Of a stretch of 64,000 bases of DNA, positions 1 through 64,000 are shown one piece after another. Origin of the DNA: Acidovorax defluvii (lineage in GTDB: Bacteria; Pseudomonadota; Gammaproteobacteria; Burkholderiales; Burkholderiaceae_C). The translations under genes and the position numbers were made by a program. The DNA lies in the NCBI GenBank assembly GCA_003268905.1, contig QLTU01000004.1:1-64000 (forward strand). The letters are read 5' to 3'. The notes under the pieces are model-generated. The model did no database searches and had not been told where the DNA came from. It saw nothing but the letters and a program-made list of their open reading frames with translations. Numbering within the stretch: position 1 is the first letter of the stretch; every line of letters starts with the position of its first letter.

Positions 1-123
1 GCGCTGCTGAAAGACGGCGTGTACGACACGGCAGGCGCCGGCCACATCCTGCGCGGGGGCGGCCCGGCCGACTATTTCACGGTGGGGCCAGAGCAACTGT
101 TCCGCATGCACCGGCCCGCCTGA
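1..123 (+). CDS. flavin reductase family protein, C-terminal 40 residues (cut by window start)
   Basis: Only the last 40 codons are present; frame 1 is open from the first base to TGA at 121-123. The tail GGGPADYFTV resembles the C-terminus of FMN-binding flavin reductase domain proteins. The first 104 bases are identical to 2042-2145, where a second, 5'-truncated copy lies; the last codons differ (FRMHRPA here, FKMYRPR there). The family normally binds FMN and reduces it with NAD(P)H for a partner oxygenase. Whether this copy is intact upstream cannot be seen. Confidence 0.6.
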   Translation, partial: ALLKDGVYDTAGAGHILRGGGPADYFTVGPEQLFRMHRPA

Positions 124-232
124 GAAGGGGTGAACGCCGCAGCGCCGGGGCCGGCCCAATACCCCACAGTGGACGGCCCTGCTCCCCAGCGGGCACACTC
201 GATTCCCTCATGGTTCTGAATCTGGTGTTTTG

Positions 233-1315
233 ATGCTGCATTTTCTGATGTTCGCCGGCGGGCTGGCCGCGCTGGTGGTGGGGGCCGACCTGCTGGTGCG
301 GGGCGCTTCGCGACTGGCCCTGTCGTTTGGCATTTCGCCGCTGGTGGTGGGGCTGACCATCGTGGCCTTTGGCACCAGCGCCCCCGAGATGGCGGTGTCG
401 ACCGGGGCCGTGCTCAATGGCCAGACCGGCCTGGCCATGGGCAATGTGGTGGGCAGCAACATCTTCAACGTGCTGTTCATCCTGGGCCTGAGCGCCCTCA
501 TCGCCCCGCTGGTGGTGCATGTGCAGATCATCCGGCAGGAGGTTCCCATCCTCATGGGGGCCTCGCTGTTGCTGCTGGTGCTCGGGCTCGATGGCCACAT
601 CAGCCTGACCGACGGCGCGCTGCTGTTTGGACTGCTGCTGGCCTACACCGTGTTTCTGGTCGTGCAGTCGCGCCGTGAAACACAGGCCGCCCAGGCCGAG
701 TTCGAGGCCGAAATCCACGCCCCCGCTGCCGGCGCCTGGGATGCCCGCCTGCCGGTGCAGATCGCGCTCATCGTCGCCGGGCTCGCGCTGCTGGTGCTGG
801 GCTCGGACTGGCTGGTGGGCGCGGCCGTGGTGTTTGCCAAGGCGCTGGGCGTGAGCGACCTGGTGATCGGCCTGACCATCGTGGCAGCGGGCACCTCCAT
901 GCCCGAGGTGGCCACCTCGGTGGCCGCCGCCCTCAAGGGCGAGCGCGACATCGCCGTGGGCAACGTGGTGGGCAGCAGCACCTTCAACATTCTGGGCTGC
1001 CTGGGGCTGGCCGGGCTGGTAGCGGGCAGCGAAGGCCTGGTCGTGGCGCCCTCGCTGATGGCCTTCGACATCTGGGTGATGCTGGCCGTGGCGCTGGCCT
1101 GCCTGCCCATCTTCCTGTCGGGCCGCGAGATCGCCCGCTGGGAAGGCGCCGTGTTCCTGGGCTACTACGCGGCCTACGTGTCCTACCTCATCCTGGCCGC
1201 GCAGCAGCACGACGCGCTGCACACCTACTCGGCCGTGATGCTGGGCTTTGTGATCCCGCTCACGGTCGTCACCTTGGTGGTGTCGCTCATCCGGCCCTCC
1301 CGGGGCGTGCAGTAA
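233..1315 (+). CDS. calcium/sodium antiporter, YrbG family (CaCA superfamily)
   Basis: This 360-residue inner-membrane protein should exchange Na+ for Ca2+. It has the two inverted alpha-repeats of the CaCA superfamily: GTSAPE near residues 47-52 and GTSMPE near residues 219-225, each within a GLTIVA..GTS..PE block. The acidic residue in each motif is the ion ligand. About ten hydrophobic segments are visible, split by a hydrophilic loop near residues 145-165. ATG at 233 is preferred over the overlapping TTG at 230. The stop lies inside the antisense reading frame of a methyltransferase fragment. It is the cargo between copy 1 of the flavin-reductase tail and copy 1 of the methyltransferase. 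Confidence 0.9.
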   Translation: MLHFLMFAGGLAALVVGADLLVRGASRLALSFGISPLVVGLTIVAFGTSAPEMAVSTGAVLNGQTGLAMGNVVGSNIFNVLFILGLSALIAPLVVHVQIIRQEVPILMGASLLLLVLGLDGHISLTDGALLFGLLLAYTVFLVVQSRRETQAAQAEFEAEIHAPAAGAWDARLPVQIALIVAGLALLVLGSDWLVGAAVVFAKALGVSDLVIGLTIVAAGTSMPEVATSVAAALKGERDIAVGNVVGSSTFNILGCLGLAGLVAGSEGLVVAPSLMAFDIWVMLAVALACLPIFLSGREIARWEGAVFLGYYAAYVSYLILAAQQHDALHTYSAVMLGFVIPLTVVTLVVSLIRPSRGVQ

Positions 1316-1777
1316 ACCCACGCCGCCCTGCCTCCAGGCGCCTGTTGCCGGGCATGCGGCTGCACCCCTGGCACGGGAAATTCCAGACTCACCAGCCAGG
1401 CGCCCGGGGCCATTTCGGCGCAGCCTTTGGCCCAGGCACGTGCCATGCTTTCGGGCCGCTGGAACAGGTACACGAGCTGGTAACCGCTCCAGTCGGCACG
1501 CCACATGTCGCCCCAGTGCACCTGCGCCCAGGGGCACCGGCGGGCGCACAGCCAGCGCAGGGGTCGGCTCCATTCCAGCCCCTCCAGCCGGGCCAGGGGG
1601 TAGGCCTGGCGCAGCGCAATCAGGCCGTCACCCAGGCCGCAGCCCGCATCGAGCACGCGCGCGCCGGGCTCCAGAGGGGCTGCGTCGGGAAGGTCGTTCA
1701 GCGCATCAGGCGGGGTGGGGAACAGCGGGGCATCGCGCCAGGCGTTCAGGGGATACACCAGCAGCAGGGCCAGCGGC
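1225..1777 (-). pseudogene. truncated copy of the class I SAM methyltransferase
   Basis: Bases 1451-1752 match 3682-3983 without a visible difference, and the copy continues to 1777 with one substitution and a 3-base CAG indel. The copy lacks the N-terminal membrane segments of the full gene (3513-4259): its frame is cut at 1777 and fused to antisense flavin-reductase sequence. The SAM motif LDAGCGLGDG is kept. Its 3' end has diverged from the full copy and no stop appears until 1225, so the frame runs into the antisense of the antiporter. It is probably non-functional. Confidence 0.8.
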
Positions 1778-2164
1778 GAGTTTGTGTGGAACCTGGCCAC
1801 TCACGATCTGGCCGACGCCATGAACCAGAGCTGCGCCGCCGTGCCCCCCGAAGTCAGCGAGTTTGAGCTGGCGGGCCTCACCCCCCTGGCCTCCGAGAAA
1901 GTGCGCCCACCCCGCGTGGCCGAAAGCCCTGTCACGTTTGAATGCCGCAGCACGCAGATCGTGCAGCTGCAGGGCATCGACGGTGAAAAGGTGCCCACCT
2001 GGCTGGTGCTGGGCGAAGTGGTGGCCGTGCACATCGCCAAGGCGCTGCTGAAAGACGGCGTGTACGACACGGCAGGCGCCGGCCACATCCTGCGCGGGGG
2101 CGGCCCGGCCGACTATTTCACGGTGGGGCCAGAGCAGTTGTTCAAGATGTACCGGCCGCGCTGA
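1778..2164 (+). pseudogene. 5'-truncated flavin reductase family protein
   Basis: The frame from GAG at 1778 (EFVWNLATHD...) to TGA at 2164 encodes about 128 residues of a flavin-reductase domain; the N-terminal half with the FMN loop is missing. An ORF could start at 1715 within the antisense of the methyltransferase fragment, giving a chimeric N-terminus of 21 residues. The last part duplicates 1-123. The junction at 1777/1778 is sharp, so this is the recombination or assembly breakpoint. No ribosome binding site is seen at 1715. Confidence 0.75.
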
Positions 2165-2199
2165 AGTGGAGTGGCCGCAGGCAGGTTGGCCAGGGCCCC

Positions 2200-2228
2200 C
2201 ACAAAAGAAACGCGGCACATGGCCGCGT
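2200..2228 (-). terminator. intrinsic terminator after the CsgG-like lipoprotein gene
   Basis: Read on the minus strand, a 7-bp perfect stem (ACGCGGC / GCCGCGT, 2210-2216 with 2222-2228, 5-base loop) is followed directly by a T-rich run (TTTCTTTTG). It sits 60 bases past the stop at 2289. Confidence 0.6.
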
Positions 2229-2288
2229 AGATGGGTTCCGCACACGCCCAGGCTGGGCGGCGGCACGGAACCGGTGATGCAATGCGCC

Positions 2289-3329
2289 TTAGCGCGAGAG
2301 CGCGCCTTGCGTGGCAGTGTCCAGACGGCCCGTGGCGGGAATGCCCTGGCCCTTCTGGAACTCGCGCAGCGCCTTGGCCGTGCGCGGGCCGGCCGATCCA
2401 TCGGGCGTGCCGACGTCGTAGCCGAGAGCGTTCAGGCGTTCTTGCGCCTCCCGCATGGACATGGCAGCACCGGCACGCGTCTGCGACGGTGCAGCAGCGC
2501 CATCCACGCCCAGTCGGCCACCACCGCCCAGGCCCTGGCCTTGCACGCTTTGCGCCTTGTAGTTGCGCAGCGCGATGACCATCTGGTTGTAGGCATCCAT
2601 GAACGCCGCCGTGAGCACCTTGCCCTGCGCGGTGTTCTGGTAGCCGCCGATGGCACCGCCAGCGGTGGCGCCAAACAACCCGCCAAAGCCGGCGAAGTCG
2701 CTCTTGGAAGCGCTGCCTTCAGAGGCCGACACCTGCACACCCGAGCGGTTGTCCACCAGCGTCAGCATGGCGCTGGCTTCCCGCGTCTTGAGGCCGCCCC
2801 CAATGGCGGCCACGACGGCACCACCACGGCCGCCCAGCAGGCCACCCAGCGCACCGCCAATACTGCCGGCATCGCTGTTGGAGAAGATGATTTCAGGCGA
2901 GAGGCCGTAGTCGGACGCGACCATCTGGCCCCGGCCGAAATTGCTGCCGCCGCGCATTTCACCCGAGCCCATGAGCTGGCGCTCGCGGTCCATCGCGCGC
3001 ATGCCCGCCGCACCGCGTTCAACCACAACGAAGCAGTTGGATTGCTGGATCAGCAGTCGCAGCAGGTTGGAAGTGGGTGGCAACTTGTATTCGTTGCGCA
3101 AAATGGTGTACCAGCCCGCATCCTGGTTTTCAACCAGCGACACGGTTCCCAGGGGGCTGGAGCATTTTTGCAACTGCGAGCTCTCGTTGGCTGCCGTTGC
3201 GCCGCCAGCAGCACCTGTGGCCACCGTCTTCGCATCGGGACTGCCCATGCGCATGTTGGTGGTTTCGCAGCCTGTCAGCAGCACGGCAGCACATGCAGCC
3301 GCCAGCAACGGCAGTGTCTTTTTGGACAT
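2289..3329 (-). CDS. lipoprotein with CsgG-like domain and C-terminal peptidoglycan-binding domain
   Basis: This is a 346-residue predicted outer-membrane lipoprotein. The start at 3329 gives MSKKTLPLLAAACAAVLLTGC, a signal peptide with lipobox LTGC; an AGAGGA ribosome site lies just upstream. Residues about 60-270 resemble CsgG/curli-assembly type proteins (CFVVVERG, glycine-rich middle). The last 60 residues form a peptidoglycan-binding helical repeat (AQERLNALGYDVGTPDG, then ALREFQKGQG). It probably links an envelope complex to the cell wall. No curli genes are nearby, so the CsgG name describes the fold only. It is the cargo of the second flavin reductase / methyltransferase pair. Confidence 0.75.
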   Translation of the reverse strand: MSKKTLPLLAAACAAVLLTGCETTNMRMGSPDAKTVATGAAGGATAANESSQLQKCSSPLGTVSLVENQDAGWYTILRNEYKLPPTSNLLRLLIQQSNCFVVVERGAAGMRAMDRERQLMGSGEMRGGSNFGRGQMVASDYGLSPEIIFSNSDAGSIGGALGGLLGGRGGAVVAAIGGGLKTREASAMLTLVDNRSGVQVSASEGSASKSDFAGFGGLFGATAGGAIGGYQNTAQGKVLTAAFMDAYNQMVIALRNYKAQSVQGQGLGGGGRLGVDGAAAPSQTRAGAAMSMREAQERLNALGYDVGTPDGSAGPRTAKALREFQKGQGIPATGRLDTATQGALSR

Positions 3330-3512
3330 GTCGGTTTCCTCTCTTGGTGAATCAGTAGTGCGCGTTGCCAACGAACAGCGACGCAGCTTGAGTGCAATGC
3401 CGCAGACAGGGCACATGGGCTTTCCATGGGCGACCTGCGGCCGCGGCTGATAGTGCCGGAGACCGCTGGTCTTTGCCAATTGCGAACTGTTGTTATCTGG
3501 CGCATCAAACCA

Positions 3513-4259
3513 TCAAAGTGGCGTGCCACCTGGCATGCGGTACACCCACACCGGCCGCCCGCCCGGTGCGTGGTGCAGCTGCCCATGGGTCGTCCAGCCG
3601 GGCACGGCGAACTCCAGGCTCACGAGCCATGCGCCGGGCGCCATCTCGGCCTGTGCCTTGGCGGCGGCGCGTGCCATGCTCTCGGGCCGCTGGAACAGGT
3701 ACACGAGCTGGTAACCGCTCCAGTCGGCACGCCACATGTCGCCCCAGTGCACCTGCGCCCAGGGGCACCGGCGGGCGCACAGCCAGCGCAGGGGTCGGCT
3801 CCATTCCAGCCCCTCCAGCCGGGCCAGGGGGTAGGCCTGGCGCAGCGCAATCAGGCCGTCACCCAGGCCGCAGCCCGCATCGAGCACGCGCGCGCCGGGC
3901 TCCAGAGGGGCTGCGTCGGGAAGGTCGTTCAGCGCATCAGGCGGGGTGGGGAACAGCGGGGCATCGCGCCAGGCGTTCAGGGGGTACACCAGCAGCAGCA
4001 GGGCCAGCGGCACCAGCCAGGCCCAGGCGGGCAGGCCCGCCGCACCCGTGAGGGCCAGCGACAGCGGAAATCCCGCCGCAATCAGCCCACGCTGCCACCA
4101 GGTGCCGCCCAACACGCTGGCAGCCGTGCCCAGGCCACAGGCCAGCACCAGCGCCCATGCCGCGGGCAGGTGCGCGCGCTGCAGGGCCACAAACGCCAGC
4201 CACGCCGCCGCCCAGGCCAAGAGCGCCGGCAAGGGCCATGGCAAAAAGCGGCGAACCAT
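3513..4259 (-). CDS. membrane-anchored class I SAM-dependent methyltransferase
   Basis: 248 residues from ATG at 4259 (GTG at 4268 is possible). The N-terminal 85 residues hold about three hydrophobic segments rich in Trp and Leu. The cytoplasmic part has the SAM-binding glycine loop LDAGCGLGDG and an acidic residue after the next strand (LEGLEWS). The substrate is unknown. It lies 28 bases downstream of parB on the same strand and could be the last gene of that transcript. A truncated, nearly identical copy is at 1225-1777. Confidence 0.75.
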   Translation of the reverse strand: MVRRFLPWPLPALLAWAAAWLAFVALQRAHLPAAWALVLACGLGTAASVLGGTWWQRGLIAAGFPLSLALTGAAGLPAWAWLVPLALLLLVYPLNAWRDAPLFPTPPDALNDLPDAAPLEPGARVLDAGCGLGDGLIALRQAYPLARLEGLEWSRPLRWLCARRCPWAQVHWGDMWRADWSGYQLVYLFQRPESMARAAAKAQAEMAPGAWLVSLEFAVPGWTTHGQLHHAPGGRPVWVYRMPGGTPL

Positions 4260-4287
4260 GTGGGGCACGGGCCCTGCGTAGCGCCGG

Positions 4288-5211
4288 TCAGGCGTTGCCG
4301 CGCAGCCGGTCGATCAGTCCGTTCAGGGCTTCCAGCGAACCGAACTGGATGGACAGCTCGCCCATGTCTTCCATGCGGCCATTGCGTTTGACGCGCTTTT
4401 TCACACGCACTTCCACCTCGGCCATGAGCAGGTCCGAGAGTTCTTCTTCCACCCGCTTGAGGTCGCGCGATTTTTCCTTTTTGGGCCGCGTGGCCACCAG
4501 GTTGAACTCGGCACCGATCTTTTTGACCAGGGCCTCGGCCTCGCGCACCGAGAGTTTTCGGGCGGCGATCTGGTTGCCGGCGGTGATCTGCGCAGCGCGG
4601 TCCAGCGCCAGCAGCGCACGCGCGTGGCCCATGTCAATGTCGCCCGCCATCAGCATGGTCTGCACGGGCTCGGCCAGGTTCAAGAGGCGCAGCAGGTTGC
4701 TGGCGGCGCTGCGCGAGCGGCCCACGGCCTGCGCGGCCTGCTCGTGCGTGAGGCCGAACTCTTTCACCAGCCGCTGCAGGCCCTGGGCTTCTTCCAGCGG
4801 ATTCAGGTCTTCGCGCTGGATGTTCTCGATGAGCGCCATGGCGGCGGCGGCCTCGTTGGGCACGTCGCGCACCAGCACGGGCACGGCATCGAGGCCCGCC
4901 AGTCGGGAGGCGCGAAACCGCCGCTCGCCCGCGATGATTTCGTATTTGCCCGCGTTGTCGCCACCCGTCAGGCGCCGCACCAGAATGGGCTGCATGATGC
5001 CCTGGGCCTTGATCGACTCGGCCAGCTCGTAGAGAGCGCCCTCGTCCATGCGGGTACGCGGCTGGTAGACGCCGGGCACCAGCTCGCTCAGGGGCAGGCT
5101 GCTGGGCAGGCCCGCGTCGGCGGCCTGGGCCTTTTCGACCCCTTCGGCCACCTTGGGGCCGAGCAAGGCTTCGAGTCCGCGGCCGAGGCCCTTGGGTTTT
5201 TTGGTGACCAT
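4288..5211 (-). CDS. parB: chromosome partitioning protein ParB
   Basis: ParB is a CTP-dependent sliding clamp that loads at parS and spreads to form the partition complex. The 307-residue protein starts at 5211 (MVTKKPKGLGRGLEALLG). It has the N-terminal ParA-contact motif GLGRGLEALL, the CTP-binding box GERRFRAS at 95-102, the ENIQRE segment at 129-134, a helix-turn-helix near 155-190 and a C-terminal dimerisation domain. Four parS-type sites lie 3-6 kb away in and near rsmG-mnmG. Two unrelated genes separate it from parA. Confidence 0.97.
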   Translation of the reverse strand: MVTKKPKGLGRGLEALLGPKVAEGVEKAQAADAGLPSSLPLSELVPGVYQPRTRMDEGALYELAESIKAQGIMQPILVRRLTGGDNAGKYEIIAGERRFRASRLAGLDAVPVLVRDVPNEAAAAMALIENIQREDLNPLEEAQGLQRLVKEFGLTHEQAAQAVGRSRSAASNLLRLLNLAEPVQTMLMAGDIDMGHARALLALDRAAQITAGNQIAARKLSVREAEALVKKIGAEFNLVATRPKKEKSRDLKRVEEELSDLLMAEVEVRVKKRVKRNGRMEDMGELSIQFGSLEALNGLIDRLRGNA

Positions 5212-5224
5212 GTTTTGTTCTTTC

Positions 5225-5803
5225 TTACTGACGAATCGACGTGTCGTTGATCGAAGCACCCGGTGTGGCCTTGTGCCATTTGGATGGTTTGCGCCTAGCC
5301 ATACCGTGCGCCAGTAAGCCAGCCCCGACGCCCAACAGGGCGACAGGAATGCCGAACACGGGCTGCAACAGCACCATCATTGCGGAGAAGACCCCGACAC
5401 GTGTGAGATCGTGTCCGGCTGCCCCCATTGCCGTCGCCAGCAGCACGGACACCATGAACACGGTACCGAGCGCAATGGCACCACCGATGAATGCGGCGCT
5501 GATTTGGCCACCGCCCACAAGACCCCGGTGCATGGCTGCAGCCAATACTGCGGCCACCGCCATGGCAGGAAGGCTAAACGGCAGCATATAAGGGAGATCA
5601 GCGAAACTGCCCAGTTCACCCATCGCAATGCCCCCCTGGCAAATCAGCGCGGCAACGCCAAAAACCAGCGCAGTGATGCCACGACTGCCGGCCTGTCGAG
5701 ACTGATTCGCGCCACTGCGCGAAGGAGTTGCCATGATGACGAACGCCACAATCCCCAAGGGTATTGCAACCACAAGGGCCATGACCAGCAGCAAACCCGT
5801 CAT
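5225..5803 (-). CDS. hypothetical integral membrane protein
   Basis: 192 residues with about five hydrophobic segments (for example MTGLLLVMALVVAIPLG at the start) and a short charged tail (RRKPSKWHKA). No family was recognised. Its start overlaps the stop of the upstream hydrolase by four bases (ATGA), so the two are translationally coupled. It ends 13 bases before the parB start. Its codon use looks less GC-rich than parB or parA, which suggests a later insertion into the partition operon. Confidence 0.6.
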   Translation of the reverse strand: MTGLLLVMALVVAIPLGIVAFVIMATPSRSGANQSRQAGSRGITALVFGVAALICQGGIAMGELGSFADLPYMLPFSLPAMAVAAVLAAAMHRGLVGGGQISAAFIGGAIALGTVFMVSVLLATAMGAAGHDLTRVGVFSAMMVLLQPVFGIPVALLGVGAGLLAHGMARRKPSKWHKATPGASINDTSIRQ

Positions 5804-6375
5804 GACTGCTGGGCTCTTACAGAAGTAGGCTGTGCCCCACAGACCATGAGTTGCTGGAGCACGGCGTGGCCCTCGGGCCAGTCTGCCAGGCCGGATTCGG
5901 CATTGATGTGGCCGCGTGCGCCGCCGTCGACAAAGCGTGCGCCCCAGGCCTCGCCCAGGCCTTCGGCGCGCTCATAACTGCAATACGGGTCGTTGCGGCT
6001 GCCCACCAGCACGGCAGGAAACGGCAGCGGCTGGCGCGCAATGGGCGCCCAGCCGTGGATTTGCGCGGCGAGGTCGGGGCGCTCCACGTCGCCCGGCGCC
6101 ACCAGCAGTGCGCCCTGCACGCGGTGGGCATTGGGCGAGTGCGCCGCCCACCAGGCGGTGAGGATGCAGCCCAGGCTGTGCGCCACCAGCACCACGGGGC
6201 CGTCGGCATCGACCACGGTTTCTTCGAGCCGTGCCGACCAGTCGCCGCGCAGCGGGCGCATCCAGTCGTGCTGCTCCACGCGGTGGTAGCCGTGGCGGGC
6301 CTCCCACAGGCTTTGCCAGTGGTCGGGGCCAGAGTTCTGCCAGCCGGGCAGCAGCAAAATGTTGGACGCCTTCAT
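5800..6375 (-). CDS. RBBP9/YdeN family serine alpha/beta hydrolase
   Basis: 191 residues. It has the family N-terminus LLPGWQNSGPDHWQ, the nucleophile elbow HSLGC (about residue 67), the acid region GSRNDPYC, and a C-terminal His in GGARGHINAESG. These small hydrolases are putative serine esterases of unsettled substrate. The start codon at 6375 touches the dispersed repeat that fills the gap to parA, and no Shine-Dalgarno sequence is visible, so translation may depend on coupling or a leader structure. It lies between parA and parB. Confidence 0.85.
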   Translation of the reverse strand: MKASNILLLPGWQNSGPDHWQSLWEARHGYHRVEQHDWMRPLRGDWSARLEETVVDADGPVVLVAHSLGCILTAWWAAHSPNAHRVQGALLVAPGDVERPDLAAQIHGWAPIARQPLPFPAVLVGSRNDPYCSYERAEGLGEAWGARFVDGGARGHINAESGLADWPEGHAVLQQLMVCGAQPTSVRAQQS

Positions 6376-6437
6376 TACTATTGTTTTGATAGCTGCCAGC
6401 GCTTATCCATCAAGCGCTAGAGGCCATTTTGGCCATG
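6376..6437 (+). repeat. dispersed intergenic repeat (copy 1)
   Basis: It contains ATAGCTGCCAGCGCTTAT, CATCAAGCGCTAGAGGCC and ATTTTGGCC, the best match to the family consensus in this window. It fills the gap between the parA stop and the hydrolase start, and encodes the last eight residues and stop of ParA. Confidence 0.85.
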
Positions 6438-7222
6438 GAACTTGCTGCTGCAGGCATGCTTTGCACGCGCTCGACCATCTCTTGCGCAAACTCCACAAAC
6501 GCCTGGCTACCCTTGGCGGCAGGGTCGAACACCACACCGGGCAGCCCGTAGCTGGGCGCCTCGGCCAGGCGCACATTGCGCGGGATCACGCTGTTGAACA
6601 CCTTGTCGCCAAAGTGGCCCTTGAGCTGGTCGCTCACCTGCTGCTGCAGTGTGATGCGGGGGTCGAACATCACACGCAGCAGGCCGATGATCTGCAGGTC
6701 GGTATTGAGGTTGGCGTGCACCTGCTTGATGGTGTTGACCAAATCGGTCAGGCCTTCGAGCGCGAAGTACTCGCACTGCATGGGCACGATGACGCCGTGG
6801 GCGCTGCACAGGCCGTTGAGGGTGAGCATCGACAGGGACGGAGGGCAGTCGATGAGCACAAAGTCGTAGTCGCCCCCCACCTCGGCCAGCGCGGCCTTGA
6901 GGCGCTTTTCGCGGTGCTCCAGCGCCACCAGTTCCACCTCGGCACCGGCCAGCTCGCGGTTGGCACCCAGCACCCAGTAGCCGCATTTGTCGGACAGCAC
7001 TGCTGCCTCTTTGACCGACGCAGATTCGAGCAGCACGTCATAGACCGTCAGGTCCAGGCTACGCTTGTCCACGCCCGAGCCCATGGTGGCATTGCCCTGC
7101 GGGTCCAGGTCGACCATCAGCACGCGCTGACCAATCTTGGCCAGGCCCGCAGCCAGGTTGACGGTGGTGGTGGTCTTGCCAACGCCACCCTTCTGGTTGG
7201 CAACGCAAAAAATCTTGGCCAT
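6410..7222 (-). CDS. parA: chromosome partitioning ATPase ParA
   Basis: ParA is the ATP-dependent nucleoid-binding partner of ParB. 270 residues from ATG at 7222 (MAKIFCVANQ). The deviant Walker A motif KGGVGKTT is at 11-18; the Walker B-like segment is FVLIDCPPS. The final residues MAKMASSA and the TGA stop lie within the dispersed repeat at 6376-6437, so the natural C-terminus has been replaced or extended by repeat sequence. It belongs to the usual mnmG-rsmG-parA-parB set. Confidence 0.96.
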   Translation of the reverse strand: MAKIFCVANQKGGVGKTTTTVNLAAGLAKIGQRVLMVDLDPQGNATMGSGVDKRSLDLTVYDVLLESASVKEAAVLSDKCGYWVLGANRELAGAEVELVALEHREKRLKAALAEVGGDYDFVLIDCPPSLSMLTLNGLCSAHGVIVPMQCEYFALEGLTDLVNTIKQVHANLNTDLQIIGLLRVMFDPRITLQQQVSDQLKGHFGDKVFNSVIPRNVRLAEAPSYGLPGVVFDPAAKGSQAFVEFAQEMVERVQSMPAAASSMAKMASSA

Positions 7223-7352
7223 CAGAATGTTGCCCCCACGGTCGTGCACTGCGTGTCACTTCCTGCCCCCCGAGGGGGCCGCGTTTTGCCTTGGGGCGGC
7301 CCGGCGGCAAAACCGGTCTGGTCGTTCGAGTACCTGGTTGTCATGTGATGGT

Positions 7353-7967
7353 TCATTTGGAGATGGCCAGCTTGATGCCAAAGCCGATCAAAAAGACGCC
7401 GGCTACTTTTTCAAGCACGCGGGCAATGCGGGGGTTGGCGCGCATGCGCTCGGCCAGGTGGTGCGTAAGCAGCACCACGGTGAGGCCGTAGGCCAGGGTC
7501 AGGGCGGCAATGGTGGCGGCCATCACGCCAAAGGTGAGCATGCCCTGATGGCGTGCCGGGTCCACAAACAGCGGGAAGAACGCCATGTAGAACACGATGG
7601 CCTTGGGGTTGAGCAAGGTGATGAGTGCGGCCTGCTTGAAATAATGGCGCGGCTGGATGTTGAGGATGGGCTGGGCACCCGGCTTGGCCGTGAGCATCTT
7701 GAAGCCCAGCCAGGCCAGATAGGCAGCGCCCAGCCACTGCACGGCATGGAAAGCCGTGGGGTAGGTGGCCAGCAAAGCCGCCACACCGGCCACTGCCGCC
7801 CACATCAGCACCTGGTCGCCCGCGATCACACCCAGCGTGGCCGCCAGACCGCCACGCACGCCGCCCTTGCTGGTGGAGGTGATGAGCGCCAGGTTGCCGG
7901 GGCCCGGGATGGCCAGAAACAACACAATGGCGGCGACAAAGGCGCCGTAGTCTGCAATGCCGAACAT
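7353..7967 (-). CDS. LysE/RhtB family amino-acid exporter
   Basis: 204 residues with six predicted membrane helices. The family signature PGPGNLALITSTSKGG is at about 21-36, followed by GLAATLGVIAGD. Members export amino acids or homoserine lactones; the substrate here is unknown. It is inserted between rsmG and parA, which are adjacent in many relatives. The gap to parA (7223-7352) holds a GC-rich stretch only. Confidence 0.88.
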   Translation of the reverse strand: MFGIADYGAFVAAIVLFLAIPGPGNLALITSTSKGGVRGGLAATLGVIAGDQVLMWAAVAGVAALLATYPTAFHAVQWLGAAYLAWLGFKMLTAKPGAQPILNIQPRHYFKQAALITLLNPKAIVFYMAFFPLFVDPARHQGMLTFGVMAATIAALTLAYGLTVVLLTHHLAERMRANPRIARVLEKVAGVFLIGFGIKLAISK

Positions 7968-8062
7968 GTGGGATTCCTCTGGAAGGCTGGAAGGTCTGCG
8001 CAGCGCTGCGGACCGGAGCCCGAGTTTACGCGACCGCCCTTCCCTCCCCTCAAAAAGATCCG

Positions 8063-8743
8063 TCAGGCGGGCTTCATCCAGACAATGCAGCGCTCGGCAT
8101 CCAGCCCCGGAACGGTGAGCTGTTCCACGTGAAACACCTGCACTTCGGCGGGCAAGGCGGCGATTTCGTCTGCGGGGTGCTTGCCTTTCATGGCCAGCCA
8201 GACCCCGTGCGGCATGGCCAGCGCACTCTGGGACCAGGTCACAAAATCGGGCAACGAGGCAAACGCGCGGCAGCTGATGATGTCAAACGGCGCCGTCAAT
8301 GCCTCAACCCGTGCGTGCACGCCATGCAGGTTGCGCAGTTTCAGCGCCACCGCCGCCTGCTGGATGAATGCAGCCTTCTTGCCCACGGTATCGACACAGC
8401 TCACATCGACCTCCGGGCAGCAGATGGCAAACACCACGCCAGGCAATCCACCGCCCGAGCCTACGTCAAGCAGGCGCACTGCCCCCCCGCCCTCGCCAGT
8501 CTGCGCAGCCACATGGCGGCGCAGGGGCCCCACCGCTGCAAGGCTGTCGAGCAGATGGTGGGTGAGCATCTCCTGCGGGTCCCGCACGGCCGTGAGGTTG
8601 TAGACCTTGTTCCACTTTTGCAGCAGGGACAGAAACTCGAGCAACTGGGTGATTTGTGCCTCGGTCAGACCCAGGGCCAGGGTGCCTGCACCCGCCTGCA
8701 GCTTCGTGCGAAGCGCGTCGTTGTGGACCGCTGCTGCCGTCAT
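8063..8743 (-). CDS. rsmG: 16S rRNA (guanine527-N7)-methyltransferase RsmG
   Basis: 226 residues. It methylates G527 of 16S rRNA (the GidB family). The SAM loop [12 protein letters not shown] is at about 91-102, and the family segment [16 protein letters not shown] is at 41-56. The start overlaps the mnmG stop by four bases (ATGA). A near-perfect parS site at 8121-8136 lies inside the gene and encodes VFHVEQ. Confidence 0.97.
8121..8136. promoter_or_regulatory. parS-like site (one mismatch)
   Basis: TGTTCCACGTGAAACA differs from the ParB target TGTTTCACGTGAAACA at one base. It lies inside rsmG. Confidence 0.75.
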
Positions 8744-10737
8744 GCCACCACCTGCCCTTCGGCCGTGGCAGGCAAAGCCGGGGCCACCGCAAACTCCTTG
8801 AACCCGCCCTTCTTCAAATGCACCATCAGCAACGAGATAGCTGCCGGCGTAATGCCCGTGATGCGCGAGGCATGGCCCAGGGTTTCGGGCCGGTGGCGGC
8901 TGAGCACCTGGCGGGCCTCTATGCTCAGAGCCGTCACCTGCATGTAGTCCAGGTCTGGGGGCAGGCGCAACTTTTCGAAATGCGCGGCGCGCTCCACCTC
9001 GCCTTTTTGCCGGTCGATGTAGCCCGAATACTTGGCGGCAATCTCCACCTGCTCCACCACGGGCACGCTCAGCTCTCCCAACGTTTCACGTGAAACATCG
9101 GCCGAAGCGTACTTGCCGCCGTCCATCGACATCAGGTTGGCGTAGTTCACGTCGGGGCGGCGCAGCAGCTCGAACAGGTTGTACTCATGCTCGATGCTCT
9201 TGCCCAGCACCCGCTCCGACTCGGCCGCAGGCAGGTTGCGCGGGTTCACCCAGGTGGCTTTGAGGCGCTCTGTTTCACGTGAAACGGCATCGCGTTTGCG
9301 GCTGAAAGACTCCCAGCGCGCATCGTCCACCAAGCCCATGCGGCGCCCGGCTTCCGTCAGGCGCATATCGGCGTTGTCCTCGCGCAGTTGCAGGCGAAAC
9401 TCGGCCCGGCTGGTGAACATGCGGTAAGGCTCGGTCACGCCCTTGGTGATGAGGTCATCCACCAACACGCCCAGGTAGGCCTCGTCGCGGCCGGGCAACC
9501 AGGGCGCCTCGCCCCGGCACTGCAGCGCAGCGTTGAGCCCGGCGAACAATCCCTGCGCCGCCGCCTCTTCGTAGCCCGTGGTGCCGTTGATCTGCCCGGC
9601 AAAAAACAGACCCTGAATCTGCCGCGTCTCGAAGCTGCCTTTCAGCGCGCGCGGGTCAAAGTAGTCGTATTCGATGGCGTAGCCGGGGCGAAGGATGTGC
9701 GCGTTCTCCAGCCCCGGCATGCTGCGCACCAGCTCGTACTGGATGTCGAACGGCAGGCTGGTGGAGATGCCGTTGGGGTAAAACTCGTGCGTGGTCAGCC
9801 CCTCGGGCTCCAGAAAAATCTGGTGGCTGTCCTTGTCGGCAAAGCGGTTGATCTTGTCCTCTACGCTCGGGCAGTAGCGCGGGCCCACGCCCTCGATCTT
9901 TCCGGTGAACATGGGGCTGCGGTCAAAGCCGCTGCGGATGATGTCGTGCGTGCGCTCGTTGGTGTGGGTGATCCAGCAGGGCATTTGCTTGGGGTGCATG
10001 GCCGCACCACCGTACGCATGGGCCATGAAGCTGAACACGGGCACCGTGCCCTCGTTCACACCGCCCGGCATGCCGTCACCGGGCTGCTCGGTGCATTTCG
10101 AAAAATCGATGCTGCGCCCATCCAGCCGGGGTGGTGTACCGGTCTTCAGGCGGCCCTGCGGCAGTTGCAATTCCTTGAGCCGTGCCGACAGCGACACCGC
10201 TGGTGGGTCGCCCGCCCGGCCAGCAGCGTAGTTGTTCAGCCCCACATGGATCTTGCCGTCCAGAAAAGTCCCGGCCGTCAGCACCACCGTGCGGCTGCGA
10301 AATTGGATGCCCACCTGCGTGACGGCGCCCACCACGCGGTCGCCCTCCACCATCAGGTCGTCCACCGCCTGCTGAAACAGCCACAGGTTGGGCTGGTTCT
10401 CCAGCATGCGGCGGATGGCGGCCTTGTACAGAATGCGGTCGGCCTGCGCGCGCGTGGCCCGCACGGCGGGGCCCTTGCTGCTGTTGAGAATGCGGAACTG
10501 GATGCCGCCCTCGTCCGTGGCCAGCGCCATGGCTCCGCCCAGCGCGTCCACCTCTTTCACCAAGTGCCCCTTGCCGATGCCGCCAATGCTGGGGTTGCAG
10601 CTCATCTGCCCCAGTGTCTCGATGTTGTGGGTCAGCAGCAGGGTTCTTTGCCCTAAGCGCGCAGCGGCCAGCGCGGCCTCGGTGCCGGCATGGCCTCCGC
10701 CGACAACGATGACATCAAATTCCTGGGGATACAACAT
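8740..10737 (-). CDS. mnmG: tRNA uridine-5-carboxymethylaminomethyl modification enzyme MnmG
   Basis: 665 residues from ATG at 10737. With MnmE it makes the cmnm5 modification of the wobble uridine in tRNAs. The FAD-binding Rossmann motif [12 protein letters not shown] is at 11-22, followed by the family blocks [14 protein letters not shown] and RADRILY-type segments. The C-terminus carries the MnmE- and tRNA-binding helices ([17 protein letters not shown]). Two exact parS cores are embedded in the gene and read as DVSRET and AVSRET. It is the first gene of the minus-strand partition block. Confidence 0.97.
9082..9097. promoter_or_regulatory. parS site inside mnmG
   Basis: CGTTTCACGTGAAACA holds the perfect palindromic core GTTTCACGTGAAAC at 9083-9096. 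Confidence 0.9.
9271..9286. promoter_or_regulatory. parS site inside mnmG
   Basis: TGTTTCACGTGAAACG holds the perfect GTTTCACGTGAAAC core at 9272-9285. Confidence 0.9.
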
Positions 10738-10964
10738 CGGACAACTCCGGGGCCACCGGCCCATAACGACACACACCACACACACCACACGGGCCAAATT
10801 CTGGCCAAACACCCACCGAGCACCCGCCGCAGCGGCCCGCCCCGCCTGCCAGCCCTGAGGCCCCGCTGCGGGAAACCCGCAATTTTCCCACCTTTGTCTG
10901 GCGCACGTCGCCGCCGCTGCAGACAACCTTTGCAGCACACCTGCACTGCGCGCCTGGGGCAGAC

Positions 10965-10980
10965 CGTTTCACGTGAAACA
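10965..10980. promoter_or_regulatory. parS site upstream of mnmG
   Basis: CGTTTCACGTGAAACA lies about 230 bases upstream of the mnmG start, in the gap between the divergent mnmG and FMN reductase genes. The rest of that gap (10738-11102) shows no gene. Confidence 0.9.
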
Positions 10981-11102
10981 CCGCCCGCCAACAAGGCCCC
11001 GAGGCGTTGGATCAAAGGGGCTGCACAAGCCCCCATGCGCCGTCAAAGGCCATGACCAGCCCGCCAGCACCCCCGCCACACGCCTGTGCTCCAATGCCAG
11101 AC

Positions 11103-11696
11103 ATGCACCAACAACTTCTCGTTTTTGCGGGCAGCACCCGCCAGCAGTCTCTCAACCGCAAGCTGGCCCACGCCGCTGCCGCCATCGCCCGCGAAGCCGG
11201 GGCCCGGGTCACAACGCTTGAGTTGTCCGACTTTGACATTCCGATGTACAACGCCGACCTGGAAGCGCAAGGCACGCCCGCCGATGTGCTGCGCCTCAAG
11301 CAGGTGCTGCACGACCACCCGGCCTGGATCATCTGCTCGCCCGAGTACAACGGCAGCTATACCGCGCTGCTCAAGAACACCATCGACTGGGCATCCAGCC
11401 CCGTCCAGGGCCACCCCGACTGGCAGGACGGCACCCGGTCTTTTCGCGGCAAGGTCGTGGGCATGCTCAGCGCCTCACCCGGCGCCTTGGGGGGCCTGCG
11501 CTCGCAAAGCCATCTGGCCCCGCTGCTCATCAACCTGGAATGCTGGCTGGCGCCCCGCGCGTTTGCGCTGGGCGGCGCAGGCACCGCGTTTGACGACAGC
11601 GGCACCCTCGTCCAGCCCGCCCACCGCGACCGCGTGCGCGCCGTGGTGGACCAGGTGCTATGGGCTGCAGAGCGGCTGCAGCCGGCGGCCGGCTGA
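11103..11696 (+). CDS. NADPH-dependent FMN reductase family protein
   Basis: 197 residues with a flavodoxin-like fold. The FMN phosphate loop [13 protein letters not shown] is at about 8-20, and the family motif [13 protein letters not shown] is at about 79-91. Members reduce FMN, quinones or azo dyes with NADPH; the substrate cannot be told. ATG at 11103 is chosen because the fold starts right there ([11 protein letters not shown]); ATG at 11094 is possible. The stop overlaps the next gene as TGATG. Confidence 0.85.
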
Positions 11697-12019
11697 TGAT
11701 TTCAAGCCAAAACGGCCTCTGGCCCCCACCTGACCAGCGCAAGCAGCTATCAAAACCGATACCCCTGGATTGCCGCCCCCGATGCGGCGCCTGCTGCACC
11801 GCCCCCTCCATCAGCTCGCCCATACCCGGCATGCCACACGGCAAACCGGCGGGTGTGCGCTGCATTCAACTGGGCGATGACGCGCGCTGCCTCATTTTTG
11901 GGCAACCCGGGCGCCCGGCAGTTTGCAGCGGGCTGATGCCTTCGGCCGAAATGTGCGGGCATGACACCGGCCAGGCCATGCGCTTCCTGGACGAACTGGA
12001 AGTCCTCACCCACCCCTGA
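11696..12019 (+). CDS. YkgJ family cysteine-cluster protein
   Basis: 107 residues. The cluster CRPRCGACC, followed by C in GVRCIQ, C in ARCLIF and C in AVCSG, fits the YkgJ (zinc/iron-chelating Cys-rich) family; its function is unknown. Start ATG at 11696 overlaps the preceding stop by one base. The first 20 codons (11700-11760) look like a degenerate dispersed repeat, so the coding start may have been supplied by it. A second YkgJ protein lies at 59821-60222. Confidence 0.75.
11700..11760 (-). repeat. degenerate dispersed repeat (copy 2)
   Basis: Minus-strand similarity to the family: CAAAACGGCCTCTGG and AGCAGCTATCAAAACC correspond to its two ends, but the central palindrome is damaged. It lies inside the N-terminal codons of the YkgJ gene. 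Confidence 0.5.
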
Positions 12020-12085
12020 TGCGGGCGAAGATGCGCGCATCGATCACTGAAACATGCCGACGAGGCACGCAAGCCGCCAGACGGA

Positions 12086-12152
12086 AAAAATTGAATCGAA
12101 TAAGGCTCTGACGCTTATCCAGCAAGCGCTCGCTGCTATTATTTTTTGCATA
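12086..12152 (-). repeat. dispersed intergenic repeat (copy 3)
   Basis: GACGCTTATCCAGCAAGCGC and GCTGCTATTATT match the family, in the opposite orientation to copy 1. It lies in the 243-base gap between the YkgJ and aldolase genes. The rest of the gap shows only an AT-rich stretch that may carry the aldolase promoter. Confidence 0.8.
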
Positions 12153-12262
12153 GTCATGGCACGGCAGCTGTTGTCGCCCGTGTAGCCTGCCGGACAGCCG
12201 CCTGCGCCGCGCCGCCCTACAGTGGCGCGTCTTACCTTTCCCCAAACCGCGGAGACAAAACC

Positions 12263-13036
12263 ATGCTCAACATCCCCTCTTTGCAAGCCAGCGTCAGCCC
12301 CGAAGAATGGCAACTGCGCTGCGACCTGGCCGTGTGCTACCGGCTGGTGGCGCTGTATGGCTGGAGTGACCTGGTCTTCACCCACATCAGCGCCAAGCTG
12401 CCTGAATCGGTGTCGGGCGTGGGCGAGCACCACTTCCTCATCAACCCCTACGGCCTCATGTTCGACGAGATCACTGCGTCAAGCCTGATCAAGGTGGACA
12501 TGCAGTGCAACCAACTGCACGAATCGCCCTTCCCGGTAAACCCTGCGGGTTTTGTCATCCACAGCGCCGTACACGAGGCGCGGCCCGAGGCCGGTTGCGT
12601 GTTGCACACCCACACGCGCGCGGGCGTGGCCGTCAGCGCGCAAAAGGGCGGCGTGCTGCCCATCAGCCAGCAAAGCACCTTTGTGCTGGGCTCGCTGGCG
12701 TACCACGCGTACGAGGGTGTAGCCTTTCGCGATGCAGAAAAACCGCGCCTGCAGGCCGACCTGGGCGCGGCCAACTTCCTCATGCTGCGCAACCACGGGT
12801 TGCTCACCGTGGGCAAGACCATTGCCGATGCGTTTCTGTCGATGTACACCTTCGAGAACACCTGCCGCATACAGATCGACGCCCAGGCCGGTGGCGAGTT
12901 GATCGACGTGAACCCACAAATCGTGAGCGGCGTGGCCCAGGCCATGCGCGTGCAAACGGGTGGCCTGGGCGGGGCGTTTGCCTGGCCGGCGCTGCTGCGC
13001 AAAGTGCAGCGCGAATTGCCCGGCTGGAACACCTAA
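12263..13036 (+). CDS. class II aldolase/adducin family protein
   Basis: 257 residues. The zinc-binding His pair is HTHTRAG (about 113-119), and the family turn is LRNHGLLTVG near 174-183. HHFLINPYGLMFDEIT near 55-70 fits the subgroup found as stand-alone genes in Proteobacteria. Zinc-dependent aldolase or epimerase activity is likely, but the substrate is unknown. GGAGACAAAACC precedes the ATG. Confidence 0.85.
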   Translation: MLNIPSLQASVSPEEWQLRCDLAVCYRLVALYGWSDLVFTHISAKLPESVSGVGEHHFLINPYGLMFDEITASSLIKVDMQCNQLHESPFPVNPAGFVIHSAVHEARPEAGCVLHTHTRAGVAVSAQKGGVLPISQQSTFVLGSLAYHAYEGVAFRDAEKPRLQADLGAANFLMLRNHGLLTVGKTIADAFLSMYTFENTCRIQIDAQAGGELIDVNPQIVSGVAQAMRVQTGGLGGAFAWPALLRKVQRELPGWNT

Positions 13037-13338
13037 CCCCTGTGTCGCCTGCAGCGCCTCGGTGCGGTTGCTAGAGGCGCCAGACCTTCGCGCACGTCAT
13101 GGCCTGCACAGGCAGGCTCGGAGCCGCGGCCCTCAGCCTCAAGGGGATGCCCACCCGTGCAGCCCAAAGGGAACGCAGCCCTTGCGGCGGGGGTAGCCCT
13201 TGCACGGCTGCCGCTGGCTTCGAGGGCACCAGTTGCGCGCCCGGGTATCCCTGCCAGCCTTGCCCCGCGCCAGCAAAAATCCGGCGCAGCGCATAGCATC
13301 GGGCGCTCATGTTCCGATTTGTTCACAAGGATTCGCCC
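13037..13338. other. 302-base intergenic stretch
   Basis: No gene, repeat copy or clear hairpin terminator was seen. It is GC-rich throughout and must hold the GST promoter. Confidence 0.6.
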
Positions 13339-13947
13339 ATGAAGCTTTACTACTCGCCCGGTGCCTGCTCCCTGTCTGCCCACATTGCCCTGCACGAGGC
13401 CGGCCTGGCCTGCACGCCCATGCTGGTCAGCACCAAAAGCCACCAACTGCAGGACGGCACCGATTTCTACAGCATCAACCCGCTGGGTTATGTGCCCGTG
13501 CTGGAGCTGGACAACGGCGAGCGCCTGCGCGAAGGCCCCGCCATCGTGCAGTACATCGCCGATCAGGTGCCCGCAAAGAACCTGGCCCCCGCCAATGGCT
13601 CCATGGCGCGCTACCGCCTGCAAGAGTGGCTGACCTTCATCGGCACCGAACTCCACCAGGGTTTTGGGCCGCTGTTCAACCCCGCCACGCCTGCCGACTA
13701 CCAACCCCAAGTGCGTGAGCGCCTCCTCAAGCGCCTGCAGTGGATAGATGGCCAACTCGCGGGCAAGCCCTACCTGATGGGCGAGCAGTTCACCGTGGCC
13801 GATGGTTACCTGTTCACCGTGGCCAACTGGGCCGGGTTTGTGCGCCTGGACATTTCGGGCCTGAAGAACCTCAGCGCCTTTCAGGCCCGCGTGGCCGCCC
13901 GCCCCGCCGTGCAGGCGGCCATGAAGGCCGAAGGCCTGCTCAAGTAA
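13339..13947 (+). CDS. beta-class glutathione S-transferase
   Basis: 202 residues. The N-terminal thioredoxin fold starts MKLYYSPGACSLSAHIAL, with the beta-class Cys10. The glutathione cis-Pro loop is YVPVLELDNG, then REGPAIVQYIAD. The C-terminal all-helical domain has FTVADGYLFTVANW. It conjugates glutathione to electrophiles in the cytosol. ATG at 13339 fits the conserved N-terminus; an upstream in-frame ATG at 13309 is unlikely. It converges on the MFS gene with an 8-base overlap. Confidence 0.93.
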   Translation: MKLYYSPGACSLSAHIALHEAGLACTPMLVSTKSHQLQDGTDFYSINPLGYVPVLELDNGERLREGPAIVQYIADQVPAKNLAPANGSMARYRLQEWLTFIGTELHQGFGPLFNPATPADYQPQVRERLLKRLQWIDGQLAGKPYLMGEQFTVADGYLFTVANWAGFVRLDISGLKNLSAFQARVAARPAVQAAMKAEGLLK

Positions 13948-15235
13948 GTGCCAGCGGCCGCTGGCGCGCTGCCACCAGCGCCCCCAGCCACAGCGCGCAG
14001 GCCGAATACACCAGGCCGCGCGCCAGCCCGCCGGGACCGTCGGCAATCCAGCCCACCACCGTGGGCCCCACGATCTGCCCGGCAGCGAACACGACAGTGA
14101 ATGCGCTGATGCCGCCGGCCCACTGCGCGGGCGGCAGGTTGTGGCGCACCAGCGCGGTGGTCGAGGCCACCACCGCCAGGAACACCCCGCCAAACAGCAG
14201 GCCCGAAGCCAGCACCACGGGCCAGGCCGAGGTCAGTGCAGGCAGCAGCGTGGCCACACCCAGCAGACCATTGAGCAACGCCAGCGCACGCCCGCCGCGG
14301 CTGCGGTCCAGCAAGCCCGCCCAGATGCGCGACGACAGCACCACCGCCAGCCCCAGCAAGGCATAAAACAGCGTCACGGTGCCGCTGGCCATGCCCTGCT
14401 CGCGCAGCAGCGCCACCACAAAGGTCATGTAGCCGATGTAGCCCACACCAAACAAGGTGTAGCCCAGCAGGGCCGGTGCCAGCGCGCGCAGGGGCACGGC
14501 GGGCACGGGCGCGGCCGAAGGGGGCGCCGCGTGTTGCGCAACGGCCTTCGCGCCCTCAGCCCCACTGGCGCCCACACTCAGGCCTTTCGCAGGGGCGGGC
14601 GCGGTTGCAGGCGCCGTCAGCCCGCGCAGCGCCCGCACGGGCCACACCAGCACCACAGTAGCCAGCGCGCACACGGCTGCCAGCGCCCACCAGGCCCAGG
14701 TCCATCCGTGCAGCGCCGGGGCCACGGCCAGCACGGGCGGCACCAGCAGTGCCGAAGCGCTGATGCCCCAGCCCACGCCACCGTAATACAGGCCCAGCAG
14801 CAGGCCACTGCGGCCCACGTCCAGGGCGCCCAGGCGCGCCGCCATCAGCCCGCCAGCGATAAAGATGACGGCGCTGGCCACGCCCGCCAGCAGGCGTTGC
14901 AGCAGCAACGGGACGGCCTCGATGAAGAAGCCGCTCAAGGCCATGAACAGCGTGGCCAGCACCGCACCCCACAGCAGCAGGGTGCCGGGCGCCAGGCGCC
15001 GCAGCAGCGCGGGGGCGGCCAGGGCGCCCAGCAGGTAACCCAGCGCATTGACGGTGTTCATGGCCCCGGCCAGGGTGTAGCTCCAGCCCAGGTCGGCGCG
15101 CATCACGGGCAGCAGCAGCGCATAGGCAAAACGCGTGATACCCAGCGACACCGCCGCACCCAGCGACAGCGCCAGCACCACGCCCACCGGGTGGGCGCGC
15201 AAGCCCTGCAAGCGCCTTGTGTGGTTTGTCTCCAT
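13940..15235 (-). CDS. MFS transporter, YbfB/YjiJ family
   Basis: 431 residues with twelve predicted helices and a long central hydrophilic loop (about residues 190-235, Ala/Pro-rich). The N-terminus LGAAVSLGITRFAYALLLP is typical of the YbfB/YjiJ group. The substrate is unknown. ATG at 15235 is chosen because the frame upstream encodes no membrane or family sequence. Confidence 0.85.
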   Translation of the reverse strand: METNHTRRLQGLRAHPVGVVLALSLGAAVSLGITRFAYALLLPVMRADLGWSYTLAGAMNTVNALGYLLGALAAPALLRRLAPGTLLLWGAVLATLFMALSGFFIEAVPLLLQRLLAGVASAVIFIAGGLMAARLGALDVGRSGLLLGLYYGGVGWGISASALLVPPVLAVAPALHGWTWAWWALAAVCALATVVLVWPVRALRGLTAPATAPAPAKGLSVGASGAEGAKAVAQHAAPPSAAPVPAVPLRALAPALLGYTLFGVGYIGYMTFVVALLREQGMASGTVTLFYALLGLAVVLSSRIWAGLLDRSRGGRALALLNGLLGVATLLPALTSAWPVVLASGLLFGGVFLAVVASTTALVRHNLPPAQWAGGISAFTVVFAAGQIVGPTVVGWIADGPGGLARGLVYSACALWLGALVAARQRPLALT

Positions 15236-15282
15236 GGGCGCTGATTGTGCCTGCGGGCTGCGCATTTGGCCTGTGGGTGCGC

Positions 15283-15350
15283 TCAGATCAAATATTGATC
15301 AAAATGGCAGATAGCGCTTATGGATAAAGCGCTGGTAGCTATCATTTTTG
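15283..15350 (-). repeat. dispersed intergenic repeat (copy 4)
   Basis: CAGATAGCGCTTATGGATAA and AGCGCTGGTAGCTATCATTT form the family palindrome. It lies between the divergent MFS and Old Yellow Enzyme genes. Confidence 0.85.
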
Positions 15351-15503
15351 AACATTCCGGTTCTTTTGCGGCAGTGCGGTTAGCACACAATGGCTTTACC
15401 GCGCTGTCCGCCGCGTACTGCAGCGTTTGTGGCACTGCAGTACCCTTATGCCAAACCCTGCCTTCGGGCAAGCCCCCTTTCACTCTCTCGACGAAAGCCT
15501 TTC

Positions 15504-16604
15504 ATGCCCTCTTTGTTCGAACCCGTACAGGCCGGTGACCTGCACCTGGCCAACCGCATCGCCATGGCGCCGCTCACGCGCAACCGCGCGCCCGACGCCA
15601 TCCCCACGCCGCTCATGGCCACCTACTACACGCAGCGCGCCAGCGCCGGCCTGCTGATCACCGAGGCCACCGCCATCAGCCCCCAGGGCCAGGGCTATGC
15701 CGACGTGCCCGGCCTGTATGGCACCGAGCAGCTCGATGGCTGGAAGCGCGTGACCAGCGCCGTGCACGCCGAAGGCGGCAAGATCGTGGTGCAGCTGTGG
15801 CATGTGGGCCGCGTCTCGCACACCGACCTGCAGCCGGGCAACGCCGCCCCCGTGGCGCCCTCGGCCATCCGCGCGCACACCAAGACGGTGCTGCTCAAGG
15901 ACGGGGTGCCCACCTTCACCGACACCTCGATGCCCCGCGCGCTCGATCTGGGCGAGCTGCCCGGCATCGTGCAGGACTACCGCCACGCCGCGCGCAACGC
16001 CATTGCCTGCGGTTTTGATGGCGTGGAAATCCATGCGGCCAACGGCTACCTGCTCGACCAGTTCCTGAAAACCGGCGCCAACGAGCGCACCGACGACTAC
16101 GGCGGCAGCATCAAGAACCGCGCCCGCCTCACCCTCGAAGTGGTGCGCGCCATCGTCGATGAAATCGGTGGCGGCCGCACCGGCATTCGCCTGTCGCCCG
16201 TGACACCCGCCAACGACATCGTGGACGAAAATCCCCAGCAGCTGTTTGACTACCTGCTGGCCCAACTCGCCCCGCTGGGGCTGGCCTATGTGCACATCAT
16301 CGAAGGCGCCACCGGCGGCGCCCGCGAGCTGGCCGACCGCCCGTTTGACTACGCTGCCCTCAAGGCCGTGTACCGCAAGGCCGGCGGCAAGGGCGCCTGG
16401 ATGGTGAACAACGCCTACGACCGCGCACTGGCCGATGCCGCCGTGGCGGCGGGCGCCGACATCGTGGCCTTTGGCCGGCCCTTCATTGCCAACCCCGACC
16501 TGGTGGCCCGCCTGGAAAAGAACGCGCCCCTGAACGAGCCCGACCGCGCCACCTTCTACGGCGGCGGCGCTGCCGGATACATCGACTACCCCACGCTGTA
16601 TTGA
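15504..16604 (+). CDS. nemA: Old Yellow Enzyme family alkene reductase (NemA-like)
   Basis: 366 residues. An FMN-dependent NAD(P)H ene-reductase that reduces activated alkenes and nitro compounds. Markers in order: LFEPVQAGDLHLANRIAMAP, VVQLWHVGRVSH, the substrate-anchoring HAAN in VEIHAANGYLLDQFL, RTDDYGGSIKNR, and the C-terminal phosphate loop AFGRPFIANPDL. ATG at 15504 is chosen from the conserved N-terminus. A repeat copy and a strong terminator follow. Confidence 0.92.
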   Translation: MPSLFEPVQAGDLHLANRIAMAPLTRNRAPDAIPTPLMATYYTQRASAGLLITEATAISPQGQGYADVPGLYGTEQLDGWKRVTSAVHAEGGKIVVQLWHVGRVSHTDLQPGNAAPVAPSAIRAHTKTVLLKDGVPTFTDTSMPRALDLGELPGIVQDYRHAARNAIACGFDGVEIHAANGYLLDQFLKTGANERTDDYGGSIKNRARLTLEVVRAIVDEIGGGRTGIRLSPVTPANDIVDENPQQLFDYLLAQLAPLGLAYVHIIEGATGGARELADRPFDYAALKAVYRKAGGKGAWMVNNAYDRALADAAVAAGADIVAFGRPFIANPDLVARLEKNAPLNEPDRATFYGGGAAGYIDYPTLY

Positions 16605-16612
16605 GGCGGAAA

Positions 16613-16675
16613 ATTCAGGTCAAAAGTGCCTCAAGCGCTTATACAACAAGCGCTTTAAGCTATTGAATAAATAGC
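16613..16675 (-). repeat. dispersed intergenic repeat (copy 5)
   Basis: CTCAAGCGCTTATACAACAA and GCGCTTTAAGCTATTG match the family. It sits directly after the nemA stop. Confidence 0.85.
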
Positions 16676-16676
16676 A

Positions 16677-16702
16677 AACGCCGCCCGAGGGCGGCGTTTT
16701 TT
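16677..16702 (+). terminator. intrinsic terminator after nemA
   Basis: A GC-rich stem ACGCCGCC / GGCGGCGT with a short loop is followed by six T residues. It follows repeat copy 5. Confidence 0.9.
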
Positions 16703-16748
16703 CTGGGGCACCGGCAAACCACCGGCCTGCCGCTGGTCCCTCGGTCGC

Positions 16749-18353
16749 TCAGCCCGCCAGCTGGGGCGTGGCGCGGCCGATCAAGGCACGGTCCGGCGCG
16801 GAGGCCGGCATGCGGGACAGGGACGCCATGCCGTTGCCTTCATCGGCCAGGCGGAACTGCTGTACCACCTTCGACAGACGGGCCGCCTGCTCGCGCAGCG
16901 ACTCGGCGGCGGCGGCGGCGGCCGACTCTTCCACCAGCGCCGCGTTCTGCTGCGTCATGCGGTCGATCTCGCCCACCGACTGGTTCACCTGGCCAATGCC
17001 GGCCGACTGCTCCGAGGCAGCGGCAGTGATCTCGCCAATGATGTCGCCCACGCGCTGCACGCTGGCCACGATTTCCTTCATGGCGGCGCCCGCATCTTCG
17101 ACATGGCGCACGCCACCGTCCACGGCGGTCACGCTGTTGTGAATCAGCCCCTTGATGTCGCTGGCCGCTGCGGCCGAGCGTTGCGCCAGGCTGCGCACTT
17201 CGCTGGCCACCACGGCAAAGCCCCGGCCCTGCTCACCCGCGCGGGCCGCTTCCACGGCAGCGTTCAGCGCCAGAATGTTGGTCTGGAAGGCAATCGAGTC
17301 GATCAGGCCGATGATGTCGCCGATCTTGCGGCTCGATGCCGAGATCTCGTGCATGCTGGCCACGGCCTGCGCCACCACCGAACCGCCGCGCGTGGCCGTG
17401 CTGGACGCCGAGCTGGCCAGCTGGTTGGCCATCTGCGACGACGACGCGGTTTGCTGCACGTTGGATGTGATCTGCGACAGCGAAGCCACCGCTTCTTGGG
17501 CATTGCTGGCCGTGGCAATGCTGCCGCTGGCATCGCGCACCTGCGCCACCAGCGCCCCCAGGCCCTGCTGCATGTCGGTCAATGCGCGCTGCAGGTCGGC
17601 CACTTCGTATTTGCCCTCGGCGGCAATGCGCTGCGACAGGTCGCCACCGGCAATTGCCAGCGCCATGCGGCGGGCATCGGCCAGCGGGCGGCAGATGGAC
17701 AGCATGTTCATCAGCGTGGTGGGCACCACCACCAACACGGTGATCAGCACCGCCAGGGCAAACAGCCACAGGGTCTGGTTGGACACCTGGTTCTGGTCGG
17801 CCACGGCCGCTGTCACCTCGCCACGCAGCACGCCATCGAGCTCCTTGAGCAGCTTGTCGGCCTCGTCAAACTCGGCCACCGCCTTACCGCTCATGCGGTT
17901 GGCAATGGTGGCCGTGTCGTAGCCCCCGGCTTCCAGCTGGCGCGCCACATGCGCAAACTGGTCGCGGTAGCTGTCCAGGCGCTTGACGATGGCCTGGGCG
18001 ATGGCGTTGTCGGCGTCCTGTGGGCCTTCAAGGAAGCGGGCCGCCACTTTTTTCGACTGCTCCAGGCTGGCCAGCCACTTGGTGTGGGCCGCCTTCACGC
18101 TCTCGGGCTTCTCCTACGCAATGATCATGTCCTTTTCATGCTGGCGGATGGCCCCCATCTCGCCACGCAGCTCGGCCATGTGGCTCACCTCGGCAAACGA
18201 GTTGGCCATGAAGTCCTCGCTCATGGCGTGGATGCGGAACATGCCCAGCATGCCCGCACCGCCCAGCAGGCCCAACAGCCCCAGCACAACGCCAATGGCC
18301 CCCAGCATCCGAAAGCGGATGGTGAAAAGCCGCATGAGCGATAAGAGATTCAT
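16749..18353 (-). pseudogene. methyl-accepting chemotaxis protein interrupted by an amber codon
   Basis: Read as one frame this is a 534-residue receptor: a cytoplasmic start MNLLSLMRLFTIRFRML, a first membrane helix, a four-helix periplasmic ligand domain, a second helix (about residues 205-225), HAMP, and a signalling domain with the conserved hairpin tip ([22 protein letters not shown]). A TAG codon at 18114-18116, about residue 80, splits it within the ligand domain (KDMIIA[14 protein letters not shown]). Flanking sequence is in frame on both sides, so one base change, probably from a Tyr codon, explains it. Readthrough or a sequencing error remain possible. Confidence 0.85.
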
Positions 18354-18474
18354 GGTGTGTCCCCTTCTGATGTCTGAAAAGTGCCCCGGCCGCTTGTGAT
18401 GGCCACGGACATGCAACAAAACGTTGCAGCTTGCCAGACATTGGTGACCGCACCGCGCCAAACTGTCGCGGTGG

Positions 18475-20754
18475 TCACATGCGCCAGCGCTTGAGCAGCA
18501 GGGCGTTGGCCATCACGCTCACCGAACTCAGCGCCATGGCCGCCCCGGCCACCACCGGGTTCAGGTAGCCCAGCGCCGCCAGTGGAATGCCGGCCACGTT
18601 GTAGAAAAAGGCCCAGAACAGGTTTTGCCGGATTTTCGCTACGGTGCGCCGCGAGATGTCCAGCGCGGCGGCCACCAGCATCGGGTCGCCCCGCATCAGC
18701 GTGATGCCGGCCGCGTGCATGGCCACATCGGTGCCGTTGCCCATGGCCATGCCCACGTCGGCAGCGGCCAGGGCCGGGGCGTCGTTCACGCCGTCGCCCA
18801 CCATGGCGACAATGTGGGCGCCATGCTGGGCCGCTGCGCTGGGGCGCTGCCCCCCCGGGTGGGCTTCTTCGCCATCGCCTTGCTGCAGCGCCACCACCTG
18901 GGCCGCCTTGTCGCCCGGCAATACCTCGGCGCGCACATCGGCGGCGTCCAGCCCCAGGCGCTGCGCCATGGCCAGGGCAGCGCCCCGGTTGTCCCCCGAA
19001 ATCATCACGGTGCGAATGCCGCGCGCGCGCAGCGCCGCCAGCGCCTCGCGCGCCCCGGGCTTGGGCTCGTCGCCAAAGGCCAAAATTGCACGCAGGGCCA
19101 ACCCGTCGGTGGTGCGCTCGGCCAGGGCCGACACCGTGGCGCCATCGTTTTGCAGGCTTTTCGCCCGCGCCGCCAGCGCGCCCAGCCCAACGCCCAACTC
19201 GTCCATCCAGCGCAGGCTGCCCACCAGGTAGCTGCGGGCCTGCACCTCGCCCTCGGTGCCGCGCCCCGGCACGGCGCGCACGCTGTCGGGCGCCATGGGC
19301 TGCAGGCCGCGCTCCTGCGCAGCCACCACCACTGCACGGGCCAGCGGGTGCTCGCTGCCACTTTGCACACTGGCCACGGCCGCCAGCACGGCCGCCTCGT
19401 CCTGGCCGGGCACCACCTCAAAGGCAGTGAGCCGTGGGCGGCCCACGGTCAGGGTGCCGGTCTTGTCAAACGCCACCACATCCACCTTGTGGGCCAGCTC
19501 CAGCGCCTGCGCGTCCTTGATCAAAATGCCATTTTTTGCCGCCACCCCCGTGCCCGTCATGATGGCCGCCGGCGTGGCCAGCCCCAGTGCGCAGGGGCAG
19601 GCAATCACCAGCACGGCCACGGCACGGATCATGGCCAGCTCAAAGCCCGCACCCATCCACAGCCAGCCCAGCAGCGTGGCCAGCGCCACCAGCAGCACCA
19701 CCGGCACAAAGACGGCCGACACCTGGTCAACCATGCGCTGCAAGGGCGCCTTGGCGGCCTGCGCATCCTCGACCAGTCGGATGATGCGCGACAGCACCGT
19801 CTCGGCGCCCACCGCCGTCACCTGCATCACCACCCGGCCATCGCCATTGATGGAGCCGCCGGTCAGGGGCGCACCCACCTCGCGCGTCACGGGCAAGGGC
19901 TCGCCGGTCAGCATGGACTCGTCCACCTGGGTGTGGCCCTCCAGAATGCTGCCGTCCACCGGAATGCGCTCGCCAGGGCGCACCACCAGCCGGTCGCCCG
20001 CCATCACCTCGGCCACCGGCACATCCACCTCGCCGTCACGCCCCAGCATGTGGGCCACATCAGGCCGCAGCGCGTGCAGTGCGCGGATGGCCGCTGTGGT
20101 CTGCCGCTTGGCGCGGGCCTCCAGCCACTTGCCCAGCAGCACCAGCGTCACCACCACCGCCGAGGCTTCGAAATACAGGTGCGGGGCGTGCCCCTCGTGC
20201 GACGTGAGCCACAGCCACATCGACAGCCCCCAGCCCGCCGAGGTGCCAATCGCCACCAGCAGATCCATGTTGCCCGACAGCGCCTTGAGCGCGTGCCAGC
20301 CCGCCTTGTAAAAACGCGCCCCCAGAATGAACTGCACCGGCGTGGCCAGCGCAAACTGCGCCCAGGCAGGCAGCATCCAGTGCGCGCCAAACAGATCGCC
20401 CAGCATGGGCAGCACCAACGGGGCCGACAGCAGCAGGCCCACGCCCACCGGCAAAAAACCGGCCCAGGGCGACAAGTCCTCGGGCGCATCGTCCTGCCCC
20501 GCCGCGCGCGGCTCGTAGCCCGCATTGCGCACGGCGCGGCGCAGCAGGGCATCCATGGCCGGGCCCTGGGCATCCGGGGGCACCACATAGGCGATGCGCG
20601 CGGACTCGGTGGCCAGGTTCACGGCGGCATCCTGCACGCCGGGCACCTTGCGCAGCGCCCGCTCCACGCGGCCCACGCAGCTGGCGCAGGTCATGCCGCC
20701 AATGCCCAGGTCCAGGGTGTCCAGCGGTTCGGGGGGGATGACAGGTGTGTTCAT
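18475..20754 (-). CDS. copA: copper-exporting P-type ATPase CopA
   Basis: 759 residues. It exports Cu(I) across the inner membrane using ATP. One N-terminal metal-binding domain has GMTCASC at 20-26. The membrane metal site CPC is at 386-388, the phosphorylated Asp in DKTGT at 430-434, the TGE actuator loop at 283-285, the [10 protein letters not shown]1B motif near 475, and the hinge [10 protein letters not shown] follows further on. An insertion (residues about 655-675, [18 protein letters not shown]) lies just before the hinge. It is transcribed from the MerR-type promoter at 20763-20793, divergently from copZ-cueR. Confidence 0.95.
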
Positions 20755-20762
20755 AAGGGGCT

Positions 20763-20793
20763 ACCGTAATCCTTGCCATGATGGCAAGGTCAA
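20763..20793 (-). promoter_or_regulatory. CueR/MerR-type promoter and operator for copA
   Basis: Read on the minus strand: -35 TTGACC, a 19-base spacer and -10 TACGGT. The spacer carries the perfect 19-base palindrome CCTTGCCATGATGGCAAGG (20771-20789). A 19-base spacer with a central dyad is the hallmark of promoters twisted open by MerR-family activators. The expected start site falls only about 2-3 bases before the copA ATG, so the mRNA may be nearly leaderless. Confidence 0.88.
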
Positions 20794-20905
20794 GCCATGG
20801 CACGCATCAACCATGCACCTGCCAGTGCCTTTGTGGGCGCTTGACTATGCCACGATGTCAATGTTCATCATGTGCCTGTTGTCCACCATTTAACGGAGAA
20901 ACCCG

Positions 20906-21103
20906 ATGCAATACACCCTTCAAGTAGAGGGCATGACCTGCGGCCACTGCGAACGCGCCGTCACGCAGGCCGTGCAGCAGATCGACCCCGCCGCCACCGT
21001 GCGCATTGACCGCGCCCAAAACCGCGTCGAGATCGAGAGCACCCAGCCCCGCGAGGCCCTGGCCGCCGCCATTGCCGAAGAAGGCTACACGGTCGCCGCA
21101 TGA
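20906..21103 (+). CDS. copZ: CopZ-like copper chaperone (heavy-metal-associated domain)
   Basis: 65 residues forming a single HMA domain. The metal-binding loop GMTCGHC is at about 9-15. The C-terminus EEGYTVAA is typical of the fold. It should carry Cu(I) to CopA or CueR in the cytosol. A GGAG ribosome site lies about 8 bases upstream. The stop overlaps the cueR start by four bases. Confidence 0.93.
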   Translation: MQYTLQVEGMTCGHCERAVTQAVQQIDPAATVRIDRAQNRVEIESTQPREALAAAIAEEGYTVAA

Positions 21104-21564
21104 CCGCCCGCGCACCCCGAAACGATGGGCCCGTGCCCATCAGCGAGGCCGCCCGGCGCGCCGGGGTATCGGCGCGCATGGTGCGCCACTACGAGGCCCT
21201 GGGTCTGCTCAACGGCGTGGCGCGCACCGACAGCGGCTACCGCCAGTACACCGGGGCCGACGTGCACGCCCTGCGCTTTATCGGCCGCGCGCGCACGCTG
21301 GGCTTCTCGATGGAAGAAATCCGCGAGCTGCTGGGCCTGTGGCAAGACAAGGGCCGCGCCAGCGCCCATGTCAAACGCATCGCCCAGGCGCACATCGACG
21401 ACCTGGGCGAACGCATTGCCGCCATGCAAGCCATGCAGCGCACGCTGCAGACACTGGTGTCCTGCTGCCAGGGCAACGACCGGCCCGATTGCCCCATCCT
21501 GGACGACCTGGCGGCAGCGCCCGGCACAGACACTACAGCGCGCAGAACGCTATTGCATTCATAG
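21100..21564 (+). CDS. cueR: CueR-like MerR-family copper-responsive regulator
   Basis: 154 residues. The N-terminal winged helix has ISEAARRAGVSARMVRHYE, then GYRQYTGADVHALRFI. A long dimerisation helix follows. The C-terminal metal-binding loop contains CCQGNDRPDCPI, giving the Cys pair expected of Cu(I)/Ag(I) sensors. It should activate copA through the palindrome at 20771-20789. The last codons and stop (TTCATAG) fall in a dispersed repeat, so the C-terminal tail has been altered. Confidence 0.92.
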   Translation: MTARAPRNDGPVPISEAARRAGVSARMVRHYEALGLLNGVARTDSGYRQYTGADVHALRFIGRARTLGFSMEEIRELLGLWQDKGRASAHVKRIAQAHIDDLGERIAAMQAMQRTLQTLVSCCQGNDRPDCPILDDLAAAPGTDTTARRTLLHS

Positions 21565-21610
21565 CTGGAAGCGCTTATTCATCAAGCACTAGAGTCATTT
21601 TTTGCTTGAA
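21547..21610 (+). repeat. dispersed intergenic repeat (copy 6)
   Basis: TTCATAGCTGGAAGCGCTTA and TTCATCAAGCACTAGAG match the family, with one change in the second arm. It supplies the cueR stop codon. Confidence 0.85.
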
Positions 21611-21694
21611 TTTGCTGGATGGGCAACGGCAGGCTGGCATTGCGCGGCGGCTGAACTACGATGGCAACCATTTCGTTAATCCGGAGCTTTTGCC

Positions 21695-22882
21695 ATGACC
21701 CATCGTGAAGTTTTCGTTGTCAGCACCGCCCGCACCGCCATCGGCACCTTCGGCGGCAGCCTGAAAGACGTGCCCAACACCCAGCTCGCCACCACCGCCG
21801 TGAAGGCAGCCATCGCCCGCTCGGGCCTGGCGCCCGACGCCGTGGGCCATGTGGTCATGGGCAACGTGATCCCCACCGACACCAAGGACGCCTACCTCTC
21901 CCGCGTGGCCGCCATCGACGCCGGCTGCCCCATCGAGACACCCGCCTTCAACGTCAACCGCCTGTGCGGCTCGGGCCTGCAGGCCATCATTTCGGCCGCG
22001 CAGGCCATTGGCTACGGCGACTGCGACGTGGCCGTGGGCGGCGGCAGCGAATCCATGAGCCGCGGCCCCTACTTCGACACAGCCGCGCGCTACGGCGCGC
22101 GCATGGGCGACGCCAAGAGCATCGACTACATGCTCGGCATCCTGCACGACCCCTGGCAAAAAATGCACATGGGCATCACTGCCGAAAACGTGGCCGAGCG
22201 CTACAAAATTTCGCGCGAACTGCAGGACAAGCTGGCGCTGGAAAGCCAGCGCCGCGCCGCAGCCGCCATAGCCGCCGGTTACTTCAAGGAACAGATCGTC
22301 CCCGTCGAAATCGCCACGCGCAAAGGCACCGTGCTGTTCCAGGACGACGAGCATGTGCGCGCCGCCACCACGCTCGATGTGCTGGCCGGCATGAAGCCCG
22401 CATTCAAGAAGGACGGCGGCACCGTGACGGCCGGCAACGCCTCGGGTATCAACGACGGCGCCAGCGCCGTGGTGCTGGTGGCGGGCGACCGACTGCAGGC
22501 GCTGGGCGTGAAGCCCCTGGCCCGCCTCGTGGGCTACGCGCACGCCGGCGTGGACCCGGCCTACATGGGCATTGGCCCCGTGCCCGCCACGCAGAAGGTG
22601 CTGGCACGCACGGGCCTGAAGGTGCAAGACATGGACGTGATCGAGGCCAACGAGGCCTTCGCCGCCCAGGCCTGCGCCGTGGTGCAGGAGCTGGGCCTGG
22701 ACCCGGCCAAGGTCAACCCCAACGGCTCGGGCATTTCGCTCGGCCACCCGGTGGGCGCCACGGGCGCCATCATCACCACCAAGGCGATTGCCGAGCTGCA
22801 CCGCACCGGCGGGCGCTACGCGCTGGTGACCATGTGCATCGGCGGCGGCCAGGGCATTGCTGCCATCTACGAGCGGATGTGA
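21695..22882 (+). CDS. acetyl-CoA C-acyltransferase (thiolase)
   Basis: 395 residues. It catalyses acyl-CoA thiolysis or acetoacetyl-CoA formation. The acylated Cys is in NRLCGSGLQAI (about residue 90), the catalytic His in GHPVGATGA near 348, and the second Cys in TMCIGGGQG near 378. Length and motifs fit the BktB/PhaA/AtoB group; synthesis and degradation cannot be told apart. GGAGCTTTTGCC precedes the ATG. An acyl-CoA dehydrogenase follows, consistent with fatty-acid or amino-acid breakdown. Confidence 0.93.
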   Translation: MTHREVFVVSTARTAIGTFGGSLKDVPNTQLATTAVKAAIARSGLAPDAVGHVVMGNVIPTDTKDAYLSRVAAIDAGCPIETPAFNVNRLCGSGLQAIISAAQAIGYGDCDVAVGGGSESMSRGPYFDTAARYGARMGDAKSIDYMLGILHDPWQKMHMGITAENVAERYKISRELQDKLALESQRRAAAAIAAGYFKEQIVPVEIATRKGTVLFQDDEHVRAATTLDVLAGMKPAFKKDGGTVTAGNASGINDGASAVVLVAGDRLQALGVKPLARLVGYAHAGVDPAYMGIGPVPATQKVLARTGLKVQDMDVIEANEAFAAQACAVVQELGLDPAKVNPNGSGISLGHPVGATGAIITTKAIAELHRTGGRYALVTMCIGGGQGIAAIYERM

Positions 22883-22952
22883 TCAATATTTGAGTGTTTT
22901 TGACCTCCAGCGCTTGTTTATCAAGCGCTGGTAGCTATTATTTATATAGCAA
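22883..22952 (-). repeat. dispersed intergenic repeat (copy 7)
   Basis: CCAGCGCTTGTTTATCAAGC and GCTGGTAGCTATTATTTATA match the family. It fills the gap between the thiolase stop and the acyl-CoA dehydrogenase start. Confidence 0.85.
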
Positions 22953-22962
22953 TATTACCGCC

Positions 22963-24141
22963 ATGCTGCCCAATCATTTCATCAGCGCCGACGAGCAGGC
23001 CGAACTGCAGCTCTTCACCGAGTCGCTGGAGCGCTTCTGCGACGCCGAGATCGAGCCCCACTACCGCACCTGGGAAAAAGCCGGCCGCGTGCCGCGCGAC
23101 CTGCTGCGCAAGATGGGCGAGAACGGCTACCTCTGCGCCGACGTGCCCGATACCTACGGCGGCCCGGGCGCCAGCGTGCCCTTCTCGTTCGCCGTGGTCG
23201 AGGTGCTCTCGCGCCGGGGCTACGGCGGCTTTGTCGGTGGGCTGCAGGTGCACAACGACATCATTCCGCCCTACCTGCTGCACTGCGGCACCGAGGCGCA
23301 GCGCGCACATTGGCTGCCGCGCATGGCCAGCGGCGAGGCGATTGCCGCCATCGGCATGACCGAGCCCGGCGCGGGCAGCGACCTCAAGGCCATCCGCACC
23401 ACCGCGCGACGGGTAAGTGACAGCGACGGCGACCACTACGTCATCAACGGCAGCAAGATCTTCATCAGCAACGGCCAGAACTGCGACCTGCTGGTGCTGG
23501 CCGCCAAGACCGATCCGGCCGCAGGCGCCAAGGGCGTAAGCCTGTTCCTGGTCGATGCGGCCACGCCCGGCTTCACGCGCGGTCAGAACCTCGAAAAAAT
23601 CGGCCAGCACGCGGGCGACACCTCCGAGCTGTTCTTCAACGACATGCGCGTGCCCCTGGATGCGCTGCTCGGCGGCGTGGAAGGCCAGGGTTTCGTGCAG
23701 ATGATGCGCGAGCTGCCGCGCGAGCGCCTCATCATCGGCGTGCAGGCGGTGCACGGCGCCAAGGGCGCCCTCGATGCCACGCTGAAATACGTGCAGGAGC
23801 GCCAGGCCTTCGGCCAGCCCATCGGCCAGTTCCAGAACACGCGCTTCACGCTGGCCCAATGCGCCAGCGACATCGCCGCCGCCGAGGCCTTCCTGAACGC
23901 CAGCGTGGCCGCCTACCAGCAGGGCCAGCTCACGCCCGAGGCCGTGAGCGCGCTCAAGCTGCACACCACCGAGCTGTTCAGCCGCGTCGCCGACGCCTGC
24001 CTGCAGCTCTTCGGCGGCTACGGCTACATGGCCGAGTACCCGATCTCGCGCTTCTGGACCGATGCGCGCGTGCTGCGCATCTATGGCGGCACGTCGGAGA
24101 TCATGAAGGAGCTGGTGGCGCGGGGGATGTTGGGGCGGTGA
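22963..24141 (+). CDS. acyl-CoA dehydrogenase
   Basis: 392 residues. An FAD enzyme that introduces the alpha-beta double bond in acyl-CoA. The FAD/substrate signature is IGMTEPGAGSDL (near 122-133), the middle domain has INGSKIFISNGQ, and the C-terminal signature is FGGYGYMAEYPISRFW followed by RIYGGTSEIMKELVAR. ATG at 22963 is chosen from the family start; the sequence upstream is repeat copy 7 and offers no clear Shine-Dalgarno site, so coupling or a weak start is likely. Confidence 0.93.
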   Translation: MLPNHFISADEQAELQLFTESLERFCDAEIEPHYRTWEKAGRVPRDLLRKMGENGYLCADVPDTYGGPGASVPFSFAVVEVLSRRGYGGFVGGLQVHNDIIPPYLLHCGTEAQRAHWLPRMASGEAIAAIGMTEPGAGSDLKAIRTTARRVSDSDGDHYVINGSKIFISNGQNCDLLVLAAKTDPAAGAKGVSLFLVDAATPGFTRGQNLEKIGQHAGDTSELFFNDMRVPLDALLGGVEGQGFVQMMRELPRERLIIGVQAVHGAKGALDATLKYVQERQAFGQPIGQFQNTRFTLAQCASDIAAAEAFLNASVAAYQQGQLTPEAVSALKLHTTELFSRVADACLQLFGGYGYMAEYPISRFWTDARVLRIYGGTSEIMKELVARGMLGR

Positions 24142-24514
24142 GGGAGGGGTTGCTGTTTGAATTTCGAAAAACCGCGACTCAGATTCATTCGGTGAGGTTG
24201 AGGGCCATTCATTGAGCAGTTTGGATGGCGCCTAACGACGCATTGCCAACCGGCGGCAGTTCAAGGCAGGCGACAGCTTTGCAGCGGTTGCAGTAGTTCG
24301 CCGGGAACCACACAACGACTGCTCTCGTCGACGAAGCGGTCGCCCAAACGGTCTCGATCTTTTTTTGTCCAACGACTGCGTGTATATCGCGGGAAATCAG
24401 TGGCAAACAAAGCACTCCCTTCTTGTGAAGGGGAGGCAGATGTCGTGAACCTTAGTTCCACGCGAAAGGGGTGGCCGCTGGGCGCCCAGTAGAAATCGGC
24501 CACTCATACCCTGC
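24142..24514. other. 373-base stretch without a recognisable gene
   Basis: Short frames exist on the minus strand (24209-24415 and 24261-24503), but they overlap in different frames, have no ribosome site and match no family known to me. The composition is less GC-rich than the flanks. It may be a decayed remnant associated with the integrase that follows. Confidence 0.5.
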
Positions 24515-25138
24515 TCAAATTTCCGTCTGCTCCGCGATTTCGAGAGCATCATCGAGTTCGATGCCGAGGTATCTCACGGTCGATTCGAGCTTCGAGTGTC
24601 CCAGCAGCAACTGCACGGCTCGCAGGTTTTTGGTACGACGATAGATCAGTGTCGCCTTTGTTCTCCGCATCGAATGTGTCCCGTAGTCGGCGCGATCCAG
24701 CCCGAGTTCGTCCACCCAGTGCCCAAGAATCCGCGCGTACTGCCGAGTCCCCAGGTGCGGAGACTCGTGCAACCTGCTTGGAAACAGGAAATCATCCGAT
24801 TTCAACGCTGCCAGCTGGATCCATGCCTGCAGCGCGTCTCGGGTTGCTGCGGTGATTTCGAACTGCACCGGTCGCTGCGTTTTGTGTTGCATGACGATGG
24901 CTCGCGCGGCCAGTTGGTCCCCGTGACACACATCACGAACCTTGAGGGCCACGAGGTCGCAACCACGTAGTTTGCTGTCGATGCCCAGATTGAAGAGCGC
25001 AAGCTCTCGGACGCGCCCTTGCATCTGTAGGCGCACCCGTAACGCCCATATCTCCTTCAGCTTGAAGGGTGCCTTTTGCCCCACTATCTTTCCCTTGTTC
25101 CAAGGCTCGTGGTGAACAGAACTGCTCGGAGTTTCCAT
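24515..25138 (-). CDS. small tyrosine-type site-specific recombinase/integrase
   Basis: 207 residues, essentially only the catalytic domain. The catalytic Arg lies in SKLRGCDLVALKVRD, the second His-x-x-Arg in THSMRRTKATLIY, the third His in LLLGHSKLESTVRYLG, and the nucleophile Tyr in the same segment. No N-terminal core-binding domain is present, so it is much shorter than phage integrases. The region upstream (25139-25444) shows no gene. It marks the left border of the cobalamin block, but no att repeat was identified. Confidence 0.85.
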   Translation of the reverse strand: METPSSSVHHEPWNKGKIVGQKAPFKLKEIWALRVRLQMQGRVRELALFNLGIDSKLRGCDLVALKVRDVCHGDQLAARAIVMQHKTQRPVQFEITAATRDALQAWIQLAALKSDDFLFPSRLHESPHLGTRQYARILGHWVDELGLDRADYGTHSMRRTKATLIYRRTKNLRAVQLLLGHSKLESTVRYLGIELDDALEIAEQTEI

Positions 25139-25444
25139 GATGGTCTCCCATCGAGTTGAGGGGCCGACAGCTTGCGCCTGATACCTTCCTTCGTCTTGTT
25201 CTGGGTCAAGTCGTCATCTGAAACTATGTGACCGGGTGGGTGCGAGCGAGATCGAGACAGACCTGCAGAAGGGGACTCCCCACCCACTAAGCAAGCACTT
25301 CAGCTTCAGGAGTGCAGCATTGGAGTGCGGAGTGTCAGCCAATACGAGCCTCTCGCCTGTGCTCCATGCTCCGATGCACGAGCTCTAGGATTGCAACGTT
25401 GCCGCTCAAACGCTCCGAGCAATTTTTGGGGGTATAGAATAAAA

Positions 25445-25662
25445 GCTGTTGGTGCTCGCGATGCTGTTCAGGCATCGCAGTTCAACGGGAAGCAGGAGGG
25501 CGAGTCCCACACGGACGAACCTAACCTGCGCTGCCCCCGCAACGGTAAGCAGACGGGTGGTCCAAGGCATTGCCAAGGCCCCCATTTCTCAAAATTTCGC
25601 CACTGGGTCACACCGGAAAGGCTTTGAGAAACGTTCTGTCAGCCCGGATACCGGCCAACAAG
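25445..25662 (+). promoter_or_regulatory. cobalamin (AdoCbl) riboswitch
   Basis: The conserved boxes appear in order: CAACGGGAAGCAGGAGGGCG, the B12 box region GCTGCCCCCGCAACGGTAAG, CACTGGGTCACACCGG and GTCAGCCCGGATACCGGCCA. When bound by cobalamin such elements shut down synthesis or uptake genes. It precedes the cbi operon by about 240 bases. The stretch 25663-25903 between it and cbiM carries no clear gene; a frame open through it has no ribosome site. Confidence 0.93.
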
Positions 25663-25903
25663 GAGGCTGCGCCCCAAGCGCAGCCGCATTACCCAAACAC
25701 CGTCGGGGAAGGCGGTGAGGGGTCTTCGCCGGTGTTCTCATGTCGTCCCTTCGCATTGCTTTGCGAGTCTGTGCCAGCGCATGCGCGTGCGCTCGCCGGG
25801 GGCTGTCCGTTCGCCGACGGAACCTGTCCTCACCTCTCCCTTGGGTCTTTGCCGACTTTTTAACCGCGTTGTGTCCAACGCATCCAACCCAAGGAGTCAC
25901 TTC

Positions 25904-26581
25904 ATGCACATCGAACCAGGTCTGGTGGACGGGGCCAAGCTCGCCCTGAGCTACACCACGGCGGCCGCCTGCATCGGCTACACGGCCAAGCTGTCCGCGG
26001 ACGCGATCAGAAAGGACGGCGCAGCGGCCCTGCTGTTACGGGCCGCGCTGGCCACGGCGCTGGTGTTCTGCTTTTTCGAGGTGCTGCCGCACCACCCGGT
26101 GGGCGTGTCCGAGGTGCACCTGATCCTGGGCACCACGCTGATGCTGCTGTTCGGCGCGGCACCCGCGGCCATCGGGCTGGCGGGTGGGTTGCTGATCCAG
26201 GGCCTGTTCTTTGCACCCTTCGACCTGCCGCAGTACGGTATGAACGTGACCACGCTGCTGGTGCCGCTGTTCGCCACCGCGGCGCTGGCTCGCCGCGTGA
26301 TTCCCGACCAGATGGCCTATGTGGATCTGCGCTACGGCCAGGCCCTGAAGCTGTCGCTGGCCTACCAGGGCGGCATCGTGCTGTGGGTGGGTTTCTGGGC
26401 GCTCTACGGGCGTGGCCTGGGCGCCGAGAACCTGGTGAGCATCGGCAGCTTCGGCGCCGCCTACATGAGCGTGGTGCTGGCCGAGCCGCTGATCGATCTG
26501 GCCGTGCTCGCACTGGCCAAGACGCTGCGTGGCCTGCAGGGCAGCGCGGTGGTGGATCGCCGTCTGCACCAGGCCGCCTGA
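25904..26581 (+). CDS. cbiM: CbiM-family ECF-type metal transport permease
   Basis: 225 residues with six to seven membrane helices. The start MHIEPGLVDGAK gives the family N-terminus, where the amino group and His2 bind the metal (Co2+ in CbiM). An AAGGAG ribosome site lies 8 bases upstream and decides the start over longer in-frame options. No cbiN, cbiQ or cbiO lies next to it, so the energising module must be elsewhere or this is a solitary type. Context points to cobalt supply for the operon. Confidence 0.82.
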   Translation: MHIEPGLVDGAKLALSYTTAAACIGYTAKLSADAIRKDGAAALLLRAALATALVFCFFEVLPHHPVGVSEVHLILGTTLMLLFGAAPAAIGLAGGLLIQGLFFAPFDLPQYGMNVTTLLVPLFATAALARRVIPDQMAYVDLRYGQALKLSLAYQGGIVLWVGFWALYGRGLGAENLVSIGSFGAAYMSVVLAEPLIDLAVLALAKTLRGLQGSAVVDRRLHQAA

Positions 26582-26594
26582 CCGGGGGCACACC

Positions 26595-27377
26595 ATGGGC
26601 CTCGGAACGGTCTGGTTTGTGGGGGCGGGTCCGGGCGACCCGGACCTGGTCACGGTCAAGGGGCGCGACCTGATCGCGCGCGCCGGGGCCATCCTGTTCG
26701 CCGGTTCGCTGGTGAACGAGGCGGCCACCCGCTGGGCACCGCCGGGTTGCCTGATCGCGGACAGCAAGGACATGACGCTGGAGCAGATGTCGGCCTGGCT
26801 GATCGCAAACGCGGCGCGCTGCGACACCGTGGTGCGCCTGCAAACCGGCGACCCGGCCCTCTACGGCACGCTCATCGAACTGGTGCAGCCGCTGGACGCC
26901 GCGGGCGTGCCGGTGGCGGTGGTGCCGGGCGTGTCTTCGGCCATGGCCTCGGCGGCGGCGGCGGTCGAGAGTTTCACCTTGCCCGAGGTCACGCAGACCA
27001 CCATCTTCACGCGGGTGGAAGGCCGCACGCCCATGCCCGACGGCGAGGACCTCGCCGCGCTGGCGGCGCACCGCACGACCTTGTGCATCTTTCTGTCCAT
27101 CACGCTGCTGCACAAGGTGGAAGCCGGCCTGCGCGCCGCCGGCTGGTCCGACGACGCGCCGGTGCTCGTGGTGCACAAGGCCAGCTGGCCCGGCGAAGAG
27201 CGCATCGTGCGCGGCACGCTGGCCACCATCAAACAACAGTGCCGCGACGCTGGCATCGTCAGCCAGGCCATGGTGATCGCCAGCCCCACGCTGGGCGCGC
27301 GCCACTGGCCCGAGCTGACCCGGTCCCGGCTCTACGACCCGGGCTTCACACACCGCTTCAGGAAAGCCACGACATGA
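26595..27377 (+). CDS. cbiF: precorrin-4/cobalt-precorrin-4 C11-methyltransferase
   Basis: 260 residues. It transfers a methyl from SAM to C11 of the corrin ring. Family blocks: the N-terminal loop FVGAGPGDPDLVTVKG, then RLQTGDPALYGT and VPGVSSAMASAAAAVESFTLPEVTQT, which separates CbiF/CobM from the other methylases. It follows cbiM by 13 bases, and its stop overlaps cbiX by four. Confidence 0.92.
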   Translation: MGLGTVWFVGAGPGDPDLVTVKGRDLIARAGAILFAGSLVNEAATRWAPPGCLIADSKDMTLEQMSAWLIANAARCDTVVRLQTGDPALYGTLIELVQPLDAAGVPVAVVPGVSSAMASAAAAVESFTLPEVTQTTIFTRVEGRTPMPDGEDLAALAAHRTTLCIFLSITLLHKVEAGLRAAGWSDDAPVLVVHKASWPGEERIVRGTLATIKQQCRDAGIVSQAMVIASPTLGARHWPELTRSRLYDPGFTHRFRKATT

Positions 27378-28264
27378 ATCACACCACGATCCTGCTGGTG
27401 GGCCACGGCTCGCGCGAGGACACCGGCAACCAGGAAATCCGCGTCTTCGTCGACCAGTGGCGCGCGCGCCAGCCGGCCTGGCGCATCGAGGTCTGCTTCA
27501 TCGAATTTGCCGCGCCCTCGCTGCACGATGGCCTGCTGGCCGCGGCGCGGTCGTCGCGCCGCGTGCTGGTGCTGCCACTGATCCTGAATGCCGCCGGTCA
27601 CGCCAAGATGGAGATTCCCGAGGCCATCGAGCACGCCCGCGAGCACGCACCCGGCGTCGAGTTCCTCTACGGCCCGCACCTGAGCGCCTGCGACCCCGTC
27701 CTCGCCATCCTCAAGCGCCGCCTGCGCCAGGCCATGGCCACGCTGGACATGCCCGACCCCACCACCACCGGCGTGGTGCTGCTGGGCCGGGGCTCGTCCG
27801 ACCGTGGCGCCAACGGCGACATGGCCAAGATGGCGCGCTGGCTGCAGGAAGAAAGCGACCACGAGCTGGTGGACCTGGCCTTCACCGGCATCACCTTTCC
27901 GCGGCTGGAGCGCGTGGTGCAGCGGCAGGTGCTGATCGGCCTGCGCCAAGTGGTGGTGCTGCCCTACTACCTCTACACCGGCACGCTGATGCAGCGCATC
28001 CACCGCCAGGTGGACCACCTGCGGGCGCAGTACCCGCAGATCCGCTTTGCCTGCGGCACGCACTTCGGGTTCGAGAAAGAAATCTTCGAACTGGTGGAGC
28101 AGCGCGTGCACGACCTGCTGGCCGGTGTGCCCGACAGCAAGCTGCCCTGCGACGGCTGCAGCTACCGCGAGCTCGCACACGACATGGGCCATGGGCACTC
28201 CCACGAGCACACGCACGCCCCGGTGCACGTGCACAGCCATGCGCACGAGGGTGCTGCCGCATGA
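27374..28264 (+). CDS. cbiX: sirohydrochlorin cobaltochelatase CbiX (long form with His-rich tail)
   Basis: 296 residues. It inserts Co2+ into sirohydrochlorin, so cobalt enters early in this pathway. Two tandem chelatase domains are seen: the first with VGHGSREDTGN, the second with LLGRGSSDRGANGD and LPYYLYTGTLM. The end has CDGCSYRE, which may hold a cluster, followed by a tail of alternating His (HGHSHEHTH...) that could store cobalt. Four-base overlaps join it to both neighbours. Confidence 0.93.
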   Translation: MNHTTILLVGHGSREDTGNQEIRVFVDQWRARQPAWRIEVCFIEFAAPSLHDGLLAAARSSRRVLVLPLILNAAGHAKMEIPEAIEHAREHAPGVEFLYGPHLSACDPVLAILKRRLRQAMATLDMPDPTTTGVVLLGRGSSDRGANGDMAKMARWLQEESDHELVDLAFTGITFPRLERVVQRQVLIGLRQVVVLPYYLYTGTLMQRIHRQVDHLRAQYPQIRFACGTHFGFEKEIFELVEQRVHDLLAGVPDSKLPCDGCSYRELAHDMGHGHSHEHTHAPVHVHSHAHEGAAA

Positions 28265-28941
28265 GCACGGTCAACACCGTCACCGAGCAGCTCACCGCCG
28301 CCGGCCAGGCCATCGAGCACGACAGCTTCGCCATCATCGACGCCGAGGCCGGGCGGCACGCCTACTCGGCCGAGCAGTGGCCGATCGTGCGCCGCATGAT
28401 CCACGCCAACGCCGACTTCGAGTTCAACGGCCTGACCGACTTCCACCCCGGCGCGGTGCGTGCGGGCGTGGCCGCGATGCTGCGCGGAGGCACCCCCGTG
28501 GTGGCCGATGTGGAGATGATCTGTTCGGGCCTGTCGCGGCCGCGCCTGGCGCACTTCGGCATGTCCACGCACCAGTTCATCAGCGACGCCGATGTGATTG
28601 CGCAGGCGCAGGCGCAGAACACCACCCGCGCCGTGCAGGCCATGCGCAAGGCACACCGCCTGGGCCTGCTGCAGGGCGCCGTCGTCGGCATCGGCAACGC
28701 GCCCACCGCGCTGATCGAACTCGTGCGGCTGATCATGGAGGACGGCGTGCGCCCGGCCCTGGTGGTGGGCATGCCGGTGGGTTTCGTGTCGGCCGCAGAG
28801 TCGAAAGACCTGATGGCGCAGATCGCCGACGTGCCCTGGATCGTCATCCGCGGCCGCAAGGGCGGCTCCACCCTGGTGGTCGCCGCCCTGCACGCGCTGC
28901 TGGCGCTGGCCGAGGCACAGCAACGCGCCGAGGGCGCCTGA
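28261..28941 (+). CDS. cbiC: precorrin-8X / cobalt-precorrin-8 methylmutase
   Basis: 226 residues. It moves the C11 methyl to C12 to give (cobalt-)cobyrinate. Markers: VRRMIHANADFEF, DVEMICSGLSRPRL, GIGNAPTALIEL and VGMPVGFVSAAESKDLM. The catalytic His is expected in the RRMIH segment (about residue 48). It abuts cbiD with no gap. Confidence 0.94.
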   Translation: MSTVNTVTEQLTAAGQAIEHDSFAIIDAEAGRHAYSAEQWPIVRRMIHANADFEFNGLTDFHPGAVRAGVAAMLRGGTPVVADVEMICSGLSRPRLAHFGMSTHQFISDADVIAQAQAQNTTRAVQAMRKAHRLGLLQGAVVGIGNAPTALIELVRLIMEDGVRPALVVGMPVGFVSAAESKDLMAQIADVPWIVIRGRKGGSTLVVAALHALLALAEAQQRAEGA

Positions 28942-30137
<1,196 letters not shown>

Positions 30138-30141
<4 letters not shown>

Positions 30142-31493
30142 ACGACCTGCCCTCCCACGATCCCAACCGCTGCCGCGTCATCGGCGTGCTCGACGACGGC
30201 GTGGCCAGCCTCGGCGCCACCGCGCTGGCCCACCTGCGCACGGCCGACGTGGTGATTGGCGGCGCGCGCACGCTGGCGCTGTTCCGCCACGCACTCAAGC
30301 CCGGCACCCTCACCCACGACCTGACAGGACAATTGAAGGCCGTGCCCGGCTGGGTGCGCGCCGCACGCGAGGCCCACCAGTCCTGCGTGGTGCTGGCCAC
30401 CGGCGACCCGCTGTGCCACGGCATCGCACCCTACCTTGCCCAGCACCTGTGCCTGGACGCGCTGGAGATCCTGCCCAACCTCTCGACCCTGCAACTGGCC
30501 TGTGCCCGCGTGGGCCTGGCCTGGCAGGACGCACGCATCGTCTCCGTGCACGCCGCCGACGCAGGCGAGTGGCAGCGCGGTGCCCCACCCTCGCACGGCC
30601 TGTACGCACTGGCCCAGGCCCTGCGCGCCGAGCAGCGCCTGCTGCTGCTGACCAGCCCGGCCAACTGCCCCGACCGCATCGCCCGCCTGCTGCTGGCCGA
30701 AGGTCTGGGCAGCGACTTCCACATGGCCGTGGCTGAAGACCTGCTGCAGCCCGACGAACAGGTGCATGCGCAGCTCAGTCCCACCGAGGCGGCCAGCATG
30801 CGCTTTGCCGAGCTGAACGTGGTGCTGCTGTGGCGCACCCGGCCGCGACCGCAACCGGTGCGCTTCGGCCTGGCCGACAGCGCCTTCGAGCAGCGCCAGC
30901 CCGAGAAAGGCCTGATCACCAAGCAGGAGGTGCGCGCCGTCAGCCTGGCGCGGCTGCAGCTGCACGCCGACAGCGTGGTCTGGGACATCGGCGCCGGCAG
31001 CGGTTCGGTGGGCCTGGAGGCCGCCCGCCTGTGCCCGCAAGGCCATGTGTTCGCCATCGAGAAGAACGAGGCCGACCACGCCATCGCCCGGCGCAACCAT
31101 GCAGCTTTCGGCGTCAGCAACTACACGCTGCAGCACGGCAAGGCGCCCGAGGGCCTGGAGGACTGGCCCGACCCCGACGCAGTGTTCATCGGTGGCTCGG
31201 GCGGCGAGCTGGCCGGACTGATCGAGCAGGTGTTGCGGCGCCTGCGGCCCGGCGGCCGGCTGGTGATGAACTTCGTGACACTGGAGAACCTGGCCACCGC
31301 CACCCAGGCCCTGCAGCAGCTGAACGCCGACTGGGACGTGCTGCAGCTGCAGGCGGCGCGCAGCCGCCCCATCCTGCACATGCACCGCATGGCGGCCGAG
31401 AACCCGGTGTGGCTGGTGTGCGCCGGCGTGGGCCCCATGGGCCACGGCGAACACGGGCCGGTGGTGGCGGCCGAGGAGACGGCGCATGGCTGA
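30138..31493 (+). CDS. cbiET: fused CbiE-CbiT (C5/C15 methyltransferase and C12 decarboxylase)
   Basis: 451 residues with two domains. Residues about 1-215 are a CbiE tetrapyrrole methylase (VIGVLDDG, then VVLATGDPLCHGIAPYL). Residues about 235-430 are CbiT, a class I methyltransferase (GLITKQEVRAVSLARL, then WDIGAGSGSVGLEAARL). The fusion order matches CobL of the aerobic pathway, while the neighbours (cbiX, cbiD, cbiG) are of the early-cobalt type. It overlaps cbiL by 8 bases. Confidence 0.93.
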
Positions 31494-32304
31494 CGTCACG
31501 CCTTCAACCACCCCGCGCATGGGCACCCTGCACGGCATCTCGCTGGGCCCGGGCGACCCCGGCCTGATCACCCGCGCGGCCTGGGCCGCGCTGGAGTGCC
31601 GCGACGCCATCTGGGTCTACCCGGTGCGCAGTGGCAAGACGCCCAGCTATGCGCTGGACATCGTGATGCGCGCCGGGCTGCCGTTGCCCGAAACGCACAC
31701 GCCGCTGCTGTTTCCCATGACCCACGACGGCGAGAAGCTGGCGCGCGCCTGGCTGAAGGCCGCGCAGACCGTGCTGCCCTGGCTGCAGGCCGGGCGCGAG
31801 GTGCTGTTCCTGGTCGAGGGCGATGCCTCCACCTACGCCACCTTCGGCCACCTCGCGCGCACCCTGCGCGGGCTGGACGAGCGGGTGCCGGTGCGCACCA
31901 TCGCAGGAGTCAATTCGTTCACCGCGGCCTGTGCGGATGTGGGCGAACCGTTCGCCGAGCAGGACGACACAGTGGCCATCGTGCCGGCGGCCTACGGCGT
32001 GGGCGCGGTCGACCGGCTGCTGCCCGACTTCGACACCCTGGTGCTGATGAAGATCAAGCCGCTGATCGAGGACCTGCTGGACTGGCTGGAGGCGCGCGAC
32101 CTGCTGGCCGGCGCGCATTTCGTGGAGCGTGTGGGCGCGCTGGACGAGCGCCGGCTGTCCGGCCCCGAACTGCTCACGCTGCGCGGCAGCAAGGTCAGCT
32201 ACCTCTCGCTGCTGATCGTGAAGAACCCTCATCGCGTGCGCGGCGAGCGCATCAAGGGCTGCCTGAAAAAGAGCGGCCCACCGCCACTGGAGACCACCCC
32301 ATGA
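31486..32304 (+). CDS. cbiL: precorrin-2 / cobalt-factor II C20-methyltransferase
   Basis: 272 residues. It methylates C20 at the entry to the corrin branch. Family blocks: GISLGPGDPGLITRAA, FLVEGDASTYATFGHL, TIAGVNSFTAACAD and TLVLMKIKP. The length is slightly above usual because of a charged C-terminus (RIKGCLKKSG). Overlaps on both sides place it in the same transcript. Confidence 0.93.
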   Translation: MADVTPSTTPRMGTLHGISLGPGDPGLITRAAWAALECRDAIWVYPVRSGKTPSYALDIVMRAGLPLPETHTPLLFPMTHDGEKLARAWLKAAQTVLPWLQAGREVLFLVEGDASTYATFGHLARTLRGLDERVPVRTIAGVNSFTAACADVGEPFAEQDDTVAIVPAAYGVGAVDRLLPDFDTLVLMKIKPLIEDLLDWLEARDLLAGAHFVERVGALDERRLSGPELLTLRGSKVSYLSLLIVKNPHRVRGERIKGCLKKSGPPPLETTP

Positions 32305-33080
32305 ACCCGGACATCACCGCCCCTCCCCGCGTCTGCCTGGTCGCCATCACGAAACACGGCTCTGCCCAGGCGGCCACGCTGGCGCGGCAGCTGCCTCAGG
32401 CGTCGCTCTGTGTCGCGGCCAAGTTTGCAGAAGCCACAAGGGGCCTGTCCAACCCGGTGCAGGCGTACGAAGGCGCGTTCAAGGACCAGATCGGGTCGCT
32501 CTTCCAGGCCTTCGACCAGATCGTGTTCTTCGTCTCACTGGGTGCGGTGGTGCGGCTGATCGCACCCCACCTGAAGAGCAAGGACGAGGACCCCGGCGTG
32601 CTGGTGGTGGATGACGCCGGCCAGTTCGTCATTCCCGTGCTCTCGGGCCACGTGGGCGGCGCCAACGCCATGGCCGAGACCGTGGCCGCGCTGCTGGGCG
32701 CCACGGCGGTGCTCACCACCGCGTCGGACGTGGGCAAGACCATCCCGGTCGACATCCTGGGCCGTGAGCTGGGCTGGCAGGTTGAGGCGCCCAAACTCAA
32801 CATCACCCGCGTCTCGGCCGCGGTGGTCAACGAGGAACCGGTGGCCGTGGTGCAGGAGGCAGGCAGCCCGCACTGGTGGACCCGCCCCACCCCGCTGCCA
32901 CCGAACATCCACCGCCACACGCGCCTGGAGGATGTGGATCTGGCCCGCTACCGCGCGGTGCTGTGGATCACCCACCGCCCGGTGGACGACACGCTCTGGC
33001 AGACGCTGCACGAGCGGCTGGTGGTGTACCGCCCGCCGCTGCCGGCCGGCAACGACGCCACCACCGAGGCCGCGGCATGA
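32301..33080 (+). CDS. cbiG: CbiG N-terminal and central domains (cobalt-precorrin-5A hydrolase part)
   Basis: 259 residues. Whole CbiG opens the delta-lactone ring of cobalt-precorrin-5A and loses C20 as acetaldehyde. This gene holds the N-terminal domain (FVSLGAVVRLIAPHLKSKDEDPGVLVVDD) with SGHVGGANAMAETVA and TASDVGKTIPVD, plus the central domain. The C-terminal domain is encoded by the next gene, whose start overlaps this stop by four bases. Confidence 0.9.
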   Translation: MNPDITAPPRVCLVAITKHGSAQAATLARQLPQASLCVAAKFAEATRGLSNPVQAYEGAFKDQIGSLFQAFDQIVFFVSLGAVVRLIAPHLKSKDEDPGVLVVDDAGQFVIPVLSGHVGGANAMAETVAALLGATAVLTTASDVGKTIPVDILGRELGWQVEAPKLNITRVSAAVVNEEPVAVVQEAGSPHWWTRPTPLPPNIHRHTRLEDVDLARYRAVLWITHRPVDDTLWQTLHERLVVYRPPLPAGNDATTEAAA

Positions 33081-34201
33081 AGGTGGCCCTGGGCATCGGC
33101 TGCGACCGCGGCACGCCCCTGGCTACGCTGGCGCGAGCGGTCGACGAAGCCCTGGCCGTGGCCGGCCTTCAGCGCGGACAGGTGACCGGCGTGGGCAGCA
33201 TCACGCTCAAGGCCGACGAACCCGCGCTGCTGGCGCTGGCCGCGCAGGCCGGCTGGCCGCTGCACTTCTACCCCGCCACCCAGCTGGCCGAGGTGGTGGT
33301 GCCCCACCCGTCCGAAACCGTGCGCCGCCACACCGGCACCCCTTCGGTCTCCGAAGCCGCGGCGCTGCTGGCCGCGGGCACCACCGAGGCCTCCGCCCTG
33401 TGCGTCGAGAAGCGCCGGCTGCGCGGCGGCGACGGGCGCAACGCCACGGTGTCGGTGGCGCGGGTGATGCCGCGCACAGCCATCCCGCCCTGTGTCGCCA
33501 ACCCCGATCCGGCGCGCCGTTTCACAGCCAGCGAACGCGAAGCCGTGCAGGCGCTGATGCAGGTGCGGCGCGACATGCGCCACTTCACTGCCGGTGCGCA
33601 GGTCGCCGAAGACGTGCGGGCCCGCCTGCAATCGGCGCTGCTCGCCGCGCCGTCCGTGGGCCTGATGCAGCCGCTGCGGGTGTTGCGCATCACCGACCCT
33701 GTATTGCGCGACCGGCTGGCCGCTGCCGTGGACCAGGAGCGCATGCGCACCGCGCAGGCCCTGGGCCCCCGTGCGGCTGAGTTCCTGGCACTGAGGGTGG
33801 AAGGGGTGCGCGAGTGCGCCGAACTGTGGGCGCTGGTGCTGGCGCCAGACGACGGCACGCTGTTCGGTCGCCGCACGCTGGCGAGCGAAATGGCGTGGTG
33901 CTCGGCGGGCGCCGCCGTGCAAAACCTCTGGCTGGCCGCGCGCGCCGAACACCTGGGTCTCGGATGGGTGTCGCTGTTCGAACCCGGCGACCTGCACACG
34001 CTGCTGGCGCTGCCCGCGGGCGCCGTGCCGCTGGGCCTGTTGTGCATCGGTCCGGTGGATCGCTTCTACGAAACACCCCTGCTCATCCAGCAACAGTGGC
34101 GCCAGGCGCGTCCGGTGCCGGCCCTGTTCACCGAGAACAACTGGGCCCCGTCCTGGAACACCGACACCAGCGCCACCACCGAACAACCGCTGCACAGCTG
34201 A
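33077..34201 (+). CDS. fusion of CbiG C-terminal/CobE domain and BluB
   Basis: 374 residues. Residues about 1-135 are a CobE / CbiG C-terminal domain (ALGIGCDRGTP, GSITLKADEPALL, TPSVSEAAALLAAG). Residues about 150-355 are BluB, the flavin-destroying 5,6-dimethylbenzimidazole synthase (RRDMRHF, AAPSVGLMQPLRVLRI, LFGRRTLASEMAWCSAGAAVQNLWLA split over two blocks, GLGWVSLFEPGDL). BluB uses O2 to cleave FMNH2. The fusion links ring contraction to lower-ligand synthesis in one polypeptide. A 43-base gap to cbiH follows. Confidence 0.9.
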   Translation: MKVALGIGCDRGTPLATLARAVDEALAVAGLQRGQVTGVGSITLKADEPALLALAAQAGWPLHFYPATQLAEVVVPHPSETVRRHTGTPSVSEAAALLAAGTTEASALCVEKRRLRGGDGRNATVSVARVMPRTAIPPCVANPDPARRFTASEREAVQALMQVRRDMRHFTAGAQVAEDVRARLQSALLAAPSVGLMQPLRVLRITDPVLRDRLAAAVDQERMRTAQALGPRAAEFLALRVEGVRECAELWALVLAPDDGTLFGRRTLASEMAWCSAGAAVQNLWLAARAEHLGLGWVSLFEPGDLHTLLALPAGAVPLGLLCIGPVDRFYETPLLIQQQWRQARPVPALFTENNWAPSWNTDTSATTEQPLHS

Positions 34202-34244
34202 CCGCGGCCTTGCCATTGAACCCCCGCCCGTCCCAAGGAACGAC

Positions 34245-35264
34245 ATGACCACAGACACCCCCGTCACTGCCCCGCGCAACGCGGGCACCACCGGCCGCAT
34301 CAGCCTGGTGGGCATCGGCCCCGGCCATACCGACCACATGACCGCCCGCGCGCGCGCCGCCATCGCCGAGGCCGACGTGGTGGTTGGCTACGTCACCTAC
34401 ATCAAGCTGGTGGCCGACCTGCTGGACGGCAAGGAAGTCGTGCGCAAGGGCATGACCGAAGAGCTGGACCGCGCCGTGCACGCGCTGGCCGCGGCCCGCG
34501 CCGGCAAGAAGGTGGCGCTGATCTCGTCGGGCGACGCCGGCGTCTACGGCATGGCCGGCCCGACCTACGAGGTGCTGTTCCAGGCCGGCTGGACGCCGGA
34601 GGACCATGTGGCGGTGGAGATCGTGCCCGGCGCGTCGGCCATCAACGCCTGCGCGGCCCTGGTCGGCGCGCCGCTGACGCACGACTTCTGCTCCATCTCG
34701 CTGTCCGACCTGCTGACGCCCTGGCCGGTGATCGCCCGGCGCCTGGACGCCGCCGCCGCGGCCGACTTCGTGGTGGCGCTTTACAACCCAAAGAGCGGGC
34801 GCCGCACGCGCCAGATCGTCGAGGCGCAGCGCCTGTTCCTGCGCCACCGCCGGGCGGACACGCCGGTGGCGATCGTCAAGAGCGCTTACCGGCGCCGCCA
34901 GCACATCGTGCACACCACCCTGGACCAGATGGCCGAACAGGAGATCGGCATGCTCAGCACCGTGCTGATCGGCAACAGCAGCACCTTCCTGCGCGAGGGG
35001 CTGATGGTCACCCCGCGCGGTTACGCCAACAAATACGACGTGGACCAGGGCTTCGAGACCCGCGAAGGCGAGAAGGCCGGCCGCTCGCTCTCCAGTGGCC
35101 TGCTGGGCTGGATCGAGGGGCTGCGGGCCGAGCACGCAGCCGGCGCGGGACTGGTCGAACTCGCCAGCCGACACCGCCTGCCCGCCGACTACATCGCACA
35201 GGTGCTGGCGGCGCCCGATGCACACGCACCGGCCGAGGCCGGCACAGAGGAGACCGAGGCATGA
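34245..35264 (+). CDS. cbiH: precorrin-3B / cobalt-precorrin-3 C17-methyltransferase
   Basis: 339 residues. It methylates C17 with ring contraction. Blocks: LVGIGPGHTDHMTARA, ISSGDAGVYGMAGP, PGASAINACAALVGAPLTHD and LYNPKSGRRT. It is longer than plain CbiH (about 240-250): a C-terminal extension from about residue 245 includes AGRSLSSGLLGWIEGL and is of unknown role. AAGGAACGACATG offers a good ribosome site after the 43-base gap. A four-base overlap leads into the ferredoxin gene. Confidence 0.92.
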   Translation: MTTDTPVTAPRNAGTTGRISLVGIGPGHTDHMTARARAAIAEADVVVGYVTYIKLVADLLDGKEVVRKGMTEELDRAVHALAAARAGKKVALISSGDAGVYGMAGPTYEVLFQAGWTPEDHVAVEIVPGASAINACAALVGAPLTHDFCSISLSDLLTPWPVIARRLDAAAAADFVVALYNPKSGRRTRQIVEAQRLFLRHRRADTPVAIVKSAYRRRQHIVHTTLDQMAEQEIGMLSTVLIGNSSTFLREGLMVTPRGYANKYDVDQGFETREGEKAGRSLSSGLLGWIEGLRAEHAAGAGLVELASRHRLPADYIAQVLAAPDAHAPAEAGTEETEA

Positions 35265-35611
35265 GCAGCACAGAAAAACCCCGCATCGGCGACTACCGCC
35301 GGCACCTGCTGGTCTGCACCGGCACGCGCTGCACGCAGGACGGCGCGGCGCAGGTGCTGTTCGACAGCCTGGGCGAGAAGTTCAAGGCCGCCGGGCTGAA
35401 CGAAGGCGCGCTTCGCGTCAAGCGCAGCCGCGTGAGCTGTTTTGCTGCCTGCAAGGGCGGCCCCATCCTGTGCGTGCAGCCCGACGGCACCTGGTACCAC
35501 GGCGTGACCCCCGACAACATGGACCGCATCATCGGGCAGCACCTGGTGGGCGGACAGGTAGTCGCCGATCTGGTGTTCCACCAGGGACCGGGGGTCATCG
35601 ATGGTGAGTGA
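35261..35611 (+). CDS. thioredoxin-like [2Fe-2S] ferredoxin
   Basis: 116 residues. Cys residues in VCTGTRCTQDG and VSCFAACKGGP follow the C-x(4)-C ... C-x(3)-C pattern of the thioredoxin-fold [2Fe-2S] ferredoxins. It may pass electrons to a reductive step of cobalamin synthesis. It overlaps cbiH by four bases and cobA by eleven. Confidence 0.85.
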   Translation: MSSTEKPRIGDYRRHLLVCTGTRCTQDGAAQVLFDSLGEKFKAAGLNEGALRVKRSRVSCFAACKGGPILCVQPDGTWYHGVTPDNMDRIIGQHLVGGQVVADLVFHQGPGVIDGE

Positions 35612-36347
35612 GACGCCGGCTGCGGGCTCGGTCTGCATCGTTGGCGCCGGGCCGGGACCGGCCGACCTGATGACGCTGCGCGCGCTGAACCGGCTGAAAC
35701 AGGCCCAAGTGGTGGTGCACGATCGGCTGATCGCCGAGGATGTGCTGGCGCTGATCCCGGCCGCCGCCCGGCGTGTGTACGTGGGCAAGGCGCTGGGACA
35801 CCACGCGGTCCCGCAGGAAGAGATTCATGACCTGCTGGTGGGGCATGCGCGCCAGGGCCTGCGCGTCGTTCGCCTCAAAGGTGGTGACCCCTATGTGTTC
35901 GGACGTGGTGGCGAGGAAGTGCTGGCGCTGCAGGCGGCCGGCATTGCATTCGAGGTGGTGCCCGGTGTGACAGCCGCCAGCGGCTGCTCCGCCGCGGCTG
36001 GCATTCCGCTGACTCACCGCCACCTTGCAGCCAGCTGCGTGTTTCTGCCCGGCCATCTGGCGGACGACCAGGCCAGTCACGACTGGCAAGCCCTGGCGGG
36101 TGCGGGGCAGACCCGGGTGTTCTACATGGGCGTTCAGCGTCTGGCGCAGATTGCCCAGGCCTTGATCGCCCACGGGCTGCCGCCCGACACACCCGCGGCC
36201 ATCGTCCAGGACGGTGCCCGACCCACACAGTCCGTTCTGGCCCACCCATTGCGCCGCTTGGTCGAGATCGCTCCCCCCTACGGTCCTCGACCGGGCTTGC
36301 TGATCATTGGCGAAACGGTGCGACTGAGCCCGTCATTTGAAGAATGA
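35601..36347 (+). CDS. cobA: uroporphyrinogen-III C-methyltransferase (SUMT)
   Basis: 248 residues. It methylates uroporphyrinogen III at C2 and C7 to give precorrin-2, the branch point to sirohaem and B12. Blocks: VGAGPGPADLMTLRAL, RLKGGDPYVFGRGGEE and VPGVTAASGCSAAAGIPLTHR, as in single-domain CobA. It is the last gene of the operon; no terminator hairpin was seen after it. Confidence 0.93.
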   Translation: MVSETPAAGSVCIVGAGPGPADLMTLRALNRLKQAQVVVHDRLIAEDVLALIPAAARRVYVGKALGHHAVPQEEIHDLLVGHARQGLRVVRLKGGDPYVFGRGGEEVLALQAAGIAFEVVPGVTAASGCSAAAGIPLTHRHLAASCVFLPGHLADDQASHDWQALAGAGQTRVFYMGVQRLAQIAQALIAHGLPPDTPAAIVQDGARPTQSVLAHPLRRLVEIAPPYGPRPGLLIIGETVRLSPSFEE

Positions 36348-36820
36348 TGCGAGTGTCTGAGTCGACGGCAAGGGCGCTGACTCTCCTTGGAGCTGATCGC
36401 TGCTGCCTGGCGCAGCAGACAATTTGGGGATTCGGACACATTTCCGGCAGCCAACGCTAGTGTTGCACTGCTTCTCGAAGTTAGCGGTGTCCCGTGCGTC
36501 CCCTACTCAGTGCTTGTCCTGCAGGAGGACCCGGCGTTCGATCCGCAATCGGTTCAGCGTCAGCTGTGTGTGTATCAGCGATCATTGAGTCGTACACCGA
36601 AGGTGACGGCAGTCAGCCTCAACCAGTAATTCGCCCCATGAATTCGAGAGAGGGCAACTGGCCGCAACAGGCCTCTCCAAATCCCCCGATACACGGGTTC
36701 AACAAAGCCCCGCCTCCCCCCCCGCACTCGCACGGCGCCTTAAAATCCGCCTTCTGCCGAAAGAACCGTCATGGCCGATGCCATGAAGGGCTTTCATACT
36801 TGAAACCCACTGGGGTGAAG
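36348..36820. other. 473-base stretch after the cobalamin operon
   Basis: Frame 36387-36629 is open (80 codons) but has no family resemblance and no ribosome site. Composition is less GC-rich than the flanks. A ten-codon frame (ATG at 36771, stop at 36803) lies just before the next gene and could be a leader. It may mark the right border of an acquired block; no att repeat matching the left side was found by eye. Confidence 0.45.
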
Positions 36821-37732
36821 ATGGACAAGCCTTTCATTTCTCTGAGTCCCGAGATCACTCGGGCCAACGCGCTGACTTTGATGGACTGGTTGGAAGACGA
36901 GGGCGTGACGCGCTACCTGAGCGATTCGAGCCATGTCTCCCGGTTCATTGAGCAGGTCATCGGGCGCGTCCAGTTGCCGATTCTCACCCATCTTTTCAAC
37001 CAGGGCGGCCGGTTCTTCATGGCCTACGACGGGCAGGACGTGCCGGTGGGCTTTGTGCGTCTCGTCAAGAACGGCCGGGACTGCGAAATGGTGCTGGTCA
37101 TCGGCAACCGCGACAACTGGGGCCGCAAGCTTGGGGCCAGCGCGATCCGCGAAGGCATGAAGCTCGCTTTCTTCGACATGCGGGCCGACAAGCTGATCGC
37201 CAAAATCCACCCGGACAACGAGCGTTCGCTGAAGGCCTTCCTGCGCAGCGGCTTCTCGCTCGAGCGCGAAACGCCTGCGATGAAGTCTTTGGCCATGAGC
37301 TCGGAGCGGTATCTGCGGTTCTTGCGCGAAAGCCCTGCGGCGCACACCTGTGACATCTACATCACCGAAATCGACAAGGCCCGGCTCAGGAGCCTGGTCG
37401 AGGTCGAACAGGATTCGGGAATATTCGAGCTGGAGCACGAGATCGAGCGCGCCATCGTCGTTGATCCGCGCCGAGTGGCGCAGGATGTCGTCACGATGAA
37501 CTCCAAGGCCCTGCTGCGGGTGGACGACGAGGAACTAGAGGTTGCGCTGGTCTACCCGGAGGATGCGGACGACGGTGCCGGGAAACTATCGGTGTGCTCC
37601 GGCATCGGCACCGCGATCCTGGGCTACAAGGAGGGCGATGCCTTCAGCTGGCGGATGCCGCACCGCACCTGCCATATCCGGATTGGGAAAGTGCTTTATC
37701 AGCCCGAAGCCGCGGGCGATTTCCACCTGTAG
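36821..37732 (+). CDS. fusion of a GNAT acetyltransferase and a Rnk/GreA-type C-terminal domain
   Basis: 303 residues. Residues about 1-165 are a GNAT domain (PVGFVRLVKNGRDCEMVLVIGNRDNWGRKLG in two parts, then KLIAKIHPDNERSLKAFLRSGF). Residues about 185-303 match the Rnk/GreA C-terminal domain, a FKBP-like fold (ALVYPEDAD, GTAILGYKEGDAFSWRMP, VLYQPEAAGDF). Rnk binds RNA polymerase near the secondary channel. The fusion suggests acetylation near the transcription machinery, but the substrate is unknown. ATG at 36821 is chosen at the start of homologous-looking sequence. Confidence 0.85.
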   Translation: MDKPFISLSPEITRANALTLMDWLEDEGVTRYLSDSSHVSRFIEQVIGRVQLPILTHLFNQGGRFFMAYDGQDVPVGFVRLVKNGRDCEMVLVIGNRDNWGRKLGASAIREGMKLAFFDMRADKLIAKIHPDNERSLKAFLRSGFSLERETPAMKSLAMSSERYLRFLRESPAAHTCDIYITEIDKARLRSLVEVEQDSGIFELEHEIERAIVVDPRRVAQDVVTMNSKALLRVDDEELEVALVYPEDADDGAGKLSVCSGIGTAILGYKEGDAFSWRMPHRTCHIRIGKVLYQPEAAGDFHL

Positions 37733-37759
37733 GTTCACCTCTAGGCTTGTTCACACGCT

Positions 37760-37790
37760 GCACGATCTGCACCACTGCTGCAGATCGTGC
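37760..37790. terminator. perfect 12-bp hairpin without a T-run
   Basis: GCACGATCTGCA at 37760-37771 pairs exactly with TGCAGATCGTGC at 37779-37790 over a 7-base loop. It lies between the converging GNAT-Rnk and rdgC genes. No U-tract follows on either strand, so it is either a weak bidirectional terminator or a protein-binding dyad. Confidence 0.45.
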
Positions 37791-37877
37791 GGGAGCGCTC
37801 GGGTCGGCCGTGTGTGATTCGGCCGCCAAGGTGACTTCGTCGGACGCCTCCGCAGAGCGGTCATTGAATGCCCAAAG

Positions 37878-38933
37878 TCAGAACGGCGCTGAGTCGGGGT
37901 CGGTGTCCACTGGCGCTTCCCTGGGCCCGGTCACCACGCCACCGCCGGCACTTTTGCGCGCGGGTGCTGAAGGTGCTGAGGAAGGCGTCACCGGGGCTGC
38001 GGGCGCAGCGCCTGCGGCAACCGCCTGCGCTGCACTAACCACACCGCTCTCGGCCTCGCCGCCCAGCGCCTCGATCAGGTCGGGGATCAACTTCACCAGC
38101 TCGCCCGTGGCAATGGCCACGTCGGTGTCAAAGCCGCCATCGTCGGCCTTGGTGCCTTCGAACACGGTGTCCAGAAACGACACCTTCTTGATCTGCAGGC
38201 CTTCGGTCAGCATGAAGCTCACGCGGTCGTCCCAGGTCAGCGCCAGCTTGGTGGGCAGCTTGCCAGCGGCGATGTGGGCCTGCACCTCTTCGATGTCGAG
38301 CGGGTGGCGGGCATAGCGCACCACGGCCTTGGCTTCATCGGCGCTTTTCAGCTCGCACTCGCGGTCCACCGTGAAGCCCACGGGCGGCTCTTGCGTGCTC
38401 AGCCAGTGCGACATTGCGGCCTGCGGGCTGGTCTGGGTGTTGATAAGCGACACCGCCAGGCCCGGCAGCGATTCGACCAGCAGCGTCACCACCTCATCGG
38501 CGCGGCCTTGGGCTGAGGTGTCGAGCACCAGCAGGCGCGACGCGGTGTCGATCCACACCCACATCGAGCCCTGCTTGGTGAAGGCCATGGGCAGCAGGTC
38601 GAGCTTGGCCTCGTCTTTCAGCTCCTTGCTTTCCTTCTTGCCCGGCTTGCGGCCGGTTTCCTGCTCGATGCGCTCGGCCTTTTCCTTCACGCGGCGCGCC
38701 AGCACGCTGCCCGGCAGCACTTTGGACTCCACCATGAAGCGCAGGATCCACTGCCCGCCCACAGATTCGGCCAGCGGGCCATGCACATCACCGCGCGGGG
38801 GCACCCAGCCGAGCGACTTTTCCTGCGTGGCACCACATTCCAGAAAGGGCGCCTTGGCCAGCGCCTCTTCCACCTGCGTCAATTCCACCTGCCATTGCGG
38901 CGCAATGCGGTACACGATCATGTTCTTGAACAC
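37878..38933 (-). CDS. rdgC: recombination-associated protein RdgC
   Basis: 351 residues from GTG at 38933 (VFKNMIVYRIAPQW); ATG at 38921 lacks the conserved first residues, and AAAGG lies at the proper distance before the GTG. RdgC forms a ring around DNA and limits RecA loading. Markers: CGATQEKSLGWVPPRGD, PMAFTKQGSMWVWID, PVGFTVDRECELKS and LTWDDRVSFMLTEGLQIKK. An Ala/Pro-rich tail of about 50 residues is extra compared with the enterobacterial protein. Confidence 0.95.
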   Translation of the reverse strand: MFKNMIVYRIAPQWQVELTQVEEALAKAPFLECGATQEKSLGWVPPRGDVHGPLAESVGGQWILRFMVESKVLPGSVLARRVKEKAERIEQETGRKPGKKESKELKDEAKLDLLPMAFTKQGSMWVWIDTASRLLVLDTSAQGRADEVVTLLVESLPGLAVSLINTQTSPQAAMSHWLSTQEPPVGFTVDRECELKSADEAKAVVRYARHPLDIEEVQAHIAAGKLPTKLALTWDDRVSFMLTEGLQIKKVSFLDTVFEGTKADDGGFDTDVAIATGELVKLIPDLIEALGGEAESGVVSAAQAVAAGAAPAAPVTPSSAPSAPARKSAGGGVVTGPREAPVDTDPDSAPF

Positions 38934-39029
38934 GGACAACCTTTGTTTCTTCTGGCCATTTGCAGCCATTGCGGAGTACAGGCGACATTGTCGGGGGTCG
39001 GCTGGCCCGCCTGCGGGCACAACGGCTGG

Positions 39030-39095
39030 CTAAACTATATTTTTAATAGCTATCAGCGCTTTAACATCAAGCGCTTGAGGCTATTTTCATGGTGA
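39030..39095 (+). repeat. dispersed intergenic repeat (copy 8)
   Basis: AATAGCTATCAGCGCTTTAA and CATCAAGCGCTTGAGGC match the family. It is the first copy after copy 7, a gap of 16 kb that includes the cobalamin block. Confidence 0.85.
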
Positions 39096-39245
39096 ATACA
39101 TGAACGCCCCGCGCGGGACTTCTTGTTGCAACTTTACACAGCCACACCATTGCCACACGGGCGGGTTACACGGGCCGCGCACACTGGCTCTCAACCGCTG
39201 AAACGGTCGTTCCAGCGGACCAACCCCTTGATAAGGACTCGCACC

Positions 39246-39797
39246 ATGTCTTTCTTCCAAAGCCGTATTGCCGCCGCCGCCATGATGGCCGCCCTCGCCC
39301 TGCCCGTGCTGGCCCAGCCAGCTCCCTCTGCAGTCTCGGCACCACCCGCCGCAACGGCCTCGGCCGAGCAGGCTCGCAAGCCGGGCGACCGGCAAGAGCG
39401 CCGCCAGGCCTACATGGCCAAACGCGCCGAGGCCTTCAAGGCACAACTCCAGCTGACACCCGCACAAGAACCGGCCTGGGCCGCCTTCACCGCCGCCATG
39501 CAACCAGGCGAGCGCTCTGCCCGCCTGGGCCGCGCCGACATGGAGAAGCTCACCACCCCGGAGCGCATCGACCGGATGCGCGCCATGCGCGCCCAGCAAG
39601 CCGCTGAAGCAGACCGCCGGGGCGAAGCCACCAAGACCTTCTACGCCGCCCTCACGCCAGAGCAGCAAAAGACCTTCGACTCCCGGGGTCAGAACATGCG
39701 CGGCAAGGGCGGGCAACGCAGCGACTGGGGCCATGACAACGGCCGCCACGGCGGTATGCGCGGCTGCGACATGCCCATGGGAGGCCCCGGCCGCTAA
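39246..39797 (+). CDS. LTXXQ-motif (Spy/CpxP-like) periplasmic protein
   Basis: 183 residues. The signal peptide FFQSRIAAAAMMAALALPVLAQ is cleaved after AQ or nearby. Two LTxxQ motifs are present: LTPAQEPAW and LTPEQQKTF. The charged helical middle and the Gly/His/Met-rich tail (HDNGRHGGMRGCDMPMGG) resemble Spy/CpxP chaperones; the tail could bind metal. GATAAGGACTCGCACC precedes the ATG. A terminator follows. Confidence 0.85.
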   Translation: MSFFQSRIAAAAMMAALALPVLAQPAPSAVSAPPAATASAEQARKPGDRQERRQAYMAKRAEAFKAQLQLTPAQEPAWAAFTAAMQPGERSARLGRADMEKLTTPERIDRMRAMRAQQAAEADRRGEATKTFYAALTPEQQKTFDSRGQNMRGKGGQRSDWGHDNGRHGGMRGCDMPMGGPGR

Positions 39798-39822
39798 AAA
39801 CCTGTTCAAAGGCCTCCAGCAG

Positions 39823-40100
39823 TTGTCCACACGGACAGCGCTCCCCCGAGCCCGGTGCCCACCAAAGCACCGGGCTTTTTTCATTGTGGACAAGCCTGGG
39901 GATAGTTTTGGCACAACTGGGCGGTTATCCACAGACCAACCGCAAAACCCAAAGTTGTTATCTGCCAGCATCCAAGTTCAGGGGGCCCTGCGCACATACT
40001 TTCAGGCAACGCAACTGCGCGCCACCATTCACAAAAATAACCTTGTCCACAAAAAAAGGCGCCCTCTACTACTACTGCTATTTATATATAGAACCATAGA
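39823..40100. other. replication-origin-like module A (DnaA boxes, GC clamp, DnaA-trio-like run, AT-rich run)
   Basis: DnaA-box-like sites: TTGTCCACA 39823-39831, TGTGGACAA 39885-39893 (reverse), the exact consensus TTATCCACA 39925-39933, and TTGTCCACA 40043-40051. Six bases after the last box comes GGCGCC (40058-40063), then CTACTACTACTGCT (40066-40079), then ATTTATATATAG (40080-40091). This order of box, GC clamp, trinucleotide run and AT-rich DNA is that of the bacterial basal unwinding system. A diverged second copy is at 40890-41115. No dnaA is in the window. Confidence 0.65.
39849..39881 (+). terminator. intrinsic terminator after the Spy-like gene
   Basis: GAGCCCGGTGC / GCACCGGGCT forms a strong stem over a short loop, followed by six T residues. 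It lies between the first two DnaA-like boxes. Confidence 0.88.
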
Positions 40101-40191
40101 AGAACAACCGAAACCTCCTTCGCGCCGCAGCCAACGCCTTGAATGGCAAAAAAAATGGGGGCACGGCCAGCCCAACCCACCGGAGAAGCCT

Positions 40192-40782
40192 GTGCACCTG
40201 GCAAGTTGTCTGAAAACCTGGGCACAGAGCGTCAAGCGTGACGGCATCACACTGTGGTTTGCCGCACGGCACCTGCAGGCACCCTGGTATGCCAAGGCGC
40301 TGGGCGTGTTGGTGGTGGCTTATGCCCTTTAGAGCCTGTTCAAGGTCTTTTTGGAGTCGCACAAGTACCCTGCCGGGATGGGATGCAAGGCGCGGAACGT
40401 AGTGGATAGCCCGGCTATCCACAAGCGCCGCAACGCCGCAGACCGCCCGGCAAGGCACTTGCCCGAAGGGTTGGAGTGAAATCGGGCGATTGCACTCCAA
40501 TGCGATCTCCAAAAAGACCTTGAACAGGCTCTAATCCCCATCGACCTGATCCCAGACTTCATCCCCGTGCTGGGTTGTGTGGACGACCTGCTCTTGCTTC
40601 CGGGGATGATCTGGCTGGCAATCCGGCTGATTCCGGCGCCGGTGCTGCAGCAATGCCGCGACCAGGCCGACCTGTGGATAAAAAGCAGCGGCGGCAAGCC
40701 CGCCAGCCGCATCGGCGCGGTGCTGGTGGTGGCCGTCTGGGTGGGCGCCGGCCTGGCGCTGTGGCAATGGCTCGCAGCCTGA
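40192..40782 (+). pseudogene. DUF1232 (YkvA-like) membrane protein gene split by a 204-bp insertion
   Basis: Codons 40192-40329 encode the N-terminal part (KRDGITLWFAARHLQAPWYAK ending in VAYAL); 40534-40782 encode the rest ([24 protein letters not shown], then a C-terminal helix). Removing 40330-40533 restores one frame of 128 residues that reads through the family signature [14 protein letters not shown]. The insertion brings a TAG at its first three bases, so the protein is broken. The start is uncertain: GTG at 40192 is the best in-frame choice. The function of DUF1232 is unknown. An extra DnaA box (TGTGGATAA, 40673-40681) lies inside. Confidence 0.85.
40330..40533. mobile_element. 204-bp MITE-like element with 27-bp perfect terminal inverted repeats
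   Basis: Bases 40330-40356 (starting TAGAGCCTGTTCAAGGTC) are the exact reverse complement of 40507-40533. The match continues with TCGC against ATCGC, one base offset. The element carries no gene and an internal palindrome GTGGATAGCC / GGCTATCCAC (40401-40421), whose arm resembles a DnaA box. No target duplication is evident. It would need a transposase supplied from elsewhere. Confidence 0.88.
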
Positions 40783-40799
40783 AAGCCATCAAGATCTGA

Positions 40800-40865
40800 T
40801 AGACGCTATTAAATAAATAGCTTATAGCGCTTATTGGCATTGCGCTACAGGCCGATTTGACCCAT
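40800..40865 (+). repeat. dispersed intergenic repeat (copy 9)
   Basis: AATAGCTTATAGCGCTTATT and CATTGCGCTACAGGCC match the family. It lies between the DUF1232 gene and origin-like module B. Confidence 0.82.
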
Positions 40866-40889
40866 ATTTTCCCGTCCACCACTGCCCGT

Positions 40890-41115
40890 GCACAACACTG
40901 GGGATAGTTTTGGCACAACCGGGCGGTTATCCACAGAAAACCGACGATGGACCGTTTTATCCCAGTCGGGCAGACAGCGGCAGCCGGGCCGGGTCCACAG
41001 GGTTGGGTGTGGCGCAAGTGGCTGTCAGGACTGGGCAAAAGACACTTGTCCACAGAAACAGGCGCCTTCTACTACTACGACTATGTATTTATAGAAACCT
41101 TTAATTAATAACAAC
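40890..41115. other. replication-origin-like module B
   Basis: It repeats the order of module A. GGGATAGTTTTGGCACAAC is shared with module A, then the exact TTATCCACA (40927-40935), TTGTCCACA (41046-41054), six bases, GGCGCC (41061-41066), CTACTACTACGACT (41069-41082), and an AT-rich run to about 41112. The distance between the two boxes is 110 bases here and 109 in module A, while the DNA between them has diverged. Conservation of only the boxes, clamp and trinucleotide run argues for function. Confidence 0.65.
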
Positions 41116-41240
41116 AAAACCACCCGGTGCCGTTTTGGACCCTCTTCACGGACTGCGGTACGGCCTGAACGGGAAAAAAGGGCAAAAAAAACCGCAGGCC
41201 AGGCTGCGGTGGGTGGAAAAACCGGCGGGCTGAACCTGCC

Positions 41241-44200
41241 TCAATGCATGGCGGGGTGCAGGAAGGCCTCCAGAAGGTCCGGGGGCAAGGGGCGGCTGAA
41301 CAGGTAGCCCTGGTAGAGGCGGCAGCCCGCGCGGGCCAGCAGATCGCGTTGTGCGGGGGTTTCCACACCTTCGGCGATGACTTCCAGCCCCAGGCTGCGC
41401 GACAGGGCAATGATGGTGTCCACAATGGCCGCATCGTTGGGGTCGGTGAGCAGGTCGCGCACAAAGCTCTGGTCGATCTTGAGCTGGTCCAGTGGCATGC
41501 GCTTGAGGTAGCTCAGGCTCGAGTACCCGGTGCCAAAGTCATCCAGCGCAAAACCCACCCCATAGCCGCCCAGGGCCGTCATGGTGGCAATGGTGGTCTC
41601 CATGTCTTCGACCAGCAGGCTTTCGGTCAGCTCCAGCTTCAACAGGCCCGATGGGGCGCCCGTGATGGCCAGCACCCGGGCCACGTCGTCCACAAAGGTG
41701 GCATGGCGGAACTGGCTGGAGCTCACGTTGACCGCCATGGTCAGCTCGCGCAGTTCCGGGTCGTCCTGCCAGCTGGCCAGCTTTTTGCAGGCGTTGTGCA
41801 GCACCCAGCGGCCCAGTGCAAGGATGAGGCCGGTTTCTTCGGCCAGCGGAATGAACTCTGCTGGCGACACCATGCCCCGCAGCGGGTGGGCCCAGCGCAC
41901 CAGCGCCTCCACCCCCACGCATTGGCCGGCAAGGTTGACCTGGGGCTGAAAGTGCAGCAAAAACTCATCTTGCGCCAGGGCCGCGCGCAAGTCTTCCTCC
42001 AGCGCCGCGCGGGCCGTCACCACGGCCTGCATTTCGGGGTTGAAGAAACGCAAGGTGTTGCGCCCGGCCTTTTTGGCCTGGTACATGGCCAGGTCGGCCT
42101 GTTTGAGCAATTCGCCCACGCTGGCCTGGTCACCATCAAAGGGCGCGATGCCGATGCTGGGCGTGCTGCGGTATTGGTAGCCCTTGAGCGCATAGGGCAA
42201 TGCCAGCATGGTCAGAATTTTTTCGCCCACGCCGTGGGCTTCCCGGGCCAGGTCGTCGGGATGCTGGCTGAGCTCTTCCAGCATCACCACGAACTCGTCG
42301 CCCCCCAGGCGGGCCACGGTGTCCACGTTGCGCACGCATTTGTTCAGGCGCACGGCCACCTGCTGCAGCAGCAGGTCGCCCTGGTCGTGGCCCAGGGTGT
42401 CGTTCAGGGTCTTGAAGTTGTCGAGGTCGATGAACAGCAGGGCACCACCCTGCTGGCGCCGCTGGACGCTGGCCAGTGCCTGGGTAATGCGGTCCATCAG
42501 CAGCATGCGGTTGGGCAGACCGGTCAGTGCGTCATAAAACGCCAGGCGCTGGATCTCGCGCTCGGTGGCCTTGCGCTCGCGGATGTCGGTGTTGATGGCC
42601 AGCACCGAATGGTTTTGACCCAGATCGTCTTTCACCAGCGTCCAGCGCCCTTCGACATGGACGGCACTGCCGTCACGGTGCCGCTGCACGATTTCACCGG
42701 TCCACTCGCCCTGATCCAGGGTGGCCTGGGTCGCGCGGCGAAACTGCGTGGGGTCGTCGTACAGCAGGGTCTCGATCGACTGGCCCAGCACCTGCACTTG
42801 CGACCAGCCATAAAGCCGCTCTGCGCTCTTGTTCCAGTAGATGATGCGGTGCTCCAGATCGCGCACGATGATGGCGTCCTGGGCCTTGTCGAGCAATGAT
42901 GCCTGGTGGCGAATGCGCATGTCGGATGTCTGCCGGTCGATCTCGGCCGAGGCGCGGCTGGCAAAAATGCGCAGTGTCGAGGTGACGAAATCGTGGTTGG
43001 TCAGCGGCTGGCGGAAGAGCACGAAGATCATGCCCACCACCTCGCCGTCGCCGTTGCACAGCTGCTGCCCGGCATAAGCTTGCGCTGCCAGTTTGCGCAG
43101 GATGGGCGCCTCGGGGTACAGCTGCGCCACGTTTTCCGTGATCACCACCTGGGGCTGGCTGAGCAGCAGCAGGCTGGGCGTGCCAGCCAGCGTGTATTCG
43201 CTGTTGGGCAGCGTCTGGCCATCGAACACGGCGGCCAGTGTCATGGCGCGCGGGGCCTGCCCCGGCTGGGGCGGCAGCAGGCGGCCCACGCAGCCGACCT
43301 GCGCGCCCAGGGCCTCGGCCATGTTGCTGGCCAGTTGCACAAAGAATTCGGTGCCCGTGCTGGCCGACACGGCAGCGGCCATTTTGAGCACCGAGGCCTG
43401 CAGGCGCTGCTGCTCATGGCGTGCGCGCAGGCTCATGATGCCGAAGGCCAGGTCGTTGGCCAGTTGCTGCAGCAAGGTGGTTTCGTCGCCGCTGATGTGC
43501 AAAATTTCTGGCGCATACAGGTACAGCAGGCCAAAGGTTTGCTCGCGTTCGCGCAGGGGTAGGCAGATCACGCCATGAAACCCGTGCTCCAGCATGCGCT
43601 CGGTCCAGTCAGTAAAGCTGTCGTCGGTGCGGATGTCCTGCACGATCACGGGCTGGCCGCTGCGCACGGCCACCCCGGCCGGTCCCCGCCCAAAGGCACT
43701 GATCTCGGACCAGCTCAGTTGCAGTTGTTCGAGATACCGGTTGTTGTAGCCCGCATGGGCCACCGGTTCGATGGTCTGGGCTTCGTCATTGAGCGCAAAG
43801 CCGACCCATCCCATGCGGTAGCCGCCAATGTCCACGGCGATCTGGCAGATTTCCTGCAGCAAAGCGGTCTCGGAGGTGGCGCGCACCAGGGCCTCGTTGC
43901 AGGCGCTCAGCAGGCGCTGCGCCCGGCCCATGCGGCGCAGGTCGTCTTCGGTGCGCAGGCGCTCGGTGATGTCAATGGCCAGCACCTGGCGGGCCGGCAC
44001 CCCATTGAAGCTGATGTTGCCCGCCGAAATTTCCATGTGCATCACTGCACCGCTCTTGTGGAGATGGCGGCGCACCGTGGACGCATCGCGCGGCAGCTGG
44101 AACACGTCCTTGAGCCGTTCCCGCAGGCCAGGGCGGTCCTCGGTGGTGCACAGGTCGGGCAGCTCCATCTGCAGCAGCTCGGTTTCGGTGTAGCCATAGT

Positions 44201-46115
44201 GGGCCACCATGGCCCGGTTCACCGCCAGCAGGCGCAGGCTGTCTTTGGCATACACCCACATGGGATGCGGATGCTCGTCGAACAGCATGCGGTATTGCAG
44301 CTCGGAGGCGTGCAGCTTGCTGGCTACCTGGCGCAGTTGCACCATGGTGCCCAGGGATTCGGTCAGGATTTCCAGGTGGGCCACGTTGCGGGCCGAAAAG
44401 GCGTGGGGCTGGTCGGAGGTGACCAGCAGCGATCCCACCACGGTATCGCCCGCCCGCAAGGGCACCGCCGCCACCGAGCGCAGGCCGCGCGAGTGGGGAA
44501 GGTGCGACAAGTCCCAGCCTTCGGCTTCGATGTCATGGCAAACGATGGTGCGGGCCTGGCTGAGCGTGGGCCACAGCAGGCTCAGGTGCACCGGCAATGG
44601 GTGGCCCAGGGGGCGCACCATGACCCCGGCAGACGCATAGACCACCAGGTGCTGGCCTTCGAGCAGGTCCACCTGTGCACCGCGCGCCCCGGTCTGGTCC
44701 AGCACCGTGCGGGCCACCATGGCCAGCACTTCGGGCAGCGGCAGGTCGATGGATGACATGCGCTGCTGCAGCTGCAGCAGCTGGGCGTGGTTATGTGCAT
44801 CGCGCTGCGCTTCGATCTCGGCCAGCCTTTGCGCGCTGATGTCGGCCATGCCGCCCACCATGCGCACCGCACGGCCCTCGCCGTCGCGGATCAGGAAGCC
44901 GCGGTCCAGCACCCAGGCATAGCTGTCGTCGTGGCGGCGAAAGCGGTATTTGGCCGACCAGTGGCTGGCGCTGCCCCTCACGGCCGCATGCATGCTTTGC
45001 AGCACCTCGGCGCTGTCTTCGGGGTGCAGGCGCAGGGTCCACGAGCGGCTGTCGGGCAGCACCTCGTGGGGTGGAATGCCGAACAGGTGCTGCATGCCTT
45101 CGTTCCACCACATGGCGTCGGTGGCGAGGTTCCAGTCCCAGATGGCATCGGCCGTGGCGCGCGCCACCAGATGAAAGCGCTCTTCACTCAGGCGCAGCGC
45201 CTGGTCAGCCTGGTGCTGCGCGGTGATGTCCTGGAACGCGCCCTGGATGCGCGTCACGTGGCCCTGCGCATCGCGTACGGCCAGGCCAGCCGTGCGAACC
45301 CAGAAATGCCGCTCGCCTGCAATCAGCACTTCGGATTGCAGATCAAAGGGCGTTCCATGGAGGATGCACTCCTCCAGGGCCTGTTCGAGGGCCGGGCGGT
45401 AAGGTGGGGTGTGCAGCGCCAGGATTTGCGCCACCGGGCCCGTTCGCCCGGCCAGACCGAAAGTGTCAACAATTTCTTGCGACCAGTTCAGCTGCCGCGC
45501 TGGCAGTTCCAGTGACCACCCGCCAATGCGGGCAATGCTGCCGGCCACGCGCAGGGTTTCACTCTGCTCCACCAGCTCCGCGTGCATCTGGTCGCGTTCC
45601 TGCACCAGCTGGGACAACAGCCGTTGCTGGCGGCGCAGCTCCAGCAACACCATCACCTGGCCGGCCAGGATCTTCAGGCCCTCCAGCTGTTCATCGGTCA
45701 GCGCGCGGGGCACGGTGTCCAGCACTGCCAGCGTGCCCAGTGCGGCACCTTCGGGGGTAATCAGCGGCACGCAGGCATACAGCCGGACATGGGGCTCGTC
45801 CACCACCAGCGGGTTGTCGGCAAACAGCGGGTGCTGGCGGGCATCTGCCACCACCATCGGGGCGCGGGTGCCGCTCAGCGCGTGCGTGCAAAACGAAATG
45901 GCCCGATCGGTCTGCCGAAACGGCACACCCACTGCCGCCTTGAACCACTGGCGTTCGCTGTCCAGAAAATTCACCACCGCCATCGGCGTGCCGCACAGGC
46001 GCGCGGCCAGCGTGGCCAGCTGGTCATACGCTTGCTCGGTCGGCGTGTCCAGAATGGCGTAAGACTCCAACGCCTGCAGGCGCGCGGCTTCCTGGGGGTC
46101 GTGCACAGGTGCCAT
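41241..46115 (-). CDS. multi-sensor GAF/PAS GGDEF-EAL protein
   Basis: 1,624 residues from ATG at 46115. Approximate order: GAF (10-165), PAS (190-300), PAS (305-430), GAF (440-610), PAS (620-735), GAF (745-905), GAF (920-1080), PAS (1085-1195), GGDEF (1205-1370), EAL (1380-1620). The cyclase motif RLGGDEF is intact, with the inhibitory RxxD site (RNVD) five residues before GGDEF. The phosphodiesterase residues are intact (EALVRW, ELTESL, LDDFGTGYSS, EGVET). No membrane segment was seen, so it should sense cytosolic signals and make or break cyclic di-GMP. The 125 bases before its stop hold no gene. Confidence 0.9.
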   Translation of the reverse strand: MAPVHDPQEAARLQALESYAILDTPTEQAYDQLATLAARLCGTPMAVVNFLDSERQWFKAAVGVPFRQTDRAISFCTHALSGTRAPMVVADARQHPLFADNPLVVDEPHVRLYACVPLITPEGAALGTLAVLDTVPRALTDEQLEGLKILAGQVMVLLELRRQQRLLSQLVQERDQMHAELVEQSETLRVAGSIARIGGWSLELPARQLNWSQEIVDTFGLAGRTGPVAQILALHTPPYRPALEQALEECILHGTPFDLQSEVLIAGERHFWVRTAGLAVRDAQGHVTRIQGAFQDITAQHQADQALRLSEERFHLVARATADAIWDWNLATDAMWWNEGMQHLFGIPPHEVLPDSRSWTLRLHPEDSAEVLQSMHAAVRGSASHWSAKYRFRRHDDSYAWVLDRGFLIRDGEGRAVRMVGGMADISAQRLAEIEAQRDAHNHAQLLQLQQRMSSIDLPLPEVLAMVARTVLDQTGARGAQVDLLEGQHLVVYASAGVMVRPLGHPLPVHLSLLWPTLSQARTIVCHDIEAEGWDLSHLPHSRGLRSVAAVPLRAGDTVVGSLLVTSDQPHAFSARNVAHLEILTESLGTMVQLRQVASKLHASELQYRMLFDEHPHPMWVYAKDSLRLLAVNRAMVAHYGYTETELLQMELPDLCTTEDRPGLRERLKDVFQLPRDASTVRRHLHKSGAVMHMEISAGNISFNGVPARQVLAIDITERLRTEDDLRRMGRAQRLLSACNEALVRATSETALLQEICQIAVDIGGYRMGWVGFALNDEAQTIEPVAHAGYNNRYLEQLQLSWSEISAFGRGPAGVAVRSGQPVIVQDIRTDDSFTDWTERMLEHGFHGVICLPLREREQTFGLLYLYAPEILHISGDETTLLQQLANDLAFGIMSLRARHEQQRLQASVLKMAAAVSASTGTEFFVQLASNMAEALGAQVGCVGRLLPPQPGQAPRAMTLAAVFDGQTLPNSEYTLAGTPSLLLLSQPQVVITENVAQLYPEAPILRKLAAQAYAGQQLCNGDGEVVGMIFVLFRQPLTNHDFVTSTLRIFASRASAEIDRQTSDMRIRHQASLLDKAQDAIIVRDLEHRIIYWNKSAERLYGWSQVQVLGQSIETLLYDDPTQFRRATQATLDQGEWTGEIVQRHRDGSAVHVEGRWTLVKDDLGQNHSVLAINTDIRERKATEREIQRLAFYDALTGLPNRMLLMDRITQALASVQRRQQGGALLFIDLDNFKTLNDTLGHDQGDLLLQQVAVRLNKCVRNVDTVARLGGDEFVVMLEELSQHPDDLAREAHGVGEKILTMLALPYALKGYQYRSTPSIGIAPFDGDQASVGELLKQADLAMYQAKKAGRNTLRFFNPEMQAVVTARAALEEDLRAALAQDEFLLHFQPQVNLAGQCVGVEALVRWAHPLRGMVSPAEFIPLAEETGLILALGRWVLHNACKKLASWQDDPELRELTMAVNVSSSQFRHATFVDDVARVLAITGAPSGLLKLELTESLLVEDMETTIATMTALGGYGVGFALDDFGTGYSSLSYLKRMPLDQLKIDQSFVRDLLTDPNDAAIVDTIIALSRSLGLEVIAEGVETPAQRDLLARAGCRLYQGYLFSRPLPPDLLEAFLHPAMH

Positions 46116-46390
46116 TTGCACTAGCGCCCTGCGCCGCCAGGGCGGCAGGGTGATGCGGGCATGAAGAGTGGCTTTTCCTGCATGGAGTGACCGTAACGCG
46201 AAGAACGGGAAAGTGGTTGAACGCTGAAAAAGCCAGGGCGGCGCCAGAGGCAGGCTTTACCCACCGGCGCCTTGCCGGCATGGGGGCTGCAAAAGGTGCG
46301 CCTGTGCAACGGAGTGTTAATGCTACACCGCATGACTGTCATCAAGCGTCTCCAAGGGACCACAGTGCAACCACAGCGCGTGGGCGCCGA

Positions 46391-47497
46391 CTAGGCGGCC
46401 AGTTTCTGGCGCCGGGCCCGCACGGCGGCGGCCAGGCCTTCCAGCACCGGCAGCGTCTGCGCCAGGCTGATGCAGGCGTCCGTCACCGAAACCCCATGCT
46501 GCAGCGGCTGGCCGGGCACGATGTCCTGGCGGCCCTCTTGCAGGTGGCTTTCGATCATCAGGCCGGTGATGCGTGCGTCGCCCGCGGCAATTTGCTCGGA
46601 CACCTCGGCGGCCACCGTGATCTGGCGCTGGTGCTGCTTGCTGCTGTTGGCGTGGCTCACGTCAATCATCACCTGCGGGCGCAGCCCGGCGGCCTGCAGC
46701 ATGGCGCAGGCGGCGTCCACATCGGCCTTTTGATAGTTGGGCTGCTTGCCGCCGCGCAAAATAACGTGGCAGTCGTTGTTGCCGCGCGTCTCAAAAATGG
46801 CGGCCTGGCCCATCTTGGTCATGCCCATGAAAGCGTGCGATGCCTGCGCCGCCTGGATGGCGTCGCTGGCCACCTTCACGCCGCCATCGGTGCCGTTCTT
46901 GAAACCCACGGGGCACGACAGGCCGCTGGCGAGCTGGCGGTGGCTCTGGCTCTCGGTGGTGCGCGCACCAATGGCGCCCCAGCTCACCAGGTCGCTGATG
47001 AACTGCGGCGACAGCAGGTCGAGGAACTCGGTGCCCACCGGCAGGCCCACGGCCAGCACGTCCAGCAGCAGCTGGCGCGCCAGCTCCAGACCCTCGTTGA
47101 TGGCGAAGCTGCCATCCAGGCGCGGATCGTTGATGTAGCCCTTCCAGCCCACGGTGGTGCGCGGCTTTTCAAAATAGACGCGCATCACCACGATCAAATC
47201 GTTGCCCAGCGCATCGGCCTGGGCCTTGAGCGCATGCGCGTATTCCATGGCCTGGCCGTGGTCATGGATGGAGCAGGGCCCCACCACCACGATCAGCCGG
47301 TCGTCCTGCCCGTGCAGCACGCGCGAGAGGGCGGCGCGGCTCGATTCGACCAGCGCCTGCGCCGCATCGGGTGCGGGCAGCCACTCCTGCAGCAACGCAG
47401 GCGTAATCAGCGGGCGCACGGCCTTGATGCGCGTGTCGTCGATGCGCGTGGTGTCGTGCGTGGAAACGGGGGTGGCAGAGTGGTGTGCGTGGGTCAT
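46391..47497 (-). CDS. aroG: 3-deoxy-7-phosphoheptulonate synthase (DAHP synthase)
   Basis: 368 residues. It condenses phosphoenolpyruvate and erythrose 4-phosphate at the start of the shikimate pathway. Blocks: VVVGPCSIHDHGQAMEYA, MRVYFEKPRTTVGWKG, GARTTESQSHRQLASGLS, PVGFKNGTDG, and metal and substrate residues in HVILRGGKQPNY and MIDVSHANSSK. It is of the AroF/G/H type; which amino acid inhibits it cannot be read. The region 46116-46390 upstream of the sensor gene shows no gene and may hold its promoter. Confidence 0.93.
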   Translation of the reverse strand: MTHAHHSATPVSTHDTTRIDDTRIKAVRPLITPALLQEWLPAPDAAQALVESSRAALSRVLHGQDDRLIVVVGPCSIHDHGQAMEYAHALKAQADALGNDLIVVMRVYFEKPRTTVGWKGYINDPRLDGSFAINEGLELARQLLLDVLAVGLPVGTEFLDLLSPQFISDLVSWGAIGARTTESQSHRQLASGLSCPVGFKNGTDGGVKVASDAIQAAQASHAFMGMTKMGQAAIFETRGNNDCHVILRGGKQPNYQKADVDAACAMLQAAGLRPQVMIDVSHANSSKQHQRQITVAAEVSEQIAAGDARITGLMIESHLQEGRQDIVPGQPLQHGVSVTDACISLAQTLPVLEGLAAAVRARRQKLAA

Positions 47498-47555
47498 GGT
47501 GGCCCCGATTGTCGCGCCGCACCCTCACAGCACCCTGACGGCGCTGCCCAGCGCG

Positions 47556-48044
47556 TCAAAGTCTGCGAAACGACGCGTTTTGCCGCGACCAGTAACGCGA
47601 CTGCAGATGGTCCATGCGCACCTCGCCGCCCGCAGAGGGCGCATGCACAAAACGGCCCGCGCCCACGTAGATGCCCGCATGGGTGGGCGTGCGCCCCTTG
47701 CCAAACACCACCAGGTCGCCGGTGCGCAACTCGCCATTGGCAACCGGCTGGCCCCAGCCACTGAGCTGCGCCACGGTGCGCGGTGGCGCTGTGCCCACCC
47801 GGTGGCGGTAGACATAGCCGATGAGACCGCTGCAGTCAAAGCCCGAGTCCGGCGTGTTGCCGCCATAGCGGTAGGGCGTGCCCACCAGCCCCAGCGCGTG
47901 GATGGCGATGTCGTGCGCATGCTCGTCCGACAGCTGCGCTGCCGTGCCGCGCAACGGGGCCGAACGGGACGACGGCGGTGGGGTGCTGCAGCCGCTCAGC
48001 AGCAAGGCGGTAATGAGGGCGAAGCAAAGAGCAGGTGCGCGCAT
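47556..48044 (-). CDS. NlpC/P60 family (C40) lipoprotein peptidase
   Basis: 162 residues from ATG at 48044. The signal peptide ends in lipobox LLSGCS. The catalytic Cys is in DSGFDCSGLIGYVY (about residue 75), and the His is in PTHAGIYVGAG. It should cut peptidoglycan stem peptides from the outer membrane side. The ATG is chosen because the longer frame to 48164 has no signal-like start. Confidence 0.9.
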   Translation of the reverse strand: MRAPALCFALITALLLSGCSTPPPSSRSAPLRGTAAQLSDEHAHDIAIHALGLVGTPYRYGGNTPDSGFDCSGLIGYVYRHRVGTAPPRTVAQLSGWGQPVANGELRTGDLVVFGKGRTPTHAGIYVGAGRFVHAPSAGGEVRMDHLQSRYWSRQNASFRRL

Positions 48045-48233
48045 GGGTGCCGAGCGTAGCGGATGGGGCACGGGCTCGCAACCGCGGGCGCTGATACCTC
48101 TGCATGGCGCTGGGCGCCAACGGGGGCATTGACGGGCACTTGCCTTCCCCCTGGATGGGTGCAAAGCGTCACGGGCTTGTCACCCAATTTGCATACAATC
48201 GCAGCTTTTGTAGCCCTTTGAAACACCCACCCC

Positions 48234-50093
48234 ATGCAGCCCTTCACGTTGGCCTCTTTGCGCGCGCCCAGCCGTCTTTTCATCACCACGCTGCTCGCCA
48301 GTGCAGCGCTGGTTGCCTGCGGGGGCAGCGATGACGAGCCCCGCACCCCCGTGAGCCTGAAGCTGGAGAAAATCGGCAGCTTTGAGACCGGTATTTTTGG
48401 CAAGAGCGCGGCAGAGATTCCGGCGTTTGACGCCGCCTCCAGGCGTGCCTTCGTGGTCAATGCGCAGGCTGGAGCGGTGGACGTGCTGGACCTGAGCAAC
48501 CCCACGCAGCCCAAGCGCCTGGGGCAAATCAGCTCGGCGCAAGTTCTGCCGGGCTCCAGCATCAACAGCATTGCCGTGCACAGCGGTCTGGTGGCGGTGG
48601 CCATTCAGGCAGCCGTCAAAACCGACCCGGGCCGCATGGCGCTTTACCGTGCCAGCGACCTGCAACTCGTCAGCCAGGTGACCGTGGGCGCGCTGCCCGA
48701 CATGGTGACCTTCACCCCCGACGGCCGCACCGTGCTCGTTGCCAACGAAGGCGAGCCCAGCGACGACTACCAGATCGACCCCGAAGGCTCGGTCAGCATC
48801 ATTGATGTGGGCACGCCCCAGACCCCCGTGGTCAAGACCGCCGGCTTTGCCGCATTCAATGGCCAGGAGGCCGCACTGCGCGCCAAGGGCGTGCGCATTT
48901 ACGGCCCTGGTGCCACTACCGCCAAAGACATCGAGCCCGAATACATTGCCGTGGCGGCCGACGGCAAGACCGCCTGGGTCACGCTGCAAGAGAACAACGC
49001 CCTGGCCCGCATCGACATCGCCAGTGCCACGGTGAAAGACATCGCGCCGCTGGGGTACAAAGACCACGGGCTGGCCGCCAACGCACTCGACATCTCCGAC
49101 ACCGACCTGGCCGCCAACCTGCGCGCCTGGCCGGGCGTGCGCGGCCTGTATTTGCCCGACAGCGTGGCCAGCTACCAGGCCGGGGGTAAGACCTACCTGG
49201 TCACCGCCAACGAAGGCGATGCACGCGCCTGGGGTGAAGGCAACAGCGCCTACTGGACGGGCGATGCCAGCAAGGGTTTTGTGGAAGAGTTCCGCGTCAA
49301 GCACCTGATCAACAGCAAAGGCTGGTCGGGCCGCTCGGGCGATGACCTGGCGCCCCAGCTCAAGGCGCTGGCCGCCGGTGGCCTGCTCAACCCGGCGGTG
49401 TTTGGCTACTGCGGCGCGGTGGCGGGCAACCCCGGCAAATGCCGCGACGACGACCAGCTGGGCCGCCTGAACGTGTCCTGGACCCAGGGCTACCGCACCG
49501 ATGCCAGCGGCGCGCCCCTGAAATTCAATGCCGCCGGTGTGCAGGACGCGGCGGGCGACCGCCTGATGTACGACGCGCTCTATGCCTACGGTGGGCGCTC
49601 GTTTTCCATCTGGGGCGACGACGGCAAGCTGGTCTGGGATTCGGGCGCCGAAATTGAAAAATTCATCGCCAGCGACGCCTGCCAGGCCGGCGCACAGCGC
49701 AACATCCCCTGCAAAACCTTCTTCAACTCCAACCACGAAGAAGGCGGCACGCTGGACAACCGCAGCGACAACAAGGGCCCCGAGCCCGAAGGCGTTGCCT
49801 TGGGCCGCATTGGTGCCAAAACCTTTGCCTTCATTGGGCTGGAACGCATGGGCGGCGTGCTGGTGTATGACATCACCTCTCCCACAGCCCCCGTGCGCGT
49901 GGATTACCTGAACACCCGCAACGACTGGACCACCAAGAGCCCCGCAGCGGTGTTGGCCCAGGTGGGCGACCTGGGCCCCGAGGGCCTGGTCTTCATCCCC
50001 GCCAGCGACTCGCCCAATGGCAAACCGCTGTTGCTGGTGGGCTATGAAGTCCGCGGCAGCACAGCGGTGATCCAGCTCAACCTGGCGTATTGA
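48234..50093 (+). CDS. choice-of-anchor I family lipoprotein (beta-propeller, alkaline-phosphatase-like)
   Basis: 619 residues. Signal peptide with lipobox LVACG (about residues 26-30). Repeated blade motifs such as RRAFVVNAQAGAVDVLDLSN and VLVANEGEPSDDY fit the surface-exposed propeller of the choice-of-anchor I group. The mature protein is likely on the outer membrane or periplasmic. A role in phosphate release or metal binding is only inferred. A hairpin follows the stop. Confidence 0.82.
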   Translation: MQPFTLASLRAPSRLFITTLLASAALVACGGSDDEPRTPVSLKLEKIGSFETGIFGKSAAEIPAFDAASRRAFVVNAQAGAVDVLDLSNPTQPKRLGQISSAQVLPGSSINSIAVHSGLVAVAIQAAVKTDPGRMALYRASDLQLVSQVTVGALPDMVTFTPDGRTVLVANEGEPSDDYQIDPEGSVSIIDVGTPQTPVVKTAGFAAFNGQEAALRAKGVRIYGPGATTAKDIEPEYIAVAADGKTAWVTLQENNALARIDIASATVKDIAPLGYKDHGLAANALDISDTDLAANLRAWPGVRGLYLPDSVASYQAGGKTYLVTANEGDARAWGEGNSAYWTGDASKGFVEEFRVKHLINSKGWSGRSGDDLAPQLKALAAGGLLNPAVFGYCGAVAGNPGKCRDDDQLGRLNVSWTQGYRTDASGAPLKFNAAGVQDAAGDRLMYDALYAYGGRSFSIWGDDGKLVWDSGAEIEKFIASDACQAGAQRNIPCKTFFNSNHEEGGTLDNRSDNKGPEPEGVALGRIGAKTFAFIGLERMGGVLVYDITSPTAPVRVDYLNTRNDWTTKSPAAVLAQVGDLGPEGLVFIPASDSPNGKPLLLVGYEVRGSTAVIQLNLAY

Positions 50094-50107
50094 GCCCGCA
50101 TTCATCC

Positions 50108-50150
50108 CGGTTCCGTGGTGCAGCAACGCCACGGGCCGGGGACGCCTTTT
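50108..50150 (+). terminator. probable intrinsic terminator
   Basis: CCCGGTTCCGTGG pairs imperfectly with CCACGGGCCGGG, and a short CTTTT follows. It sits 15 bases after the stop of the upstream lipoprotein gene. Confidence 0.55.
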
Positions 50151-50159
50151 CAAGAGCAA

Positions 50160-50215
50160 AAATGGGTTCTAGCCCTTTATGAATAAGCGCTAACAGCTAT
50201 TAATATGATAGCTTA
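50160..50215 (-). repeat. dispersed intergenic repeat (copy 10)
   Basis: GTTCTAGCCCTTTATGAATA and AGCGCTAACAGCTATTAATA match the family, with one changed arm. It lies between two converging genes. Confidence 0.8.
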
Positions 50216-50237
50216 TCAACCCGCTGGACCGGAGCAT

Positions 50238-52163
50238 TCAGTTCATCCAGCGGTCTGCGCGGTGTTCTTGCTGAAACGCCAGAAACTGCTGTGCCGGCAT
50301 GGGCCGTGCAAACACATAGCCTTGCAAAATGTCGCAGCCCTGCCCGATGAGGTGGTCTGCCTGCTCGCGTGTCTCCACGCCTTCGGCCGTGACCTGCAGC
50401 CCCAGGCCATGCGCCAGCGCCACGATGGCAGTGACGATGGTGCGGCTGTTTTCTTGCTGGGGCAGGTCTTTGACAAAGCTGCGGTCAATCTTGAGCCGCT
50501 GCATTGGCAACTGCCGCAGGTACGCCAGTGACGAGTAGCCGGTGCCGAAATCGTCAATGGCCAGGTGGATGCCCAGCTGGCTCAGGCGGTGCAGGGTGTG
50601 CGCACCGGCCTCCATGTTGTCCATCAGCACGGTTTCGGTGAGTTCGATTTCGAGCAGGTGGGCGGGCAGGCCCTCTTCGCGCAGGATGTCCATCACGCGC
50701 TCCAGAAACTGCGGGTCGCCCAACTGCCGTGCCGAGATGTTGACCGACACCCGGAGCGGCCCGCCCGCCTGCCACCGGGCGGCATCGCGGCAGGCCGTGC
50801 GCATCACCCAGTAGCCCAGCGCAACGATCAGGCCGCAGTCTTCTGCCACCGAAATCGCCTCCATCGGGGACACGTTGCCCAGCTCGGCATGGGTCCAGCG
50901 CAGCAAGGCTTCTGCGCCCATCAAAGACGCATCGGCGGCCGAAATCAGGGGCTGGTAGTGCATCGACAGCCCGTCGCCATGCTCCAGCTCGGCGCGCAGC
51001 GCGATTTCGATGGCGTAGCGCCGCGCCGCGGCCTGGTTCATGGATGCCTCAAAGCGCACGTAGCGGTTCTTGCCCATTTCTTTGGCGCGGTACATGGCGG
51101 TGTCGGCATTGCTGATGAGGCCGTCGATGTCAGAGGCATCCTCGGGAAAGGTGGCCACGCCCGCGCTGCAGGTCACGTTCACCTCTTGTCCCCCTTCGGT
51201 GTAGGGGGCCTGAAAGACGTTGATGATCCGTTGGCCGTATTTCTGCAGCGCCGCGTCGTCCATGTCGAACCGCAGGATCAGTGCGAACTCGTCGCCACCC
51301 AGGCGTGCAATGGCGTCGGTGCCGCGCACCACCGACTGCAGGCGGCGGGCCACCTGGCGCAGCAGGCCGTCGCCTGCGGCGTGGCCGAAGGTGTCGTTGT
51401 GGGTCTTGAAATTGTCCAGATCGATATAGACCAGCGCCACCCTGCCGTGCAGCTGAACCGCGCGCCGCATTTCAGCAGCAAGCCGCTCGTTGAAGGCGTG
51501 CCGGTTGCCGACGCCCGTGACGGCATCGGTGTGGGCCAGGGACTGCAGGCGGTTTTCGGCATCGCGCACTGCGGTACGGCTTCGCAGCACCATCGCGGTG
51601 GCCATGCCCATCACGCCTGCGGCAATCAGCAGGGCACTGAGAAAGCGGATGGCCAGGTTCTGGTAGACCGCGCTCATCGACTTGCGGATGTAAAGCGTGC
51701 CGCCCACCGCCGAGGGCGCCACGATGGGCTGGACGATCTCCAGGGTGCGCAGCCCTGCGCGCTCGGAGGCGTCGTCCATGCCCAGCTCGAAAACGGTGGT
51801 CGGAAAGCCCGGATCACGCTCGCGTACATAGTGCGCCAGCAGGACCCCGTCCGAGTCGTACACGCCAGCGCCCATCACCATGGGGGACGACCTCAGGGCG
51901 CCGAGCATTTCCTTGGCGGTTTGCGTGTCGCGGAACACCACCGCTGCAGAGATGTTGTCCGCCACGATAGCCGCCTCCACCCGGCTGTCTTGCAGCATGG
52001 TGGTGCGGGTGCTCCAGTAGTCGATGCCGGTGATGGCCAGCACCATTGTCAGCAGCGCCAGCCCGGCAGCCAGCAGGCTGGTGAAAGCCAGCCGCGAAGA
52101 CAGCGCGGTCTGTGACGGGCCCGGCGCCTGTTGCGGCTGCGGGTTGTTGGCCTGGGTATTCAT
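50238..52163 (-). CDS. membrane GGDEF-EAL protein with periplasmic CHASE8-like sensor
   Basis: 641 residues. The first helix is near 25-47, the periplasmic sensor (about 50-165) is CHASE8/YfiN-like, the second helix is near 170-192, then GGDEF (ARLGGDEFALIL, with RxxD as RGTD) and EAL (GAEALLRW, IELTETVL, IDDFGTGYSS, EGVET). All catalytic residues are intact, so it may switch between making and degrading cyclic di-GMP. The start overlaps the yfiR-like stop by four bases. It takes the place of YfiN, with an added EAL domain. Confidence 0.9.
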   Translation of the reverse strand: MNTQANNPQPQQAPGPSQTALSSRLAFTSLLAAGLALLTMVLAITGIDYWSTRTTMLQDSRVEAAIVADNISAAVVFRDTQTAKEMLGALRSSPMVMGAGVYDSDGVLLAHYVRERDPGFPTTVFELGMDDASERAGLRTLEIVQPIVAPSAVGGTLYIRKSMSAVYQNLAIRFLSALLIAAGVMGMATAMVLRSRTAVRDAENRLQSLAHTDAVTGVGNRHAFNERLAAEMRRAVQLHGRVALVYIDLDNFKTHNDTFGHAAGDGLLRQVARRLQSVVRGTDAIARLGGDEFALILRFDMDDAALQKYGQRIINVFQAPYTEGGQEVNVTCSAGVATFPEDASDIDGLISNADTAMYRAKEMGKNRYVRFEASMNQAAARRYAIEIALRAELEHGDGLSMHYQPLISAADASLMGAEALLRWTHAELGNVSPMEAISVAEDCGLIVALGYWVMRTACRDAARWQAGGPLRVSVNISARQLGDPQFLERVMDILREEGLPAHLLEIELTETVLMDNMEAGAHTLHRLSQLGIHLAIDDFGTGYSSLAYLRQLPMQRLKIDRSFVKDLPQQENSRTIVTAIVALAHGLGLQVTAEGVETREQADHLIGQGCDILQGYVFARPMPAQQFLAFQQEHRADRWMN

Positions 52164-52720
52164 TTGCCTGCCTTGGCCAGCCGCAGCAGCCTGGAACTTA
52201 CGGTAAGGCCCGCCTTGGACGCCGCGCTGGCGCTGATGCCAAAGACAATGTGCCCGTCCTGCTGGCTCAGCGTGATCATGATCTCGGGGCTGGCAAAGGT
52301 CATTTCATCGGCAATCGTCAGGATGCCGTGCCCGGCTGGCATGGATTGCAGCGCGCGCAGCATGGGTTCCACGTCGGCATTGTGAAAAACAGCCACCCGG
52401 CACTTGTGCAGTGCACCGAGGTCCAGCAGCCTCACCTGGACAGGCTGGCCCTTGCGTGCGGGTTTGCCTTCCAGGGCGCTCAGCGGTCTTTTCAGGGGGC
52501 TGAAGGGCGAAACACAAATGCTCCAGTCGCGGCTGGCAACGGCTTCGTTCTCGGGCCATTCGATGAACTGGATGAAGTTAAAGACATAGGCAGCCTTCAG
52601 ATCGAGCTCTTCAACCAATGCATCGGCGCGGGCCCCCGTGCCGCAGCACAGCGCCCACAGCCCGATCAGGAGCGTGTTGCGCAGGCGCATGGCTATTGGT
52701 GTCGGTTTGGGTGTCGGCAT
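52160..52720 (-). CDS. YfiR-like periplasmic protein (DUF4154)
   Basis: 186 residues from ATG at 52720, or 176 from 52690. A signal peptide (MRLRNTLLIGLWALC, cleaved after GARA) precedes the DUF4154 domain: LDLKAAYVFNFIQFIEWP, then ICVSPFSPL, CRVAVFHNADV and a C-terminal GLTVSSRLLRLA. YfiR represses the diguanylate cyclase YfiN from the periplasm, and its two visible Cys (ICV and HKC) may form the redox-sensing disulfide. Both neighbours overlap or nearly touch, so this is one operon. Confidence 0.85.
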   Translation of the reverse strand: MPTPKPTPIAMRLRNTLLIGLWALCCGTGARADALVEELDLKAAYVFNFIQFIEWPENEAVASRDWSICVSPFSPLKRPLSALEGKPARKGQPVQVRLLDLGALHKCRVAVFHNADVEPMLRALQSMPAGHGILTIADEMTFASPEIMITLSQQDGHIVFGISASAASKAGLTVSSRLLRLAKAGK

Positions 52721-52725
52721 GGCTC

Positions 52726-54738
52726 TCAAAACGCGTAGGTCAGTTTTACGCGGTAGGTCCGGCCGTCCTGCGCAATGGAGTCCTCGCGGATCTCGTACGA
52801 GGCGGGGTCTGCGTTGCGGCGGTTGAACAGGTTGTACACACCCACCGACACATCCACATCCGCAATGCGTGCGGAATAGGTGAGGTTGGTGCGAATGTTG
52901 GCTGGCAGGCGTGCGTGTTGCAAGGTTCGGCGCGAGCCGACGCCGATCACCTCGACCGCGTAGCGGCCCGATTGCCAGCCCAACCCGGCAGGGGACCGCA
53001 CAGAGTCCGACCACTGCAGCTTGAGCAAATGCTCGGGAGAGTGCGTCAGCCCGGTGTCTGCCACGGTGTCGCGCAGCTTTTGCCTGCCATAGACTGCGCG
53101 CACGCGCGCGCCACCGTCCAGGCGGTGATCTACCGCGGCCTCCAGGCCCTGCATATGCACCCGGCCTGCGTTGGTGAAGGTGTACCGGTCTGGCTGGTGG
53201 GCGTTACCCAGGGAAATCAGGTTGGTCACGTTGGACCGGAACACCGTCAGCAGCATGCGGCTTGCGCCCGTGGGGGCGTGTTCCAGCGCCAGCTCGGTGG
53301 TGCGCACACGCTCGGATCGCAGGGCGACCGTGTCCACCACGCCACCGGGGGTGTCAACGCGGTAGTCACGCTCGTAGGCGTTGGGGGGGCGGTAGGCGGT
53401 GCCATGCAGCACCTTGATGGCGGTGGTGGGGTTCCACCAGTACACCAGGCCCAGCCGAGGGTTCACAGAGCCCTTGCTGCCCGACTGCCGCCCCCAGCGC
53501 AGACCGGCGTGCAGCGTGAGATCGGGGCGAAGCGCAAACTCGTCCTGAACAAAAATGCCCAGGGCATCGCCGGTGCGGCGGGCGTCCAGGTTGTCTGTCC
53601 GTGGCTCCAGATCGAAATTGAGCTGATCGATGCGCGTGTCACGCCGGTAGTCCACGCCCCACGAAAGCTTGTGGCGTGCCAGTGCCGTGCTGACCCATTG
53701 CCACTCGGTTGCCCACCACTGCCCGGTTCCCACATCGCGGTTCACCGTGAGGGGCGGGTAGTCGTAGACATAGTCGCCCACGTATTCGTAGCGGCCCGCA
53801 TGGACCCGGCCGGTCAACGCCAGGGACGGCCGCACCTGGGTGGTGTATTCGGCCGCCAGGCGCGTGGTGGTGTCGGTCAGCCGTGAGCGCGGGTCGTTGA
53901 ACACCTGGGAGTAGGCCGCCGTGGGCATGCCTTTGTTGCGCTCGCCATGCGCCAGCGTCAACGTCAAACCGTTCTGGTGCATCCGGGCAAACAGCTGGGT
54001 GCTGCGATCAAAATCCAGCCCCTGGGCCACGCCGTTGTGGGTCGATGGCGTGTCGTAAGAGGGGTAATACTGGTCTGCCCCGCGCGTGGTGGCGCGTGTC
54101 ACGGCAATCAGCCAGTCGCCCCCGTGGGCGTCAACCGTTCCCAGCGAAAACCGCAGCTTGGCGCTGCCGTGGCTGCCGGCCTCGGCGCTCACCTGCGGCC
54201 CGGCCAGCTGGCGGCCGTTGCGCGTGATGACATTGATGACGCCAAAGAACGCATTGGCGCCATACACCGCCGACCCGGGCCCGGGCACAAACTCCACCCG
54301 GTCCACCAGATCCAGGTCGATCGGAAAATCCGTGCCGATGGTCGCCTGATCGTAGAGGTTGTCGTTGAATCGCACCCCGTTGACCAGCAGCAGCACGCGG
54401 GTGTTGTAGTCGCCCGGTGTGGCAAACCCCCGGGTGCCCAGGTAGTGGTAAGTGCGGTCGTACGACACATGCAGCCCGCGCATGCTGCCCAGCACCTCGG
54501 AAAGGTTGCGGTAGCCAAAAAGCCGGATGTCGTCGGCGGTGACCACGCTCACGGTGGCGGGCGCTTCGAGGGCCGTTTGCGCATACCGGCTGGCCGTGGT
54601 GACCTGCAGCTGCATGAGCTGCTCCAGCGGCAAGTCGGCCATGTTTGGTTGCGCATGGGCGTGGGTCATCCAGACGCAGAGCAGCCAAAGCGCTGTTTGT
54701 CGTGGCCACTGTGGCGGGACGTCGGAACCTTGTTTCAT
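52726..54738 (-). CDS. TonB-dependent receptor
   Basis: 670 residues. The signal peptide ends near HAHAQPN. The plug domain has APATVSVVTADDIRLFGY, NLSEVLGSMRG and VEFVPGPGSAVYG; the 22-strand barrel follows, and the last residue is Phe (VKLTYAF). A TonB box was not clearly seen (candidate LQVTTASRY). The ligand is unknown. Genes of this kind beside yfiR may feed outer-membrane status to cyclic di-GMP signalling. Its stop lies 5 bases before the yfiR-like start. Confidence 0.9.
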   Translation of the reverse strand: MKQGSDVPPQWPRQTALWLLCVWMTHAHAQPNMADLPLEQLMQLQVTTASRYAQTALEAPATVSVVTADDIRLFGYRNLSEVLGSMRGLHVSYDRTYHYLGTRGFATPGDYNTRVLLLVNGVRFNDNLYDQATIGTDFPIDLDLVDRVEFVPGPGSAVYGANAFFGVINVITRNGRQLAGPQVSAEAGSHGSAKLRFSLGTVDAHGGDWLIAVTRATTRGADQYYPSYDTPSTHNGVAQGLDFDRSTQLFARMHQNGLTLTLAHGERNKGMPTAAYSQVFNDPRSRLTDTTTRLAAEYTTQVRPSLALTGRVHAGRYEYVGDYVYDYPPLTVNRDVGTGQWWATEWQWVSTALARHKLSWGVDYRRDTRIDQLNFDLEPRTDNLDARRTGDALGIFVQDEFALRPDLTLHAGLRWGRQSGSKGSVNPRLGLVYWWNPTTAIKVLHGTAYRPPNAYERDYRVDTPGGVVDTVALRSERVRTTELALEHAPTGASRMLLTVFRSNVTNLISLGNAHQPDRYTFTNAGRVHMQGLEAAVDHRLDGGARVRAVYGRQKLRDTVADTGLTHSPEHLLKLQWSDSVRSPAGLGWQSGRYAVEVIGVGSRRTLQHARLPANIRTNLTYSARIADVDVSVGVYNLFNRRNADPASYEIREDSIAQDGRTYRVKLTYAF

Positions 54739-55132
54739 GGGAGGCAGAACGGGCTGGCGTGGCTGGCGGGCGCTGGTTCAGGCCACCGTTGGCCGGCGGC
54801 AGATTGTGTGAATTGTTACGATAACTTTACAAATTGTATCTAATTGGCTGAAAAAACCAAAACATGAATTGTTAATGGACGTTTGTTCAACCCGGCAAAT
54901 GGACCCATTCAGGAATCATTGGCCGCGACACGGCGCAGCTCTGCCTCACGGACCTGGGCGTCGCGCCGGTGTTGGGTTGTGTGGGATTTCATTGGTCCGG
55001 GCAACCGCCCCGGCGTTCCACCGCACGGGGCGACTGGTGCACACCTGCAGGTAGGGCCGTCTCCGCTCAGGCGTGGAGCGGCAAGCCCCTGCTGGCGCAG
55101 CAAATGGTGCTGCGCCTGACTGTCTTACTGCC
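54739..55132. other. 394-base stretch with AT-rich promoter region
   Basis: 54805-54880 is markedly AT-rich (for example GATAACTTTACAAATTGTAT) and probably holds the promoter of the receptor operon; a Fur or other operator could not be assigned. A frame from 54869 overlaps GC-rich DNA and does not look like a gene. Confidence 0.5.
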
Positions 55133-55714
55133 TTAACGTCCCAGCGGCGCCACGCCGATCAGCCAGACATGCGCCCAGAACGCAAAGCCTGCCCACGCGG
55201 CCGTTCCCACCACCACGGCAATGCCCGTGCCTGCCGCCGTGGCGGGCGCGTACACCGAGTTTTGCGCACGGTCGCGCTGGCGCGCAGCGCGAAAGTCAAG
55301 CACTGCCCACAGCAGGAAAGCGCCAAACAGCACCACATCGGCCAGGTTGCCGTTGGAGATCAGGTGCGCCAGCGCCCACACCTTCACGCTCAGCACCATG
55401 GGGTGGTGCAGCCGGGCCTTGAACACGTTGCGCGGCACATAGGCGGCGGCCAGCAGCACAAAGGCGATCAGCGTGAGCAGCGACGCCGCATGGCGCATGC
55501 CCACGGGTGGATTCCACAGCACCACGGGCTGCTGGCGCGCCAGGCCGTAGCCCCAGACCACCAGCACCAGGCCCACCACCGAAGCCACCGAGTACAGCCC
55601 CTTCCAGGCGCCTTCGCCCAGGCGGGCCCGCATCTGCGTGCGCCAGCCATCGGCCACGATGCGCACCGAATGCACGCCCAGAAACAGCACCAAACCAAGA
55701 ACCAGATACGACAT
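55133..55714 (-). CDS. NnrU family integral membrane protein
   Basis: 193 residues with five to six helices. The NnrU pattern includes LGVHSVRIVADGWR, LYSVASVVGLVLVVWGY and HHPMVLSVKVWALAHLISNGN. NnrU was named for nitrite/nitric-oxide reduction regulons; the function is unsettled. It has no denitrification neighbours here. Confidence 0.85.
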   Translation of the reverse strand: MSYLVLGLVLFLGVHSVRIVADGWRTQMRARLGEGAWKGLYSVASVVGLVLVVWGYGLARQQPVVLWNPPVGMRHAASLLTLIAFVLLAAAYVPRNVFKARLHHPMVLSVKVWALAHLISNGNLADVVLFGAFLLWAVLDFRAARQRDRAQNSVYAPATAAGTGIAVVVGTAAWAGFAFWAHVWLIGVAPLGR

Positions 55715-55781
55715 GAAAGTCCTTTTGTGGGGAAAGATGGCGCGATTATGGGCAAGGGCGGTGGAAAACCCGATTTAGGAG

Positions 55782-55848
55782 CAAAAAAGACCTGTAGCCC
55801 TTAACGGATAAGCGCTAACAGCTATAAAAATAATAGTAAATGAGCCCA
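55782..55848 (-). repeat. dispersed intergenic repeat (copy 11)
   Basis: CCTGTAGCCCTTAACGGATA and AGCGCTAACAGCTATAAAAA match the family. It is closest to copy 10. Confidence 0.8.
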
Positions 55849-55866
55849 GCGCCGGGGCATGGGGGC

Positions 55867-56484
55867 TCATTCGCTGGCCGTATGTTGCGCCAGCAGCTTG
55901 CCCACCGCGGGCCGGGCGCAGCGCTGCAGCGCCATCAACAGGGAATGGTCGGGCTGGGCCACGCGCCACTGCGTGCGCAGGTCGTGCTGCATGCGCGCCA
56001 GCAAAGCCGCCGCCATTTCGGCGTCTGCCAGTGCCCGGTGGGCCTGGCCAGTGCGTGGCAGGCCGTGGTAATCGACCAGCACACCGAGCTTGTGGCTGGG
56101 CGCCTGCGGGTACAGCCGGCGCGACAGCAGCACCGTGCAGGCAAACGGCTGGGGCGCGGGCAGCCCGGCCAGGGCCAGCTCGGCCTGCCAGAACTTGCTG
56201 TCAAACGACGCGTTGTGCGCCACCATGGGCGCGTTGCCCACAAAGCGCGCGGACTCCTGCATCACGCCCGCTGCGTCGGGTGCCGCATTCACCATGGCGT
56301 TGGTGATGCCGGTGAGCTGGGTGATGAAAGGTGGAATCCACGCGCCGGTTTTCATCAGGCTCTGGAACCGGTCCACCACCACCCCGCCCTCCAGCAGCAC
56401 GATGGCCACCTCGGTGGCGCGCGCACCCTGGCCGGGCGAGATGCCGGTGGTTTCAAAGTCGATGACGGCGATGGGGTGGGACAT
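55867..56484 (-). CDS. DEDDh 3'-5' exonuclease (DnaQ-like)
   Basis: 205 residues from ATG at 56484. Catalytic residues are visible: D and E in VIDFETTG, D in HNASFDSKFW, and H and D in HRALADAEM. It is a stand-alone proofreading-type nuclease, not the epsilon subunit itself. ATG at 56484 is chosen at the first conserved strand (IAVIDFETTG). Confidence 0.9.
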   Translation of the reverse strand: MSHPIAVIDFETTGISPGQGARATEVAIVLLEGGVVVDRFQSLMKTGAWIPPFITQLTGITNAMVNAAPDAAGVMQESARFVGNAPMVAHNASFDSKFWQAELALAGLPAPQPFACTVLLSRRLYPQAPSHKLGVLVDYHGLPRTGQAHRALADAEMAAALLARMQHDLRTQWRVAQPDHSLLMALQRCARPAVGKLLAQHTASE

Positions 56485-56519
56485 GCTGCAGCGCAGGTAC
56501 GGTGGACGGGTAGTCGGCG

Positions 56520-56583
56520 CTGATATCAAGTGTTTTTGGCCTGTAGCGCTTATGCAACATGCGCTAGCAGCTATCAAAAACAA
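56520..56583 (-). repeat. dispersed intergenic repeat (copy 12)
   Basis: CCTGTAGCGCTTATGCAACA and TGCGCTAGCAGCTATCAAAA match the family. It fills the gap between the exonuclease and yjdM. Confidence 0.85.
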
Positions 56584-56587
56584 AGCA

Positions 56588-56947
56588 TCAGGCCTTCTTC
56601 AAGAACTCCGACTTGAGCAGCATGCTGCCCAGGTCGGTCTTGCAGTCCACGTTGTGGCCGTCGGCGCCATCGACCAGGCGGATGCTCTTGATCTTGGTGC
56701 CCTTTTTCAGGGTGGAGGACGAGCCCTTGACCTTGAGGTCTTTCACCAGAATCACCGCGTCGCCGTCGGCCAGGGGGTTGCCATTGGCGTCACGCACCAC
56801 GCCGTCGCCTGCATCGGCGGCGTCTGCGTCGGTGGTGTCGGCCACCTGCGGCCATTCCAATGCGCAGTCGGGGCACACGTAGTTGCTGCCATCGGGGTAG
56901 GTGTTTTCCTGGCCGCATTGGGGGCAGGCGGGAATGGTGTGGGGCAT
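56588..56947 (-). CDS. yjdM: zinc-ribbon protein YjdM (PhnA family)
   Basis: 119 residues. The N-terminal zinc ribbon has CPQCGQENTYPDGSNYVCPDC split into CPQC and CPDC. The C-terminal domain has GDAVILVKDLKVKGSSS and GTKIKSIRLVDG. The family was once tied to phosphonoacetate breakdown, but its role is unknown. ATG at 56947 follows a strong AGAGAGGACC site. Confidence 0.92.
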   Translation of the reverse strand: MPHTIPACPQCGQENTYPDGSNYVCPDCALEWPQVADTTDADAADAGDGVVRDANGNPLADGDAVILVKDLKVKGSSSTLKKGTKIKSIRLVDGADGHNVDCKTDLGSMLLKSEFLKKA

Positions 56948-57011
56948 GGTGGGTCCTCTCTCTGTTCGCTTTTGATGTGCTTGGAAATGTGGTGTGTGAA
57001 GTGTCGTGCCA

Positions 57012-59186
57012 TCACAGGGGTGCGCGCAGCTCCAGCGCAAACGCCGGCAGCCCTTTGAGCAGCCGCTGGCCATAGCTGGTGCGCGTCAGGCGCTTGTCGT
57101 AGCAGTACACATGGGCCATGTCCTCTTCGGTGCGGATGGCGCGGCCCACCCATTGCGCCAGGCGTATGGCGGTGGCGGGCACCACCAGCTCGCTGAAGGG
57201 GTCGCGCCCCACAGCGCGCAGCCATTCGGCACGCGCCTCGCCCACCGGGTCGTCGGGCGGTGCAAAGGGTAGCTTGGTAATGAACACCGATTCGCACAGC
57301 CGCCCGGGCAAATCCAGCCCTTCGCCAAACGACTGCATGCCAAAGATGACCGAGGGCTCACCGCCCTCCACCCGCTCGCGGTGCCGCTTGAGCAGCTGCG
57401 TGCGCGGCAGCGCGTTCTGCACCAGTACCACGCTGCGCATGGCGGTGGGCAGCGCGTCCACCGCCTGGCGCATCTGCTCGCGCGAGGTGAAAAGCACCAG
57501 CGCGCCGTATTCCACGCGGGCAATGTCGTGCAGCAGCGCATCGACCATCTCGGTGGTGAACTGCGCGGCGTTCTTGGGGTCGGCGCGCGTCTCGGCGGCA
57601 ATCAGCGTGCCCTGCGCGGCGTAGTTGAAGGGGCTGGCCACCTCCAGCGTGGTGGCGGCTTCGTCGCCATGCAGGCCGGCTTCGCGCAAGAAGAAATCGA
57701 AGTTGCCGCAACTGGTGAGCGTGGCCGATGTCAGCACCGCGCCGCGCACCGCGCTCCACAGGTTGTTGCGCAGCGTGGTGCCGGGCAGGATGGGGCTGGC
57801 GTGGGCCTTCACCACGATGAAGTCGCCATCCACCTCCAGCGTGAACCACTTGGCTGCGGGCACAAAGCTGCGGTCGGCGCCCTCGGGCGCATCCTGCAGC
57901 AGCAGCTGGGCGGTGGCGTGCAGCTCTTCCAGGCGCGGGGCCAGCATGCCGATTTGTGCGTACAGCGTGGACAGCCGCTTGGCCTCGTCGGGCTTGTCGC
58001 GCATCTCGGCGCGCAGGGCTTTGCTGATGGCGCGCAGGGCTTCCAGAAAACCATCGGCACTGGCGGCCAGCAGGCCCAGCGGGGCAATCAGGGGCTCGGG
58101 CAGTTCGCCGCGGGGCACGCGCACGCGCGCCGGGCCCCAGGTGTCCTTCTGGCTTTTGAGGTGGTCGCCATACACGTCCATCACGATGCGCGCCAGGTCC
58201 TGCAGCGTTTGCCGCAGCTGGGCCGCATGGCGCGGGATGTCGGCAATCTCTTCCACCTCCAGCAGCGCGCCAATGCGCAGGCCCCGGCTGGAGAGCCGCT
58301 CGATCCAGGTGATGCGCGACAAATCCATGCTGCACGCAAACTGGGCAAGCGCCGTGGCGGGCAAGTGGTGTGCTTCGTCCAGCACCAGGAGGCAATTGTC
58401 CAGCTCGGGCAGCACACGCGCGCCCAGCGACGACAGCAGCAAATCGTGGTTGGCCACGATGACCTGCGCGCCCACCAGCTCCTTGCGCTTGTCGTAATAG
58501 GTGCACTGGCTGAAGGCCGGGCAGTGCTTGCCCGTGCACGATGCACCCTCGGCAGCCACGGGGCTCCACACCTCGGGCTCGGGCGGGGTGTCCAGGCTGT
58601 CGCGGTCGCCGTCCCAGGCGCCCTTGGCCAGGGTTTGAGCCATGGTCGAATAAAACTGCATGCGCGCCTCCGTCTCCTGGTGAGATCGTTTGCGGCGGGC
58701 GTTGGCGGCCTCTTCGGGAAACAGGTCGTCATCGTCCTCGCCGTGCGCCTCGCCCGTGCCGGCCAGCCGGTCAAGCTTGAGCTTGCACACATAGCGCCCA
58801 CGCCCCTTGGCCAGCGCAAACTTGAACGGCTGGGGCATGCGCGCGGCCAGCGCCGGCAGGTCTTTGTTGACCAGCTGCTCCTGCAGCGCCACCGTGGCGG
58901 TCGAGATCAGCACCCGCGTGCCCCGTGCCAGCGCCAGCGCAATGGCGGGCGCGCAATACGCCAGCGACTTGCCCACCCCCGTGCCCGCCTGGATCACGGC
59001 AATGGCGCGCGTGGGCGCGGCCTCGCCGCCCTCTTCATCCACCTTGCCCAGCGTGGCCGTGCTGAAGGTGCGCGCCACCTGCTCGGCCATTAGCCGCTGC
59101 CCGGCGCGGCTGCGAAACCCCTCGGTGGCCTGCACCACCGCATCAAACGACTGCAGGGCCGCCTGGGCCCACTCTGTAGAAGACAT
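57012..59186 (-). CDS. dinG: ATP-dependent DNA helicase DinG
   Basis: 724 residues. A superfamily 2 iron-sulphur helicase that unwinds DNA 5'-3'. Walker A is AGTGVGKSLAY (about 65-75); cluster Cys lie in YVCKLKLDR and SCTGKHCPAFSQC; the DEAH box is LVLDEAHHLPA; the final motif VI region has QWVGRAIRTEED. ATG at 59186 is chosen; the longer frame to 59273 has no family sequence. It is convergent with nothing on its strand and precedes a divergent small gene. Confidence 0.93.
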   Translation of the reverse strand: MSSTEWAQAALQSFDAVVQATEGFRSRAGQRLMAEQVARTFSTATLGKVDEEGGEAAPTRAIAVIQAGTGVGKSLAYCAPAIALALARGTRVLISTATVALQEQLVNKDLPALAARMPQPFKFALAKGRGRYVCKLKLDRLAGTGEAHGEDDDDLFPEEAANARRKRSHQETEARMQFYSTMAQTLAKGAWDGDRDSLDTPPEPEVWSPVAAEGASCTGKHCPAFSQCTYYDKRKELVGAQVIVANHDLLLSSLGARVLPELDNCLLVLDEAHHLPATALAQFACSMDLSRITWIERLSSRGLRIGALLEVEEIADIPRHAAQLRQTLQDLARIVMDVYGDHLKSQKDTWGPARVRVPRGELPEPLIAPLGLLAASADGFLEALRAISKALRAEMRDKPDEAKRLSTLYAQIGMLAPRLEELHATAQLLLQDAPEGADRSFVPAAKWFTLEVDGDFIVVKAHASPILPGTTLRNNLWSAVRGAVLTSATLTSCGNFDFFLREAGLHGDEAATTLEVASPFNYAAQGTLIAAETRADPKNAAQFTTEMVDALLHDIARVEYGALVLFTSREQMRQAVDALPTAMRSVVLVQNALPRTQLLKRHRERVEGGEPSVIFGMQSFGEGLDLPGRLCESVFITKLPFAPPDDPVGEARAEWLRAVGRDPFSELVVPATAIRLAQWVGRAIRTEEDMAHVYCYDKRLTRTSYGQRLLKGLPAFALELRAPL

Positions 59187-59353
59187 AACCACCTGTAGTA
59201 AGGGCAAGAGTGTGGCACGGGTCAAGCGACAGGCCGTGCCCAGCGTCTCCTTCGGCCGGCGCCCGCGTGGCATGTGGGCCTACACGCCTGCATTGCGGGC
59301 GTTTCTACGATGGCCAGGTTGGCAATTCTGTCATCCACCGCAAGGAGACCCCC

Positions 59354-59659
59354 ATGCCCCACACCGCCACCCGCGACCACCCCATCCCGGCCCCCACTGG
59401 GCCCGAGCCGTCGATAGACACCACCAAGCGCCAGATGCCGGGGCCCGCCACCCAGGGGCCGTTGCAGACAGACCCCGCGCCCGCCAAAGACACAGAAACC
59501 CCCAAGCTGCCCCACGAGCGCGATGAATCGGTGGACATGACCCATGGCGAGCCAGACGCGCAGATGCAGCAGGCCTACCGCGATGTAGAGCGCGGGCTGC
59601 AGGACACCGACCAGGACCTGCGCGCCCACCGCGTGGGCCACAAGCCAGCACGCCCATAA
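59354..59659 (+). CDS. hypothetical hydrophilic protein
   Basis: 101 residues, rich in Pro, Asp, Glu and Arg (ETPKLPHERDESVDMTHG). It appears disordered with no membrane segment or signal peptide. An AAGGAG site 6 bases upstream supports translation. No family was recognised. A dispersed repeat begins at its stop codon. Confidence 0.65.
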   Translation: MPHTATRDHPIPAPTGPEPSIDTTKRQMPGPATQGPLQTDPAPAKDTETPKLPHERDESVDMTHGEPDAQMQQAYRDVERGLQDTDQDLRAHRVGHKPARP

Positions 59660-59726
59660 ATGCTATTAAATTAATAGCTGATAGCGCTTATGCAGAAAGC
59701 GCTAGAGGCCATTTTGACCATTGAAG
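59660..59726 (+). repeat. dispersed intergenic repeat (copy 13)
   Basis: TTAATAGCTGATAGCGCTTA and GAAAGCGCTAGAGGCC match the family and are close to copy 1. Confidence 0.87.
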
Positions 59727-59820
59727 GCGCATGCGCTGCGAGGGCCCGCGCTGCGGTTGGACGGCACCGCGCCATGCAACCTTGCCGCTGCTGCGCCCCC
59801 ACAATCGGTCAGTCAGTCAA

Positions 59821-60222
59821 TCAGGCCACGCGTCGCCCGTAGGCACAAAACCCCGGCTTGGGGCTCTTTTTTTGCGGGTGCAGGCGGCAGGTGTCGGGCC
59901 GCTGTTCATACACCGTGCACAGCCGCGTGGTGGGGTGCAGAAAATTGCAGTCCCCACTCGCCCGCCGCGCCATCGTAAAGATCGCGTTCTTGTGGTTGAA
60001 GTGGTCAATCAGCCGCGCCTTTTGCAGCCGCTTGGCAATCTGCCGCGGCTCCTCATGCTCGGCCTCAAACGCATCCACCAACCCCAGCCGCACCAGGTCC
60101 GGCAACTGCACCTCCAGCGGCATGGTGCAGCAGTTGGCCGCGCAGGTGTCGCACAAGCCAGCGCGGTAGCGGGACCAGGTGTCGAGGCGGTCGACGTCAA
60201 CGATGGAGATGGGGGAGCGCAT
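59821..60222 (-). CDS. YkgJ family cysteine-cluster protein
   Basis: 133 residues from ATG at 60222. Cys pattern: CDTCAANCC near residues 24-32, then GDCNF, RLCTVY and DTCRLHP, as in YkgJ zinc/iron-binding proteins. The function is unknown. The Lys/Arg-rich C-terminus (QKKSPKPGF) is typical. It lies 16 bases after jetD on the same strand and could be read with that operon. Confidence 0.88.
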   Translation of the reverse strand: MRSPISIVDVDRLDTWSRYRAGLCDTCAANCCTMPLEVQLPDLVRLGLVDAFEAEHEEPRQIAKRLQKARLIDHFNHKNAIFTMARRASGDCNFLHPTTRLCTVYEQRPDTCRLHPQKKSPKPGFCAYGRRVA

Positions 60223-60238
60223 GGGGGTGGGATTGTGC

Positions 60239-61420
60239 CTAATCTCCATCCACCCAGGCGCGCACGGCGCGGTGTACGGCGTTGGTGGGGACAAACTCTT
60301 GCTCCAGCCGCCCCTTTTGCTGCGTGCGCAGGTGGACGCACAGCGTGGCCTCGTCGGGTGCCAACGTGCCGCAAGCGCTGTCGGGGGCATGCACTGGTTC
60401 GGCCACTGCCAGGTGCTGGTGGGCGCTGAAGGTGGCTGCGTCCATCAGCAGCGCCTGCAGGTACGGCAGGTGGTGGCGGGCCGTGGCCAGCATGTGCAGG
60501 CCCCAGGTGTCGAGGTCGCCCCAGTAAGCCACGCGGCGCCCTTGTAGCCAGGGCGCGGCCAGCCAGCCCAGGTTGAGGCCTGCGCCCAGCACGGCGATGG
60601 TGCGTGCCACGGGCTGTGGCAGTTGGTGCAGGCAGCGCTCGTTTTCTACCAGCAGGATGCGGCTGCCGGGCAGTGGCGTGGTGAGCAGCTCGCTGGCGCG
60701 CACGCGCATCTGGGCAAAGGGCAGCAGGTCGGGGGCCAGCGGGGCGATGAGCAGCCAGTGGTCGTCTTCGGGCTGCGCGCCCAAAAAACCCACCAGCCCC
60801 TGGCGGCTGGCTTCGCCGTCAAAGCGTTCGTCCAGCAAGGCGGTGAGCAGGCTGGCGTGGCGTTCAAAGAACTTGGTGTCGTTGCCCTGCACGGCCAGTG
60901 CGCGCAGGGGTTTGCCTTGGGCGCAGCCGGGCTCCAGCTGCAGCGCTGTGTGCGCGGCGGCAATGACGGCTTCGGTGGGCGTTTCGCGCCACTGCACCAG
61001 GCGGCGCACCAGCAGGCGCTGAAAGCCGGGGCGCTCTACCCCGGCGATGAGGGTGCTGAGCCGGGCGTAGTCGCTTTTGACCTGCGCATGGCCCGGCACC
61101 TTGAAGTGGCTGATGGCGGCGATGCACTGCGAGGGCTTGGCCAACTGCCAGTGCGTGGGCACGGCGATGGCGTCGCTGCTGCCACGGTAGCGACGCTCTT
61201 GCCACTGCACGCTGCCCAGGCCGTGCTGTTCTACGGCGCGCCACTGCTGCAAATGGCAGCGCAGCGCGGCGGCGTCGTTCAGAAACACGGCCGTGTCGGG
61301 CTGGCCGATGGCCAGGGTCAGCGGCCACGCGGCGGCGGCGCCCAGAAGCTGGCGTTCGCGCCAATCGGCGCTGTTCCAGTGTTGGGCCAGCCGAGCAGCC
61401 AGTTCCTGGGGCGACTTCAT
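60239..61420 (-). CDS. jetD: Wadjet anti-plasmid system protein JetD
   Basis: 393 residues. The N-terminal DUF3322-type arm domain (about 1-190) is followed by a DUF2220/Toprim nuclease domain: acidic motifs VENERC at 258-263 and WGDLDTWG at 300-307 supply the metal-binding residues. JetD cuts circular DNA that the JetABC SMC complex has extruded. Its start overlaps the jetC stop by four bases. No jetA or jetB is in the window; they should lie beyond 64000. Confidence 0.9.
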   Translation of the reverse strand: MKSPQELAARLAQHWNSADWRERQLLGAAAAWPLTLAIGQPDTAVFLNDAAALRCHLQQWRAVEQHGLGSVQWQERRYRGSSDAIAVPTHWQLAKPSQCIAAISHFKVPGHAQVKSDYARLSTLIAGVERPGFQRLLVRRLVQWRETPTEAVIAAAHTALQLEPGCAQGKPLRALAVQGNDTKFFERHASLLTALLDERFDGEASRQGLVGFLGAQPEDDHWLLIAPLAPDLLPFAQMRVRASELLTTPLPGSRILLVENERCLHQLPQPVARTIAVLGAGLNLGWLAAPWLQGRRVAYWGDLDTWGLHMLATARHHLPYLQALLMDAATFSAHQHLAVAEPVHAPDSACGTLAPDEATLCVHLRTQQKGRLEQEFVPTNAVHRAVRAWVDGD

Positions 61421-64000
61421 GCCTCTATGCCGGTGGGGGCGCTTGGAGTGCTTGGAGCGCTGCGGCGGAATGCGTCGATTTCTTCCCAGCGCAGCGACGC
61501 CAGCGTGGCCTGTGCGCCGCGCCGGTGCACCACCACGGCGCTGCGCGTGTGGTTGCGCAGCAGGCGCACTTCTTTGTTGGGGGTGACGAACAGCGCGTGC
61601 AGGCCAAACTCGCGCAGCGCCTGGATGATGCGCGCTGCCACGGCCTGCGAGCTTTTGGAAAACGCTTCGTCCAGCACGATGGTGCCAAACACCGGGCGGC
61701 TGGCGCCGCTGGGGCACAGCGCGTAGCTCAGCGAGGCGGTGAGCACGTAGCTGGCGATGATTTCTTTCTCGCCCCCGCTGCCGCCTTGCGATCCGGTGCG
61801 CCGCTCCAGCATCTGGCCGCTGGCCCGGTCGAGCACCAGCACGGCAAATTGCAGGCGGTAGCGGGCGTCCAGCAGCGCTTGCGCGGCCTTGCTGCGGCGG
61901 TTGCTGGCGTGGGTTTGCAGCATCTCCACGATGGCGCGCAGCGCCCGGTAGTGGCTTTGGCCGCCATCGTCGCGCAGGCTTTCGGTGCGCAGCTGGGCCT
62001 GGGCACGGTTGAGCTCTTGCAGGCTTTGGTGGACGACGGCGCGGGGCTCTAGCTGCAAATACCGGCCGGGCTGGAAGTCCACGCGCTGCAGCGTTTCGTT
62101 GAGCTGGGCCATGCGCTCTTCAATGTCGGTCACCTGCGCGGCGATGCCGTTGAGCAGGGTGTCCACGCCCTGCTGCGAGGTGTTGTTGAGGTATTCCTGA
62201 AACCGCTGGCGCTTGTGCGGCAGGGCTTCTTCTTCCAGCGCTTGCAGGCGCTGCAGGTAGTGGGGCAGCGCCTCCACCTCTGGCCCATGGTCGGCCAGTG
62301 CGCCCCGGTCTTCGTGCTTGGCTTTGCCCATTTGGCGCACGATGTCGGTGTGCAGGGTGTTCAGCTTTTTGCTGGCCTCGGCGGCTTTGGCTTGCACGGT
62401 GGCGCTGGCGTCGCGCTCCTGGGTTTCGAGGTTGTCGCCATCCAGCGCGGGCAGGCGGTGCCCGGCGCGGGCCAGATTCGCCGCAAAGTCTGCGGCCAAG
62501 TCCGCCGCCACCACGGCCCCGCCAGCGCTGCGTGCCTGGTAGGCGCTGTGCTTCTTTTGCGCGGCGGCCCGCAAGGTGTCGTCTTGCGTTTGGGCTGTTT
62601 GCAGTTCGCGCAGTTGCTCCTCTGCCGCGCGGGTGTGCGCTTGCGCTGCGTCCCAGCGGTGTTTGGCCTGCGCGGTGTCTGAGCCGGGGTGCAGCAGCGC
62701 CTGCAGTTGCTGCGCTTTGTGCTGCCACTGTGCCTCGGCCGCCGCCGTGTCCAGGTCGTCGTGCTGCAGCGCTTGCAGGGCGGCCCACAGTTGGCGTTGT
62801 TCGTGCGCCTGGCGCTGGGCGTTCAGGGTTTGGGTCTTTTGGGCCTCTAGCGCTTGATATTCCAGCGCAAGCTGCTCTCTTTGTTGTAGCAAATGCGCGA
62901 GCCGGTCGCGGTTGTCAAACCCCGTCATCCAGTCCTGGTCCAGCCGCTTTTGGTCCTGCTTGTCGAAGTGGCCCGATTGGCTGGACATCAGGCCCTGCGC
63001 CGTCATGGCGTGGGGTGTGCGCTCCAGCGTTTGCACATCGGGCACGCAGTGGCGGTCCAGGCCGTGCAGCAGGTGGCGCAGCGTGTTCAGGTGCGCGGCG
63101 GGGGTAGCGGGCTTGAGGTTGAGCTTGCGCGCAAAGCCGTCGGGCATGAACGCTGCGGGCGTGGCATCGCGCACTTCCAGCAGGCGCACATGCAAGCGGT
63201 TGTGCCGCTGGTTCACCCATTGCAGCGCGGTGTGCATTGCCGCCTGCGGCACCAAAATGCGCAGGCGGTGGCTGCCCAGTGCGCGCTCGATGGCGCCGCG
63301 CCACGCTTGTTCGGCCTGGCGCACTTCCACCAGCTCGGCAGCAAAGGGCAGGTCGGTTTCGGGCAAGCCCAGGTGCTCGGCCAGCTCGGCGCGAAAGCGC
63401 TGGAACTCCATCGGCAAGTTGGAGCCAGGGCGCTGGCGCACGGCCTCGTATTCGGCCTGGGTCTCGCGCAGGCGGGTGTGGGCGTTGTGGGCCTGGGCGA
63501 TGGCGTGTTCGGCGCTGGCCTGCAGCTCGGCCTGGCGTGCGTCGATGTGCGCCATCGCCGCCTGGGCTTGGGCCTGGTGGTGGGCGAGGTCGTTGGCACT
63601 GGCGTTGTCACCCAGCCCGAGGTTGCGCACCAGCGCTTGGTACTGGGCCAGATGGCCTTCGATGCGGGCCAGCGCTTGGCGGGCGTGGTCCATGTTCTCG
63701 CGCAGCACATCGATGTTGGCGCCACCGGCTTGCAGGTAGAGGCCATGCAAGTCCTGCTCGTGCTTGCGTGCGGTATCCACATGCTGCTGCGCGGCTTGCA
63801 ACAGTGCATCGCGCTGCGCCATCTGTGCCTGCAACTGTGCCACGCGCTGGCCCCACCATTGCACGCCCTGCGCTGCAAACCAGTGCGGTAGCTGCTGCTG
63901 CAGCGCCTGCAGGTGCGCCAGGTGCTGGGCCTGCTGCTGCTCGCGCGTGGCCAGATCGCGCAGCGGCAGCAGCGACACATACTGCGCATTGGCCAGTTCC
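61417..64000 (-). CDS. jetC: Wadjet JetC SMC-like ATPase, C-terminal 860 residues (cut by window end)
   Basis: The frame is open to the window edge, so the start lies beyond it. What is seen is a long coiled coil (Gln/Ala/Glu-rich heptads), a hinge-like middle (FQRFRAELAEHLGLPETDLPFAAELVEV in two parts), a second coiled coil, and the ATPase tail: signature GGSGGEKE, Walker B TIVLDEAF, and switch LHALFVTPNKE. This is the MukB-like member of condensin-type JetABC. The Walker A part is outside. An intragenic repeat-like segment is at 62836-62893. Confidence 0.9.
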   Translation of the reverse strand, partial: ELANAQYVSLLPLRDLATREQQQAQHLAHLQALQQQLPHWFAAQGVQWWGQRVAQLQAQMAQRDALLQAAQQHVDTARKHEQDLHGLYLQAGGANIDVLRENMDHARQALARIEGHLAQYQALVRNLGLGDNASANDLAHHQAQAQAAMAHIDARQAELQASAEHAIAQAHNAHTRLRETQAEYEAVRQRPGSNLPMEFQRFRAELAEHLGLPETDLPFAAELVEVRQAEQAWRGAIERALGSHRLRILVPQAAMHTALQWVNQRHNRLHVRLLEVRDATPAAFMPDGFARKLNLKPATPAAHLNTLRHLLHGLDRHCVPDVQTLERTPHAMTAQGLMSSQSGHFDKQDQKRLDQDWMTGFDNRDRLAHLLQQREQLALEYQALEAQKTQTLNAQRQAHEQRQLWAALQALQHDDLDTAAAEAQWQHKAQQLQALLHPGSDTAQAKHRWDAAQAHTRAAEEQLRELQTAQTQDDTLRAAAQKKHSAYQARSAGGAVVAADLAADFAANLARAGHRLPALDGDNLETQERDASATVQAKAAEASKKLNTLHTDIVRQMGKAKHEDRGALADHGPEVEALPHYLQRLQALEEEALPHKRQRFQEYLNNTSQQGVDTLLNGIAAQVTDIEERMAQLNETLQRVDFQPGRYLQLEPRAVVHQSLQELNRAQAQLRTESLRDDGGQSHYRALRAIVEMLQTHASNRRSKAAQALLDARYRLQFAVLVLDRASGQMLERRTGSQGGSGGEKEIIASYVLTASLSYALCPSGASRPVFGTIVLDEAFSKSSQAVAARIIQALREFGLHALFVTPNKEVRLLRNHTRSAVVVHRRGAQATLASLRWEEIDAFRRSAPSTPSAPTGIEA
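62836..62893 (-). repeat. repeat-like segment inside the jetC coding region
   Basis: Read on the minus strand it contains ATCAAGCGCTAGAGGCC, a 17-base exact match to repeat copy 1, followed by CAAAAGACC. It is kept in frame and codes for coiled-coil residues (LEYQALEAQKT). It may be a captured copy of the dispersed repeat or a chance match. Confidence 0.5.

Follow-up and report, generated by a model that had tools for sequence, protein, structure and literature searches.

Two tandem DnaA-box/DnaA-trio modules at a putative chromosomal replication origin of Acidovorax located away from dnaA

The window (the whole stretch of DNA analysed, the first 64,000 nucleotides of contig QLTU01000004.1 of Acidovorax defluvii) carries parB, parA, gidB and gidA at 4.3-10.9 kb. 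Near these genes we found four parS-like sites at 8121-10980, each with one mismatch, in line with the parS sites noted in the original prediction about 30 kb from the candidate origin. At the predicted locus, two diverged copies of one unit of about 185 bp are present on the plus strand, module A at 39922-40105 and module B at 40924-41106. The rdgC gene (37878-39020, minus strand) lies about 0.9 kb upstream of module A, with an LTXXQ-family gene in between. Domains of dnaA were located at 72.3-73.2 kb of the same contig, which is 31-32 kb from the modules. When the complete 226-kb contig was searched with a profile of the module, no extra copy was detected near dnaA, save an 8.5-bit match within dnaA itself.

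Both modules exhibit the same order of elements: a DnaA box, a second box, a 14-bp spacer, a DnaA-trio run of CTA triplets and an AT-rich tail. For module A (profile 137.1 bits, R1 E-value 1.7e-33; both models include this copy), box 1 (TTATCCACA) is located at 39925-39933, box 2 (TTGTCCACA) at 40043-40051 and the trio run with the AT-rich unwinding tail at 40066-40093. The corresponding elements of module B (profile 151.7 bits, R1 E-value 1.7e-35; this copy is likewise included in both models) were found at 40927-40935, 41046-41054 and 41069-41096, and all of them are on the plus strand. R1 is a sequence-only profile prepared from 64 of 89 module copies, with near-duplicates dropped by eye. 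Thus, two diverged copies with a preserved element order are present as predicted. The second box had been placed some 110 bases after the first; the true start-to-start distance is 118 bp in module A and 119 bp in module B. On the 3′ side of box 2, both modules carry six bases, GGCGCC and then CTACTACTAC. The two copies share a 50-nt block with 92% identity and a 60-nt block with 83% identity at an offset of 1002-1003 bp. Upstream of module A there are two more TTGTCCACA boxes, one on the plus strand (39823-39831), which was not seen there in the other genus loci listed, and one on the minus strand (39885-39893), 40 bp upstream of box 1.

The clustering of these elements is far from random. 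All seven occurrences of TTNTCCACA in the window fall inside 39823-41054, with 0.86 expected and none of 100 shuffles reaching seven, and the entire 226-kb contig contains 11 occurrences, 7 of which lie at the module region. The pattern TTRTCCACA-N6-GGCGCC occurs without mismatches only at modules A and B in the 4.1-Mb genome. When all 50-mers of the 64-kb window were ranked by duplex stability (nearest-neighbour energies), the least stable one started at 41069 in the tail of module B and the third least stable one at 40064 in module A. Thus, an easily melted AT-rich region adjoins the trios in both modules. A survey of the basal unwinding system (BUS), which covered the predicted oriC of the primary chromosome per species, describes that DnaA on a box engages at least three 3′-NAN-5′ trios within 16 bp, most commonly 3′-GAT-5′, and thereby separates the strands (PMC8287927). 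Both Acidovorax modules share with this system the box, the position of the trios within 16 bp and the number of at least three trios (PMC8287927), since box 2 is followed by CTA CTA CTA after 14 bp.

The DNA between the modules is less orderly. The original prediction placed one gene there and, indeed, an open frame at 40480-40779 matches DUF1232 (PF06803, E-value 2e-7), but this gene is interrupted and the start of the frame lies within the interrupting sequence. The latter is a MITE-like element of 206 bp (40329-40534, no strand assigned) with perfect inverted ends of 28 nt, of which the genome contains two more copies, one split into two pieces on contig C6 (96%) and one incomplete on contig C14 (86%). 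The 3′ part of the interrupted gene (40535-40782, plus strand) carries a reverse TTATCCACA at 40673 and is not conserved between the modules. Of 44 genus genomes, 6 carry an intervening frame with the D[LVIF]IPD motif of this gene and the other 38 do not, and we therefore dropped the idea that the gene is part of the origin system. A plasmid source of the modules was also rejected because a search of 72,556 plasmids with module B at blastn sensitivity gave no match.

At the DNA level, module B matched all 47 Acidovorax genomes, the window's own included. In 44 of them, both modules were present on the same strand with a box spacing of 118 or 119 bp in module A and 119 bp in module B, and box 2 of A was separated from box 1 of B by 346-884 bp in each of these 44. 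As for the three exceptions, the contig of G131 begins within module B; that of G100 stops 627 bp beyond module A and yielded no B, which may either be lost to the contig end or be absent; and G106 carries a single B-like module. The trio run starts 14 bp past box 2 in 44/44 genomes for either module, that is in 88 of 88 modules. The commonest run was CTACTACTACTGCTA for module A (32/44) and CTACTACTACGACTA for module B (35/44). Their fourth triplets differ: CTG in A keeps the 3′-NAN-5′ pattern, whereas CGA in B breaks it. A reverse box about 40 bp upstream was observed in 38 of 44 A copies but in none of the 44 B copies.

Comparing pairwise column identities within the genus, we obtained values of 0.97-0.995 for the boxes (A: 0.99 for box 1 in 45 copies and 0.995 for box 2; B: 0.966 for box 1 in 44 copies and 0.99 for box 2). 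These values are high partly by construction, since the copies were selected by a near-fixed box pattern that permitted few changes. The position of the trio was no selection criterion, and the trio reached 0.97 in both A and B. For trio and tail together, identities of 0.89 and 0.91 were calculated for the two modules. The remaining parts were less constrained (0.64-0.65 between the boxes, 0.53-0.61 in the box-trio spacer, 0.29-0.34 in 20 columns of upstream flank). A lack of conservation of boxes and trio run among relatives had been named as a refuting condition of the prediction; both are conserved. With near-invariant boxes and trios in both, the two copies look similarly constrained at the sequence level, each keeping its own signature. 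In contrast, GGCGCC, which is present in both modules of the window as predicted, is not a conserved part: it lies in the variable spacer, and exact TTGTCCACA-N6-GGCGCC was found in 5 of 100 family genomes, the window's own among them. We therefore rejected it as a defining element.

In the family, which we take to be Comamonadaceae, R1 gave 121 matches in 92 of 100 genomes, a count that includes G000 and G085, both of which had contributed rows to R1. One match was found in 66 of these genomes and two or three in 26. Of the single matches, 40 lie within 2 kb of dnaA and 26 elsewhere, half of the latter on the same contig and half (13) on another one. The spacer between dnaA and dnaN is filled by the module in G080, which belongs to a genus with single modules. 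For genomes with multiple matches, dnaA was found in 25 of 26; the matches are within 2 kb of it in one genome and elsewhere in 24 (15 with a copy on the contig of dnaA, 9 on another contig). Doubling is thus associated with distance from dnaA (Fisher p 6e-7), although this calculation ignores kinship and location on another contig is weaker evidence of distance. Copies that share a contig are 0.3 to about 20 kb apart and mostly in tandem, and opposite-strand copies were seen in G044 and in Limnohabitans 2KL-1. In the sole case of multiple matches at dnaA (G062, locus L241, C2:294500-300500), the two modules start 311 and 627 bp from the start of the C-terminal domain. An exception in spacing is G052 with matches at C1:67274, C1:166395 and C43:29613, two of which are 99 kb apart while the third is 6 kb from dnaA; this pattern possibly reflects widely spread origins or a mixed assembly.

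Of 20 stretches of 20 kb that surround a single match, 10 lay at a distance from dnaA, and no second copy was detected in these 10. Rescoring of 3 genus and 37 family genomes (40 in total) with relaxed filters gave two weak extra matches, in G070 and G076 (E-values 0.004-0.005), and G082, which has its single match at dnaA, showed a weak second match of 17.6 bits; none of these was counted.

Strand skew points to the modules in some genomes and not in others. In a 240-kb stretch of G125, a complete Acidovorax genome, cumulative GC skew reaches its minimum at 86,346, with the A boxes (86,130 and 86,248) on one side and the B boxes (86,609 and 86,728) on the other, and dnaA is at 153 kb. Its keto skew was positive in 9 of 10 samples between 400 and 2,650 kb and negative in 9 of 10 samples between 2,900 and 4,900 kb. 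A 200-kb stretch of G018, a member of another genus, had its GC minimum at 2,510,048, 2.6 kb from a module (modules at 2,495,790 and 2,507,247) and 117 kb from dnaA (2,627,418); the keto minimum (2,524,966) is about 18 kb past the nearest module. In G004, which represents a third genus, the GC minimum of a 200-kb stretch (39,888) is 0.2 kb from the first of three modules (40,058, 49,256 and 69,327) and 39 kb from dnaA (1.1 kb), and the keto minimum falls about 22.6 kb before the start of the contig, some 62 kb from the nearest module. A GC-skew plot had been proposed as a check of the prediction; its minimum coincides with, or lies within 3 kb of, a module rather than dnaA in these three genomes, but on the window's own contig it lies elsewhere (130,824, with a local dip at 40 kb), while the keto-amino minimum of that contig is at 41,201. 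Skew does not tell A from B.

The single B-like module of G106 is 1.13 Mb from dnaA, and no skew minimum was present in the 200 kb around it. Across 48 stretches, a clear two-arm skew was not apparent in this genome. Fitting two breakpoints reduced the residual from 992 to 875 at best and placed the origin near 720 kb, which coincides with neither the module nor dnaA. As a test of where the origin lies, G106 speaks firmly neither for nor against the modules. Directly upstream of its module, where module A would be expected, an inverted-repeat stretch was observed (L068, G106:C2:1132000-1138000, about 2900-3150).

Taken together, anatomy, conservation, position relative to dnaA, skew in three genomes and distribution make it highly probable that this region is the chromosomal oriC of an Acidovorax species, located 31-32 kb from dnaA and consisting of two complete, tandem, anciently duplicated initiation modules. 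Of the original prediction, the doubled BUS-type origin away from dnaA is therefore supported. DnaA would bind the box beside the spacer, aided by the box 118 or 119 bp upstream, and would spread onto the 3′-GAT-5′ repeats of one strand; the AT-rich tail would then open and the helicase would be loaded there. DnaA binding, unwinding, helicase loading and the competence of both modules to start replication are presumed. A further proposal, which we put forward tentatively, is that members of this lineage as a rule possess, and initiate from, two neighbouring DnaA origins on a single chromosome, each of them complete and competent on its own. These would have been kept since before the split of Acidovorax and Paracidovorax. 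The family would have gained comparable doublings repeatedly, chiefly in genomes whose oriC is away from dnaA, with two or three modules spaced 0.3 to about 20 kb.

Competence of both modules is challenged by the possibility that one of them, probably B, does the work, while the other once served as an origin or has been retained as a DnaA-binding regulator through which DnaA is titrated or recycled. In E. coli, datA and DARS are DnaA-binding regulators of this kind. The two modules are not equivalent, because the upstream reverse box (38/44 versus 0/44) belongs to A alone; the fourth triplet breaks the trio pattern in B and not in A, and the only module of G106 falls among B copies in the module tree. 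Titration, however, needs boxes and not a trio run with an AT-rich tail at a fixed 14 bp, and both of these are near invariant in A and in B. We consider this division of labour conceivable, but would not call it probable. Alternatively, A and B might form one bipartite origin, in which DnaA complexes on both modules cooperate via a DNA loop and neither is sufficient alone. Their common strand and the gap of 346-884 bp in all 44 genomes fit such cooperation, as does the spacer gene that separates the subregions of the bipartite origins described (PMC4285127). Still, the unwinding element of those origins is in one subregion (PMC4285127) and is found in both here, most of the matched family genomes (66 of 92) have one match only, and elsewhere in the family the copies are 2-11 kb apart or on opposite strands. 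Cooperation of this type appears unlikely.

That the locus is no origin at all, being made up of conserved DnaA-controlled promoters or of boxes clustered by chance, is very improbable. DnaA-regulated transcription would be compatible with sequence-only data, and GC skew does not indicate the modules on the window's own contig or in G106. Chance is ruled out by the shuffles, the genome-wide rarity of the pattern and the conservation in 44 of 47 genus genomes, and a role in transcription has to face the fact that the DUF1232 motif lies between the modules in just 6/44. The GC-skew minimum at the modules in stretches of three genomes and the position of the single homologue of G080 in the dnaA-dnaN spacer also speak for a chromosomal oriC.

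Like the Acidovorax modules, the oriC of E. coli lies near the gid genes and tens of kb away from dnaA; it has, however, one unwinding element and a box layout unlike that of the modules. The bipartite origins of B. subtilis and H. pylori resemble the Acidovorax locus in that a gene or spacer separates two DnaA-box regions, but as described in that literature the spacer is usually dnaA and one half carries the unwinding element (PMC4285127). At the locus of the window, both halves have an unwinding module and are recognisable duplicates, a disrupted DUF1232 gene forms the spacer, and the distance to dnaA is 31-32 kb. The label "bipartite" in the sense of these origins, which had been considered in the original prediction, is thus not supported because both halves carry an unwinding module. 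The BUS survey took the predicted oriC of the primary chromosome per species (PMC8287927), whereas Acidovorax has two complete BUS units in tandem on one chromosome. Gao (2015) treats one origin as the norm and states that evidence for the use of two origins on a chromosome is lacking (PMC4403523). A table in that article gives four representative putative double oriCs, among them Ralstonia pickettii 12D of the same order (regions about 0.29 Mb apart) and none of this family (PMC4403523). These share with Acidovorax two origin-like regions per chromosome but not a genus-wide tandem. Another source notes DoriC sites that do not correspond to the true origin (PMC13342612). Among the titles and abstract starts of the literature matches listed, we found none on a doubled or dnaA-distant oriC in Comamonadaceae; subscription journals and preprints are thinly covered there, so this is no proof of absence.

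For the history of the modules, we calculated a tree of 141 of the 230 copies. The A and B copies of Acidovorax were recovered in separate parts of it. The A copies group with the first copies of Paracidovorax wautersii and oryzae, Acidovorax SUPP3334 and Leaf160 and with the second of three G003 copies. The B copies lie beside the second copies of those same genomes but do not form one clade, and under the midpoint root the B copies closest to that of the window stand apart. Copies pair by lineage in Hydrogenophaga (plus one G022 copy), G069 with Pseudorhodoferax, Aquabacterium, Limnohabitans and G012. This topology suggests one old doubling plus several separate ones, a reading that we treat as a lead in view of short sequences, many low support values and midpoint rooting. 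The single module in the dnaA-dnaN spacer may represent the older state of the family, the direction of change being deduced. Several lineages have a doubled oriC at a distance from dnaA, and the Acidovorax line has kept both copies.

The working rule for bacteria is one origin per chromosome, and the control of initiation once per cycle has been modelled on a single oriC. Here, the stretch is very probably a chromosome replication start with two full copies of the DNA-opening signal. A doubled origin in 44 of 47 genus genomes, next to one, two or three modules in other genera, constitutes a natural experiment. It raises the questions of whether initiation occurs at both copies, what prevents double firing and why distance from dnaA and doubling tend to occur together, and these can be tested in culturable species. 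Searches for oriC that are confined to the side of dnaA would miss it in many members of the family.

Among 100 genomes of the order, R1 matched 9, namely 3 of the family (the window's own included) and 6 of 97 from other families. In one other family of the order (f8), 33 of 40 genomes were matched, several with two or three clustered weak matches, but the strict box-trio pattern was present in just 2 of 12 loci, and for this reason we do not claim the same architecture for f8. At L293 (G246), L287 (G248) and L298 (G200), two or three weak matches cluster within about 1-1.5 kb, and such clusters suggest that repeated unwinding modules may be wider in Burkholderiales.
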